From assembly GCF_015557435.1 (NCBI RefSeq), contig NZ_JADNOH010000027.1, forward strand, positions 1 through 47,170: DNA of 47,170 nt, given 5' to 3'. Position 1 is the first letter of the stretch. Each line of letters starts with the position of its first letter. The notes under the pieces were generated by a model that had not been told where the DNA came from, searched no databases, and saw only the letters and a list, made by a program, of their open reading frames with translations. Origin of the DNA: Collinsella aerofaciens (lineage in GTDB: Bacteria > Actinomycetota > Coriobacteriia > Coriobacteriales > Coriobacteriaceae). The translations under genes were made by a program, and so were the position numbers. Below, in pieces: positions 1 to 47,170 of this stretch.

Positions 1-2
1 TC

Positions 3-731
3 GGCGGGGCCGACGCCTTCACCGCGGGCGCCCGCGTGGTCGCCGTGTACAACGCACCGCTCAGCAGCGCATGCAACCACGGCATCGCGAAGGGCAACCC
101 CAACGAGGTCTACCTGCGCTATCCGCGATCTCCCCTCGCCGACCAGTCCGGCGACGCCGGATTCACCCGCACGCCGAGCGACGATGCGTGCGCCTACACC
201 TGGGGACTCAGTCTGATCAAGCGCTCAAGCTCGGACGATAAACCGCTTGCGGGCGCCAAGCTACGCATCATCGATGACCGCGGGCGCATCCTAACGACTG
301 ATGGCTCGTGGTCGACGGATGCCGACGCTTGTGTCACCACGGGCGCGGACGGCCATGTGGAATTGACCGGCGTGGACGCGGGCGTCTATACCGTCGAGGA
401 AATCGCGGCACCCAAGGGCTACACCGCCTTTGAGGGCAAACGAACGGTAACGGTTACGTCCGAGGGATTGGACGTTAAACAGGTGGCAGCCGCGAAGTCC
501 AAAGTGACCGTGTCGGCCGAAAGCCCTCTGCGGGTTGATACCGCCGATGCCGGGACGGGCTCGATTGAGCTGTCGGTGCTCAACACCCCATCTAAAGAAG
601 TGAGTCGAGGCTTTATGCCCTCGACGGGAGATAGAACGTTGGTTCTGGTGGCGGCTTTGGCTGCCATCGGAGTGGCGGCTATTGTTGTCGCGCTCGTCAT
701 CAGGCGGGGAGGAGGTCGCCGTGAAAAATAA
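3..731 (+). CDS. Sortase-anchored pilin/adhesin, 3' part (5' end outside window)
   Basis: The reading frame is open from base 3, so the gene begins upstream and only its last 242 codons are visible. The start of the visible part resembles the end of a fimbrial D2-type domain (NPNEVYLRYPRSP, matching NPNTVTLEYSNNP in the next gene). A SpaA-like domain follows, with the E-box-like motif YTVEEIAAPKGY that supports intramolecular isopeptide bonds in Gram-positive pilins. The C-terminus is a sorting signal: MPSTG at bases 615-629, a hydrophobic segment, then an RRGGGRREK tail. MPSTG is a variant of LPXTG. By family this is a wall-anchored tip or minor pilin, partner of the pilin that follows 123 bases later. 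Which sortase handles it is not visible; a pilin sortase could lie upstream. Confidence 0.85.
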   Translation, partial: GGADAFTAGARVVAVYNAPLSSACNHGIAKGNPNEVYLRYPRSPLADQSGDAGFTRTPSDDACAYTWGLSLIKRSSSDDKPLAGAKLRIIDDRGRILTTDGSWSTDADACVTTGADGHVELTGVDAGVYTVEEIAAPKGYTAFEGKRTVTVTSEGLDVKQVAAAKSKVTVSAESPLRVDTADAGTGSIELSVLNTPSKEVSRGFMPSTGDRTLVLVAALAAIGVAAIVVALVIRRGGGRREK

Positions 732-735
732 TTGT

Positions 736-744
736 CCCCCCCCC
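736..744. repeat. Run of nine C between the two pilin genes
   Basis: A homopolymeric run of nine C lies 5 bases after the stop of the first pilin gene and 110 bases before the start of the second. It is outside both coding frames, so a length change could only affect transcription or mRNA structure. Confidence 0.8.
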
Positions 745-854
745 TTGCTCAATGGCGTACTGCCTCCGTAGCGAGTGACGCACAGGTCTACCGACCTGAT
801 GATCATTGGTTTTGAAAAAGTTACTAGAGAACTCTCCAAGAAAGAGGGCCAAAC

Positions 855-2783
855 ATGAAGACAACCAAGAACATCGCCCGCCTGGCAGTAGCCGCCGGCC
901 TCACGGCGGCCCTGAGCTTCGGCGGAGTCATGGCACCCGTGAGCATGGCGCTTGCTGAGGGCGGAACCGCCGCAAACTATGTGCCGACGGCGACGACGAC
1001 CGGCAACGTGACCATTGCTGAGAACACCTATGCCGGCACCTCGTTTAAGGGTATCCAGATTTTCAAGGCCACGGTAACGCAGGGTAAGGCTGATGCGGAT
1101 GGCGATGGCGTTGCAGATGAGAATGGAGCTTGGACTGAGGATCACGAAAAGACGCTGTCCGACATCCAGTGGGCGACTCCTGAGGTTGAGAATGCTGTTA
1201 AAGGCGTTTTTGCTGAAGACACCAATAATCCTGGTGAAGGCGCCACAGCTCAGGATTGGGCAGACTACATTGCTGGAATAGTTGCTGGTAATGCTGGCAA
1301 AGGATTCAAGGTCGATGCCGACAGCGCGCTCGACAAGATTGCCAAGGCGCTTGAGAAATTAACCACAGTCAATGAGGCTACTGGCTGGATAAATTCGTCT
1401 GATGGTAAATTTTCCACGCTGTCTGCCGGCTACTGGCTCTTTGTGACTGCGGGCGTTAGCGACACCGCCAACACGACTACTGGCAACACGGATGCCTACA
1501 CCTCGCCGATTTTCGCCATCGTCGGCGGAGCCGATGTGAATGCGGAGCCTAAGAAGGGTGTCCCCACCGTCAAAAAGGAAATCCTCGATGACGCCGATGC
1601 TGATGCTGATGGCGTTAACATCAAGACTTCCAAAAAATGGAAGGATATCGCCGATTCCCAAATCGGCCAGGAGGTCAACTACAAGCTTACCGGTTCGGTT
1701 GCCAGCAACTATGCTACTTACGATAGCTATGCGTACAAGTTTACCGACGAGCTTTCCAACGGCCTTGAATACGTTGATGGATCTGCTGAGGTATATGCGC
1801 TGAACGGCTCTACCTATACCCCAATCGATGGGACCAATTACTACGTAACGAAACCTGATGCCAGCAATAACAACACTCTTACGGTCGAGTTCAAGGTTGA
1901 TGAAACTGATAACGGCCTCAAGGACGTTGCGGGCATAAATGATCAAACCCAGATTGTTGTCTTTTATAGGGCCAAGCTCAATGGCAATGCTGTAATTGGC
2001 AACGCTAAGGATGAGTCTGGTAAACCCAAAAAGGGCGGCAACCCCAACACCGTTACGCTCGAGTACTCCAATAATCCGCATGCCCAAGGCACGGGCAAGA
2101 CGATTGAGCACACCGTCGCCGACTTTGCGTTCAGGCTCAATCTCAAGAAGGTCGACCAGGGCACCGAGAAGGGCCTTGAGGGCGCCGTCTTCACCATCCA
2201 GTCTGCTGATGTGAACACCATGGGCAAGTACGTCGCTTCAACGGCGGGAGAATTTGGGGGCAGCAACGTCGTCGCTGGCCAGCTCGTGGACGTCCCTAGC
2301 GACACTAGCGTCGAAAACCTTCCTGATTGTGTGAAGTTCACGTCCGACAATAACGGCATGATCACCTCCTCCGGCCTCGACGCCGGCTCCTACAAGGTAA
2401 CCGAGATCAAGGCTCCCGGCAGCAACAAAGAGTACACCGCCGCAGAACACTTCACCTTTACTATCACTCCGGAGTATTCCACTGACGGCACCATGAATGT
2501 GAAAACGATCGGCGCTAGTCTCGATTCCCCCCGTAGCGATGTTGTCTTAGGCGAGCTTGACGAGACCGCCGGCGACAACAAGCTGAACGTCAATGGTGAC
2601 AGCGCCACCAATCCTGCAGATGGCGTAATCAACATCACCGTCGGCAATACCAAACAGATCAAACTCCCGCTGACCGGTCTCAACGGCGTGACCTTCACTT
2701 GGATTGCTGGCGGCGCGCTGCTGTGCATTGGCGTGGCGCACCTCATCCGTAGTCGTAAGCGCGACGACGGTTCTGAGGAGTAG
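855..2783 (+). CDS. LPXTG-anchored major pilin with D2 and SpaA-like domains
   Basis: This 642-residue protein has a signal peptide (residues 1 to about 34, ending ALA-E). A segment around residues 230-260 (VPTVKKEI) may supply the pilin lysine used in polymerisation. Next comes a fimbrial isopeptide-formation D2 domain (about 250-430) and a SpaA-like domain (about 435-570) with an E-box-like YKVTEIKAPG. The sorting signal LPLTG is at 604-608, followed by a hydrophobic stretch and RSRKRDD. By family it would be the polymerised shaft subunit of a sortase-built pilus. The start is supported by AAAGAGGG six bases upstream. The central coding region is less GC-rich than neighbouring housekeeping genes, as is common for surface antigens. 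The assignment as major subunit is inferred from domain order. Confidence 0.88.
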   Translation: MKTTKNIARLAVAAGLTAALSFGGVMAPVSMALAEGGTAANYVPTATTTGNVTIAENTYAGTSFKGIQIFKATVTQGKADADGDGVADENGAWTEDHEKTLSDIQWATPEVENAVKGVFAEDTNNPGEGATAQDWADYIAGIVAGNAGKGFKVDADSALDKIAKALEKLTTVNEATGWINSSDGKFSTLSAGYWLFVTAGVSDTANTTTGNTDAYTSPIFAIVGGADVNAEPKKGVPTVKKEILDDADADADGVNIKTSKKWKDIADSQIGQEVNYKLTGSVASNYATYDSYAYKFTDELSNGLEYVDGSAEVYALNGSTYTPIDGTNYYVTKPDASNNNTLTVEFKVDETDNGLKDVAGINDQTQIVVFYRAKLNGNAVIGNAKDESGKPKKGGNPNTVTLEYSNNPHAQGTGKTIEHTVADFAFRLNLKKVDQGTEKGLEGAVFTIQSADVNTMGKYVASTAGEFGGSNVVAGQLVDVPSDTSVENLPDCVKFTSDNNGMITSSGLDAGSYKVTEIKAPGSNKEYTAAEHFTFTITPEYSTDGTMNVKTIGASLDSPRSDVVLGELDETAGDNKLNVNGDSATNPADGVINITVGNTKQIKLPLTGLNGVTFTWIAGGALLCIGVAHLIRSRKRDDGSEE

Positions 2784-2819
2784 CTGTTCGCCTCGAATAT
2801 CAACACGAGATATGAAAAA

Positions 2820-2861
2820 GCGGGGCACCCGGTCGATGCGATCGGGTGCCCCGCTTCGTTT
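2820..2861. terminator. Strong hairpin terminator after the pilin gene
   Basis: A perfect 12-bp stem (2820-2831 with 2843-2854, GCGGGGCACCCG) is followed by TTCGTTT and preceded by five A, so it can work in both directions. It ends the pilin unit. Confidence 0.85.
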
Positions 2862-2863
2862 GT

Positions 2864-2921
2864 TGGTGCAAAGCAACCTGACCCCTTTGCACCACCATAA
2901 AGGTGCCTGTCCCCTTTATGG
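2864..2921. repeat. Two adjacent GGGACAG-type palindromes
   Basis: The first hairpin pairs GGTGCAAAG (2865-2873) with CTTTGCACC (2885-2893). The second pairs CCATAAAGG (2895-2903) with CCTTTATGG (2913-2921) around the 9-nt loop TGCCTGTCC. The second loop is identical to the one at 47133-47141 and is the reverse complement of the one at 46799-46807. The first, taken as the 31-nt word 2864-2894, resembles 40861-40891. They lie between convergent genes and belong to the dispersed family described in the findings. Confidence 0.8.
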
Positions 2922-2931
2922 GGTTTGGCGG

Positions 2932-4077
2932 CTAAGCGGTGGGGAGTTCTGGCGTGTTAGCCGGCTGCTGCGGCTTGAGGTGGGCGTTGCGCCAGATGGT
3001 CTGGATAACGTAGCCGAGCATAAGGACAAAGGCCGCGCCGCTGATGAAGCCGCCTACGAGGGGAAGCCCCGTGAGGGCACCTGCGATTACGCCGCCCACG
3101 GCTGCCATGGCGTAGCGGTTCTGGTTGTGTCCGACCATGCGGGCAATGGCGCAGCCCGCGAAGGCGCTCGACACCAACGCGATGCCGATAACGCCGCACA
3201 AGAGGGCTCCGGCAAGCGACAGACCTGCGATAGAGATAATCAGCAGTAGGACGGCGGGGGCGATAGCAATCGCACCCAGAAGACCGCTCACCCACAGAGG
3301 CATGGGACGCTGGTGGAGCATGCCGGCGGCGCCGGCGGTCGCGCGCGGAAAGACGAGCTCGAGCAGCAGAGCGACAAAGCAGGTCGAGAGGGCCGCGGCG
3401 ACGATACCGCCGATGACATCGTTGGCGGTGGAAGTATCTTCGTTCTCGATGCGGTCGATCTTGAGCGCGCCGACCTCGGCTCCCGCGGCGCGCTCGGGGT
3501 CCTCGGAGACGTGCGCGTTCACGGTGCCGGTGATGTGGGCGTTCTTGCCCAGGATGAGCTTGTCGGCCCAAACCTCGACATCGCCCTCGACGGTGCCATC
3601 GATGGTCACCGTGTCGCCTGCAAGCGCTGCCGACTTGGTAGAGCCGCGCAGGGCAACCGTCTCGCCCACCGCGTAAAGACAGTTGGCAGAGCTGTCGGTG
3701 TTGAGCACAACGTGCTGACCGACCACCGTGACGCTGCCATCAACCGTGGTCTTGGCGATATCGATAGTGCGTGCCGCCAGACGGACGGCACCGCCCACCG
3801 TGCAGCCGCGGATCGAGAGGGTATCGCCCGCGGCGATGATATCGCGGTCGATGGAGGTATCGTCCAGGTTGAGGCTCTGACCTGCCCAGTACAGGTCACC
3901 TTCGACGCCGGACGGAGTGGCGTCATTGTCGGTCGCAAGTACGTTGCCTGCGGTGTCCGTGCCGGCAAGAGCCGTAGCGGGAAGTGCGGTGAGCGCCAGA
4001 GCGATGAGTGCGAATAGGATGGTGATGCGGCCCCACGCTTTACGGCGTTGGGTCGACGGGAATTGATTGTGGGGCAT
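2932..4077 (-). CDS. Exported bactofilin-like (polymer-forming) membrane protein
   Basis: The protein has 381 residues from ATG 4077, which has GAAGGA six bases upstream; an in-frame start at 4125 lacks such a site. Residues 1-38 form a signal peptide or N-terminal anchor (hydrophobic FALIALALTALPATALA). Residues about 55-200 are short repeating beta-strand units (DRDIIAAGDTLSIRG, DGSVTVVGQHVVL, EGDVEVWADKLILG) typical of bactofilin-type beta-helical domains. A charged linker leads to four or so membrane segments in residues 230-370. By family bactofilins polymerise in the cytoplasm; here the signal peptide suggests the repeats face outside, which is an inference. It is convergent with the pilin gene. 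The exact function is unknown. Confidence 0.75.
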   Translation of the reverse strand: MPHNQFPSTQRRKAWGRITILFALIALALTALPATALAGTDTAGNVLATDNDATPSGVEGDLYWAGQSLNLDDTSIDRDIIAAGDTLSIRGCTVGGAVRLAARTIDIAKTTVDGSVTVVGQHVVLNTDSSANCLYAVGETVALRGSTKSAALAGDTVTIDGTVEGDVEVWADKLILGKNAHITGTVNAHVSEDPERAAGAEVGALKIDRIENEDTSTANDVIGGIVAAALSTCFVALLLELVFPRATAGAAGMLHQRPMPLWVSGLLGAIAIAPAVLLLIISIAGLSLAGALLCGVIGIALVSSAFAGCAIARMVGHNQNRYAMAAVGGVIAGALTGLPLVGGFISGAAFVLMLGYVIQTIWRNAHLKPQQPANTPELPTA

Positions 4078-4183
4078 AGTGAATCCTTCGTCAGATGCTC
4101 GATATGCACCTAACAGGGTACCCAACGCGTGGGCGCTCTAAAAGAACCTCTCGGTTGCATTTCGAAGGATGAGCCCGCGCAAT

Positions 4184-4873
4184 CTACTTTTTGTGGTGCA
4201 AAAAGCGCGCGATGTCCTCTTCGGTGGGGCTTTTGATGTCAAAACGCAGCGACAGCCAGCGCAGCCCCATGGTTACCGCAACGCATACGATCAACGCGGT
4301 GATGTTGCTGACGACGCCGCTCATGACAAGGCATACATAGCTCGCCGAGCCGGCGATGGCTGCGATGGCATAGAAGTTGGTGCGCTGGAAAATGCCCGGT
4401 ACCACGCCCATAAAACTGTCGCGCAGCATGCCGCCGCCCACCGCGGTGAAAAAGCCCATCATGATGCACACCGCCGGCGCAAAGCCGTAGACCAGTGCCT
4501 TGTCTGCTCCGGTGGCGGCGTAGATGCCGACTGAGATGATGTCGAGCAGGGGAATGAGTTTTTCGGGTTTGTCGACGATTGCCGGGAAAATGTAGATGAT
4601 GGCTGCCGTGGCAATGGAAAGCGGCAGCGCCATTGGCTGGTTGAGGATGTAGACGTTGCCCACCTGCAGCGTCATGTCGCGTAAAAGACCGCCGCCCAAG
4701 CCACAGACCACGGCGAGCGCAACTGCACCCACCAGGTCGAGTTTGTGCTCGCGCGCGACCAACACGCCCGAGATTGAAGCCGCGACGACGGCGAACATTT
4801 CGAGCCAAAACGGGATGGCGACCATGGCATCCGTGGCGTGTGAGGTAACGGTTATAGCGGCGACGACGGGCAA
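4184..4873 (-). CDS. TRIC/UPF0126-family membrane protein
   Basis: This is a 229-residue protein with about seven hydrophobic segments in two similar halves, each with a glycine-rich turn (GLGGGLLRDM and AVGGGMLRDS). That duplicated GGG(M/L)LRD pattern marks the UPF0126/TRIC family, of which some members are cation channels and others may carry small solutes. The start is taken as TTG 4873 because AAAGGA sits seven bases upstream on the minus strand. The frame stays open to 4990, but the extra 39 residues are polar and lack a ribosome site. It is transcribed in the same direction as the bactofilin-like gene, 106 bases upstream of it, so the two may be co-transcribed. Confidence 0.85.
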   Translation of the reverse strand: MPVVAAITVTSHATDAMVAIPFWLEMFAVVAASISGVLVAREHKLDLVGAVALAVVCGLGGGLLRDMTLQVGNVYILNQPMALPLSIATAAIIYIFPAIVDKPEKLIPLLDIISVGIYAATGADKALVYGFAPAVCIMMGFFTAVGGGMLRDSFMGVVPGIFQRTNFYAIAAIAGSASYVCLVMSGVVSNITALIVCVAVTMGLRWLSLRFDIKSPTEEDIARFLHHKK

Positions 4874-5033
4874 GATGGGGTCCTTTGGATTACGGATTTG
4901 GACAATGCCCGTACATAGTACATGGTTGGCGGGCGTGGTGACCCTATTGCTCGGTAAACGGTCGGGACTGGGAACGGTCATGGGTACCAAACATATACAT
5001 CAGCCTTCAAAGATGCCGAAAAATGTCGTTTTT

Positions 5034-5093
5034 GGAGGGTGATGTACATGTTTTTGAGGGAGGGGCGGGTTCGAATCCCTTCTCCTCCGCCGT
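5034..5093 (+). pseudogene. tRNA-Ser-like remnant (3' T-arm and acceptor)
   Basis: Bases 5066-5093 resemble the T-arm and acceptor end of the tRNA-Ser(CGA) gene next door, but on the opposite strand, with a few mismatches and CCG instead of CCA. A GGAGGG at 5034-5039 could pair with the 3' acceptor CTCCTCC, yet only about 60 nt lie between the ends. There is no D-arm or anticodon arm, and the T-stem is imperfect. This is probably a degraded or partial inverted duplicate; a scar of a past integration at the tRNA is possible. Confidence 0.55.
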
Positions 5094-5116
5094 ATTTGCT
5101 TGTAAGGGACTCTAAA

Positions 5117-5144
5117 CAAAAAAGCCCCCGTTTTCGGGAGCTTT
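5117..5144 (-). terminator. Terminator of tRNA-Ser(CGA)
   Basis: On the minus strand an AAGCTCCCG / CGGGGGCTT stem with a GAAAAC-type loop and one A-C mismatch is followed by six T, 12 bases beyond the tRNA 3' end. Confidence 0.75.
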
Positions 5145-5155
5145 CTCAACCAAAA

Positions 5156-5246
5156 TGGCGGAGGAGGAGGGATTCGAACCCTCGTGACCTTATACAGGCC
5201 AAACGGTTTTCGAGACCGCCGCATTCAACCACTCTGCCACCCCTCC
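5156..5246 (-). tRNA. tRNA-Ser (anticodon CGA)
   Basis: This 91-nt gene has a class II variable arm. Acceptor GGAGGGG pairs with CTCCTCC with one G-T pair. The anticodon stem GCGGT/ACCGT encloses the loop CTCGAAA, giving anticodon CGA for codon UCG. The T-arm is GAGGG-TTCGAAT-CCCTC and CCA is encoded. It lies 48 bases downstream of a second serine tRNA with a terminator between them and no obvious promoter of its own, so it may depend on read-through. Confidence 0.93.
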
Positions 5247-5255
5247 GCGTGGGGT

Positions 5256-5286
5256 AAAAACAAAGCAGGCTCGAAGGCCTGCTTTG
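5256..5286 (-). terminator. Terminator between the two tRNA-Ser genes
   Basis: A perfect 10-bp stem (5261-5270 with 5277-5286) with loop TCGAAG is followed on the minus strand by five T (5256-5260). Confidence 0.75.
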
Positions 5287-5294
5287 GAATTAAC

Positions 5295-5385
5295 TGGCGG
5301 AGAGTCAGGGATTTGAACCCTGGAGACGCTTTTGACGCCTACACGATTTCCAATCGTGCTCCTTCGGCCACTCGGACAACTCTCC
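5295..5385 (-). tRNA. tRNA-Ser (anticodon GGA)
   Basis: This 91-nt class II tRNA begins GGAGAGTTG and ends with encoded CCA. The anticodon stem CACGA/TCGTG encloses TTGGAAA, giving anticodon GGA (codons UCC and UCU). It has a long variable arm and T-loop TTCAAAT. Its acceptor stem is nearly that of the neighbouring tRNA-Ser(CGA). Confidence 0.93.
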
Positions 5386-5401
5386 GTTAAATGCGAAAGT
5401 C

Positions 5402-5429
5402 AGTATACACGAGGAATCGCAAAGTGCAA
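5402..5429 (-). promoter_or_regulatory. Promoter of tRNA-Ser(GGA)
   Basis: On the minus strand a -35 box TTGCAC (5429-5424) and a -10 box TATACT (5407-5402) are separated by 16 bases, which places the start point about 10 bases before the tRNA. Confidence 0.65.
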
Positions 5430-5789
5430 ACAGAAAAGTTGGCATTTTTTAAAACGCTCGGCCGCGTTTGGCGTTGCAGTGGGGTTTGAGGTGCCAAAAA
5501 ACGGCTTCCGACCAGCGTGGTTGATCAACTCAATTGTTCAAAAGGGGTATTCATAAGCGACTTGGCAATGAATTTAAAAATCTTTGGGTGGTGCTGTGGA
5601 CCACTGGTATGCATTTTGCGACCACAGCCTTGTGCCCGTTGACCTGCGGCTTGGCTCAGCTTGTCCCCGCGGCACCGTATCTTGTCCACAAATCCGTCAA
5701 GCTCTTGGTCGGCATTTGGTTGGAATGCGCATGAAACGTGGTGCGAGCATGGGCATATGTGGAGGTCATGAGGTTGTAGCTGCATATTC
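5430..5789. other. Non-coding stretch upstream of rpsF
   Basis: I find no supported gene in these roughly 360 bases. Short open frames on both strands lack ribosome sites and family signatures. The stretch holds one actinobacterial-type DnaA box (TTGTCCACA, 5682-5690) and an imperfect one in reverse (TGTGGACCA, 5595-5603). Composition is less GC-rich than in the flanking genes. Confidence 0.5.
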
Positions 5790-5818
5790 TTGCGGCTTGG
5801 GAGGTTGAAAGATATTAT
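5790..5818 (+). promoter_or_regulatory. Promoter of the rpsF-ssb-rpsR-rplI unit
   Basis: A -35 box TTGCGG (5790-5795) and a -10 box TATTAT (5813-5818) are spaced by 17 bases, leaving a leader of about 65 bases before rpsF. Autogenous control by S6/S18, known elsewhere, could act in this leader, but I did not identify the specific fold. Confidence 0.55.
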
Positions 5819-5889
5819 TACCAAGTCTTTTCCTGCTTCAGGCGCACCTTCACGACCTGAAGCCACATTTGCCCAGAGGAGGTGACAAT

Positions 5890-6183
5890 ATGAAGGCTTA
5901 TGAACTGCTGTTCTTTGTTGACCCGTCGCTCGACCCCGAGACTCGTCTCGCTGTTATGAAGCGTATCGATACCACGATCGCTGAGGGCGCTGGCAAGGTC
6001 GACTCCGTTGACGAGTGGGGCAAGCGCAAGCTCGCCTACGAGATCAACGACCTCACCGATGGTGACTACACCCTCATCAACTTCCACGCAGATCCTACCC
6101 AGATCGCCGAGCTTGATCGCGTCCTGCGCATCACCGACGCTGTGGTCCGCCACATGATCGTCCGTCGCGACGACCAGGAGTAA
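5890..6183 (+). CDS. rpsF: 30S ribosomal protein S6 (bS6)
   Basis: The 97-residue product has the bS6 ferredoxin-like fold sequence (MKAYELLFFVDPSLD at the start, KRKLAYEINDLTDGDYTLINF in the middle, DAVVRHMIVRRDD at the end). It binds S18 and the central domain of 16S rRNA in the small subunit. The start ATG 5890 follows AGGAGG by seven bases; the frame is open a little further upstream but without support. It opens the conserved operon rpsF-ssb-rpsR-rplI, 48 bases ahead of ssb. The length is typical. Confidence 0.97.
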   Translation: MKAYELLFFVDPSLDPETRLAVMKRIDTTIAEGAGKVDSVDEWGKRKLAYEINDLTDGDYTLINFHADPTQIAELDRVLRITDAVVRHMIVRRDDQE

Positions 6184-6231
6184 GACTGTCGTTTTGGACT
6201 GGGCTTGTGCCCCAAGAGGAAGTAGTGAGTT

Positions 6232-6684
6232 ATGAGCATCAATCGAGTGAACATCACCGGTAACCTCACCCGCGATCCCGAGCTGCGCGCCACCGCCGGC
6301 GGAACCCAGGTTCTGTCTTTTGGCGTCGCCGTGAACGATCGTCGCCGCAACGCGCAGACTGGCGAGTGGGAGGACTATCCCAACTTTGTCGACTGCACTA
6401 TGTTCGGCACCCGCGCCGAGGCCGTGAGCCGTTTCCTGGCAAAGGGAAACAAGGTCGCGATCGAGGGCAAGCTGCGCTACAGCTCTTGGGAGCGCGACGG
6501 CCAGCGCCGGAGCAAGCTTGAGGTCATCGTCGATGAGATCGAGTTTATGAGCTCCCGTGGTGGCCAGGGTGGCTACGATCAGGGCGGTTACGCCCCCGCA
6601 GCTCCCGCGCCCGCAGCACGTCCTGCCGCACCGGTGGCCACGCCGCCCGCGGTCGACGTCTACGATGAGGACATCCCGTTCTAA
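6232..6684 (+). CDS. ssb: Single-stranded DNA-binding protein
   Basis: The product is 150 residues. An OB-fold DNA-binding domain covers residues 1-105 (INRVNITGNLTRDPELR, then WERDGQRRSKLEVIVDEIEF). It is followed by a flexible Gly/Gln/Ala/Pro linker and the acidic tip DEDIPF that recruits replication and repair partners in the family. It coats single-stranded DNA at replication forks as a tetramer. It sits between the S6 and S18 genes, the usual arrangement. AGGAAG lies eight bases before the start. Confidence 0.97.
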   Translation: MSINRVNITGNLTRDPELRATAGGTQVLSFGVAVNDRRRNAQTGEWEDYPNFVDCTMFGTRAEAVSRFLAKGNKVAIEGKLRYSSWERDGQRRSKLEVIVDEIEFMSSRGGQGGYDQGGYAPAAPAPAARPAAPVATPPAVDVYDEDIPF

Positions 6685-6756
6685 GGGTTGTTCACCTATT
6701 TTTGAGTGAGAGGCGGCTTCGGTTCGCCGAAGTTGCCAAATGAAAGGTATTTTGAC

Positions 6757-7023
6757 ATGGCTAATGATTTTTCTGCACGTCAGCCGCGTCGTAAGTACTG
6801 CCAGTTCTGCAAGGAGAACACTGAGTTCATCGACTATAAGGACACTCAGCTTCTCCGTAAGTACATGACCGACCGTGGCAAGATCAAGCCCCGTCGCGTC
6901 ACTGGCGCTTGCACGCAGCATCAGCATGACATCGCCAACGCCATCAAGCGCGCCCGCGAGATGGCTCTCCTGCCGTACACCGTCCCCGTGGTTTCCTCTC
7001 GTGGCAACCGCGACCGCGGCTAA
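6757..7023 (+). CDS. rpsR: 30S ribosomal protein S18 (bS18), Cys-containing form
   Basis: This is an 88-residue basic protein with the S18 core ([22 protein letters not shown]) and the tail segment [13 protein letters not shown]. It pairs with S6 in the small-subunit platform. It carries CQFC near residues 15-18 plus a Cys and His pair around residues 51-55 (ACTQHQH), the pattern of the zinc-binding C-plus form. The start is ATG 6757, preceded by GAAAGG; the frame also runs upstream to 6706, but those codons form the ssb-rpsR spacer. Confidence 0.96.
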
Positions 7024-7038
7024 GAAGGGAGACGCATC

Positions 7039-7578
7039 ATGAAGGTTATTCTTCTCGATGAAATCAAGGGCAAGGGCGGCGAGGGTGACGTCGTAGAGGT
7101 CGCTCAGGGTTACGCTGAGAACTTCCTGTTCCCCAAGAAGCTCGCTGTTGCCGCTACCAAGGGCAACCTCAAGCAGCTTGACGAGCGTCGCAACAACATC
7201 GCCAAGCGCGAGGCCGTCCGTCTGGCTACCGCCAACGAGACCAAGGCTGCCCTTGAGGGCAAGACGGTCACCGTTGACGTCAAGGTCGGCGACGAGGGCA
7301 TCCTCTTTGGCTCCGTTACCGCCGCCATGATCGCTGACGCCATCAAGGCTCAGCTCGGTATGGACATCGACCGCAAGCGCGTCGAACTCGGTAAGCCCAT
7401 CAAGGTTGCCGGTGCCCACACCGTTGCCATCTCGCTGTACCGCGAGATCAAGGCCGAGGTTGTCGTTCTCGTCGGCGTTACCGCCGAGGAGCTCGCTGCC
7501 GAGGCTGAGGTCGAGGAGGCCGCTGAGGTCGCCGAGGCCGAGACCGCCGAGGTCGAGACTGAGGCTGCTGCCGAGTAG
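7039..7578 (+). CDS. rplI: 50S ribosomal protein L9 (bL9) with acidic tail
   Basis: The 179-residue product has the N-terminal L9 domain (MKVILLDEIKGKGGEGDVVEV, then YAENFLFPKKLA), a long connecting helix and a C-terminal domain ending near residue 147. The last 30 or so residues are nearly all Ala, Glu and Val, an acidic extension absent from most L9 proteins of about 150 residues. L9 binds domain V of 23S rRNA near the L1 stalk. GAAGGGAG precedes the start, and the gene is 15 bases after rpsR. Confidence 0.96.
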   Translation: MKVILLDEIKGKGGEGDVVEVAQGYAENFLFPKKLAVAATKGNLKQLDERRNNIAKREAVRLATANETKAALEGKTVTVDVKVGDEGILFGSVTAAMIADAIKAQLGMDIDRKRVELGKPIKVAGAHTVAISLYREIKAEVVVLVGVTAEELAAEAEVEEAAEVAEAETAEVETEAAAE

Positions 7579-7610
7579 CATTTGCTGCAACGCAACAATC
7601 TTGTTCTAAG

Positions 7611-7650
7611 AAGGGCACTCTGGGAAACCAGGGCGCCCTTTTGTTTTTTT
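7611..7650 (+). terminator. Terminator after rplI
   Basis: The stem AAGGGC..TCTGG / CCAGG..GCCCTT with a GAAA loop is followed by TTTTGTTTTTTT. It separates the ribosomal operon from dnaB. Confidence 0.85.
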
Positions 7651-7761
7651 GCGCTGAGTGAGTGTCATGGTGAACGTTGCGTCGAAGTCCTATATACAGG
7701 ATCGTTCATCCGCTTGGTTCGGTGATGATTGGCGGCGCGCGGCGCGTTTTGGGACCGTGGC

Positions 7762-7770
7762 TGATACTAT
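7762..7770 (+). promoter_or_regulatory. Extended -10 promoter ahead of dnaB
   Basis: TG-A-TACTAT at 7762-7770 fits an extended -10 element about 34 bases before the dnaB start. No good -35 box is seen. Confidence 0.4.
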
Positions 7771-7803
7771 GGATGCTCGCAAGCGATATGAATGAGGATG
7801 CTC

Positions 7804-9195
7804 ATGGCATATGACGATAGGGAGACCGGGCTGACGGTTGAGGACCGCGGCTCAAAGTTGGGTCTTCCCCAAAACCAAGATGCAGAGGCCAATGTACTGG
7901 CCGCTATGCTGCTATCGCCCGAGGTGGTCGAAGAGGCCCAGGTCGAGCTGCAGCCCGATGACTTCTACCGGCCCATTCATAAGACCATCTATACCGCGAT
8001 GGTCGATATGTACAACAGCCGCATTCCTATCGACTCCATCTCGCTGATCGATTACCTGCGAAGCATCAACAAGCTCGATGCCGTGGGCGGCGAAGCGTAC
8101 ATTTTGGAGTTGATGGGTCAGACTCTGTCGCTCGTCAACTGGCAGCACCATGCCGCCATCGTTCGCCGTGATTCGATGCTGCGTGAGCTGATCGGCGCCA
8201 CCAACGAGATCAACGCGCTGGCATATAACGCCCCCACCGACACCAAAGAGGTCGTGGAGCTAGCCGAGAGCAAGCTGCTCAAGGTCACGGCACGCGAGGT
8301 CAAGTCGAGCTATAAGACGCTGACCGAGTTTATGGTCGAGGCCTATAACGAGGCCGAGGAAGTGTGCCAGGCCGGTGGCCAGGCTGCGGGCGTGCCCACG
8401 GGCTTCCCGTCGCTCGACCGCATGCTCATGGGTTTTCGCGAGGGTCAGCTCATCATTATCGGCGCCCGCCCTGCTGTGGGTAAGACGTCGTTCGCCCTGA
8501 ATCTGGCGCTCAACGCCGCCGCTGCCGGTTATACCGTCGGCTTCTTCTCTCTGGAGATGTCGGGCAAGGAAATTGCCCAGCGTCTGATTTGCGCCTACGC
8601 CATGATCTCGATCAGTGACTTCCGCATGGGCCGCATTAGCCCCGAGCAGTGGGCCAATATCAACGAGGCCACGCAGACCTTGTCCAAGCTCGATATTCTG
8701 ATTGACGATACGCCCGGCACCACGGTGACCGAGATTCGCGCCAAGAGCCGCCGCATGCTCCACAACAAGGAGAAGGCCATCATCATCCTGGACTACCTGC
8801 AGCTGGTGAGTCCTCCGCCGGGACGCCGCTCCGAGAGCCGTACCGTCGAGGTCTCCGAGATGTCGCGTGGTCTGAAGATCATGGCCAAGGAGCTCAAGAT
8901 CCCGCTCATCGCGCTGTCGCAGCTCTCGCGTCAGGTCGAATCCCGTACCGGCAAGCGCCCGCAGCTTTCCGACCTTCGTGAATCGGGCTCCATCGAGCAG
9001 GACGCCGATATCGTTATGTTCTTGGACCGCTCCGCCGACGAGGCCGAAGCCTCGCGCGACGATCGACCCGACGAGGGCGTTACGCGTATCGTCGTGGCCA
9101 AGAACCGTTCGGGCCCGATCGGCGACGTCGACCTGATGTTCCTGCCGGCATCCACCAAGTTCTATGAGCTTGATGGGGCACATGCCGAGGAGTAG
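7804..9195 (+). CDS. dnaB: Replicative DNA helicase DnaB
   Basis: The 463-residue product has an N-terminal DnaB domain (about 20-125, starting LPQNQDAEANVLAAMLL) and a RecA-type helicase core with Walker A GARPAVGKT (220-228), Walker B IIILDYLQL, and the DLRESGSIEQDADIVMFLDR region containing the hexamer contact residues. It unwinds DNA at the fork as a hexamer. No intein is present. The chosen start ATG 7804 is preceded by AGGA at five bases; an in-frame ATG at 7792 would add four residues. Position downstream of rplI is conserved in many bacteria. Confidence 0.96.
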   Translation: MAYDDRETGLTVEDRGSKLGLPQNQDAEANVLAAMLLSPEVVEEAQVELQPDDFYRPIHKTIYTAMVDMYNSRIPIDSISLIDYLRSINKLDAVGGEAYILELMGQTLSLVNWQHHAAIVRRDSMLRELIGATNEINALAYNAPTDTKEVVELAESKLLKVTAREVKSSYKTLTEFMVEAYNEAEEVCQAGGQAAGVPTGFPSLDRMLMGFREGQLIIIGARPAVGKTSFALNLALNAAAAGYTVGFFSLEMSGKEIAQRLICAYAMISISDFRMGRISPEQWANINEATQTLSKLDILIDDTPGTTVTEIRAKSRRMLHNKEKAIIILDYLQLVSPPPGRRSESRTVEVSEMSRGLKIMAKELKIPLIALSQLSRQVESRTGKRPQLSDLRESGSIEQDADIVMFLDRSADEAEASRDDRPDEGVTRIVVAKNRSGPIGDVDLMFLPASTKFYELDGAHAEE

Positions 9196-9222
9196 GACAG
9201 GCGCCCGTTGCACGGGTATACT
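9194..9222 (+). promoter_or_regulatory. Promoter of purA
   Basis: The -10 box TATACT (9217-9222) lies 17 bases from a four-of-six -35 match AGGACA (9194-9199) that overlaps the dnaB stop codon. Confidence 0.5.
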
Positions 9223-9279
9223 GGGAATGTTTTGTGCTTCTGCGTGCCGGCGTGGCGCGTAGACAGTCCATGAATGTAA

Positions 9280-10575
<1,296 letters not shown>

Positions 10576-10597
10576 TCGGGACTATTTGGTTATTGCG

Positions 10598-10639
10598 ATA
10601 TACCCCTTTGCAGCCCGGACGGGCGGCCGAGGGGTATAT
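10598..10639 (+). terminator. Nested hairpin between purA and purD
   Basis: ATATACCCCT (10598-10607) pairs perfectly with AGGGGTATAT (10630-10639) around an inner GCCC/GGGC hairpin, and TTGCTT follows. It may end purA transcription or act as an attenuator. There is no clean T-run, so termination is uncertain. Confidence 0.5.
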
Positions 10640-10693
10640 TTGCTTGCAAAGGGCTCGCGCGGAGCGGGCCATTCATCCATAGAGGAGGCACCC

Positions 10694-11998
10694 TTGAAGG
10701 CGGACACTCAAACCATCGACATCCTGTTGTTGGGCAGCGGCGGCCGTGAGCATGCTTTGGCAGCTAAGCTCGCAGCATCACCGCGCGCCGGCAAGCTCTA
10801 CATTGCGCCGGGTAACGGCGGCACCGCGAGCTGCGGCGAGAACGTTGTTCTCGACGACTGCGATCCTGCGGCCGTGGCGGCGTTTGCGCAGAGCCACGGA
10901 TGCGGACTCGTGGTAATTGGCCCCGAGGCTCCGCTCGTGGCGGGCGTGGCCGACGCCGTGCGCGCGGCAGGTATTCCCTGCTTTGGCCCGGGTGCCGAGG
11001 GCGCCCAGATGGAGGGTTCCAAGCTGTTCTCCAAGCAGCTCATGGAGCGCGCCGGTATCCCGACGGCAGCCTATGGTTCGTTTACCGACGAGGCTTCGGC
11101 TCTCGCCTACGTGCGCGAGCAGGGCGCTCCGCTGGTCGTGAAGGCCGACGGCCTTGCCGCGGGCAAGGGCGTTATCGTGGCGACCGAACTTGAGCAGGCC
11201 GAGGAGGCCGTGCGCGAGTGCTTTGGCGGCACCTTTGGCGATGCCGGCAATACCGTGGTCATCGAGGAGATGCTCGTTGGTCCCGAGTGCTCGCTGCTGG
11301 CCTTTACCGACGGCAAGACCGTGCGCCCCATGGCCACCTCGCAGGACCACAAGCGCGCGCTCGAGGGCGACAAGGGCCCCAACACCGGCGGCATGGGCGT
11401 CTACAGCCCGGTGCCCATCGTGACCGACGAGGAGCACGCCACCATGGTGGCGGTCATGGAGCAGACCGTGGCAGAGCTCGCTGCCGAGGGTATCGACTAC
11501 CGCGGCTGCCTGTACGGCGGCTTTATGCTCACGCCTGCCGGCCCCAAGGTGCTGGAGTTCAATGCCCGCTTTGGCGATCCCGAGACGCAGGTCGTGCTGC
11601 CGCGCCTTAAGAACGACCTGGTCGAGGTCATGCTCGCCTGCGCCAACTGCGAGCTCGATCAGATTGAGCTCGACTGGCGTGACGAGTGGGCCGTGGCCGT
11701 TGTCCTGACGAGCGCGGGCTATCCCGGCAGCTACGAGAAGGGCAAGGTCATCACCGGTATCGCCGATGCCGAGGCCATGGAGAACGTGACCGTGTACCAC
11801 GCGGGCACTGCCGTGGTGGACGGCCAGCTCGTGACCAATGGTGGCCGCGTGCTTGCCGTGACCGCTCTGGGCGACACGTTCGAGAACGCTCGCAACCTTG
11901 CCTACGAGGCCTGCGAGAAGATTGATTTTGAGGGCAAGACCCTGCGTCACGACATCGGCCTGCGCGCGCTGCGCGGCCGCGACGCCTGGGATGCCTAA
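10694..11998 (+). CDS. purD: Phosphoribosylamine-glycine ligase (GAR synthetase)
   Basis: The enzyme couples phosphoribosylamine to glycine with ATP, the second step of purine synthesis. The 434-residue protein has the GAR synthetase order: N-domain ([13 protein letters not shown]), an ATP-grasp domain ([48 protein letters not shown]) and the C-domain ([15 protein letters not shown]). The start is taken as TTG 10694, four bases after a perfect AGGAGG; the frame stays open to 10526, but those residues are not PurD-like and span the hairpin. The Nudix gene follows closely. Confidence 0.95.
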
Positions 11999-12019
11999 AG
12001 TCCGAGAGGAATGAGATGG

Positions 12020-12715
12020 ATGGACGAGAAGAACGAAGAGCTCGTGGATGCGCAGATCGTCGAGGAGGACAGCCGCGTGTATGGGCACGCCGAGGGCGAG
12101 CCTGGCGGCGAGGTCGCTGACGAGCCGGTGCTGGTGCTGGGCGATGACGACCCGCACGATGCCGAGCTGCACGAGAAGATTCTTTCGGAGGAGTGCGCCT
12201 GGAAGGGCAAGATCCTCGACGTCCACCGTCTTGAGGTGGAGCTGCCCAACGGCCACCGCAGCGCCCGCGACATCATTCGTCATCCGGGTGCGGCGGCCGT
12301 GGTGGCGCTGACCGAGAGCGGCAAGATTGTGCTGGTGCGTCAGTACCGCACTGCCATCGACCGCGTAACAGTCGAGATTCCCGCCGGCAAGCTCGACCCG
12401 GGCGAGGATCCGCTTGATTGCGCCAAGCGTGAGCTGCACGAGGAGACGGGCTTTAGGGCCGGTCGCATTCGCTTTTTGACGTCGATTGTCACGACCTGCG
12501 GCTTCTGCGACGAGATCATTCATATCTACCTGGCTACCAAGCTCGAGTTCGACGCGCCCAACCCCGATGATGACGAGTTTGTCAACGTGGACCTGGTGCC
12601 GCTGCACGAGTTGATCGACGCCGTACTCGACGGCAAGATCGAAGACGCCAAGACCGTCGTGGGCGCCTTGGCCTGCGATAGCATCGCGCACCGCTTGGGC
12701 GGAGCCGAGCTCTAG
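12020..12715 (+). CDS. Nudix hydrolase, ADP-ribose pyrophosphatase type
   Basis: This 231-residue protein carries a complete Nudix box at residues 123-145 (G-x5-E-x7-REL-x-EE-x-G-F, here beginning GKLDPGEDP). The preceding RQYRTAIDRVTVEIPAG matches the ADP-ribose pyrophosphatase subgroup, which splits ADP-ribose into AMP and ribose 5-phosphate. The first 55 or so residues are an acidic extension not usual in the family. ATG 12020 is chosen because GAGAGGA lies nine bases upstream; an in-frame ATG at 12011 is too close to that site. It starts 21 bases after purD and is probably co-transcribed. Confidence 0.88.
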   Translation: MDEKNEELVDAQIVEEDSRVYGHAEGEPGGEVADEPVLVLGDDDPHDAELHEKILSEECAWKGKILDVHRLEVELPNGHRSARDIIRHPGAAAVVALTESGKIVLVRQYRTAIDRVTVEIPAGKLDPGEDPLDCAKRELHEETGFRAGRIRFLTSIVTTCGFCDEIIHIYLATKLEFDAPNPDDDEFVNVDLVPLHELIDAVLDGKIEDAKTVVGALACDSIAHRLGGAEL

Positions 12716-12862
12716 GTTACGCGGTTTTACCAAACCGCGTAACGAGTCGACGCTGCAAACGCCCCTAAGCGGCAATCTGCCTTTCAATCGTCGCTCGCGT
12801 ACCGAAGTACGCGTCGTTCCTCTTTCAAGGCACCTTGCTCGCTCAGGGACGTTTTCGCTGAC
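12716..12862 (-). repeat. Structured element copy A (candidate ncRNA or structured repeat)
   Basis: Copy A begins at the Nudix stop codon. Viewed on the plus strand it has a 12-bp hairpin (12716-12743), a conserved linker TCGACGCTGC, and an outer stem P1 (12758-12771 with 12840-12853). Then come GCAA/TTGC (12772-12775 with 12835-12838), P2 TGCCTT/AAGGCA (12778-12783 with 12827-12832) and P3 CGCGTAC/GTACGCG (12796-12802 with 12807-12813). On the minus strand the P3 loop is TTCG closed by C-G, a stable RNA tetraloop, and the two P1 mismatches become G-U pairs. The same architecture occurs at 42681-42828. No promoter was identified. Confidence 0.7.
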
Positions 12863-12962
12863 GCTGCCAGAACATCGGCGTTATGCTTGTTGGGACGCTT
12901 TGTTTTCAGCCTGACCGGTTCAACCGGATTTCTCACGCTATTTATTTCTCTTCGAGGATTGC

Positions 12963-14735
12963 ATGTTTAAAAGGTTTCTTTCGTATTACAAGCCCCAGAT
13001 GGGGCTTTTTGTTGCTGATACTGTTTGTGCTCTGGTGCTTGCTGCCATTGACCTTGCGTTTCCTATTATTCTGCGCAATCTGACCGGCGGGTTGTTTACC
13101 CAGGGTCAGGCTGCCATTATGCAGGCGCTCGGTATGATCGCGGTGGGTTTGGTGCTGATGTATGTCATCCGTTGCGCCTGCCGCTATTTTGTGAGCTATT
13201 GGGGTCACGTGATGGGCGCGCGCATGGAGTCCAAGATGCGCGAGGACCTGTTCGACCAGTATGAGCGCTTTAGCTTTGCGTACTTCGACCGCAACAGCTC
13301 GGGCGATATGATGAGCCGCGTGGTCAACGACCTGTTCGATATCTGCGAGGCGGCGCATCACGTGCCCGAGTGGATCATCATCTGCGGCATCGAGATTATC
13401 GGCTCGTTTGTGATCCTCTTTACCATCGCTCCGGTGCTGGCGCTTGCCATGGCTGCGGTGACAGCAGCGTTTGCGGTCATCATGTTTTGGCAGAACATGC
13501 GCATGCGCGAGGTCTTTAGCGACAATCGCAAAAAAATCAGTGGCATCAATGCACAGCTGCAGGATTCGCTGGCGGGCATGCGCGTGGTCAAGAGCTTTGC
13601 CAATGAGGAGACCGAGCGTGCCAAGTTCCGTGCCTCTAACGACCGCTACCTTTCGTCCAAGGAAAACATGTATCACGCCATGGGCGTCTATACTGCGACG
13701 TATGGCCTGCTCTCGGGCGTGCTGTACGTGATCGTGGTGCTGCTGGGTGGTTGGCTCGTTGCCCAGGGTCAGCTGCAGGCGGTCGATATGGCAACCTTCG
13801 CGCTCTACATTTCGCTGTTCTGCACGCCGCTCGAGACGCTCGTCAATTCGGCCGAAATGTATCAGAAGGCCATCGCTGGCTTTAAGCGTATGGACGAGGT
13901 GCTCTCGACCGCGCCGGATATCCAGGACAAGCCGGGCGCCACGGATCTGCAGGTGACCGCCGGCGCCGTGGATTATCACGATGTGTGCTTTAACTACGAG
14001 GACGTTGAGCTGGGCGAGGGTGATGCCGACGAGCGTCCCGTTATCGACCATATGAATCTGTCCATCAAGCCCGGGCAGACCATCGCTTTGGTTGGCCCTT
14101 CGGGCGGTGGCAAGTCCACGACCTGTTCGCTGCTGCCGCGCTTTTATGACGTGGCTGCCGGATCCATTAGCATCGACGGCCAGGACGTGCGCGATGTGAC
14201 GCAGCAGAGCCTGCGCCGCGCCATCGGCCTGGTGCAGCAGGATGTCTACCTGTTTGACGGAACAATCGGCGAGAACATCGCCTACGGCAAGCCGGGCGCT
14301 ACGGCTGAAGAGATCGCCGAGGCCGCCCGTCGCGCCAACATCGATGCCTTTATCGAGTCGCTTCCACGGGGCTACGACACCGTGGTGGGCGAGCGCGGCA
14401 GCCGTCTTTCGGGCGGACAGAAACAGCGCGTCGCCATCGCGCGTGTGTTTCTCAAGAATCCTAAGATCCTGATTTTGGACGAGGCGACGAGTGCTTTGGA
14501 TAACGAGAGCGAGGAGGCGGTGCAGGAGTCACTCGAAGAGCTGGCACGCGGCCGCACCACGATTATCATTGCCCATCGTCTTTCGACCATTAAGCATGCC
14601 GATGAGATTGCGACCGTTGAGCATGGTCGCGTTGTGGAGCGTGGCACGCACGAGGAGCTTCTCGCCCATGGTGGCACCTATGCCCGTTACTATCGAATGC
14701 AGTTCGAAGGTGCGCGTGCGCACGAGCTCGACTGA
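12963..14735 (+). CDS. ABC exporter (membrane and ATPase domains fused)
   Basis: The 590-residue half-transporter has six membrane helices in residues about 15-310 and an ATPase domain with Walker A GPSGGGKST (378-386), signature LSGGQ (482-486), and Walker B ILILDE ending in D506-E507, followed by the switch IIAHRLST. As a homodimer or heterodimer it would export lipids, drugs or peptides; the substrate cannot be told. No second half-transporter is adjacent, so a homodimer is likelier. GAGGA is close to the ATG. It follows structured element A and is 19 bases upstream of an unknown membrane protein. Confidence 0.92.
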   Translation: MFKRFLSYYKPQMGLFVADTVCALVLAAIDLAFPIILRNLTGGLFTQGQAAIMQALGMIAVGLVLMYVIRCACRYFVSYWGHVMGARMESKMREDLFDQYERFSFAYFDRNSSGDMMSRVVNDLFDICEAAHHVPEWIIICGIEIIGSFVILFTIAPVLALAMAAVTAAFAVIMFWQNMRMREVFSDNRKKISGINAQLQDSLAGMRVVKSFANEETERAKFRASNDRYLSSKENMYHAMGVYTATYGLLSGVLYVIVVLLGGWLVAQGQLQAVDMATFALYISLFCTPLETLVNSAEMYQKAIAGFKRMDEVLSTAPDIQDKPGATDLQVTAGAVDYHDVCFNYEDVELGEGDADERPVIDHMNLSIKPGQTIALVGPSGGGKSTTCSLLPRFYDVAAGSISIDGQDVRDVTQQSLRRAIGLVQQDVYLFDGTIGENIAYGKPGATAEEIAEAARRANIDAFIESLPRGYDTVVGERGSRLSGGQKQRVAIARVFLKNPKILILDEATSALDNESEEAVQESLEELARGRTTIIIAHRLSTIKHADEIATVEHGRVVERGTHEELLAHGGTYARYYRMQFEGARAHELD

Positions 14736-14754
14736 TTGATATGACAGGAAGTTT

Positions 14755-15720
14755 ATGGCTGACAAGAACCCTTTGACTCCGGAAGAAGTGACGGAGTTAT
14801 TCTCCGAAATCGATGCATCCGGTGTCTTGGATCCCACGCTTGCCAAAAAGCGAACCGAGCGCATGCGTGAGAAGGAGGTTGCGGCCAAGCGCGGTGACAA
14901 AGCGGCGCTAGCGCAGCTGCGCAGTGAGGACCGCGCGAGCCAGGCAAAACATATCGACCCGCTGTCCGAGGACGATCCTTCGGGCTCGCAGGTGAGCCAT
15001 ACCATTACGAAGACCGCGATGGCCGTGGTCATCGGTATTCTGGTGCTGATCGTGGGCATGCAGATCGGCTACGGCGTGATGCGCCGTCTGAATACCGCCA
15101 ACCTGTCCGAGAGCGTTTCGGTGGATACCGTCTCGACCGCGCTCAAGGGCGGCCTTGAGTGGGGCAACGGCTTTACGCAGTTCCCGCTCGACTTTACCGT
15201 CGATGAAGCTGATGAGCGTACGGGCACGGTCGAGGTGACGGTGTTGGACACATCGTCTGCCAATGAGCTCGAGCTGCTGTCCAACGGGCAGATCCAGGCC
15301 GCGGCGCTTGCGACCAACGCCCTGCTCAACGACAAGATTGACCGCGTGGTGTATAACGTTCACGCCTATATCGACGAGGATAGCAACATTCAGCACGATT
15401 CCTTTTTTGGCATGTTCCCCGCGCGGGGTCATCAGAGCGCCATTTTGACGTTTGTGTGGACCAAGAGCTCATCCAACGCCACGAGTATCGACTGGAAGAT
15501 GCGCATCGTAAGCATGGACGACACCATTGCCGAGCGCATTCAAAAACAGGTGAACTCGGTTTCGTCGCTGATCGAGGACCAGGTGGTGAGCCAGACCAAG
15601 ATTGACGAGGAAAAGGCCGAACGTGACCTGGAGCATCGTCTGCATGGCCGCGAGATTTTCCGCGGCGGCAAGCCCGATCGTTCACCGTCCGATCTGCTGG
15701 AACAGGACAAGAAAAAATAA
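14755..15720 (+). CDS. Single-pass membrane protein of unknown function
   Basis: I do not recognise a family. The 321 residues comprise a charged cytoplasmic N-terminus (about 1-80, rich in Lys, Arg and Glu), one strong membrane helix (about 86-104, MAVVIGILVLIVGMQIGYGV), and an extracellular domain of about 160 residues with alternating hydrophobic strands (NGFTQFPLDFTVDEADERTG, then VVYNVHAYIDED). A charged C-terminal helix ends in KKK. ACAGGAAG precedes the ATG. It starts 19 bases after the ABC exporter and ends at a terminator, so the two probably form one transcript and may work together, which is inference. Confidence 0.75.
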   Translation: MADKNPLTPEEVTELFSEIDASGVLDPTLAKKRTERMREKEVAAKRGDKAALAQLRSEDRASQAKHIDPLSEDDPSGSQVSHTITKTAMAVVIGILVLIVGMQIGYGVMRRLNTANLSESVSVDTVSTALKGGLEWGNGFTQFPLDFTVDEADERTGTVEVTVLDTSSANELELLSNGQIQAAALATNALLNDKIDRVVYNVHAYIDEDSNIQHDSFFGMFPARGHQSAILTFVWTKSSSNATSIDWKMRIVSMDDTIAERIQKQVNSVSSLIEDQVVSQTKIDEEKAERDLEHRLHGREIFRGGKPDRSPSDLLEQDKKK

Positions 15721-15726
15721 GACGCC

Positions 15727-15767
15727 ATCATCCCGTGTGAGCCACAAGCCCCGCGGGATGATTTTTA
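15727..15767 (+). terminator. Terminator after the ABC exporter unit
   Basis: ATCATCCCG (15727-15735) pairs with CGGGATGAT (15754-15762), followed by TTTTTAAT. Confidence 0.8.
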
Positions 15768-15862
15768 ATCCCCGTCCCAGAAAAATCATTATGCATAGAA
15801 AGTCATAATTATCATTTCGTAAACATTTCGATGAAATTAACGCCATGAGGCATGCTTGCGGT

Positions 15863-15868
15863 TACAAT
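15863..15868 (+). promoter_or_regulatory. -10 box of the carAB promoter
   Basis: TACAAT lies about 22 bases before the PyrR-type loop in an AT-rich leader. No -35 box at the standard distance is convincing. Confidence 0.45.
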
Positions 15869-15889
15869 ACCGCGAGGCCTAACTACACA

Positions 15890-15924
15890 CCTTTAAGCCG
15901 GTCCTGTGAGACCGGGAAGGAGAA
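15890..15924 (+). promoter_or_regulatory. PyrR-type RNA-binding loop overlapping the carA ribosome site
   Basis: CCGGTC (15898-15903) pairs with GACCGG (15910-15915) around the loop CTGTGA, giving TCCTGTGAGA, which fits the PyrR recognition pattern UCCnGnGAG. A lower stem pairs CCTT (15890-15893) with AAGG (15917-15920), and this AAGG is the carA Shine-Dalgarno. When UMP is high, PyrR binding would hide the ribosome site, as proposed for mycobacterial pyr genes. No pyrR gene is in the window. Confidence 0.75.
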
Positions 15925-15926
15925 TT

Positions 15927-17366
15927 ATGGCGAACAACCATACCGCGGGCGCTGCCGCCCGCACCTTCGCGCCCAGCGAGCTTTGCCAGCGTATGCTGGC
16001 CAAAACCAGCAAGGGCACCTGCGGTCCCTGTATCCTGTATCTTGAGGATGGGACCATTTTTTATGGACGTGCATGCGGCGCCGAGGGCACCGCGACCGGC
16101 GAAGTCTGCTTCAACACCTCGCTTGAGGGCTACTTTGAGGTCATGACCGACCCGAGTTATGCCGGCCAAATTGTAACCATGACCTATCCGCAGATCGGCA
16201 ATTACGGTATCGACGAGACCGATGTCCAGTCGGCCTTCCCCGGCGACGCCGTGCGCCCTGCGAGCGCTCCGGCTATGCGCGGCATGATCGTTCGCGACAT
16301 GTGCGCCACGCCTTCTAACTGGCGCTCGGCCGTCAGCGTGCCGGAGTACCTGCGCGCTCACGGCATCGTCGCTATCGAGGGTGTCGACACCCGCGCTCTG
16401 GTGCGCCATCTGCGCGACAATGGTTCCAAGATGGGCATTATCTCGACAGAGATCTTCGACGTCGACGAGCTCGCCGAGCGTCTGGACGCAGCGCCCACGC
16501 TGGTGGGCGAGAACCTGGTCAAGACCGTGAGCTGTCCCGTGCCTCACGAGTTTGTGGCCGCCGACCTGCCTGCCACGCATGGCTTTGCGCTTGCGGCTGC
16601 CGCTCCTGCCCGTCACAAAGTGGTCGCCTACGACTGCGGTGTGAAGCGCGGTATTCTGGAGGGCCTGGTCCGTGCCGGCTGCGACCTCACCGTCGTGCCG
16701 TGGGATACGCCCGCCCAGCAGGTGCTCGACATGAATCCTGATGGCGTCTTTTTGTCCAACGGCCCCGGCGACCCCGATGCCGTGGTGGAGACCTACGAGC
16801 AGGTGCAGCAGCTGATCGGCAAGGTGCCGGTCTTTGGTATTTGCCTAGGTCACCAGATGATCAGCTTGGCCTGCGGCGCCCAAATGGAAAAGCTTAAATT
16901 CGGTCACCGTGGCGGTAACCAGCCGGTTATGAATCTGGTGAGCCGTCGCGTGGAGATCACCGCGCAAAACCACGGCTTTGGCCTGCTGTTCCCCAGTCTG
17001 GGCAAACTGATTCCGGAGCTTTCCGGCGGCGAAACCGAGCATGCGGCCGATGGCGACCTGCGCGCCTGGGTGCGCCGCGGTATCGCGCCGGTCGTGATGA
17101 ACGAGCGCTTTGGCCGCATTCGCCTGACACATGTGAACCTCAACGACGGCACCGCCGAGGGCATCCAGCTGCTCGACGCCCCGTGCTTCTCGGTCCAATA
17201 CCACCCCGAGGCTTCGCCCGGCCCCACCGATGCCCACTATCTCTTTACCGCCTTTACGCGACTCATAGACGGCGAGGAGAACTACCTGGACATCGACACC
17301 GCGAAGGACCGCCTCGCCGGCTGGAATTTCGCCGAGTCCGAGAACGCTGCGACCGAGGAGAACTAA
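15927..17366 (+). CDS. carA: Carbamoyl-phosphate synthase small subunit (glutaminase)
   Basis: The subunit releases ammonia from glutamine for carbamoyl phosphate synthesis by CarB, feeding pyrimidines and arginine. The N-domain ([15 protein letters not shown] to about residue 215) is followed by a class I amidotransferase domain with nucleophile Cys306 in FGICLGHQ and His426/Glu428 in QYHPEASPG. At 479 residues it is about 100 longer than usual. The excess is an N-terminal extension of about 35, an insertion of about 40 residues (356-396) between NHGFGLLF and RIRLTHVNL, and a C-terminal tail. ATG 15927 follows AAGGAG. carB begins one base after the stop. Confidence 0.95.
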
Positions 17367-17367
17367 C

Positions 17368-20682
<3,315 letters not shown>

Positions 20683-20694
20683 TGTGACCTGGTC

Positions 20695-20779
20695 GGCCGG
20701 GGCGGCAGCCGGACACTTTCTCTCGGAAACTGGGCTTCGCGAAGTTTTCCGAGAGAAAGGTCCGCCTCCCGCCCCGGCC
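20695..20779. repeat. 85-nt hairpin holding 44-nt palindrome copy 1
   Basis: The core 20716-20759 is a 44-nt palindrome with stem CTTTCTCTCGGAA/TTCCGAGAGAAAG and central CTTCGCGAAG. Around it CGGAC pairs with GTCCG and GGCCGGGGCGG (20695-20705) with CCGCCCCGGCC (20769-20779). It lies 13 bases after carB. The core recurs in reverse orientation at 25960-26003 with two compensatory base-pair changes. Confidence 0.85.
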
Positions 20780-20852
20780 TGCGGTGACTTGGCCGCACCG
20801 TGTGCTGCCGAAGGGGCTTTGTGCGATGACTAGGGCTGAATAGAAAATGAGT

Positions 20853-20893
20853 GTGGGCGCCGTCGTTCGTTTGAACGACGGCGCCCACGTTTT
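20853..20893. terminator. Terminator between carB and the convergent regulator
   Basis: A perfect 16-bp stem (20853-20868 with 20873-20888) with loop GTTT is followed by GTTTT on plus and by TCATTTTC on minus, so it serves both directions. Confidence 0.85.
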
Positions 20894-20897
20894 GGAT

Positions 20898-21680
20898 TTA
20901 TTGGGCTGTGGCGGTGAAGGTTGTTTTGTCGGCGGCGATGTGCACGTGCAGCTTTGCCTGACCGTCGCAGCTGATGAGCACGCCTACCTCGAACGGGGTT
21001 CCCGTCTTGTCGTAGGTCGAACGCACGATGCGCATCGCCGCCTTACCGGTGTTCTGTCCCAAAAGACGCGCCTCATGCTTGTCGAGGTTGACCGTCTCGT
21101 AGACGGCATCGACGCTTGCGGGCAGGATGCCGGTCTTTTCCGCGATGTAGGCGTAGAGCGAGCCATCCACGTCTTTGCGCGTGAGCTCGGGGCAAAGTGA
21201 CACGGGGATATAGACGTAGTTGAGCTCCATGGGTTTGTCGTTGGCGAGACGCAGGCGGCGAATCTCCCAGACGGGTGTCCCTTCGGGCACTTTGAGCCCG
21301 GAGGCGATGCCGCGGACGGCCGGTATGCTTGAAAAGGCGAGAATCTGCGAGCTCGGAACCCGTCCCGCTTCGCGCATCCGCGCGCTGAAATTCAGGGCCA
21401 GGTCGATGCCGGGTGCTGAAGTTTGGGGCTTGATGAACGTGCCCTGGCCGCGCTTGCGCACCACGCGCCCCTCGATGACGAGATCTTGGAAGCAACGGCG
21501 CACGGTCGCGCGCGATAACTCCAGCCGCTCACAGATTTCGAGCTCGCGTGGCAGCGGCGTCTTGGTGTCGAACGCCTGGCTGGCGATAAGCAGAGCGATT
21601 CGATGTTTAAGCTGGACATAGAGCGGCGTATCACCGCTGCGGTCGAAGGGTTCGGAGGCGAGAAACGAGATCATATCCAT
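20898..21680 (-). CDS. GntR-family regulator with UTRA domain
   Basis: This 260-residue protein has an N-terminal winged helix-turn-helix (about 15-85; YVQLKHRIALLIASQAF, PRELEICERLELSRATVRRC, GQGTFIKP) and a C-terminal UTRA effector domain (about 100-255) of the HutC type, which senses sugar phosphates or similar small molecules. ATG 21680 is preceded on the minus strand by GGAGG at eight bases; the open frame reaches 21713. The gene is divergent from the mannose-family PTS operon and is the best candidate for its local regulator. The shared spacer holds inverted repeats (21854-21904). Confidence 0.9.
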   Translation of the reverse strand: MDMISFLASEPFDRSGDTPLYVQLKHRIALLIASQAFDTKTPLPRELEICERLELSRATVRRCFQDLVIEGRVVRKRGQGTFIKPQTSAPGIDLALNFSARMREAGRVPSSQILAFSSIPAVRGIASGLKVPEGTPVWEIRRLRLANDKPMELNYVYIPVSLCPELTRKDVDGSLYAYIAEKTGILPASVDAVYETVNLDKHEARLLGQNTGKAAMRIVRSTYDKTGTPFEVGVLISCDGQAKLHVHIAADKTTFTATAQ

Positions 21681-21853
21681 GGGGTACCTCCATGTCGTGG
21701 GCGTACGTGACATGGTCTGACACTGCGGGGCAAACCGGAGATGCCAGGCCCGATTCTTGCTGGTATGTATGGTGCATAAGGAACATAAAACATTTATCAG
21801 GCAATCTACCTGCTATTTTAAAAATAATTAGAAGAAAAAATAATTTAGGCACA

Positions 21854-21904
21854 AAAATAGTTGCTACCGTTAACCGATGAATAGTTGCCGTTCGCAACTA
21901 TTTT
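21854..21904. promoter_or_regulatory. Inverted repeats in the GntR-PTS spacer (candidate operator)
   Basis: AAAATAGTTGC (21854-21864) and AATAGTTGC (21880-21888) are direct copies, and GCAACTATTTT (21894-21904) is their reverse complement. The last two form a 9-bp stem with a 5-nt loop. The rest of the 308-base spacer is AT-rich. A binding role for the neighbouring GntR/UTRA protein is inferred from position only. Confidence 0.5.
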
Positions 21905-21988
21905 CTTGTACCGAACATGCCCCGGCGCAACAATAATCTCAGCAAAAAGCAAAGCCGTGCGACACACGGCAGGTCGAGAGGAGACCGC

Positions 21989-22423
21989 ATGCGGTATCTG
22001 GTAATGGTCAGTCACGGAACGCTCGCTCCCGGACTGCACAGTGTCCTCAAGATGCTCGGCAATGACGCCCCGAACATCTTGTCGACGAGTCTCGTGGACG
22101 GCATGGGCGCTGACGAGTATGTCGAGAACGTCAAGGCGATGCTCGCTCCCGTTACCGCCGATGACGAGGTTGTCCTGCTTGGTGACATCCTGGGCGGATC
22201 GCCGCTCACCAATGCCATGAACACGCTGGCCGAGAAGGGTTTGCTCGCCCACACCATTGCCTTCGGCGGTATGAATCTGCCCATGGCTATGACCGCCATG
22301 ATGGGGCTTGCCACCATGGACCTGGATTCCCTCAAGCAGATGATGCTGCAGGAGGGCAAGAACGGTATGTCCGAGCTCGTTGTCCCGACCGATGACGCCG
22401 ACGACGAGGACGACGACATCTAG
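21989..22423 (+). CDS. PTS mannose-family enzyme IIA
   Basis: The 144-residue IIA domain has the mannose/sorbose-family start MRYLVMVSHGTLAPGLHS, with His9 the likely residue phosphorylated by HPr. Segments DDEVVLLGDILGGSPLTNA and AFGGMNLPMAM match the family. The last ten residues are almost all Asp and Glu (DDADDEDDDI), an unusual acidic tail. GAGAGGAG lies five bases before ATG 21989; the frame is open upstream without a ribosome site. It is the first gene of the IIA-IIB-IIC-IID operon. Confidence 0.92.
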   Translation: MRYLVMVSHGTLAPGLHSVLKMLGNDAPNILSTSLVDGMGADEYVENVKAMLAPVTADDEVVLLGDILGGSPLTNAMNTLAEKGLLAHTIAFGGMNLPMAMTAMMGLATMDLDSLKQMMLQEGKNGMSELVVPTDDADDEDDDI

Positions 22424-22502
22424 GCAGCGCATCCGCCCAAATTTTCGTGATGGAGCGGGGGTTAAGAGGAAAGACCCCCGGTGATAAAGAAAGGGAGAAC
22501 GC

Positions 22503-22991
22503 ATGATTTCGTTCATCCGTATTGATGACCGTATGATCCATGGACAGACCGTTACCCGTTGGGCCCTCGAGTATCCCTGCGACGGTCTTATCGCCGTCAA
22601 CGACGCTGCAGCGTCCAACCCCGTGCTCAAGGAGGCCTACAAGAGTGCCTCGGGCAAGAAGACGTTCGTGTGGACCAAGGAGCACTTCAAGGAGGTCTCC
22701 GAGAAGGTTCTCAAGTCCGACACCAAGTACTTCCTGATCACCAAGAACCCGCTCGACATGAAGGAACTTCTCGTCGATTTTGGCTTTAAGCCCGGCATGG
22801 ACCGCATCATCGTCGGTCCCTGCAACGATCGTCCCGGCACCACCAAGCTTGGCAACAACCAGTCGATCACGCAGGAAGAGGCCCAGGCGCTCGAGGATCT
22901 CACCAACGCCGGTTACACGGTCGAGTTCGCCCTTATCAAGGAGAAGTCCATCGGTGAGTGGCCCAAGTTCCGCGGTCAGTTTGGCTTCTAG
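22503..22991 (+). CDS. PTS mannose-family enzyme IIB
   Basis: The 162-residue IIB protein has the family phosphorylation site in IDDRMIHGQTVTRW, with His13 receiving phosphate from IIA before passing it to the sugar. The remainder (LIAVNDAAASNPVLKEAYK, RIIVGPCNDRPGTTKLG) matches the sorbose/mannose IIB fold. GAAAGGGAG precedes the start. Separate IIA and IIB genes, rather than a fused IIAB, distinguish it from E. coli ManX. The sugar cannot be read from the sequence; mannose, fructose, sorbose and amino sugars are all known for the family. Confidence 0.93.
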   Translation: MISFIRIDDRMIHGQTVTRWALEYPCDGLIAVNDAAASNPVLKEAYKSASGKKTFVWTKEHFKEVSEKVLKSDTKYFLITKNPLDMKELLVDFGFKPGMDRIIVGPCNDRPGTTKLGNNQSITQEEAQALEDLTNAGYTVEFALIKEKSIGEWPKFRGQFGF

Positions 22992-23063
22992 TTAGGTGCC
23001 AGCCGCATTTTGGTATCTACAGCCCTTGGTGAAAGGGGCTGAGGAATAAAGAAAGGGGAAAGC

Positions 23064-23921
23064 ATGGCAATCAATGCATTCCAAGCCGCGCTGTTCGGCC
23101 TGTTCGCCTGCCTGGCATCACTGCCTGGCATGGGCGGCACGACGATCGGCAACTACACTCTGGGTCGTCCTCTGGTCGCCGGCCTCATCGTCGGCATCAT
23201 CATGGGCGATATGCAGACGGGTATCCTCGTCGGCGCTGCCATCCAGGTTGTCTACATCGCTCTCGTGACCCCCGGCGGAACCGTCTCCGCCGACGTCCGC
23301 GCCGTGTCCTATATCGGCATCCCGCTGGCGATCCTCGCCATCAAGAACTCGGGCATCGATCCCGCCTCCGCTGAGGCTGCCGGCATGGCCGCATCCCTCG
23401 GTGCCGCCGTCGGCACGCTCGGCACTGTGCTCTTCTATGGCACCGCCACCATCAACCTGGTGTGGCAGGGCATGGGCTGGAAGTGGCTCGAGAAGGGCGA
23501 TCTCCACAAGCTCTACCTGGTCAACAACGTTCTGCCTTGGATCGGTCACATCGTCTGCTCGTTCCTCCCGACGTTCATCATCACCATGGGCGGCACCGCC
23601 ATGGTCGACCTCATGAAGACCTACATGCCCATGGACGGCATCGCGATGAAGACGCTGTTTACCGTCGGCTCGCTGCTGCCTACCGTCGGTATCGCCATCC
23701 TGCTCAAGCAGGTCATCTCTAAGCCCACGGACTTCCTGACGTTCTTCTTCGGCTTCACCCTGTCCGCTGTTATGGGCTGCAACCTGATCGCCGCTGCCGG
23801 CATCGGCTGCTTCTTCGCCCTGATCAACTATGAGATCGCTTCGCTCAAGATCGACCTCGCAAACGCTCCCAAGGCAGCTATCGCCTCGGGCTCAGATGAT
23901 GAGGAAGAGGAGGACATCTAA
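23064..23921 (+). CDS. PTS mannose-family enzyme IIC
   Basis: This 285-residue hydrophobic protein is one of the two membrane subunits forming the sugar pore. The IIC signature region GRPLVAGLIVGIIMGDMQTG is followed by GAAIQVVYIALVTPGGTVSA. Roughly eight hydrophobic segments are seen, and the C-terminus ends in an acidic stretch (DDEEEEDI) similar in style to the IIA tail. AAAGGGGAA precedes the ATG. The stop codon shares its last A with the start of the IID gene, suggesting coupled translation. Confidence 0.94.
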   Translation: MAINAFQAALFGLFACLASLPGMGGTTIGNYTLGRPLVAGLIVGIIMGDMQTGILVGAAIQVVYIALVTPGGTVSADVRAVSYIGIPLAILAIKNSGIDPASAEAAGMAASLGAAVGTLGTVLFYGTATINLVWQGMGWKWLEKGDLHKLYLVNNVLPWIGHIVCSFLPTFIITMGGTAMVDLMKTYMPMDGIAMKTLFTVGSLLPTVGIAILLKQVISKPTDFLTFFFGFTLSAVMGCNLIAAAGIGCFFALINYEIASLKIDLANAPKAAIASGSDDEEEEDI

Positions 23922-24748
23922 TGGCAGAGAAGAAAAAGCTCTCTAAGAAAACGCTTGCCAAGTCGTTCCGTAACTGGTCCTATGGCAACCTGACCTGCTT
24001 CTCGCAGGAGCACATGCAGACCTTCGGTTACCTGTGCGCCATGCTTCCGATTGTCGAGGAGCTCTACGACACGCCCGAGGAGCAGAAGCAGGCCCTCCAG
24101 ACCTACTCCGCGTTCTTCAACACCGAGCCGCAGATCGGCACCATGATTGTCGGCGTCACCGCCGGCCTCGAGGAGGCTCGCGCAAACGGCGAGGCCATCG
24201 ACGACGACGCCATCAACGGCATCCGCGCCGGCCTCATGGGCCCGCTCGCCGGCCTTGGCGACTCGCTGATCGTCGGTACCCTGATCCCGATCCTGCTCGG
24301 TATTGCCCTCGGTCTCTCGACCGGCGGCTCCCCGCTCGGCGCCATCTTCTATATTGTCGTGTGGAACCTGCTCATGTTCCTTGGCATGCGCTTTGCCTAC
24401 AACCAGGGCTATGAGCTCGGCGGCAAGGCGGTCGAGGCCCTCGTCGGCCCCAAGGCCAAGGCTCTGCGTGATTCCATCGTGATGGTCGGTACCATGGTCA
24501 TCGGTGCAGTCGGTGCTACCTGGGTCTCCATCACCTGCAGCCCCAACCTGGTGCTGCCCGGTGGCGGTAAGTTCCAGGACACGCTCGATGGCATCTATCC
24601 GCACCTGCTGCCGATGATCTTCATCATCTTCTGCTGGTACATGATGACCAAGAAGAAGGTCAACCCCATCGTTATGATGCTGATCCTCGTTGTGATCGCA
24701 TTTGTGGGCGTTCTCATTGGCTTCTTCGACCCGGCACTGAGCTACTAG
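23921..24748 (+). CDS. PTS mannose-family enzyme IID
   Basis: The 275-residue IID partner of IIC has a cytoplasmic N-terminal half (KSFRNWSYGNLTCFSQEHMQ, GYLCAMLPIVEELYDTPEEQ) and the family motif GLMGPLAGLGDSLIVGTLIP. Membrane segments follow to the C-terminus. By family it contributes to the substrate path, and the complex can also act as a receptor for phage DNA or bacteriocins. The ATG overlaps the IIC stop by one base. A strong terminator follows 22 bases later, ending the operon. Confidence 0.94.
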   Translation: MAEKKKLSKKTLAKSFRNWSYGNLTCFSQEHMQTFGYLCAMLPIVEELYDTPEEQKQALQTYSAFFNTEPQIGTMIVGVTAGLEEARANGEAIDDDAINGIRAGLMGPLAGLGDSLIVGTLIPILLGIALGLSTGGSPLGAIFYIVVWNLLMFLGMRFAYNQGYELGGKAVEALVGPKAKALRDSIVMVGTMVIGAVGATWVSITCSPNLVLPGGGKFQDTLDGIYPHLLPMIFIIFCWYMMTKKKVNPIVMMLILVVIAFVGVLIGFFDPALSY

Positions 24749-24770
24749 TCATCATCCCCTGGCCCCCTGT

Positions 24771-24808
24771 AAGGCCGTGCGGCCTCAACCGCACGGCCTT
24801 CTGATTTT
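24771..24808 (+). terminator. Terminator of the PTS operon
   Basis: A perfect 12-bp stem AAGGCCGTGCGG (24771-24782) with 24789-24800 and loop CCTCAA is followed by CTGATTTT. Confidence 0.85.
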
Positions 24809-24817
24809 GCGCCGCCC

Positions 24818-24880
24818 TTCAAGGGCAATATGGCTAGCGACCTCCATCGCCTACACGACACCCGCTATATTGCTCTTGAA
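24818..24880 (+). repeat. Long-loop inverted repeat before a small membrane protein gene
   Basis: Fourteen bases (24818-24831) pair with 24867-24880 (13 Watson-Crick pairs and one G-U on the plus strand) around a 35-nt loop. It ends 63 bases before the next gene. No similar copy was noticed elsewhere in the window. Confidence 0.6.
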
Positions 24881-24943
24881 AGATGACGTATTCGACAAAC
24901 GATGCACTTGCGCATGATGCACACTTTGCACGAGGAGGACCAT

Positions 24944-25270
24944 ATGCACGAGAAACATGGACACGACCTTTCGCGCGACGACTTGATTCGCGAGGCAAAG
25001 ATGCAGACCGATGCTATTCAGCGGCTCAATGTTTGGCTGCGCCTGGGCTATTCGCTCGTGGCGATTGGCTTTTTGATGGGGATGTGGGGTATGCAGGGCG
25101 GCCCCGGCTGGGGTGTCCCCGTGGGCATCGTGTGCCTGGTGGTGGGCACTCCGCTTTCGATCGTGCTTAAGGTCGGCACGACCAACGCCAAAAAGAATGT
25201 CGAGCGCATGCTCGAGGCCGCTGGTGTCGACGTTGAGGAGCTTATGCGACGCAAGAAGGACGAGCAATAG
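24944..25270 (+). CDS. Small two-helix membrane protein, unknown function
   Basis: This 108-residue protein has a His- and charge-rich N-terminus (MHEKHGHDLSRDDLIREAK), two adjacent hydrophobic helices (about residues 30-48 and 53-70) joined by a Gly-rich turn (GMQGGPGWGVP), and a charged C-terminal helix ending MRRKKDEQ. No family is recognised with confidence. ATG 24944 is chosen because GAGGAGG lies five bases upstream; the frame is open to 24902. It follows the inverted repeat 24818-24880 and precedes a MarR regulator 69 bases downstream. Confidence 0.7.
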   Translation: MHEKHGHDLSRDDLIREAKMQTDAIQRLNVWLRLGYSLVAIGFLMGMWGMQGGPGWGVPVGIVCLVVGTPLSIVLKVGTTNAKKNVERMLEAAGVDVEELMRRKKDEQ

Positions 25271-25339
25271 ACTTCCGCGTTGGGGTATCATAAAAAAATT
25301 GTTGCGAATGTTAACTAATGTACGGCAAATGACGGTTTT

Positions 25340-25816
25340 ATGGCCCTTCTAGAGTTGCAAAGGACAATATCCCCAGTGGATTACGATGACGTCGCTCGAA
25401 AACTGATTGTGTACTCACGTTCCCTTGCCAAGGGATCCTTGAGTGCTGCCGGCGGCGCCAGTGTGGGCGAGGCACCGGTTTTACAGTATCTATCGGGTAT
25501 TGACGGTGATGTCATTCCCTCCGAGATTGCCAAGAAGCTGAAATTCTCCCGTGCGCGCATGTCGCATATCTTGGATTCACTCGAGAGTAAGGGTTACGTT
25601 CAGCGCAGGACTGATCCAAACGATCGTCGGCGTGTGCTGGTGAGCATTACCGAGGAAGGCCGTGATTTCGCGGCGAAAAAAAATGCCGAGAGTGTGGCAT
25701 CGCTCTCGAAACAACTCTCAGCGCTCGGCGAGCACGATGCCCAGGAGCTCGTGCGCATCCTGAATAAAGCTTACAGCCTTACCTATGATGCCGACGACTA
25801 CCTGGACAATCTATAA
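25340..25816 (+). CDS. MarR-family transcriptional regulator
   Basis: The 158-residue protein has a central winged helix-turn-helix (IPSEIAKKLKFSRARMSHIL) followed by the wing DSLESKGYVQRRTDPNDRRR, the hallmark DxRxxxV pattern of MarR proteins, with helices on either side for dimerisation. MarR proteins usually repress their own gene and a neighbour and release DNA on binding a small ligand. The ATG at 25340 lacks a good ribosome site; a GTG at 25376 is preceded by AAAGGA at about ten bases and would shorten the protein by twelve residues. Its target is not obvious. Confidence 0.85.
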   Translation: MALLELQRTISPVDYDDVARKLIVYSRSLAKGSLSAAGGASVGEAPVLQYLSGIDGDVIPSEIAKKLKFSRARMSHILDSLESKGYVQRRTDPNDRRRVLVSITEEGRDFAAKKNAESVASLSKQLSALGEHDAQELVRILNKAYSLTYDADDYLDNL

Positions 25817-25959
25817 GGATAAAGACAGACATTTAGGTGCATCTTGAAATGCACCCGGGACAGTTGTGCCCATCAGCCACCGTCAACATCTCATTCCAAA
25901 CCAAATCAGCCAACGTACGTCATGGCAATCCCCGGTAGGTTGCAGGATGGCGGCTGAGC

Positions 25960-26003
25960 CTTTCCCTCGGGAAACTTCGCGAAGCCCAGTTCCCGAGGGA
26001 AAG
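25960..26003. repeat. 44-nt palindrome copy 2
   Basis: This is the reverse complement of the palindrome at 20716-20759 apart from four bases, which form two compensatory pairs (T-A to C-G and A-T to G-C). The stem CTTTCCCTCGGGAA closes on a CTTCGCGAAG centre. Confidence 0.85.
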
Positions 26004-26077
26004 GTATGGTCTGTGTAATACCAGACAAACAGTACATTTTTGCTAGATTGGTATTTGACTGAAGAACCAATTGGTAT
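26003..26077. promoter_or_regulatory. GGTAT/ATTGGTAT repeats upstream of the GH31 gene (candidate operator)
   Basis: GGTAT (26003-26007) and ATACC (26018-26022) form an inverted repeat. ATTGGTAT occurs at 26047-26054 and 26070-26077, and the perfect palindrome ACCAATTGGT lies at 26066-26075. The regulator is unknown. Confidence 0.4.
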
Positions 26078-26327
26078 GGCTTATTAAGCCCACCTTGCCG
26101 TTGACGCTTATTTTGCTGCCGCTGGGAGAATTCCGAACTTGGGTGCGCAAGTGCTCCCATATGTTGATATGACCTAGTAGGTGGCTATCTGGTTACTATC
26201 AGTTGGCCCCTTGGTAACGGGTGGCCCCCATTGTGCGGAATGTACCGAACATCTCCGTTTGATACGTTTTCCCATGCTGCCGGGGGGCGTCCTCGGCACC
26301 TCAGCATGTCGGAAGAAAGGAGACCAG

Positions 26328-29300
26328 ATGCGCAGGAATTCCATTTTTACGAAACGGTGGGTGAAGGGAAGCGCGGTCCTCGTTGCCACTGCAGCGACGC
26401 TCGTGTTTGCCAATCCCCAGCAGGCGATTGCCACGCCACTCAAGGGCGTCGACTCGGCGACCGTGTCCCAGTCTGCCTCGAATGTCGTCGACATCGATTT
26501 CGCTGACGGCATCAAGGGCCGTATTACGTTCCTCGAGGACGGTATTTTCCGTTATAACGTCGACCCCAAGGGTGAGTTTTCCGAGTACGCCACGCCGCGT
26601 AGTAAGTCCCACACGGCTAAGATCCAGGCTCAGCCCGATACCTCGGACACCTACAGCAAGCCGAGTGCGACGGTTGCCGACAAGGGCGACACTATCGAGA
26701 TCACCGGCGGAAAGGCGACCGTGATCCTGGACAAGGCGACTGGCAAGATGAGTATCAAGTCAGGCGACCGTGTCGTGGTTTCCGAGTCCGCGTCCCTCGA
26801 CCTTGATAAGAAGGGTACCGTCCAGACGCTCGCCAAGGAGAAGTCCGAGAACTTCTTTGGCGGCGGCACCCAGAACGGACGCTTCCTGCACACCAACCAG
26901 ACCATCGCCATCTCCAACACGAACAACTGGACCGATGGCGGCGTTGCCTCGCCCAACCCGTTTTATTGGACGAGTGACGGCTACGGCGTACTCCGAAACA
27001 CGTTTGCAGAGGGTTCCTACGACTTCGGTTCCACGGACTCATCGACGGTCACGACTTTGCACAGCGAGAATGAGTTTGATGCCTACTACTTCGTGGCGAC
27101 CAACGAGGGCGCTTCGAACGTGGCAACCGAGATGCTGCAGGACTACTACAAGGTGACCGGTAACCCGGTACTGCTGCCCGAGTACGGGTTCTACCTTGGT
27201 CATCTTAATGCCTATAACCGTGATGGCTGGTCAACGACCTCGGGTCAAAAGAAGTGGGAGACCAAGGGCAGCAAGTCCTCGAGCGAGAAGGGCGACGTTA
27301 AGTACGAGTCTGGCATGTCGACGGGCTACAAGCTCGACGGCACACTTGCGGCCGAGACGCTCAACGGTGAGGGCCCTACGGTTGATACCGAGAACATGAA
27401 AGCGACCGATTTCGACCGCCAGTTCTCTGCTCGTCAGGTTATCGATGACTACGAGGACAACGACATGCCGCTCGGCTGGTTCCTGCCGAACGACGGTTAC
27501 GGCGCCGGCTATGGCCAGAACGGTTACTACAAGACCGGCGGCGTCAACTCCGACGGAGCGAGCTCGGCCGACCGTCTTAACGCTGTGCGTGCCAATGTCG
27601 ACAACCTTAAGAAGTTCACCGAGTATGCCAACTCCAAGGGTGTGAGCACGGGCTTGTGGACCCAGTCCAACCTTGAGCCCGACAGCAACCCTGAGACCCC
27701 GTGGCATCTGCTTCGCGACTTCGACGCCGAGGTCAAGACGGGAGGCATCACTACCCTTAAGACCGACGTTGCCTGGGTTGGATCTGGCTACTCCTTTGGT
27801 CTTAATGGCATCAAGACAGCTTATGACACGGTGACGACCGGCGCTAACAAGCGCCCCAACATCATCACGCTCGATGGTTGGGCCGGCACGCAGCGCTTTG
27901 GTGGCATTTGGACCGGCGACCAGTATGGCGGTAACTGGGAGTACATTCGCTTCCATATCCCCACGTATATCGGTCAGAGTCTTTCGGGCAACCCCAACAT
28001 CGGCTCCGACATGGATGGCATCTTTGGCGGCGACCCCATCATCTCTGCGCGTGACTACCAGTGGAAGACGTTCACGCCCTCTATGCTTGACATGGACGGT
28101 TGGGGCACCTACCGTAAATCGCCCATGACGCACGGCGATCCCTACACAGGCATCTCGCGCTTCTACCTCAAGCTCAAGGCGCAGCTCATGCCCTATATCT
28201 ACACGAGCGCGGCCTCGGCGGCCAACATCGACACGGGTAACGGCGATGCCGGCCTGCCCATGATCCGCGCCATGCTGCTTTCCGACAACTCCGAGTACGC
28301 CGCAAGCACTTCGACGCAGTACCAGTATATGTTCGGTGAGAACTTCCTAGTGGCACCGGTGTATCAGGATACCCAGGCAGACGAGAACGGCAACGACATT
28401 CGCAATGGGATTTACCTCCCCAACTACGGCACCGACGAGAATCCCACCATCTGGATCGATTACTTCTCGGGTAAGCAGTATCGCGGCGGCCAGGTTCTCA
28501 ACAACTACGAGGCTCCGCTTTGGAAGCTGCCGCTGTTTGTGAAGGCCAACGCTATCGTGCCGATGTACGCCGAGAACAACAACCCCGAGGCCGTGAGCGA
28601 CACCAACACCAAGGGTACCGACCGCAGCCAGCGTATCGTCGAGTTCTTCGCCACCGAGGGCGACGGCACCTTTACGCAGTACGAGGACGACGGCTCCTCC
28701 ATCGAGAACAACACGACTGAGGACGATTCCTACGGCACGATCGACAATATCTCCTACGGTGAGCATGTGAGCACCGTCTACAGCTCCAAGGCCGCAGGCG
28801 GCACCGCGACCTTTACCGCCGAGGCCTCGCAGGGCGGCTACAACGGCTACGACTCCAACCGCACCACGACCTTCGTGGCCAATGTGTCCGCCAAGCCCAC
28901 GAGCGTTGTCGCCAAGAACGGCGGATCCGCACTCAACGTGGTTGAGGTCGACTCGCAGGAGACCTTTGACGCCGCGACCCCCGAGGCCGGCCAGGCGGTC
29001 TACTTCTACAGCGAGACCCCCAACCTCAACCACTACGGCAGCGATGCGGACGGCACCGAGGCCGAGCAGGGCGAGAGCTTCAACAACACCAAGATCACCA
29101 CGAACCCCAAGGTCTACGTCAAGTTCGCGAAGACCGATGTTGCTGCAGCGGCGCAGACGCTTGAGCTGGGCGGTTTCGTGAACGCCGACGCCACGCTCAC
29201 AGCCGATCGCCTCAACGAGAACCTCTCCGCACCCACGAACCTTGCTGCCCCCGAGGACGCCACGACCCCAACGAGCATCAAGCTCACCTGGGGAAAGGTC

Positions 29301-32300
29301 GATGGTGCTACCTCCTACGACCTTAAGGTCGACGGCACTGTGTTTGCCGTGGGTGATGCGGCCGAGTTCACGCACACCGACCTCGCCTACAATAGCAAGC
29401 ACACCTACCAGATTCGTTCGCGCAACGCCGAAGGTTACTCCGCCTGGAGCGATGTGCTCGAGGCGAACTCCGCACTCGATCCGTGGCGGAACGTCCCCGA
29501 CGCCGAGGAAATCACCTGGGAGGGCTCACTTTACGGCAGCCATAAGGCCGAGCTCGCCTTCGACCATGAGTTCCAGTCGGGCGACGGCGGTTTCCACTCC
29601 GGTGGCAACGATCTGGGCAAGGCGCTTACCGTTGACTATGGACGCGCTTACAAGCTCGATAAGCTCGAGTACTATCCGCGCGATGACGCCGGCAACGGCA
29701 CCGTGACCAAGATGCGTGTTGAGACGAGTCTCGATGGCGTCCACTGGACGAGCCAGGAGGTCGATTGGGCACGTTCCGCTGATTGTAAGACGGTAGCGTT
29801 TGACGGCACCGTGGCCGCCCGTTACGTGCGCATGACACCGCTCGCCTCGGTCGGCAATTTCTTCTCCGCGTCCGAGATTGCCATCTACAAGACCGACGGC
29901 ACGGATGGCTTCGCCGTGGGCTCCAACCTCAACAAGGCCACGATCTCCGACGGAGACTACTCCAACATGAAGAACTATCTGGGCCTCGAGAATCGCGAGC
30001 CCGATACCCCGACGTTCGGTTCGCAGATCCGCGACCACTTCGCCGACCTCAACGATAACGGCGTTTACGACGTCTACGATTACTCGTTCACCATGGCGGG
30101 TCTTGACGGCGGCACTAAACAAAAGGGCAAGGTCGCAGGTTCGCTCGCGGTGATTCCGAGCAAGACCGAGGTCGAGGCCGGTGATGAGATCACCGTTGAT
30201 GTCTATGCGGCCGACGCCAAGAACGTCAACGCCCTGGGCGCCCTCGTCAACTTCAAGAGCGACCAGTTCGAGTTTGTGTCCGAGAGCATCGCGCAGGACG
30301 GCTCGACTGCCGGCATGGAGAACCTGTCTCGCGAGAAGGTCCAGTTCGTGGACGGAACGCAGACTATCAATCTCGCCTTTGCCAACCGCGGCGATGGCAA
30401 GCTCTACAACGGTACTGGCGCGGTGGCGAGTTTCAAGCTCAAGGCCAAGACCGCCGGAAAGGTCGAACTGCCCTCGACATCTTGGCTTATCGGCCCGGCA
30501 TGCGACGCACTTGAGTTTGCGAGCGACGGCACGGTGACGATGCCGGACGTTCCTCAGCCAACGGTCGCCGAGTACGCCCAGGATGCCTTCAACATCACGA
30601 TGACCAACGATGAGCTCACGACCGACGACGGGACCAACGTCGAGAAACTTATCCAGCAGAAGAGCTATAACGCGCTGTTCGATAATAACGAGGGCGACAA
30701 CGGCTTTGAGTTCCTGTGGAACTGGAGTGGCAACTGGGACAGCGAGGGTAAGCTACCGAGTTACGTGAAGCTTCCCACCACGATGACATTCGCATTTAAG
30801 ACGCCGTCGAAACTCGATAGCGTCGAGGTCGTTAACCGCAACGGCGGCAACGGAACCGTACAGAAGATCAAGGCCGTCGTGACGTTCGAGGATGGCTCGA
30901 TCCAAGAGTTCGCGGGCGGGGAGTACGATTCCTTCCTGGCTCGCTACGCCTTTGACCTCTCTGCCGAGAACAAGGGCAAGAAGGTGACTAAGGTCGAGGT
31001 CACGCCGCTTGAGGCATCGGGTGACCAGATGCTCACACTGCGTGAGGTCAACTTCAACTACACGCAGGGTGTCGAGGCCATCGAGGGTGTCGAGCTAGGC
31101 AAGAACCAGACCGAGTTCTTTGAAGGCGACATTACGCCCGTCGACGCCAAGGCTACGCCTGAGAGCGCTGGCTACCCCTATGTGACGGTCGAGAGCTCCG
31201 ACCCCTCTGTGGTAAGCGTCTCCGCTGTTCAGGCTGGCGATAGCGTGAGCTACTACCTGCGTGCCAACAAGGCCGGCAAGGCAAAGATCACGGTGGCGTC
31301 GGTACTCGACCCCTCCAAGACCGCATCCTATGAGGTCGAGGTCAAGGCTGGTGTCGATACCTCTGCGCTCGTGGCAGCGCTTTCCAAGGCCGCGGGCTAC
31401 AGCGAGTCCGTCTACACCAAGGATTCCTATGCAGCTCTCACCACTGCGGTCGAGGCGGCTCGGAAGCTCCTCGACAGCGGCCAGGGCAGCTATAGCAAGA
31501 AGGATGTCGCAGACGCCACTGCCAAGATCGAGAAGGCAATCGACGGCCTCAAGATGCGCCCTGTCGATGAGAAGATCCTCATCAACACGCCCGAGAACCG
31601 CAAGAACGTCAAGGTGGCCGACTTCTCGAGTGAGGCCGACTACGAGGGCAGCAACGCCGTCAACGCTCTCGACGGCGACGAGCGGACGCTTTGGCACAGC
31701 GACTGGGCCCATGGGACCGGTATGCCCCAGTATCTGAGTGTCGACCTGGGCCGCGACTACGATCTCACCGACGTTACATTCCTGCCGCGCCAGGACGGCG
31801 GCACTAACGGCGATATCTTCGAGGCCGAGATACTGGTCTCCGACACTGCCGACGGTTATGAGATGGGCACCGCCGCGTCGATGGGTACGTTCGCCTTCGA
31901 CAACGACGGCCGCGTGCTCACCGACCGTGGCGACTGGAAGCAGATGAGCTTTGGCGCCGCGCGCGGTCGCTACGTGACCGTCAAGGTGATTCACGCCGGC
32001 GGTGGCGACGTTGATGCCTACTGCAGCATGGCGGAGCTCAAGTTCTACGGTACGGCCGTCCCCGATCCGGTGGCGAAGGATGATCTCGCTACCGCGATCG
32101 AAAAGGTTGATGCCGAGGTTGCTGCCGGCGACCTCAAGGCCGGTGACTACACCGAGGCCTCCTGGACGGCGCTCGAGAACGCCCTGGCGAGCGCCCGCGC
32201 CATCTTGAGCGATGAGGACGCCACGCAGGACGAGGTCGACCAGGCGCTCAGGGCGCTCGAGAGCGCCCGCGGCGCGCTCGAGAAGACCCCGGTGGTCCCG

Positions 32301-32741
32301 GTCGAGAATCCGACTAAGAAGCAGCTCAAGGCCCTGGTCAAGCAGGCGAAGGAGACTGACACCAGGGGCAAGACGGACGAGTCTGTCAAGGCCCTGACGG
32401 ATGCCATTACCTACGCCGAGGACGTCTTGGGTGATGAGAATGCTTCCGACACCCAGCTCCAGGCGGCCTATGACCAGCTCAAGCTGGCCATTGAGAGCCT
32501 CAGGGATGCCGACTCCGGCAACCAGGGCGGCTCGGGCAACCAGGGTTCCGGCAATGGCTCGAACGGCGGCAACCAGGCGGGCAAGCCCGCAGGCGACAAG
32601 GCCCAGGGCAGCAAGAAGAACGGTTCGGCGATCCCCAATACCGGCGACCAGACGGCGGCGACCGTCGTGACCGTCGGTGGTCTCGGCGCCATCATCGCCG
32701 CGATCGGCGCTTTCTTCCATCGTCGCAGCAAGGCCAAGTAG
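26328..32741 (+). CDS. Wall-anchored multidomain GH31 glycosidase
   Basis: The product has 2137 residues: a signal peptide (1-37) and a GH31 catalytic region (about 90-850) with likely nucleophile Asp480 in LKTDVAW and likely acid/base Asp531 in GIWTGD. An FN3 domain follows (about 968-1049), then an F5/8-type CBM32-like domain (1049-1195), a dockerin-like DLNDNGVYDVYDY segment, a cohesin-like domain (1268-1408), a second discoidin-like region (1421-1580) and an Ig-like domain. FIVAR repeats (about 1677-1745, 1915-1990, 1995-2060) surround another CBM32-like domain (1750-1910). A Gly/Asn linker leads to sorting signal IPNTG (2102-2106). GAAAGGAG fixes ATG 26328. By family it cleaves alpha-glycosides; the domain set suggests host mucin glycans, possibly alpha-GalNAc, which is unproven. 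Confidence 0.92.
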   Translation: MRRNSIFTKRWVKGSAVLVATAATLVFANPQQAIATPLKGVDSATVSQSASNVVDIDFADGIKGRITFLEDGIFRYNVDPKGEFSEYATPRSKSHTAKIQAQPDTSDTYSKPSATVADKGDTIEITGGKATVILDKATGKMSIKSGDRVVVSESASLDLDKKGTVQTLAKEKSENFFGGGTQNGRFLHTNQTIAISNTNNWTDGGVASPNPFYWTSDGYGVLRNTFAEGSYDFGSTDSSTVTTLHSENEFDAYYFVATNEGASNVATEMLQDYYKVTGNPVLLPEYGFYLGHLNAYNRDGWSTTSGQKKWETKGSKSSSEKGDVKYESGMSTGYKLDGTLAAETLNGEGPTVDTENMKATDFDRQFSARQVIDDYEDNDMPLGWFLPNDGYGAGYGQNGYYKTGGVNSDGASSADRLNAVRANVDNLKKFTEYANSKGVSTGLWTQSNLEPDSNPETPWHLLRDFDAEVKTGGITTLKTDVAWVGSGYSFGLNGIKTAYDTVTTGANKRPNIITLDGWAGTQRFGGIWTGDQYGGNWEYIRFHIPTYIGQSLSGNPNIGSDMDGIFGGDPIISARDYQWKTFTPSMLDMDGWGTYRKSPMTHGDPYTGISRFYLKLKAQLMPYIYTSAASAANIDTGNGDAGLPMIRAMLLSDNSEYAASTSTQYQYMFGENFLVAPVYQDTQADENGNDIRNGIYLPNYGTDENPTIWIDYFSGKQYRGGQVLNNYEAPLWKLPLFVKANAIVPMYAENNNPEAVSDTNTKGTDRSQRIVEFFATEGDGTFTQYEDDGSSIENNTTEDDSYGTIDNISYGEHVSTVYSSKAAGGTATFTAEASQGGYNGYDSNRTTTFVANVSAKPTSVVAKNGGSALNVVEVDSQETFDAATPEAGQAVYFYSETPNLNHYGSDADGTEAEQGESFNNTKITTNPKVYVKFAKTDVAAAAQTLELGGFVNADATLTADRLNENLSAPTNLAAPEDATTPTSIKLTWGKVDGATSYDLKVDGTVFAVGDAAEFTHTDLAYNSKHTYQIRSRNAEGYSAWSDVLEANSALDPWRNVPDAEEITWEGSLYGSHKAELAFDHEFQSGDGGFHSGGNDLGKALTVDYGRAYKLDKLEYYPRDDAGNGTVTKMRVETSLDGVHWTSQEVDWARSADCKTVAFDGTVAARYVRMTPLASVGNFFSASEIAIYKTDGTDGFAVGSNLNKATISDGDYSNMKNYLGLENREPDTPTFGSQIRDHFADLNDNGVYDVYDYSFTMAGLDGGTKQKGKVAGSLAVIPSKTEVEAGDEITVDVYAADAKNVNALGALVNFKSDQFEFVSESIAQDGSTAGMENLSREKVQFVDGTQTINLAFANRGDGKLYNGTGAVASFKLKAKTAGKVELPSTSWLIGPACDALEFASDGTVTMPDVPQPTVAEYAQDAFNITMTNDELTTDDGTNVEKLIQQKSYNALFDNNEGDNGFEFLWNWSGNWDSEGKLPSYVKLPTTMTFAFKTPSKLDSVEVVNRNGGNGTVQKIKAVVTFEDGSIQEFAGGEYDSFLARYAFDLSAENKGKKVTKVEVTPLEASGDQMLTLREVNFNYTQGVEAIEGVELGKNQTEFFEGDITPVDAKATPESAGYPYVTVESSDPSVVSVSAVQAGDSVSYYLRANKAGKAKITVASVLDPSKTASYEVEVKAGVDTSALVAALSKAAGYSESVYTKDSYAALTTAVEAARKLLDSGQGSYSKKDVADATAKIEKAIDGLKMRPVDEKILINTPENRKNVKVADFSSEADYEGSNAVNALDGDERTLWHSDWAHGTGMPQYLSVDLGRDYDLTDVTFLPRQDGGTNGDIFEAEILVSDTADGYEMGTAASMGTFAFDNDGRVLTDRGDWKQMSFGAARGRYVTVKVIHAGGGDVDAYCSMAELKFYGTAVPDPVAKDDLATAIEKVDAEVAAGDLKAGDYTEASWTALENALASARAILSDEDATQDEVDQALRALESARGALEKTPVVPVENPTKKQLKALVKQAKETDTRGKTDESVKALTDAITYAEDVLGDENASDTQLQAAYDQLKLAIESLRDADSGNQGGSGNQGSGNGSNGGNQAGKPAGDKAQGSKKNGSAIPNTGDQTAATVVTVGGLGAIIAAIGAFFHRRSKAK

Positions 32742-32760
32742 CCCCAGCAACAGCTAAGCA

Positions 32761-32804
32761 AGCGTGCCCGCCGTCCCACCCAAGGACGGTGGGCATGCTT
32801 TTTG
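32761..32804 (+). terminator. Terminator after the GH31 gene
   Basis: A 16-position stem with two mismatches (32761-32776 with 32784-32799, loop CACCCAA) is followed by TTTTTG. Confidence 0.85.
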
Positions 32805-32886
32805 AATGTAGGCGGAAAGCTCCGACCCTTCGGCCTTAATCTCGCAAAGCATTCCGTCTCTCACCGAACACATCGGCATCGGTGGC

Positions 32887-32892
32887 TATACT
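32887..32892 (+). promoter_or_regulatory. -10 box upstream of purE
   Basis: TATACT lies 67 bases before the purE start. The position of a -35 box is not convincing. Confidence 0.4.
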
Positions 32893-32958
32893 TGAATTAT
32901 TTGCAGTTAAGGGTCGCGGATTCGCTGCGTCACCGCTCTCAACAGGAGGTCTATGTTT

Positions 32959-33423
32959 ATGGCAGATCAGAAGCCGGTTGTCGGGATCATCATGGGTTCC
33001 AAGTCCGATCTGGGCGTTATGGAAGGCTGCACCGCCGAGCTCGAGGCACTGGGTGTGCCCTATGAGCTCGTCATTGCGAGCGCGCACCGCACGCCGGCGA
33101 AGGTCCACGAGTGGGCTTCGACTGCCGCCGATCGCGGTATCAAAGTGATTATCGCCGCCGCCGGCAAGGCCGCTCACTTGGGTGGTGTCGTGGCTGCCTT
33201 TACGCCGCTGCCGGTTATCGGCGTGCCTATGAAGACGAGTGACCTGGGCGGTATGGATTCGCTGCTGTCGATGGTGCAGATGCCTTCGGGCGTGCCCGTG
33301 GCCTGCGTTGCCATCAACGGTGCCAAGAACGCCGCCATCTATGCCACACAGATTCTGGGTGCTTGCGACCCCGAGTACCGCAAGGTTATCGAGAAGATGA
33401 AGCAGGAGATGGCTGACGCCTAA
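32959..33423 (+). CDS. purE: N5-carboxyaminoimidazole ribonucleotide mutase
   Basis: The 154-residue class I PurE moves the carboxyl group of N5-CAIR to give CAIR in purine synthesis. Seen are GIIMGSKSDLGVME near the N-terminus with the substrate-binding Ser-Asp, the SAHRTP loop, AAAGKAAHLGGVVA and GVPMKTSDLGGMDSLLS. AGGAGG is nine bases before ATG 32959; an in-frame ATG at 32953 is only three bases from it. purK is not adjacent. A sortase gene follows 35 bases after the stop with no terminator between. Confidence 0.95.
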   Translation: MADQKPVVGIIMGSKSDLGVMEGCTAELEALGVPYELVIASAHRTPAKVHEWASTAADRGIKVIIAAAGKAAHLGGVVAAFTPLPVIGVPMKTSDLGGMDSLLSMVQMPSGVPVACVAINGAKNAAIYATQILGACDPEYRKVIEKMKQEMADA

Positions 33424-33458
33424 GCGTTCCGCCGTTTCACCGCAGTATAAGGAGAGCC

Positions 33459-34457
33459 ATGTCCGATTATCAGGGAAAACGATTCAAGGCTTCTCAGATT
33501 CCCGATCCGTCGAAGCCGGGTGCTGCCCGTGCGGCACAGCAGGGTCGGACATCCTCTCCTCAGCAGCCGCGCGCGCCGCGCCCCGTGACACCGGCGACGC
33601 ATCGTCGACAGGACGCGCCGGCCGCATATCGTCCTTCGTCTTATAGCTCCGCTAAGAAGCCGCCCCGGTCTTCATCGCATGCCGCGCCGTCGGATCGCAC
33701 CGAGCCGCCGCGCAAAAAGCGCCACTCCATTATTCCCATTCTGCTCATCATCATCGGTATCGGTCTGATTGTCGCCGCCGCCGCTATTTTTATTAATGCC
33801 CAGATTGGCTATAAGCAGGCGAGCGATTCGTATCAGAAAATCGAGAAGCAATATGTAAGCGATAAGGACGCCAGCGGCGTGCCGATTATCGACTTTGATG
33901 CGCTTGCTCAGACGAACCCCGAGATTGTGGGTTGGATTTACGTGCCGGGAACCAACATCAACTATCCCGTGGTGCAGACCAACAACAACTCCAAATACCT
34001 CAACACGCTGTTCGATGGCACGTCTAACGCCTCGGGTGCCATCTTCTTGGATAGCGATGACACCGCGCCGGGAATGGTCGACCAGCAGACCACGATCTAC
34101 GGCCACCATATGAACGATGGGTCGATGTTCAACGTGATTTCGGATACGACTGACCAGGCAACGTTCGATAGCATTGAATATGTGTACTACATCACGCGCG
34201 ATGCGACGTATAAGTTGCGTCCGCTGGCGACCAAGGTGGTCGAGGACACGTATGCCAAGGCGCGCACGACCAATTTTGAGGGCGACGACGGACTCAAGAA
34301 CTACCTGTCCGAGATGCTCGACGGCGCTTCTGCCGTGGCGAGTGATGCCACCGATCGTGCCGCTTCGGCAACTAAGGTTGTAACGCTTGTGACCTGTCGT
34401 TCGCTGTCGCTGAGCAACACACGCGCCGTCATGGTGCTCACGCCGGTCGAGGAATAA
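33459..34457 (+). CDS. Class B sortase with long proline-rich N-terminus
   Basis: The 332-residue protein has a Pro/Ser/Arg-rich cytoplasmic N-terminus (1-88), one membrane helix (about 90-112) and a sortase domain. Likely catalytic residues are His216 or His217 in IYGHHMNDGSMF, Cys313 in TLVTC and Arg322 in NTRAVM. The GWIYVPGTNINYPVVQ segment and the YGHHM motif mark class B. Sortases cut LPXTG-like signals and join the protein to peptidoglycan or to a pilin. No substrate gene is adjacent; the pilins and GH31 protein in this window carry suitable signals but may use other sortases. AAGGAG precedes the ATG. Confidence 0.9.
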   Translation: MSDYQGKRFKASQIPDPSKPGAARAAQQGRTSSPQQPRAPRPVTPATHRRQDAPAAYRPSSYSSAKKPPRSSSHAAPSDRTEPPRKKRHSIIPILLIIIGIGLIVAAAAIFINAQIGYKQASDSYQKIEKQYVSDKDASGVPIIDFDALAQTNPEIVGWIYVPGTNINYPVVQTNNNSKYLNTLFDGTSNASGAIFLDSDDTAPGMVDQQTTIYGHHMNDGSMFNVISDTTDQATFDSIEYVYYITRDATYKLRPLATKVVEDTYAKARTTNFEGDDGLKNYLSEMLDGASAVASDATDRAASATKVVTLVTCRSLSLSNTRAVMVLTPVEE

Positions 34458-34462
34458 GTTGT

Positions 34463-34505
34463 TCGAGAGTAGCTAAAAAGGCCCCGTCCCAAATTGGCTA
34501 CTCGA
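34463..34505. repeat. Imperfect inverted repeat after the sortase gene
   Basis: TCGAG-AG-TAGC on the left pairs with GCTACTCGA on the right, flanking AAAAAGGCCCCGTCCC. It may end the sortase transcript on the minus sense only. The GTCCC word and its position after a gene resemble the GGGACAG family, but membership is doubtful. Confidence 0.4.
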
Positions 34506-34524
34506 CGACGGTAAGGGAGAAATG

Positions 34525-34941
34525 ATGCTCGAGAGTGGCAAATTGATGCCTTCGATTGATGCTTGGCTGCGCGAGGCCAAGGCCGATGCTTCGGCGGCAG
34601 GCTGTGGGATGTATCTGACGCATAACGGTGTGGTGCGCGCGACGCCCAAGGCTGAGGTGCGCGGAGTCGAGACCGATGGCGTGGCGCCAGGCCACAGGGT
34701 GGGCGGCATGGTCTTTGACTACGACGCCGAAAAGGTACGGTCTGCTATCGAGACTACGCGCGCGATGCCGGGTATCGGCTATGTGCGCGTGTGGCTGGCA
34801 AGCGGCGAGCTTACCGTAGGTGACGACATCATGCTCGTGCTTATCGGCGGGGACATTCGCCCACACGTGGTCGATGCACTGCAGGCGCTCGTTGGCACCA
34901 TCAAGAACGAATGCGTGAGTGAGGTCGAGCGCGAGGCATAG
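34525..34941 (+). CDS. MoaE-like protein lacking part of the catalytic tail
   Basis: This 138-residue protein resembles the large subunit of molybdopterin synthase: CGMYLTHNGVVRATPK at the strand usually reading GAVVTFVGxVR, MVFDYDAEKVRSAI, and a VRVWLASGELTVGDDIMLVLI strand pair. The IK of the usual IKxxxPIWKKE end is kept (TIKNEC), but the following segment is SEVEREA, so the second conserved lysine is missing. No moaD, moaA or moaC gene is nearby. It may be a divergent or inactive homologue with another role. AAGGGAG lies five bases before ATG 34525. Confidence 0.7.
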   Translation: MLESGKLMPSIDAWLREAKADASAAGCGMYLTHNGVVRATPKAEVRGVETDGVAPGHRVGGMVFDYDAEKVRSAIETTRAMPGIGYVRVWLASGELTVGDDIMLVLIGGDIRPHVVDALQALVGTIKNECVSEVEREA

Positions 34942-34971
34942 AGGATTGCGTCGATAGAAGGATCGTTTATA

Positions 34972-35010
34972 AAAATGCCCACCGGTACGTGTGATACCGG
35001 CGGGCATTTT
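34972..35010. terminator. Bidirectional terminator between moaE-like and CmpB-type genes
   Basis: A 16-bp stem with one mismatch pairs AAAATGCCC..CCGGTA with TACCGG..GGGCATTTT; T-rich sequence lies on both sides. Confidence 0.85.
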
Positions 35011-35031
35011 GCGTTTTGGGCGCGGCGGGCG

Positions 35032-36261
35032 CTAAACGCGCGTGGCGTCCTTGGGGCTCATGGTCATGCTCTGGAAGCGGTTCTCCATGTAGTCGTTATC
35101 GAAATACTTGCCGTAGAACTGTGCGACGGGAATGTCCGGCTCCGTGCCGTTAACGCGCTGGTACCAGTAGTCGAGCGACTGCAGCGTCATGACGCCGTCG
35201 ACCAGCATAATGACGGTAAAGATGACGGTGGCCGAGTAGCGGCTCTTCCAGGGGATCTTGTTGATGAGCTTAAGCAGCCTCGGTAGCAGCAGCTTGATCC
35301 AGATGAGGCCACCTAGGCCCCACAGGCAGGCAAAGCCCGTGCAGGTGCGTCCGCCCGTGAGGACCACGAGCGGATCGGGCAAACCAAACAGCGTTATGTG
35401 CGAGTAGCTCCACGAGACCACGCCAAACGCGGTCTGCATAAACCAGCCCACGAACACCTCAAAGCTCGCGCCGAGCACAGCGCTCACCAGGAAAATGATG
35501 ATGGGGTTCTTTTTGTAGAAGCGGTTAAGCACCATGGTCATGAGCACGGCGCCAAATCCGTAGATGGGGCTGAAAGGGCCAAACAGCATGCCGGCGCGGT
35601 CCTGGTAGACGCCCGGGTCGTTGACCGTCATGTGCCAGATGTCCTCCAAGATAAGTCCCAGTACGCAGCAGACGAAGAATACCCAGAACAGGTTGAAGTA
35701 GTTGAGCTTGATGTAGCCCTCGCCGGTCTCATCGCGGCCGAGCATGCCCTCGGCGGCGGCATCGCGGTCGAGCATCTCCTGCAGGCGGCGCTGCAGCTCG
35801 CGCTCCTGACGCAGCGTGGGGTCGACGGTGGCCGAAAGCGCGATGAGGATGCCGAGCTGAATAGCGGGGCGCAGCAAGAAGGGCCCGATACCCTGGAGCA
35901 TCACGTCGACCAAAAGCTCGACGACGGTGAATGCAATAAGGATGTAGGACAGGCGGGCGGCGTTGCGGCGCTGGTTTTTGATAAGGTCCAGGCCAAAGAT
36001 GATTAGGATGACGGCACTTGCCGCAGAGAGCATGATGCCGGCGACGATAAGGCCGACTGCGACGAGCGTGTTGTCGCCGAGCTTTTCGGTGGCGTTGCCG
36101 TTAACAAGTGCCGTGATGACCTGCCACATAAAGGCAGCGACCGACGGGAGCGTGCCCACGCCGGAAAGGATGCACAGGACGGCGTACACCTTAATGATGA
36201 GGGGAATCTTCTTGACCTCTGTGGCGCTGGGGACGCTAGGGTCGAGTTCGTTTCGATCCAT
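35032..36261 (-). CDS. Putative membrane protein of the CmpB-type ABC permease family
   Basis: The 409-residue polytopic protein has an N-terminal half with four helices, a charged amphipathic segment (about 150-185, RQERELQRRLQEMLDRD), and a C-terminal half with the family features FWVFFVCCVLGLILEDIWH and GPFSPIYGFGAVLMTM. The C-half matches the family annotated as putative ABC transporter permease (CmpB type), a name resting on weak evidence since no ATPase or binding protein is adjacent. AAAGG and a good promoter support the start at 36261. The function is unknown. Confidence 0.8.
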   Translation of the reverse strand: MDRNELDPSVPSATEVKKIPLIIKVYAVLCILSGVGTLPSVAAFMWQVITALVNGNATEKLGDNTLVAVGLIVAGIMLSAASAVILIIFGLDLIKNQRRNAARLSYILIAFTVVELLVDVMLQGIGPFLLRPAIQLGILIALSATVDPTLRQERELQRRLQEMLDRDAAAEGMLGRDETGEGYIKLNYFNLFWVFFVCCVLGLILEDIWHMTVNDPGVYQDRAGMLFGPFSPIYGFGAVLMTMVLNRFYKKNPIIIFLVSAVLGASFEVFVGWFMQTAFGVVSWSYSHITLFGLPDPLVVLTGGRTCTGFACLWGLGGLIWIKLLLPRLLKLINKIPWKSRYSATVIFTVIMLVDGVMTLQSLDYWYQRVNGTEPDIPVAQFYGKYFDNDYMENRFQSMTMSPKDATRV

Positions 36262-36287
36262 ACAGAACCTTTCTCGCTTTGTTGTAG

Positions 36288-36316
36288 GTTATAAGGATAC
36301 GCCGCCGACCTGCCAA
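36288..36316 (-). promoter_or_regulatory. Promoter of the CmpB-type gene
   Basis: On the minus strand a -35 box TTGGCA (36316-36311) and a -10 box TATAAC (36293-36288) are separated by 17 bases. Confidence 0.7.
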
Positions 36317-36499
36317 AAGACAGGACGAACGTCCCAATTGCAACTTTGTAATCCCCAACGGCAGACGCGGCGGCCATCTGGGGGCGCGGGCACTTACACT
36401 GGACAGACCGATAAAATGTTTGGCAACAAAACTGATTATTAGCTCGGTGGGCTTTTAAAAAGCGCTGCTCATGCGCTGGGGAGCACGTCGCGCCGTGCG

Positions 36500-36505
36500 T
36501 ATAAT
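36500..36505 (+). promoter_or_regulatory. -10 box of the purF promoter
   Basis: A perfect TATAAT lies 42 bases before the purF start. The -35 region (CTGGGG near 36477) is weak. I see no purine riboswitch fold or PurR-type box that I could defend in the 286-base spacer. Confidence 0.5.
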
Positions 36506-36547
36506 AAGGCGGGTAACGCCAAAAATACGAGGCTCTGAGGGGATACC

Positions 36548-38218
36548 ATGTCTCAAGAAACCATCCGCGCGGCCGAGCGTGCCGCGGGACAGGTGAACAC
36601 CATGTCGACGTATGATCCGGACTCCGACCAGCTGCATGAGGAATGTGGCATTTTCGGCGTATGGGCGCCCGATCGCGACGTGGCTCGACTGACGTACTTT
36701 GGCCTGCGTGCGCTGCAGCACCGTGGCCAGGAATCGGCTGGAATCGCCGTGGGTGACGGCGGCACGGTTATGGTCCGCAAAGATCTGGGCCTGCTCGACC
36801 GCGTGTTCTCCAACGCCGACCTGTCGACGCTCTCCGGCCAGCTGGCCGTGGGCCACGTGCGCTATGGCACCGCCGGCGCCAAGAGCTGGGAAGCCTCTCA
36901 GCCGCACCTCTCTACCATCAATAGCGTCATTATCGCGCTCGCGCACAACGGCACCCTCGTCAACACCGACGAGCTGCGCCGCCAGCTGATCGAGCTGGGC
37001 GTGCCGTTCCTCTCCAATTCGGATTCCGAGGTCGCGACCAAGCTCATCGGCTACTTTACCCAGCGTACGGGCCACCTGCGCGAGGGCATTCGCAAGACCA
37101 TGGAGCTCGTGCGTGGCGGTTATGCCATGACGCTCATCAACGAGCAGGCGCTCTACGCCTTCCGCGATCCGCATGGCATTCGCCCACTGGTGTTGGGCAA
37201 GCTGGTGGACGAGGGCCTGGACCAGGCCGATGCCGCATCCGTTTCGCAGCTGCCGTCGCAGGACGGCGCCGCGACGGTTGACGTTGCCACCCATGTCACC
37301 CGCGCCGGCGGCTGGGTCGTCGCCTCCGAGACTTGTGCGCTCGACATTGTGGGTGCCGAGTACGTCCGCGACGTCCGTCCCGGCGAGATTTTGCGCATCA
37401 GCGCCGAGGGCCTTGTGTCCGAGCAAGGCGTGCCTGCCGCCGAGGAGCCTGCTAACTGCATCTTTGAGCAGGTCTACTTCGCTCGCCCCGATTCCATCAT
37501 GAACGGCAAGAGCGTCTACGCTTGCCGTTATGACATGGGTCGTCAGCTGGCACATGAGGAGCCCGTCGAGGCCGACCTGGTCATCGGCGTGCCCGACTCC
37601 GGCCTGCCGCCCGCGGAGGGCTATTCGCACGAGAGTGGCATTCCCTTTGGTGAGGGCCTTATCAAGAACCGCTACGTGGGTCGTACGTTTATCGAGCCTA
37701 CGCAGGAGCTGCGTGCCATGGGCGTGCGTATGAAACTCAACCCGCTGCGCGACAACATCGAGGGCAAGCGCCTGGTCGTCATCGACGACTCCATTGTGCG
37801 CGGCACCACCATGGTGCAGCTCGTCAAGATGCTGCGCAACGCCGGCGCCAAGGAGATTCACATTCGCATCAACTCGCCCGAGGTCATCTGGCCGTGCTTC
37901 TACGGTATCGATACCGACGTGCAGTCGCAGCTCATCAGTGCCAACAAGACGGTCGATGAGATCTGCGAGTACATTGGCGCCGATTCGCTGGCCTTCCTTT
38001 CGGTCGAGGGCCTGCTGAAGGTCATGCCCAAGGGCGGCTACTGCGACGCGTGCTTTACCGGCCGCTATCCCGTGGCGATTCCCGAGAGCTTTGGCCGTGA
38101 CAAGTTCATGGAGGGCTTTAAGCCCCGCAACCTGGACAAGCCGCTGCACTTTGACGACGACGCCGTGGTCGAGAAATATGTCGACCGCAGCTGGGAAGAG
38201 GAGCACGGCGAGGCCTAA
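36548..38218 (+). CDS. purF: Amidophosphoribosyltransferase
   Basis: The enzyme catalyses the first committed purine step, making phosphoribosylamine from PRPP and glutamine. The 556-residue protein starts with a propeptide of 32 residues before Cys33 (EECGIFGV), the N-terminal nucleophile exposed by processing. The glutaminase half has HRGQESAGIA and LAHNGTLVN; the phosphoribosyltransferase half has the PRPP motif VVIDDSIVRGTT. Cysteines in NCIFEQVYFARPDS, WPCFYGIDT and CDAC match the 4Fe-4S ligands of the Bacillus-type enzyme. GAGGGG precedes ATG 36548; ATG 36602 is a weaker alternative. Confidence 0.96.
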   Translation: MSQETIRAAERAAGQVNTMSTYDPDSDQLHEECGIFGVWAPDRDVARLTYFGLRALQHRGQESAGIAVGDGGTVMVRKDLGLLDRVFSNADLSTLSGQLAVGHVRYGTAGAKSWEASQPHLSTINSVIIALAHNGTLVNTDELRRQLIELGVPFLSNSDSEVATKLIGYFTQRTGHLREGIRKTMELVRGGYAMTLINEQALYAFRDPHGIRPLVLGKLVDEGLDQADAASVSQLPSQDGAATVDVATHVTRAGGWVVASETCALDIVGAEYVRDVRPGEILRISAEGLVSEQGVPAAEEPANCIFEQVYFARPDSIMNGKSVYACRYDMGRQLAHEEPVEADLVIGVPDSGLPPAEGYSHESGIPFGEGLIKNRYVGRTFIEPTQELRAMGVRMKLNPLRDNIEGKRLVVIDDSIVRGTTMVQLVKMLRNAGAKEIHIRINSPEVIWPCFYGIDTDVQSQLISANKTVDEICEYIGADSLAFLSVEGLLKVMPKGGYCDACFTGRYPVAIPESFGRDKFMEGFKPRNLDKPLHFDDDAVVEKYVDRSWEEEHGEA

Positions 38219-38257
38219 AACCTGCCATGTAGGGACAGGTTTATTTTGGCAGGTTTT
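38217..38257 (+). terminator. Terminator after purF with a GGGACAGG loop
   Basis: AAAACCTGCCA (38217-38227) pairs perfectly with TGGCAGGTTTT (38247-38257). The 19-nt loop contains GGGACAGG, linking it to the dispersed palindrome family. Confidence 0.75.
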
Positions 38258-38270
38258 ATCTGCCGTTTTG

Positions 38271-38298
38271 TTGATATGACGGCGCGTGCTGTTATGGT
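38271..38298 (+). promoter_or_regulatory. Possible promoter of purM-purN
   Basis: TTGATA (38271-38276) and TATGGT (38293-38298) are separated by 16 bases, 77 bases before the purM start. Confidence 0.35.
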
Positions 38299-38375
38299 GC
38301 GCGCCGAAATGAACGCAAATATGAGCACCGTTTGGCGCCTGCGCGGCGCCACGGTAGTGGGAGAGGAAGGCTCTG

Positions 38376-39479
38376 ATGAGCGACAGCAAGCATGTGACGT
38401 ACGAGGACGCCGGCGTCGATACCGCCGAGGGCGGCCGCGCCGTCGACGCTATTAAGCAGATGGTCAAGGACACCAACCGCCCCGAGGTTATCGGCGGCAT
38501 CGGTGGCTTTGGTGGCCTGTTCTCGGCCGCCGCGCTCAAGGATATGGAAGACCCGATCCTGATCAGCGGCACCGACGGCGTGGGCACCAAGCTCGTGCTC
38601 GCCCAGATCATGGACCGTCACGAGACGGTGGGCCAGGACCTGGTCGCTATGTGCGTCAATGACATTTTGGCTTCGGGCGCCGAGCCGCTGTTCTTCCTGG
38701 ATTACGTTGCCATCGGTCACATTGAGGCCGAGCACATGGCAAAGATCATCAAGGGCGTGGCCGACGGCTGCAAGCTCGCGGGCTGCGCGCTCGTGGGCGG
38801 CGAGATGGCCGAACACCCGGGCGTCATGGCTCCGGCCGACTACGACCTCGCCGGCTTTACCGTGGGTGTTGTCGATCGTCCCAAGATGCTCGACCCCGCG
38901 AACGTTCGCCCCGGCGATGTAATCCTGGGCCTGCCCTCCACCGGCGTGCATTCCAACGGCTACTCGCTCGTGCGCAAGGTCATTGGCGTCGACGGCATCA
39001 AGCCGGGCACGCCCGAGGCCGCCGCTAAGGCCGAGGAGCTGAGCCGTCCGCTCGAGGAGCTCGGCGGCGCATCGCTGGCCGACGCCCTGCTGGCCCCCAC
39101 GCGCATCTACGTCAAGCCGATTCTGGAGCTGCTGCGCGGCGGCGTCAACGTGCATGCTATCGCCCACATCACCGGCGGCGGTATTACCGAGAACCTCAAC
39201 CGTGCACTCGCCGACGACGTCGACGCCGTGGTCACTCGCAACGGCGCCGAGATGGGTTGGGACGTTCCGCCCGTCATCACCTACGTGTCGCGTCAGGCCG
39301 AGCTCGCGCCCAACGAGGCATGCAAGACCTTCAACATGGGCGTCGGCCTGTGCCTGATCGTCGCCCCCGAGGACGAGGCCGCGGTTACCGAGGCCCTGGT
39401 CGCGCTGGGCGAGAAGCCGTTCCGCGTGGGCGAGTGCGTCGAGGGCTCCGGTAAGGTCGTGTACTCCGATGAGCGCTAA
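38376..39479 (+). CDS. purM: Phosphoribosylformylglycinamidine cyclo-ligase (AIR synthetase)
   Basis: The enzyme closes the imidazole ring of FGAM with ATP to give AIR. The 367-residue protein begins MSDSKHVTYEDAGVDTAEGG, the usual PurM opening, and includes GGFGGLFS, SGTDGVGTKL, DLVAMCVNDILASGAEPLFFLDY, GCALVGGEMAEHPGVM and GLPSTGVHSNGYSLVR. AGGAAGG precedes the ATG. The purN start lies inside its last codons (11-base overlap), so the two are translationally coupled. Confidence 0.96.
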   Translation: MSDSKHVTYEDAGVDTAEGGRAVDAIKQMVKDTNRPEVIGGIGGFGGLFSAAALKDMEDPILISGTDGVGTKLVLAQIMDRHETVGQDLVAMCVNDILASGAEPLFFLDYVAIGHIEAEHMAKIIKGVADGCKLAGCALVGGEMAEHPGVMAPADYDLAGFTVGVVDRPKMLDPANVRPGDVILGLPSTGVHSNGYSLVRKVIGVDGIKPGTPEAAAKAEELSRPLEELGGASLADALLAPTRIYVKPILELLRGGVNVHAIAHITGGGITENLNRALADDVDAVVTRNGAEMGWDVPPVITYVSRQAELAPNEACKTFNMGVGLCLIVAPEDEAAVTEALVALGEKPFRVGECVEGSGKVVYSDER

Positions 39480-40170
39480 CGAGCAGATGGCTGCTGCCGA
39501 GGGCCTGGGCTTTGTGCCCTACGCCCGTCCGACCGGCACCGATACGGCCGAGCCGCTCAAGATCGGTGTGCTCATCAGCGGTTCGGGTACCAACCTGCAG
39601 GCGCTGATCGATCTGATCGCCGCCGGCAAGCTCAACGCCTCGATTGAGCTTGTGGTGTCGAGCCGTCCTTCGGCTAAGGGTTTGCAGCGCGCTGAGCGCG
39701 CGGGCATCCAGACACTTACGCTGTCCAAGGATGTCTATGCCGACCCCATCGCGGCTGACGAGATCATCGCGCATGAGCTGCTCGAGCGCGGCTGCGAATA
39801 TGTGGTCATGGCCGGCTACATGCGCATGGTGCACACGCCTCTGCTGGCGGCGTTTCCCAACCGCGTGGTCAACTTGCATCCGGCGCTGCTGCCGAGCTTT
39901 ACTGGTGCGCATGCGATTGACGATGCCTTTGCGCGCGGCGTCAAGGTAACTGGCGTGACTGTGCATTTTGCCAACGAGGTCTACGACAACGGTCCCATCA
40001 TCGCCCAGCGTGCGCTGGCTGTTGAGGAGGGCTGGGATGTCGACACGCTCGAGGAGCACATCCACGCGATTGAGCACGTGCTGTATCCCGAGGTCGTGCA
40101 GATGCTCGCCGACGGCCGCGTCCACGTGCTGGAGAGCGGCAAGGTCGCAATTGACGCGCCTCGCGGCTAG
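39469..40170 (+). CDS. purN: Phosphoribosylglycinamide formyltransferase
   Basis: The enzyme transfers a formyl group from 10-formyl-tetrahydrofolate to GAR. The 233-residue sequence has an N-terminal extension of about 30 residues, then KIGVLISGSGTNLQALID, VVMAGYMRMV, the catalytic NLHPALLPSF with Asn and His, and the conserved Asp in YDNGPIIAQ. ATG 39469 overlaps the end of purM; there is no obvious ribosome site, which fits coupling. A terminator follows. With purF and purM it makes a three-gene purine block in pathway order apart from the missing purD. Confidence 0.95.
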   Translation: MSANEQMAAAEGLGFVPYARPTGTDTAEPLKIGVLISGSGTNLQALIDLIAAGKLNASIELVVSSRPSAKGLQRAERAGIQTLTLSKDVYADPIAADEIIAHELLERGCEYVVMAGYMRMVHTPLLAAFPNRVVNLHPALLPSFTGAHAIDDAFARGVKVTGVTVHFANEVYDNGPIIAQRALAVEEGWDVDTLEEHIHAIEHVLYPEVVQMLADGRVHVLESGKVAIDAPRG

Positions 40171-40200
40171 CGGTGCACAGTACAATTTAGTTGAGTGGTC

Positions 40201-40243
40201 AGGGTGGTCATTGGCGCCAAGGCGCGCGTGGCCACCTTTTGTT
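40201..40243 (+). terminator. Terminator after purN
   Basis: AGGGTGGTCA (40201-40210) pairs with TGGCCACCTT (40229-40238), with G-T pairs at two places, followed by TTGTTTT; the loop holds TTGGCGCCAA. Confidence 0.7.
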
Positions 40244-40260
40244 TTGGGCGGTCATTGGGG

Positions 40261-40292
40261 ACGTTCTTAAACGACTAGCCGTTTAAGAACGT
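40261..40292. repeat. Palindrome after the purN terminator
   Basis: ACGTTCTTAAAC (40261-40272) pairs perfectly with GTTTAAGAACGT (40281-40292) around the 8-nt loop GACTAGCC. The preceding GTCATTGGGGAC resembles the edge of the doublet at 42902-42968, suggesting a degenerate family member. Confidence 0.7.
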
Positions 40293-40322
40293 CGCAGGTG
40301 ACTAGGTGAGAGAGGTGAGCGC

Positions 40323-40787
40323 ATGGCGGATAACGAGGCGCTGTTTACGCCTGAGCTGGTGTTTTTTGATTGGGAGTGCGCGGCGCCAGATGAGGTGTTT
40401 GCGCGGCTCGAGGGCGAACTTGCCCCACGCGGCTTCATTGCACCCGGTTGGCTCGACGCTGTCCGCACGCGCGAGGATGCCTATCCCACGGGCCTTGCCA
40501 TGCCGGCGGCCAACATCGCCATCCCGCATACCGATCCGGGGTTTGTGGCCAAGCCCTATATCGCGGTGGTGAAGCCCGCCGCGCCCGTGACATTTAACGC
40601 TATGGCTGGCATGGGCGCTCCGGTGCCGGCGCAGATCGTCATCAATTTGGGTATTGCCGAGCCGGGCGGCCAGGTCGAGGCCCTGCAGGCGCTCATGAAC
40701 ATCTTTATGGACGCCGATGCCGCAGCCGACGTGCTCGGCCAGACCACGTCCCAGGGCATGGTCGACGCCATCCGTCGTCACTTCTAA
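40323..40787 (+). CDS. Orphan PTS enzyme IIA, fructose/galactitol type
   Basis: The 154-residue protein matches the EIIA type 2 fold, with the phosphorylation site His in the NIAIPHTDPGF segment. The following FVAKPYIAVVKPAAPVTFN resembles the galactitol branch. It has no IIB or IIC partner here and stands alone between purN and a foldase gene. It may serve a distant transporter or act in regulation, as PtsN-like proteins do. AGAGG lies seven bases before the ATG. Confidence 0.85.
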   Translation: MADNEALFTPELVFFDWECAAPDEVFARLEGELAPRGFIAPGWLDAVRTREDAYPTGLAMPAANIAIPHTDPGFVAKPYIAVVKPAAPVTFNAMAGMGAPVPAQIVINLGIAEPGGQVEALQALMNIFMDADAAADVLGQTTSQGMVDAIRRHF

Positions 40788-40800
40788 GGTGGAGCTGAGT

Positions 40801-40891
40801 CGGCACTTGGGGACTGTCCCTAACTGCCGGCAGAAAAGGACTGTCCCCTTTGCACCAAAATGGTGCAGATTAACCTGTCTCCAATGCACCA
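40801..40891. repeat. Cluster of GGGACAG-type palindromes
   Basis: CGGCA (40801-40805) and TGCCG (40825-40829) flank GGGGACTGTCCC. A second CTGTCCCC follows at 40841-40848. TGCACCA/TGGTGCA (40851-40857 with 40861-40867) forms a tight hairpin. The 31-nt word 40861-40891 begins TGGTGCA, contains AACCTG and ends TGCACCA, exactly as the 31-nt word at 2864-2894. Confidence 0.75.
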
Positions 40892-40958
40892 AGCGTGCCG
40901 CGGGGGCTGCGTTGTGACACAATGGCGTTTGTTCGATTCGTTATGCGAAAGGCCAACT

Positions 40959-42179
40959 ATGGCAAATAAGAAAAAGAACCCCGCACCCGAGCCGACGCCC
41001 GAGCAGCAGGCTCGCGCTGCCTCCAGCTCTCGCAAGAAGCAGCGCAAGACCCGCGTGTCCAAGACCGCCAAGATCGTCCTGGTGGTTATTGGCGTGCTGG
41101 CAATGTTGCTTTCCGTCTCGGCGATGGCGTGCTCCGGCCTTATGTCGCAGGCCGAGGACACCTCGGGCTACAAGCTGACCGGCGGTGTTGCTGCTACTAT
41201 CAACGGCACCAACCTCACCGAGGACACCGTGACCAAGCAGATCATGAGCACGCGCACGTCCTACGGCTACACCAAGGACAAGGACTGGGCGCAGTATCTG
41301 GTCGACAACGACCTCACGCCCAAGAAGTACCGCAAGCAGCTCATCGACTCCTACACGCAGCAGATTCTGCTTCAGCAAGCGCAGAAGGAAAACGGCGTGA
41401 CCGTCTCGGACGAGGAGGTCGAGAAGGCCTGGAAGGACGCCTGTAAGAGTGCCGGCGGCGCCAAAGCCTTTAAGAAGACCCTCAAGACCTACGGCTATAC
41501 CGAGGATACCTACAAGGATTCGCTCAAGGAGAGTCTGGCGCAGCAGAAACTCAAGGATGCCGTCGCGCCCACGAGCAAGCCCAAGGACAGCGAGATCGTC
41601 GATTACATCAACGAAAACCTGTCCAGCTACAACGACGCCCGCCGCTCGTCGAACATCCTGATCAAGGTTGATTCCGACGCTTCCGACGAGGACAAGGCTG
41701 CCGCCAAGGCCAAGGCGCAGGAGTGCCTGGACAAGATCAACTCCGGTGAGCTGAGCTTTGAGGACGCCGTTGAGCAGTACTCCGAGGACACCGGTTCCAA
41801 GGAGAAGAAGGGCGATGTGGGCTGGGATAAGCTCACCACCTTTGTCGACAGCTACCAGACGGCGCTCGAGGGGCTCAACAAGGGCGACGTGAGCGAAGTC
41901 ATCGAGTCGACCTATGGCTACCACATCATCAAGTGCACCGACTACTTCCATGTCGATAATCAGGTTGATGACATCAACCAGGTGCCCAAGGCCATCAAAA
42001 AGTACGTCTCCAACGTGGTGAAGACGCAAGCGGCTAGCACCGCGTACAGCGAGTGGCTGGAGCAGTACAAGAAGGATGCCGACATCACCGTCAACCCCAT
42101 GCCCAAAGACGTGCCATACAACGTCAGTCTGAAGGGCGTTACCAAGAGTTCGACCGACGATTCGTCGACGACTGAGTAA
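40959..42179 (+). CDS. Membrane-anchored parvulin-type peptidyl-prolyl isomerase (PrsA/SurA-like)
   Basis: The 406-residue protein has a basic, Ala/Gln-rich cytoplasmic N-terminus (1-44), a hydrophobic segment (about 45-65) and a SurA/PrsA-like chaperone region (about 75-215). A PpiC rotamase domain (about 228-331) contains SNILIKVDSDA, LSFEDAVEQYSEDTGSKEKKGDVGW and ESTYGYHIIKCTDY. A Ser/Thr-rich tail ends the protein. It would help exported proteins fold outside the membrane. The segment SVSAMAC-SG only loosely resembles a lipobox, so a membrane-helix anchor is as likely as lipidation. ATG 40959 follows GAAAGG; the open frame reaches 40860 through palindromes. Confidence 0.88.
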   Translation: MANKKKNPAPEPTPEQQARAASSSRKKQRKTRVSKTAKIVLVVIGVLAMLLSVSAMACSGLMSQAEDTSGYKLTGGVAATINGTNLTEDTVTKQIMSTRTSYGYTKDKDWAQYLVDNDLTPKKYRKQLIDSYTQQILLQQAQKENGVTVSDEEVEKAWKDACKSAGGAKAFKKTLKTYGYTEDTYKDSLKESLAQQKLKDAVAPTSKPKDSEIVDYINENLSSYNDARRSSNILIKVDSDASDEDKAAAKAKAQECLDKINSGELSFEDAVEQYSEDTGSKEKKGDVGWDKLTTFVDSYQTALEGLNKGDVSEVIESTYGYHIIKCTDYFHVDNQVDDINQVPKAIKKYVSNVVKTQAASTAYSEWLEQYKKDADITVNPMPKDVPYNVSLKGVTKSSTDDSSTTE

Positions 42180-42233
42180 TCATGGGGCGGTGCTCGCGCG
42201 CGTACCGCCCACGCTATTAGAGAGGATTAGCAG

Positions 42234-42677
42234 ATGACCAACGAAGAGCTGCAGAAGGAAATGATCGCGGCCATGAAGGCCAAGGACAAGGTTCGCCTGT
42301 CCATCATTCGCCAGGTTAAGGCCGAGGTGAAGAATATCGAGGTCAACGAGCGCCGCGATGTGACCGAGGAAGACGTCAACAGCATGATCAAGCGTCTGAT
42401 CAAGCAGACGAGCGAGACGCTGGAGATGTCCATCAAGGCCGGCACCGACCAAGAGCGTACCGACAACCTGACCGAGCAGGTCAAGATTCTGGAGAGCCTT
42501 CTGCCCGCGCAGGTTTCGGGCGAGGAGCTCGAGGCCCTGATCGAGCAGCTCATCGCCGAGCTGGGCGCCACGTCCAAGAAGCAGATGGGCCAGGTTATGG
42601 GTGCACTCGGCAAGGCCACTGGCGGCAACTTCGATAAGCCGGCCGCGGCAAAGATCGTCGGCGCAAAATTGGCGTAA
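42234..42677 (+). CDS. GatB/YqeY-domain protein
   Basis: The 147-residue protein matches the YqeY family: MTNEELQKEMIAAMKAKDK at the start, LSIIRQVKAEVKNIEV, a mid section with EDVNSMIKRLIKQ, and the tail KKQMGQVMGALGKATGGNFD. This domain also ends the GatB subunit of the amidotransferase that makes Gln-tRNA, where it contacts tRNA; the role of stand-alone YqeY proteins is not settled. AGAGAGGA precedes the ATG. Structured element B starts three bases after its stop codon. Confidence 0.92.
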   Translation: MTNEELQKEMIAAMKAKDKVRLSIIRQVKAEVKNIEVNERRDVTEEDVNSMIKRLIKQTSETLEMSIKAGTDQERTDNLTEQVKILESLLPAQVSGEELEALIEQLIAELGATSKKQMGQVMGALGKATGGNFDKPAAAKIVGAKLA

Positions 42678-42680
42678 TTT

Positions 42681-42828
42681 GTTAAGCGGTTTTATCAAAC
42701 CGCGTAACGGCTCGACGCTGCAAACCCGTACACACGGCAATCTGACGTTCAATTTCAAGGGCGCGACCATAAGGTCTGCGCCCTTTCATTTCACGTCACC
42801 TTGCTCGCGTGTACGGGTTTTCGCTGAC
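42681..42828 (-). repeat. Structured element copy B (candidate ncRNA or structured repeat)
   Basis: It has the same architecture as 12716-12862. The edge hairpin is 42681-42708 with one mismatch, and P1 is 42722-42736 with 42806-42820. GCAA/TTGC is 42737-42740 with 42801-42804, P2 TGACGT/ACGTCA is 42743-42748 with 42793-42798, and P3 is 42757-42768 with 42773-42785 (one bulge). P1, P2 and P3 sequences differ from copy A while pairing is kept; the internal-loop words GCAATC and CCTTGCT are identical. The single P1 mismatch is A-C on plus and G-U on minus. Confidence 0.7.
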
Positions 42829-42901
42829 TTATGCTCAACAAGGGCGGTTAGATTATTTTTGGGTCTGATGAAGGGCGCCTCCCCTGGCTGGTTATTGGGC
42901 G

Positions 42902-42968
42902 CTCATTGGGGACAGACTTAAATGAGTGCCCAATGAGCAGATACTCATTTAAGTCTGTCCCCAATGAG
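42902..42968. repeat. Palindrome doublet with 26-bp perfect arms
   Basis: Bases 42902-42927 and 42943-42968 are perfect reverse complements around a 15-nt centre. Each arm is itself a small hairpin (ACTCATT..AATGAGT type) enclosing a GGGGACAG or CTGTCCCC core, so this looks like two family members in head-to-head orientation. The centre also carries CCCAATGAG, which can pair with the left edge. Confidence 0.88.
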
Positions 42969-43010
42969 TGGGCGGAAGGTTGCGGGTTCTTTACGGGAAT
43001 GTAGTGTGGG

Positions 43011-43039
43011 CTGCGGAAACGTGGTTCTTTCCGTACAAT
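43011..43039 (+). promoter_or_regulatory. Promoter of the amino-acid ABC operon
   Basis: CTGCGG (43011-43016) and TACAAT (43034-43039) are separated by 17 bases, 35 bases before the first gene. Confidence 0.45.
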
Positions 43040-43074
43040 AGTTCAACTCGTGTAAACGCAGGGAAGGGACATTC

Positions 43075-43806
43075 ATGGCAGACATGATCGAGATCAAGCA
43101 TCTCAACAAGTACTTTGGCGACCTGCATGTGCTCAAAGATATCAATCTCACCGTCAAGCGCGGCGAGAAGCTCGTAATGATCGGGCCTTCCGGCTCGGGC
43201 AAGTCGACGCTCATCCGTTGCGTCGATTATCTGGAGGAGCCCACGTCGGGCGAGGTCATCATCGACGGTACGCCGCTTACCAAAAAGAATCACCTGGAGA
43301 TGGCTCGCAAGTATAGTTCCATGGTGTTTCAGCAGTTCAACCTGTATCCCAACATGACGGTGCTGGGCAACCTGACGCTCGCGCCCATCAAGCTACAAAA
43401 GAAGAGCAAGGAGGAGGCGACCGAGATCGCCATCGCCGCGCTCAAACGCGTCGGCATGGCGCATAAGGCCGGCGAGTATCCGCAGAACCTCTCGGGCGGT
43501 CAGCAGCAGCGTATCGCCATCGCCCGCGCCCTGTGCACCAAGCAGCCCATCATCCTGTTTGACGAGCCGACCTCGGCACTCGACCCCGAGATGGTCCAGG
43601 AAGTTCTGGACGTCATGATCGAGCTTGCGCAGGAGGACATCACCATGATCTGCGTGACGCACGAGATGGGCTTTGCGCGCCAGGTGGCCGACCGCGTCAT
43701 ATTTATGGAGGACGGCCGCATCCTGGAGGAGGGCACGCCCGAGCACTTCTTCGATAACCCCGAGAACCCGCGCTGCCGCGAGTTCCTGTCCAAGATTCTG
43801 CACTAG
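43075..43806 (+). CDS. Polar amino-acid ABC transporter ATPase (GlnQ type)
   Basis: The 243-residue ATPase has Walker [10 protein letters not shown] (37-45), the Q-loop [16 protein letters not shown], signature LSGGQQQR, Walker [16 protein letters not shown] and the switch His in CVTHEMGFA. The sequence is close to GlnQ/ArtP proteins that power uptake of polar amino acids. It heads an operon of ATPase, binding protein and two permeases. GGGAAGGGAC precedes the ATG. The binding-protein gene begins about eight bases after the stop. Confidence 0.95.
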
Positions 43807-43814
43807 GCGCGGTG

Positions 43815-44690
43815 ATGGACATGACGGATATGACGAGGGCGGCCGTGTCGCGCCGTCACTTTTTGCAGCTGGCGGGCGCCGGTATGCTTGCGCTGACGGG
43901 GACCGCGCTTACCGGTTGCGGCAACTCCACCAGCGGCGAGGGCTCCGACAAGGGGTCCAAGCTTGCGGCCATTAAGTCGCGTGGCCATCTGAATGCCGGC
44001 GTTAAGAAGGACGTTCCCGGCTATGGCTATTACGACACCGCCAAGGGCCGCTTTGAGGGTATGGAAGTCGATTTGTGCTACCAGATCGCCGCTGCCGTCT
44101 TTGGCGTGAGCTACAAGGAGGCCCGTGCCCAGGAGCTTGTCGAGTTTACCGATGTAACGCCCAAGACGCGCGGCCCGCTGATCGATAACGGCCAACTTGA
44201 CGTGGTCGCGGCGACCTATACCATCACCGACGAGCGCAAGAAGAGCTGGGATTTCTCGACGCCGTACCGCACCGACTACGTGGGACTCATGGTCAAGAAG
44301 CGTTCGGGCTTTACCTCGATTGAGGACTTGGACGGCAAGGTCATTGGCGTGAGCCAGGGTGCCACCACGCAGGGCCTGATCGAGCAGATGATCAAGGACA
44401 ACGGCTTTAGCTGTAAGCCCGAGTTTAGGGCCTTTAGCGGCTATCCCATCATCAAGAGTTCCCTCGACGCCGGCAATATCGACGTCTTTGCCATGGACCG
44501 CTCCACGCTGGCCGGCTACATGAACGAGACCGTTGAGCTGCTGCAGCCCGAGGTCAAGTTTGGCGAGCAGGGCTACGGCGTGGCGACCAAGAAGGGCTGC
44601 GACCTTTCGGCCGTGGTCGATCAGGTGATTTGCGATCGCCTGGCCGACGGCTGGCTCGACCAAGAGGTCAAGACCTGGGGTCTTGTATAG
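43815..44690 (+). CDS. Polar amino-acid binding lipoprotein with Tat-type signal
   Basis: The 291-residue solute-binding protein (family 3) captures an amino acid outside the membrane. Its signal has a twin-arginine motif SRRHFLQLAG (RR at 13-14) and a lipobox LTGC with Cys35, suggesting export in folded form by Tat and then lipidation. The mature part begins SKLAAIKSRGHLNAGV and includes the family segment FEGMEVDLCYQIAAAVFG and DERKKSWDFSTPYRTDYVG. The start is uncertain: ATG 43815 is used; GTG 43812 and ATGs at 43821 and 43830 are alternatives, and no strong ribosome site is seen. Confidence 0.92.
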   Translation: MDMTDMTRAAVSRRHFLQLAGAGMLALTGTALTGCGNSTSGEGSDKGSKLAAIKSRGHLNAGVKKDVPGYGYYDTAKGRFEGMEVDLCYQIAAAVFGVSYKEARAQELVEFTDVTPKTRGPLIDNGQLDVVAATYTITDERKKSWDFSTPYRTDYVGLMVKKRSGFTSIEDLDGKVIGVSQGATTQGLIEQMIKDNGFSCKPEFRAFSGYPIIKSSLDAGNIDVFAMDRSTLAGYMNETVELLQPEVKFGEQGYGVATKKGCDLSAVVDQVICDRLADGWLDQEVKTWGLV

Positions 44691-44715
44691 GCGCATCGTC
44701 CAAGGAAGGAATCAA

Positions 44716-45462
44716 ATGCTCGAAGGATTATTTGACGCCGACCGTTGGTCGACGACATTTCAAAACATGGGGCCCTTCTGGGAGGGCTTTGGCGTGACGC
44801 TACAGGTGGTCGTTGCCGGTCTGCTGCTGTCGCTGGTGCTGGGCACGCTGCTGGGCGTGTTCTCCACCACCCGTTCGCGCGTGCTGCGCGCCATAAGCCG
44901 CGTGTACGTGGAGTTTTACCAGAACACCCCGTTGCCCGTACAGGTGCTCTTTATGTACATGGCCGGTCCGCAGTTTTTGCAGGCCATAACCGGTGCCGAC
45001 CAGCCGGTGCGCATCGCGCCGTTCGTGCTGGGCTTCTTGGGTGTGGGCCTGTATCACGCGGCCTACATTTCGGAGGTCATCCGCACTGGTATCGAGGCCG
45101 TTCCGCGCGGTCAGATGGAGGCGGCCCAGAGCCAGGGCTTCACCCGTGCGCAGGCGTACTGGTACATTGTGCTGCCTCAGACATTCAAGATCATTCTGCC
45201 GCCGCTGTGTAACCAGGCGCTCAACCTGGTCAAGAACACGTCGGTGCTGGCGCTTGTGGCCGGCGGCGACCTTATGTACCGTTCCGACAACTTTGTGAGT
45301 CTGTACGGTTACCTGCAGGGATACATCGTCTGCTGCCTTATGTACTTCATCATCTGCTTTCCGCTCGCCATGCTGGTGCAGTGGCTCGAGCGCCGCTCCA
45401 AGGAGCGTCCGCGCGGCGTGAGCCTGGCCGAGCTGGGGCTCGACAACGTAGAGGAGGCCTAG
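44716..45462 (+). CDS. Polar amino-acid ABC transporter permease 1
   Basis: The 248-residue permease has about five membrane helices and the HisM/GlnP pattern. The N-part LQVVVAGLLLSLVLGTLLG is followed by YVEFYQNTPLPVQVLFMY and the cytoplasmic EAA loop RGQMEAAQSQGFTRAQAYWY that contacts the ATPase. AAGGAAGG lies six bases before ATG 44716, so this start is preferred over 44683, which overlaps the binding-protein gene. It pairs with the next gene to form the channel. Confidence 0.94.
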   Translation: MLEGLFDADRWSTTFQNMGPFWEGFGVTLQVVVAGLLLSLVLGTLLGVFSTTRSRVLRAISRVYVEFYQNTPLPVQVLFMYMAGPQFLQAITGADQPVRIAPFVLGFLGVGLYHAAYISEVIRTGIEAVPRGQMEAAQSQGFTRAQAYWYIVLPQTFKIILPPLCNQALNLVKNTSVLALVAGGDLMYRSDNFVSLYGYLQGYIVCCLMYFIICFPLAMLVQWLERRSKERPRGVSLAELGLDNVEEA

Positions 45463-45465
45463 CGC

Positions 45466-46104
45466 ATGGAAATCTTCAACGCGACCAACCTGCTCTACAT
45501 TTGGGGCGGCTTTGTTAAGACGATCGAGATCTCGGCGCTGTCGATCTTTTTCTCGCTCATCTTTGGCACGGTGCTGGCGCTCGTTAAGAGCTATGCGCCC
45601 CGCCCGTTCCGTATTTTGGTGAGTGCCTATATCGAGCTGTTCCGCTGCACGCCGAACCTGCTGTGGATCCTTTTTATCTACTTTACGGTGCAGGGTTTGG
45701 ATATTGTGATTTCGACCATCGCCTTTACGCTCTTTACCAGCGCTGTTATGGCCGAGATTGTGCGCGGCGGTCTCAACTCGATTCCGCGCGGCCAGTTTGA
45801 GGCAGCGCAGAGCCAGGGCTTCGGCTTCTTTGCCACTATGCGTTACATCATTCTGCCGCAGACGTTTAAGACGATCATTCCGGCGCTGTTTAGCCAATGC
45901 ACGACCGTCATTAAGGACAGCTCGTATCTTTCGGGCATTAACGTGGCCGAGCTCATGTACACGGCAAACGTCGTGATGGCCCATGCGATCGACCTGTCGC
46001 AGGTGCTTATGCTCTACGGCCTGGTGTTTGCGATGTACTTCGTGCTCAACTTTGGTATCTCGCTGCTGGTTCGCGCATATCAGAGGCGAATGGTGGCAGC
46101 GTAG
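45466..46104 (+). CDS. Polar amino-acid ABC transporter permease 2
   Basis: The 212-residue permease has the family elements KTIEISALSIFFSLIFGTVL, YIELFRCTPNLLWILFIYF and the EAA loop RGQFEAAQSQGFGFFATMRY. It starts three bases after permease 1, with GAGGAGG overlapping that gene's end, so translation is likely coupled. A palindrome of the GGGACAG family lies immediately after its stop and before the next gene. Confidence 0.94.
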   Translation: MEIFNATNLLYIWGGFVKTIEISALSIFFSLIFGTVLALVKSYAPRPFRILVSAYIELFRCTPNLLWILFIYFTVQGLDIVISTIAFTLFTSAVMAEIVRGGLNSIPRGQFEAAQSQGFGFFATMRYIILPQTFKTIIPALFSQCTTVIKDSSYLSGINVAELMYTANVVMAHAIDLSQVLMLYGLVFAMYFVLNFGISLLVRAYQRRMVAA

Positions 46105-46105
46105 A

Positions 46106-46136
46106 ATGTGGCAAAGGGACAGTCCCTTTGTCACAT
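46106..46136. repeat. Compact GGGACAGTCCC palindrome
   Basis: CAAAGGGAC and GTCCCTTTG flank a single A; ATGTG and CACAT extend the stem past one G-T pair. It lies between the permease stop and the ribosome site of the next gene. Confidence 0.85.
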
Positions 46137-46152
46137 AGAGAAAGGAATCGCG

Positions 46153-46776
46153 ATGAGCGATCTGGAGAACAAGAAGAGTCCTGTGGTCATTACCATCGCG
46201 CGCGACTTTGGTGCCGAGGGCCACGAGATTGGACGCATCCTCGCCAACGAGTTGGGGATTCCTCTGTACGACAACGAGCTGCTGGTGCGCGCGTCGCTGC
46301 GTGCGGGCGAGTCACTCGATAAGATGGCCGCCTATGACGAGCGTCTGGCTGTGGAGAACATGGCGTTTCTGCCCGACCGCTACGACGCGCGCTCGTACTC
46401 GGACAAGTTGTTCCAAAAGATGAGCCAGGTGATTTTGGACTTGGGCGAGACCGAGAGCTGCATTATCGAAGGCCGTCTGTCCGATTACCTGCTGCGTAAC
46501 AACCCCAACCACATTGCCGTGCTGGTGACCGCCCCCTTTGAGGACCGCGTCGAGATTGTGCGCAAAAAGCGCGGTCTCAACAAAAAGAAGGGCGCCAAGC
46601 TGGTCAAGCAGCAGCAGAAGGCGCGCGAGGCGTTCTACAAGCGCTACAGCGCCGGCAAGTGGAAGATGACGAGCGGTAAGGACATCGTCGTCAACCGCGC
46701 CAAGCTGGGCCGCGAGGGCTGCAAAGACGTTATCGCCGCTGCCTACCGCTACAAAGTAGCGCAGCTCGAAGACTAA
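46153..46776 (+). CDS. Cytidylate-kinase-like family protein
   Basis: The 207-residue protein matches the cytidylate kinase-like family: VVITIARDFGAEGHEIGRIL carries a glycine-rich nucleotide loop differing from a classical P-loop, followed by YDNELL, a middle part with SCIIEGRLSDYLL, and a lid-like basic region VRKKRGLNKKKGAKLV. It probably phosphorylates a nucleotide, but the substrate is not shown for this family. ATG 46153 has AAAGGAA six bases upstream; a GTG at 46108 in the same frame lies inside the palindrome and is rejected. Confidence 0.88.
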   Translation: MSDLENKKSPVVITIARDFGAEGHEIGRILANELGIPLYDNELLVRASLRAGESLDKMAAYDERLAVENMAFLPDRYDARSYSDKLFQKMSQVILDLGETESCIIEGRLSDYLLRNNPNHIAVLVTAPFEDRVEIVRKKRGLNKKKGAKLVKQQQKAREAFYKRYSAGKWKMTSGKDIVVNRAKLGREGCKDVIAAAYRYKVAQLED

Positions 46777-46782
46777 CCGACC

Positions 46783-46827
46783 AAAACCACCACAAAGGGG
46801 ACAGGCACCTTTGTGGTGGTTTTTGTT
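46783..46827. terminator. Terminator/palindrome after the cytidylate-kinase-like gene
   Basis: AAAACCACCACAAAGG (46783-46798) pairs perfectly over 16 bp with 46808-46823 around the loop GGACAGGCA, then TTTTGTTTT-like sequence follows. The same palindrome with its loop reversed occurs at 47117-47154. Confidence 0.85.
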
Positions 46828-46880
46828 TTAGGCCGAGGGGAAGGCCTTGGCGGCAGTGCCTATCCTCGGCTTTTGCATAG

Positions 46881-47096
46881 TCTCGATCTGTAACACCAAG
46901 CCAGCGAAAATGGCTCTAACTGTTACAGATTTAGATGAACCGTTCGGCCGTCAGCCCAACGTCTTGATCTGTAACACCAGGCGGCATATTTGGTCTCTAA
47001 CTGTTACAGATTGAGATGCGGAGTGGGCGGCCGGCACAATATCTCGATCTGTAACAACTGCAGGGCTCAACGGACTCCAACTGTTACAGATTGAGA
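46881..47096. repeat. Array of three 55-nt hairpin repeats
   Basis: Units are 46881-46935, 46962-47016 and 47042-47096, each exactly 55 nt, with starts 81 and 80 bases apart. In each, ATCTGTAACA pairs with TGTTACAGAT within a 15-base arm. The 25-nt loops and the 25-26 nt spacers differ between units. In unit 1 the loop holds a further AGCCA/TGGCT stem, in unit 2 an ACCA/TGGT stem. The flanking 46777-47170 stretch has no credible gene. Confidence 0.9.
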
Positions 47097-47116
47097 CAAA
47101 ACGATCAGGCAAGTCC

Positions 47117-47154
47117 AAAACCACCACAAAGGTGCCTGTCCCCTTTGTGGTGGT
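47117..47154. repeat. Inverted partner of the 46783 palindrome
   Basis: ACCACCACAAAGG (47120-47132) pairs with 47142-47154 around the loop TGCCTGTCC, which is the exact reverse complement of the loop at 46799-46807. The pair brackets the three-hairpin array. Confidence 0.88.
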
Positions 47155-47170
47155 CGGTCGACCGGCATAG

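Follow-up and report, generated by a model that had tools for sequence, protein, structure and literature searches.

Two structured elements in a 47,170-nucleotide stretch of Collinsella aerofaciens DNA (contig NZ_JADNOH010000027.1, hereafter the window), copy A at 12716-12862 and copy B at 42681-42828, are probably members of a large family of mobile palindromic repeats, non-autonomous and located at the 3' ends of transcription units, as judged from comparison of sequences. In an earlier note the pair had been described as a two-copy element. This was wrong: the genome of the window holds 28 places found by BLAST and 44 matches to a covariance model. The extents and the order of parts given there for both copies were re-read in the window and agree (Table 1).

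Structure and distribution of the element

The order of parts in copy B is the same as in copy A. In other copies the sequence of the edge hairpin varies and its palindromic nature is kept. The tail of copy A is one among several recurrent tails. Thirteen copies were used to build a covariance model, R1, which matched the minus strand at both places (12744-12862, 110 bits, in copy A; 42709-42828, 134 bits, in copy B). Predicted RNA folds were more stable on the minus than on the plus strand for copy A (-78.6 and -64.9 kcal/mol) and copy B (-82.9 and -72.3 kcal/mol). The z-scores of A and B were -8.3 and -10.8 on minus and -6.5 and -10.4 on plus, with none of 200 shuffles equally stable. With DNA folding parameters the minus strand was again the more stable.

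Table 1. Parts of the two copies and other features of the window
Feature	Positions	Strand	Basis
Copy A edge hairpin, GTTACGCGGTTT-TACC-AAACCGCGTAAC	12716..12743	+	sequence, fold, Pfam (upstream gene)
Copy A conserved box TCGACGCTGC, between edge and main hairpins	12747..12756	+	comparison of copies
Copy A main hairpin (P1, bulge, GCAA/TTGC, 2x2 loop, P2, conserved loop, P3)	12757..12854	-	fold; model match
Copy A P1 (plus-strand layout)	12757-12771/12840-12854		
Copy A one-base bulge (plus-strand layout)	12839		
Copy A GCAA/TTGC, followed by the 2x2 internal loop (plus-strand layout)	12772-12775/12835-12838		
Copy A P2 (plus-strand layout)	12778-12783/12827-12832		
Copy A P3 (plus-strand layout)	12796-12802/12807-12813		
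Copy A right box TCGCTGAC (12855-12862) and tail GCTGCCAGAACATCGGCGTT	12855..12883	+	sequence comparison
Copy B edge hairpin, GTTAAGCGGTTT-TATC-AAACCGCGTAAC	42681..42708	+	sequence, fold, Pfam (upstream gene)
Copy B conserved box TCGACGCTGC	42712..42721	+	sequence comparison
Copy B main hairpin: P1 AAACCCGTACACACG with CGCGTGTACGGGTTT, P2 TGACGT/ACGTCA, different P3	42722..42820	-	fold; model match
Copy B right box TCGCTGAC and tail TTATGCTCAAC (second recurrent tail)	42821..42839	+	sequence comparison
Second repeat, GGGGACAGACTTAAATGAGT, as an inverted pair immediately downstream of copy B	42908-42962		
Further REP-like palindrome GGGACAGTCCCTTTGTCAC; related-looking sequence near the window start	46108-46134		
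Predicted glycoside hydrolase family 31 protein, 2186 aa, with F5/8 type C, FIVAR and Ig-like domains	26181-32741		
Tandem tRNA-Ser pair, anticodons CGA and GGA	5156-5385	-	

About 20 of the 44 R1 matches in the genome of the window are strong and full-length, the others being shorter relatives, partial copies and opposite-strand matches of the same copies. Across 43 Collinsella genomes, R1 matches were found in 38, with 26-46 each in about 22 close relatives within the Collinsella aerofaciens group and 0-14 in the others. A pattern scan of named genomes returned almost exclusively Collinsella, chiefly C. aerofaciens. When the search was carried out order-wide (197 genomes), matches at E<=1e-6 were obtained in 74 genomes of 27 genera. 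True copies read on the wrong strand score 40-47 bits through hairpin shape alone; many of the matches from other genera lie higher, at 60-99 bits, so these matches probably share the core of the element. A contig labelled 'Coriobacteriaceae bacterium' (L207) carries a full copy with the same loops and another P1 sequence. Shorter relatives, with the same P2/P3 core and other outer stems (e.g. GCTTTCCCAGGTGCC..GGCACCTGGGAAAGC), were noted at L013, L016-L020, L049-L057 and L207; their internal loop is turned round, and they too often lie 3' of stop codons.

The earlier note had left room for a previously named Collinsella RNA motif. Comparison with Rfam 15, the Collinsella-1 motif included, excludes a known family at the sensitivity of Rfam: even at E<=10 no family matched the window copies, except for a single hit at chance level, to a human lncRNA model, that lies outside the hairpins. 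The Collinsella-1 motif resembles the element in its Collinsella host and in being structured. For L034, RNase P alone was matched in Rfam. No match to the element was seen in the phage collection and viral contigs searched, and the sole match in the plasmid collection was a C. aerofaciens replicon of 899,693 bases, at 8 places. A targeted search of the open-access literature returned no description of the element in Collinsella.

Gene ends and their terminators

The proposed insertion after stop codons holds across the family, as measured by ORF distances in 138 non-redundant copies, 104 of which have a recognisable edge hairpin. A sense-ORF stop codon lies within 70 nt of 96 of these 104, and 97 of 112 stop-to-hairpin distances fall between -4 and +7 nt. 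The distances cluster at -1 to +7 nt (about nine-tenths of the hairpin-bearing copies), the commonest being -1, at which the first G of the hairpin finishes a TAG codon. The edge hairpin faces the gene. In copy A it begins right after the TAG stop (12713-12715) of a NUDIX-domain gene, and in copy B it lies 3 nt past the TAA stop of a YqeY-like gene ending at 42677. The upstream genes are ordinary and unrelated; elsewhere they include those for release factor 1, DAHP synthase, QueA, PfkB and a GntR regulator. In the complete genome G002, 25 of 30 element matches have gene-sense on the presumed leading strand, as called with origin and terminus from GC skew only, against 63% of genes.

The element is also found behind a gene for a stable RNA. 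At rnpB it begins 2 nt past the Rfam end of RNase P RNA. Of 21 genomes of the aerofaciens group, 19 have it there, with stems of two quite distinct versions. The two element-free genomes have TTTTTGTT instead, and tandem arrangements of both stem versions are also seen.

Comparison of orthologous sites supported one half of the interpretation proposed earlier, that of a structured mobile repeat. The element is short, non-coding, dispersed and present or absent at orthologous sites, as expected of MITE-type elements. At locus A, copy A is present in 5 genomes; about 9 others have in its place a short spacer with a terminator-type hairpin (CCCTGGGACAAG..CTTTGTCCCAGGG), and about 7 carry an independent reverse copy whose edge hairpin lies beside the start codon of the next gene. 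At locus B, the element is present in 8 and absent from 14 of the close relatives read, and the empty sites carry GGGGCGTGACC..GGTCGCGCCCCTTTTT. Two genomes retain both the element and the old terminator at this locus, and several element-bearing ones are without the terminator. Since the terminator survived in two element-bearing genomes and is gone in others, its loss came after the insertion. Further empty sites of G002 show the same exchange of terminator for element; an ordinary intrinsic terminator is usual at empty orthologous sites, and element-bearing sites usually have none. Within G002, a canonical terminator was scored at 298 of the 862 gene ends that lack the element and at 2 of the 20 that carry it (p=0.029, Fisher test), a contrast that rests on only 20 element-bearing ends and on a home-made terminator scan and gene calls. 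Neither a target-site duplication nor a clean empty-site boundary was seen in the comparisons of empty and filled sites. Insertions are often accompanied by loss of adjoining sequence, and some copies are remnants of internal deletion.

These data bear on another explanation, namely a purely selfish repeat with no role at gene ends, which targets or tolerates 3' ends and whose neighbouring terminators are lost by insertion-associated deletion or by drift. The presence/absence polymorphism, the sequence loss beside insertions, the deletion remnants and the unrelated functions of the upstream housekeeping genes are all consistent with it. We nevertheless consider it rather unlikely, because two genomes still had the terminator at locus B after the insertion and others lost it later, and because the rnpB copy has been kept, with wholly different stems, in 19 of the 21 genomes.

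For a repeat that does have a role at gene ends, the RNA of the upstream gene, whose transcript is the plus strand, would have as its 3' end the edge hairpin followed by the long main hairpin. The position of the GC-rich hairpin fits a canonical intrinsic terminator, but a conserved U-tract is absent from the plus strand: TTTT follows P1 only in the AAA-footed classes, and the GCGGG class is without it. A classical intrinsic terminator is therefore unlikely. A structure that pauses the polymerase or blocks exonucleases at the 3' end, perhaps after Rho, fits better. The hairpins may bring the polymerase to a stop or a pause, or may shield the RNA from 3' exonucleases once Rho has ended transcription; by taking over the 3'-end role in this way, the element would render the original terminator dispensable, so that it could be lost. 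The element thus resembles intrinsic terminators in its GC-rich hairpin and its location at the 3' ends of genes and of rnpB, where it takes their place, but is far longer, forms a multi-copy sequence family, is present or absent between relatives and has no conserved U-tract.

Stem covariation and the question of strand

That the family is structured, with real covariation in its stems, was borne out by a test on 84 distinct copies. Standard pairs occupy 96.1% of cells, and both sides change in 27 of 35 pairs. The covariation score was 0.447, compared with 0.129 for shuffles (none of 500 reaching the real value) and at most 0.093 for slid structures. P1 falls into classes such as AAACGCCCCTAAGCG, AAGCCCGCCAGAGCG, GAACCCGTCAGCGCG and GCGGGCCGCATTTGG, each with its own partner. 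The conserved unpaired positions, in the minus reading, are the loop AAGG/AGAT and the junction TGAAAG/ATTGA. As read from the sequence, these loops can form tandem G.A/A.G pairs on the minus strand; on the plus strand they are pyrimidine mismatches only. At L008/L037 the inner loop has been turned into a perfect palindrome, a change more suggestive of a DNA palindrome corrected from a template than of compensation in single steps.

The covariation test does not discriminate RNA from DNA. Covariation separates subfamilies of the repeat, and folded single-stranded DNA or template-switch correction of palindromes could equally be its cause. Covariation among the copies of one genome alone is no proof of a functional RNA.

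The earlier note had taken the P1 mismatches, A-C on plus and G-U on minus, as strong evidence for selection on a minus-strand RNA. The detail is correct in copies A and B, and a trend toward the minus strand remains; the strength claimed for it was not established. As a proof of strand the bias failed, since three out of three in two copies fell, among 128 copies, to 26 distinct events with G-U on minus against 14 of the opposite kind (p=0.08). This skew is a weak trend, not a proof, and holds for folded single-stranded DNA as much as for RNA. The conserved loops also favour the minus strand. The view that each copy encodes a minus-strand antisense ncRNA of about 120-150 nt, with its fold under selection, could draw on the stem covariation, the better fold on minus, the purine-rich conserved loops with their tandem G.A pairs and the direction of the mismatch skew. 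The skew is not significant, however, the copies come and go among genomes and decay by internal deletion, and their position and orientation are tied to the upstream stop codon as those of a plus-strand 3' UTR element would be. A minus-strand ncRNA is quite improbable on this evidence.

Exchange, mobilisation and related repeats

A total of 188 distinct copies fell into 53 gene-end slots, 35 of which were seen more than once. Among these 35, more than one P1 class was present in 20, more than one edge type in 20 and more than one tail type in 22. Of 454 pairs of copies sharing a slot, 67 had bodies less than 75% identical, no more alike than copies taken from separate slots (median 77%), although the upstream coding sequence was about 96% identical in same-slot comparisons. 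As read from these alignments, different versions of the element have replaced one another at the same gene ends.

Such exchange could point to a recombination site made of folded DNA, similar in principle to integron attC: a recombinase would read one folded strand by its conserved extrahelical base and its internal loops, and cassettes would be traded at particular gene ends. Variable stems with a conserved bulge, internal loop and junction would suit a site of this kind, as would the different versions within one slot and the tandem versions with later deletion at rnpB. Yet the attC R-boxes (RYYYAAC / GTTRRRY) were not seen on inspection by eye, and homologous gene conversion through the conserved boxes would explain the exchange too. 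We consider an attC-like site very unlikely. It is also decidedly unlikely that Coriobacteriales possess exchangeable 3'-end cassettes, that is, folded-strand elements that a dedicated recombinase or transposase exchanges at fixed gene ends and that act as the terminators of those genes. For the mobile repeats favoured here, spread may occur as a folded single strand through a trans-acting enzyme, or by conversion between copies. The folded strand would more likely be the minus strand, whose purine-purine loops are conserved, and a requirement for folding would maintain the complementarity of the stems despite drift of their sequence.

No autonomous partner was recognised at the places inspected. 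The flanks of both Y1_Tnp genes of G002 were without element copies, and a RAYT was rejected as the mobiliser, the inspected gene being flanked by another repeat, ACTCATTGGGGACAGACTT. A reverse transcriptase (PF00078) is present in only 12 of 43 genomes and is absent from element-rich ones such as G002, and hence is not a general driver. An autonomous version was sought through the recurrent tail 'ATGACCCAATCC', which proved to be an insertion of an IS110-family element into the repeat and not its source. This element (PF02371, PF01548) forms the tail in 11 slots, at an identical insertion point, GACAG^CGAAAGC, at the P1 foot. IS110 at the P1 foot in L159, L157, L170, L192 and others is a clear case of a targeted insertion sequence. 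IS elements insert into REP-type repeats as well. The second repeat downstream of copy B, GGGGACAGACTTAAATGAGT, is also found flanking a RAYT (Y1 transposase) gene of the relative G002, close to 760 kb, and for this reason is probably the RAYT-cognate REP of this group.

REP, BIME and REPIN sequences are likewise dispersed intergenic palindromes, often just past stop codons (PMC3733652, PMC12306157), and roles in termination, mRNA stability and translation have been proposed for REP-type repeats (PMC3733652, PMC12306157). REP units measure 20-40 bp, whereas the Collinsella unit of about 150 bp comprises an edge hairpin and a multi-stem hairpin with conserved non-Watson-Crick loops. Most of its copies lie <=7 nt from a stop codon, unlike E. 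coli REPs, of which about 11% lie within 15 nt (PMC12306157). The element is not a 20-40 bp palindrome with an unpaired GTAG or CGTC tag; a CGTC string occurs inside the GCAGCGTCGA box, yet it is not the tag of a single short REP. Nor do copies flank a cognate RAYT gene in G002. By these two features the element is not a RAYT-REP member, and by analogy it would work like the REP/ERIC-type 3' UTR repeats. ERIC/RU-1 and other enterobacterial MITE-like repeats (PMC2759123) are 127-168 bp long with TA duplications reported, and are similarly small, dispersed, non-coding and non-autonomous, with stem-loops. The Collinsella stems differ in being highly variable yet complementary, the TA duplication was not seen, and no sequence relation is expected. 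Terminator replacement and slot exchange are not reported for such repeats in the passages of PMC2759123 consulted.

For studies of covariation the family is a deep data set in which non-Watson-Crick loops are conserved, and its many filled and empty sites offer a route to trace a mobilising enzyme. If the reading given here is true, housekeeping genes in a major genus of the human gut, that for RNase P RNA included, have time and again had their end signals taken over by a mobile repeat, and this would constitute a natural experiment on terminator replacement.
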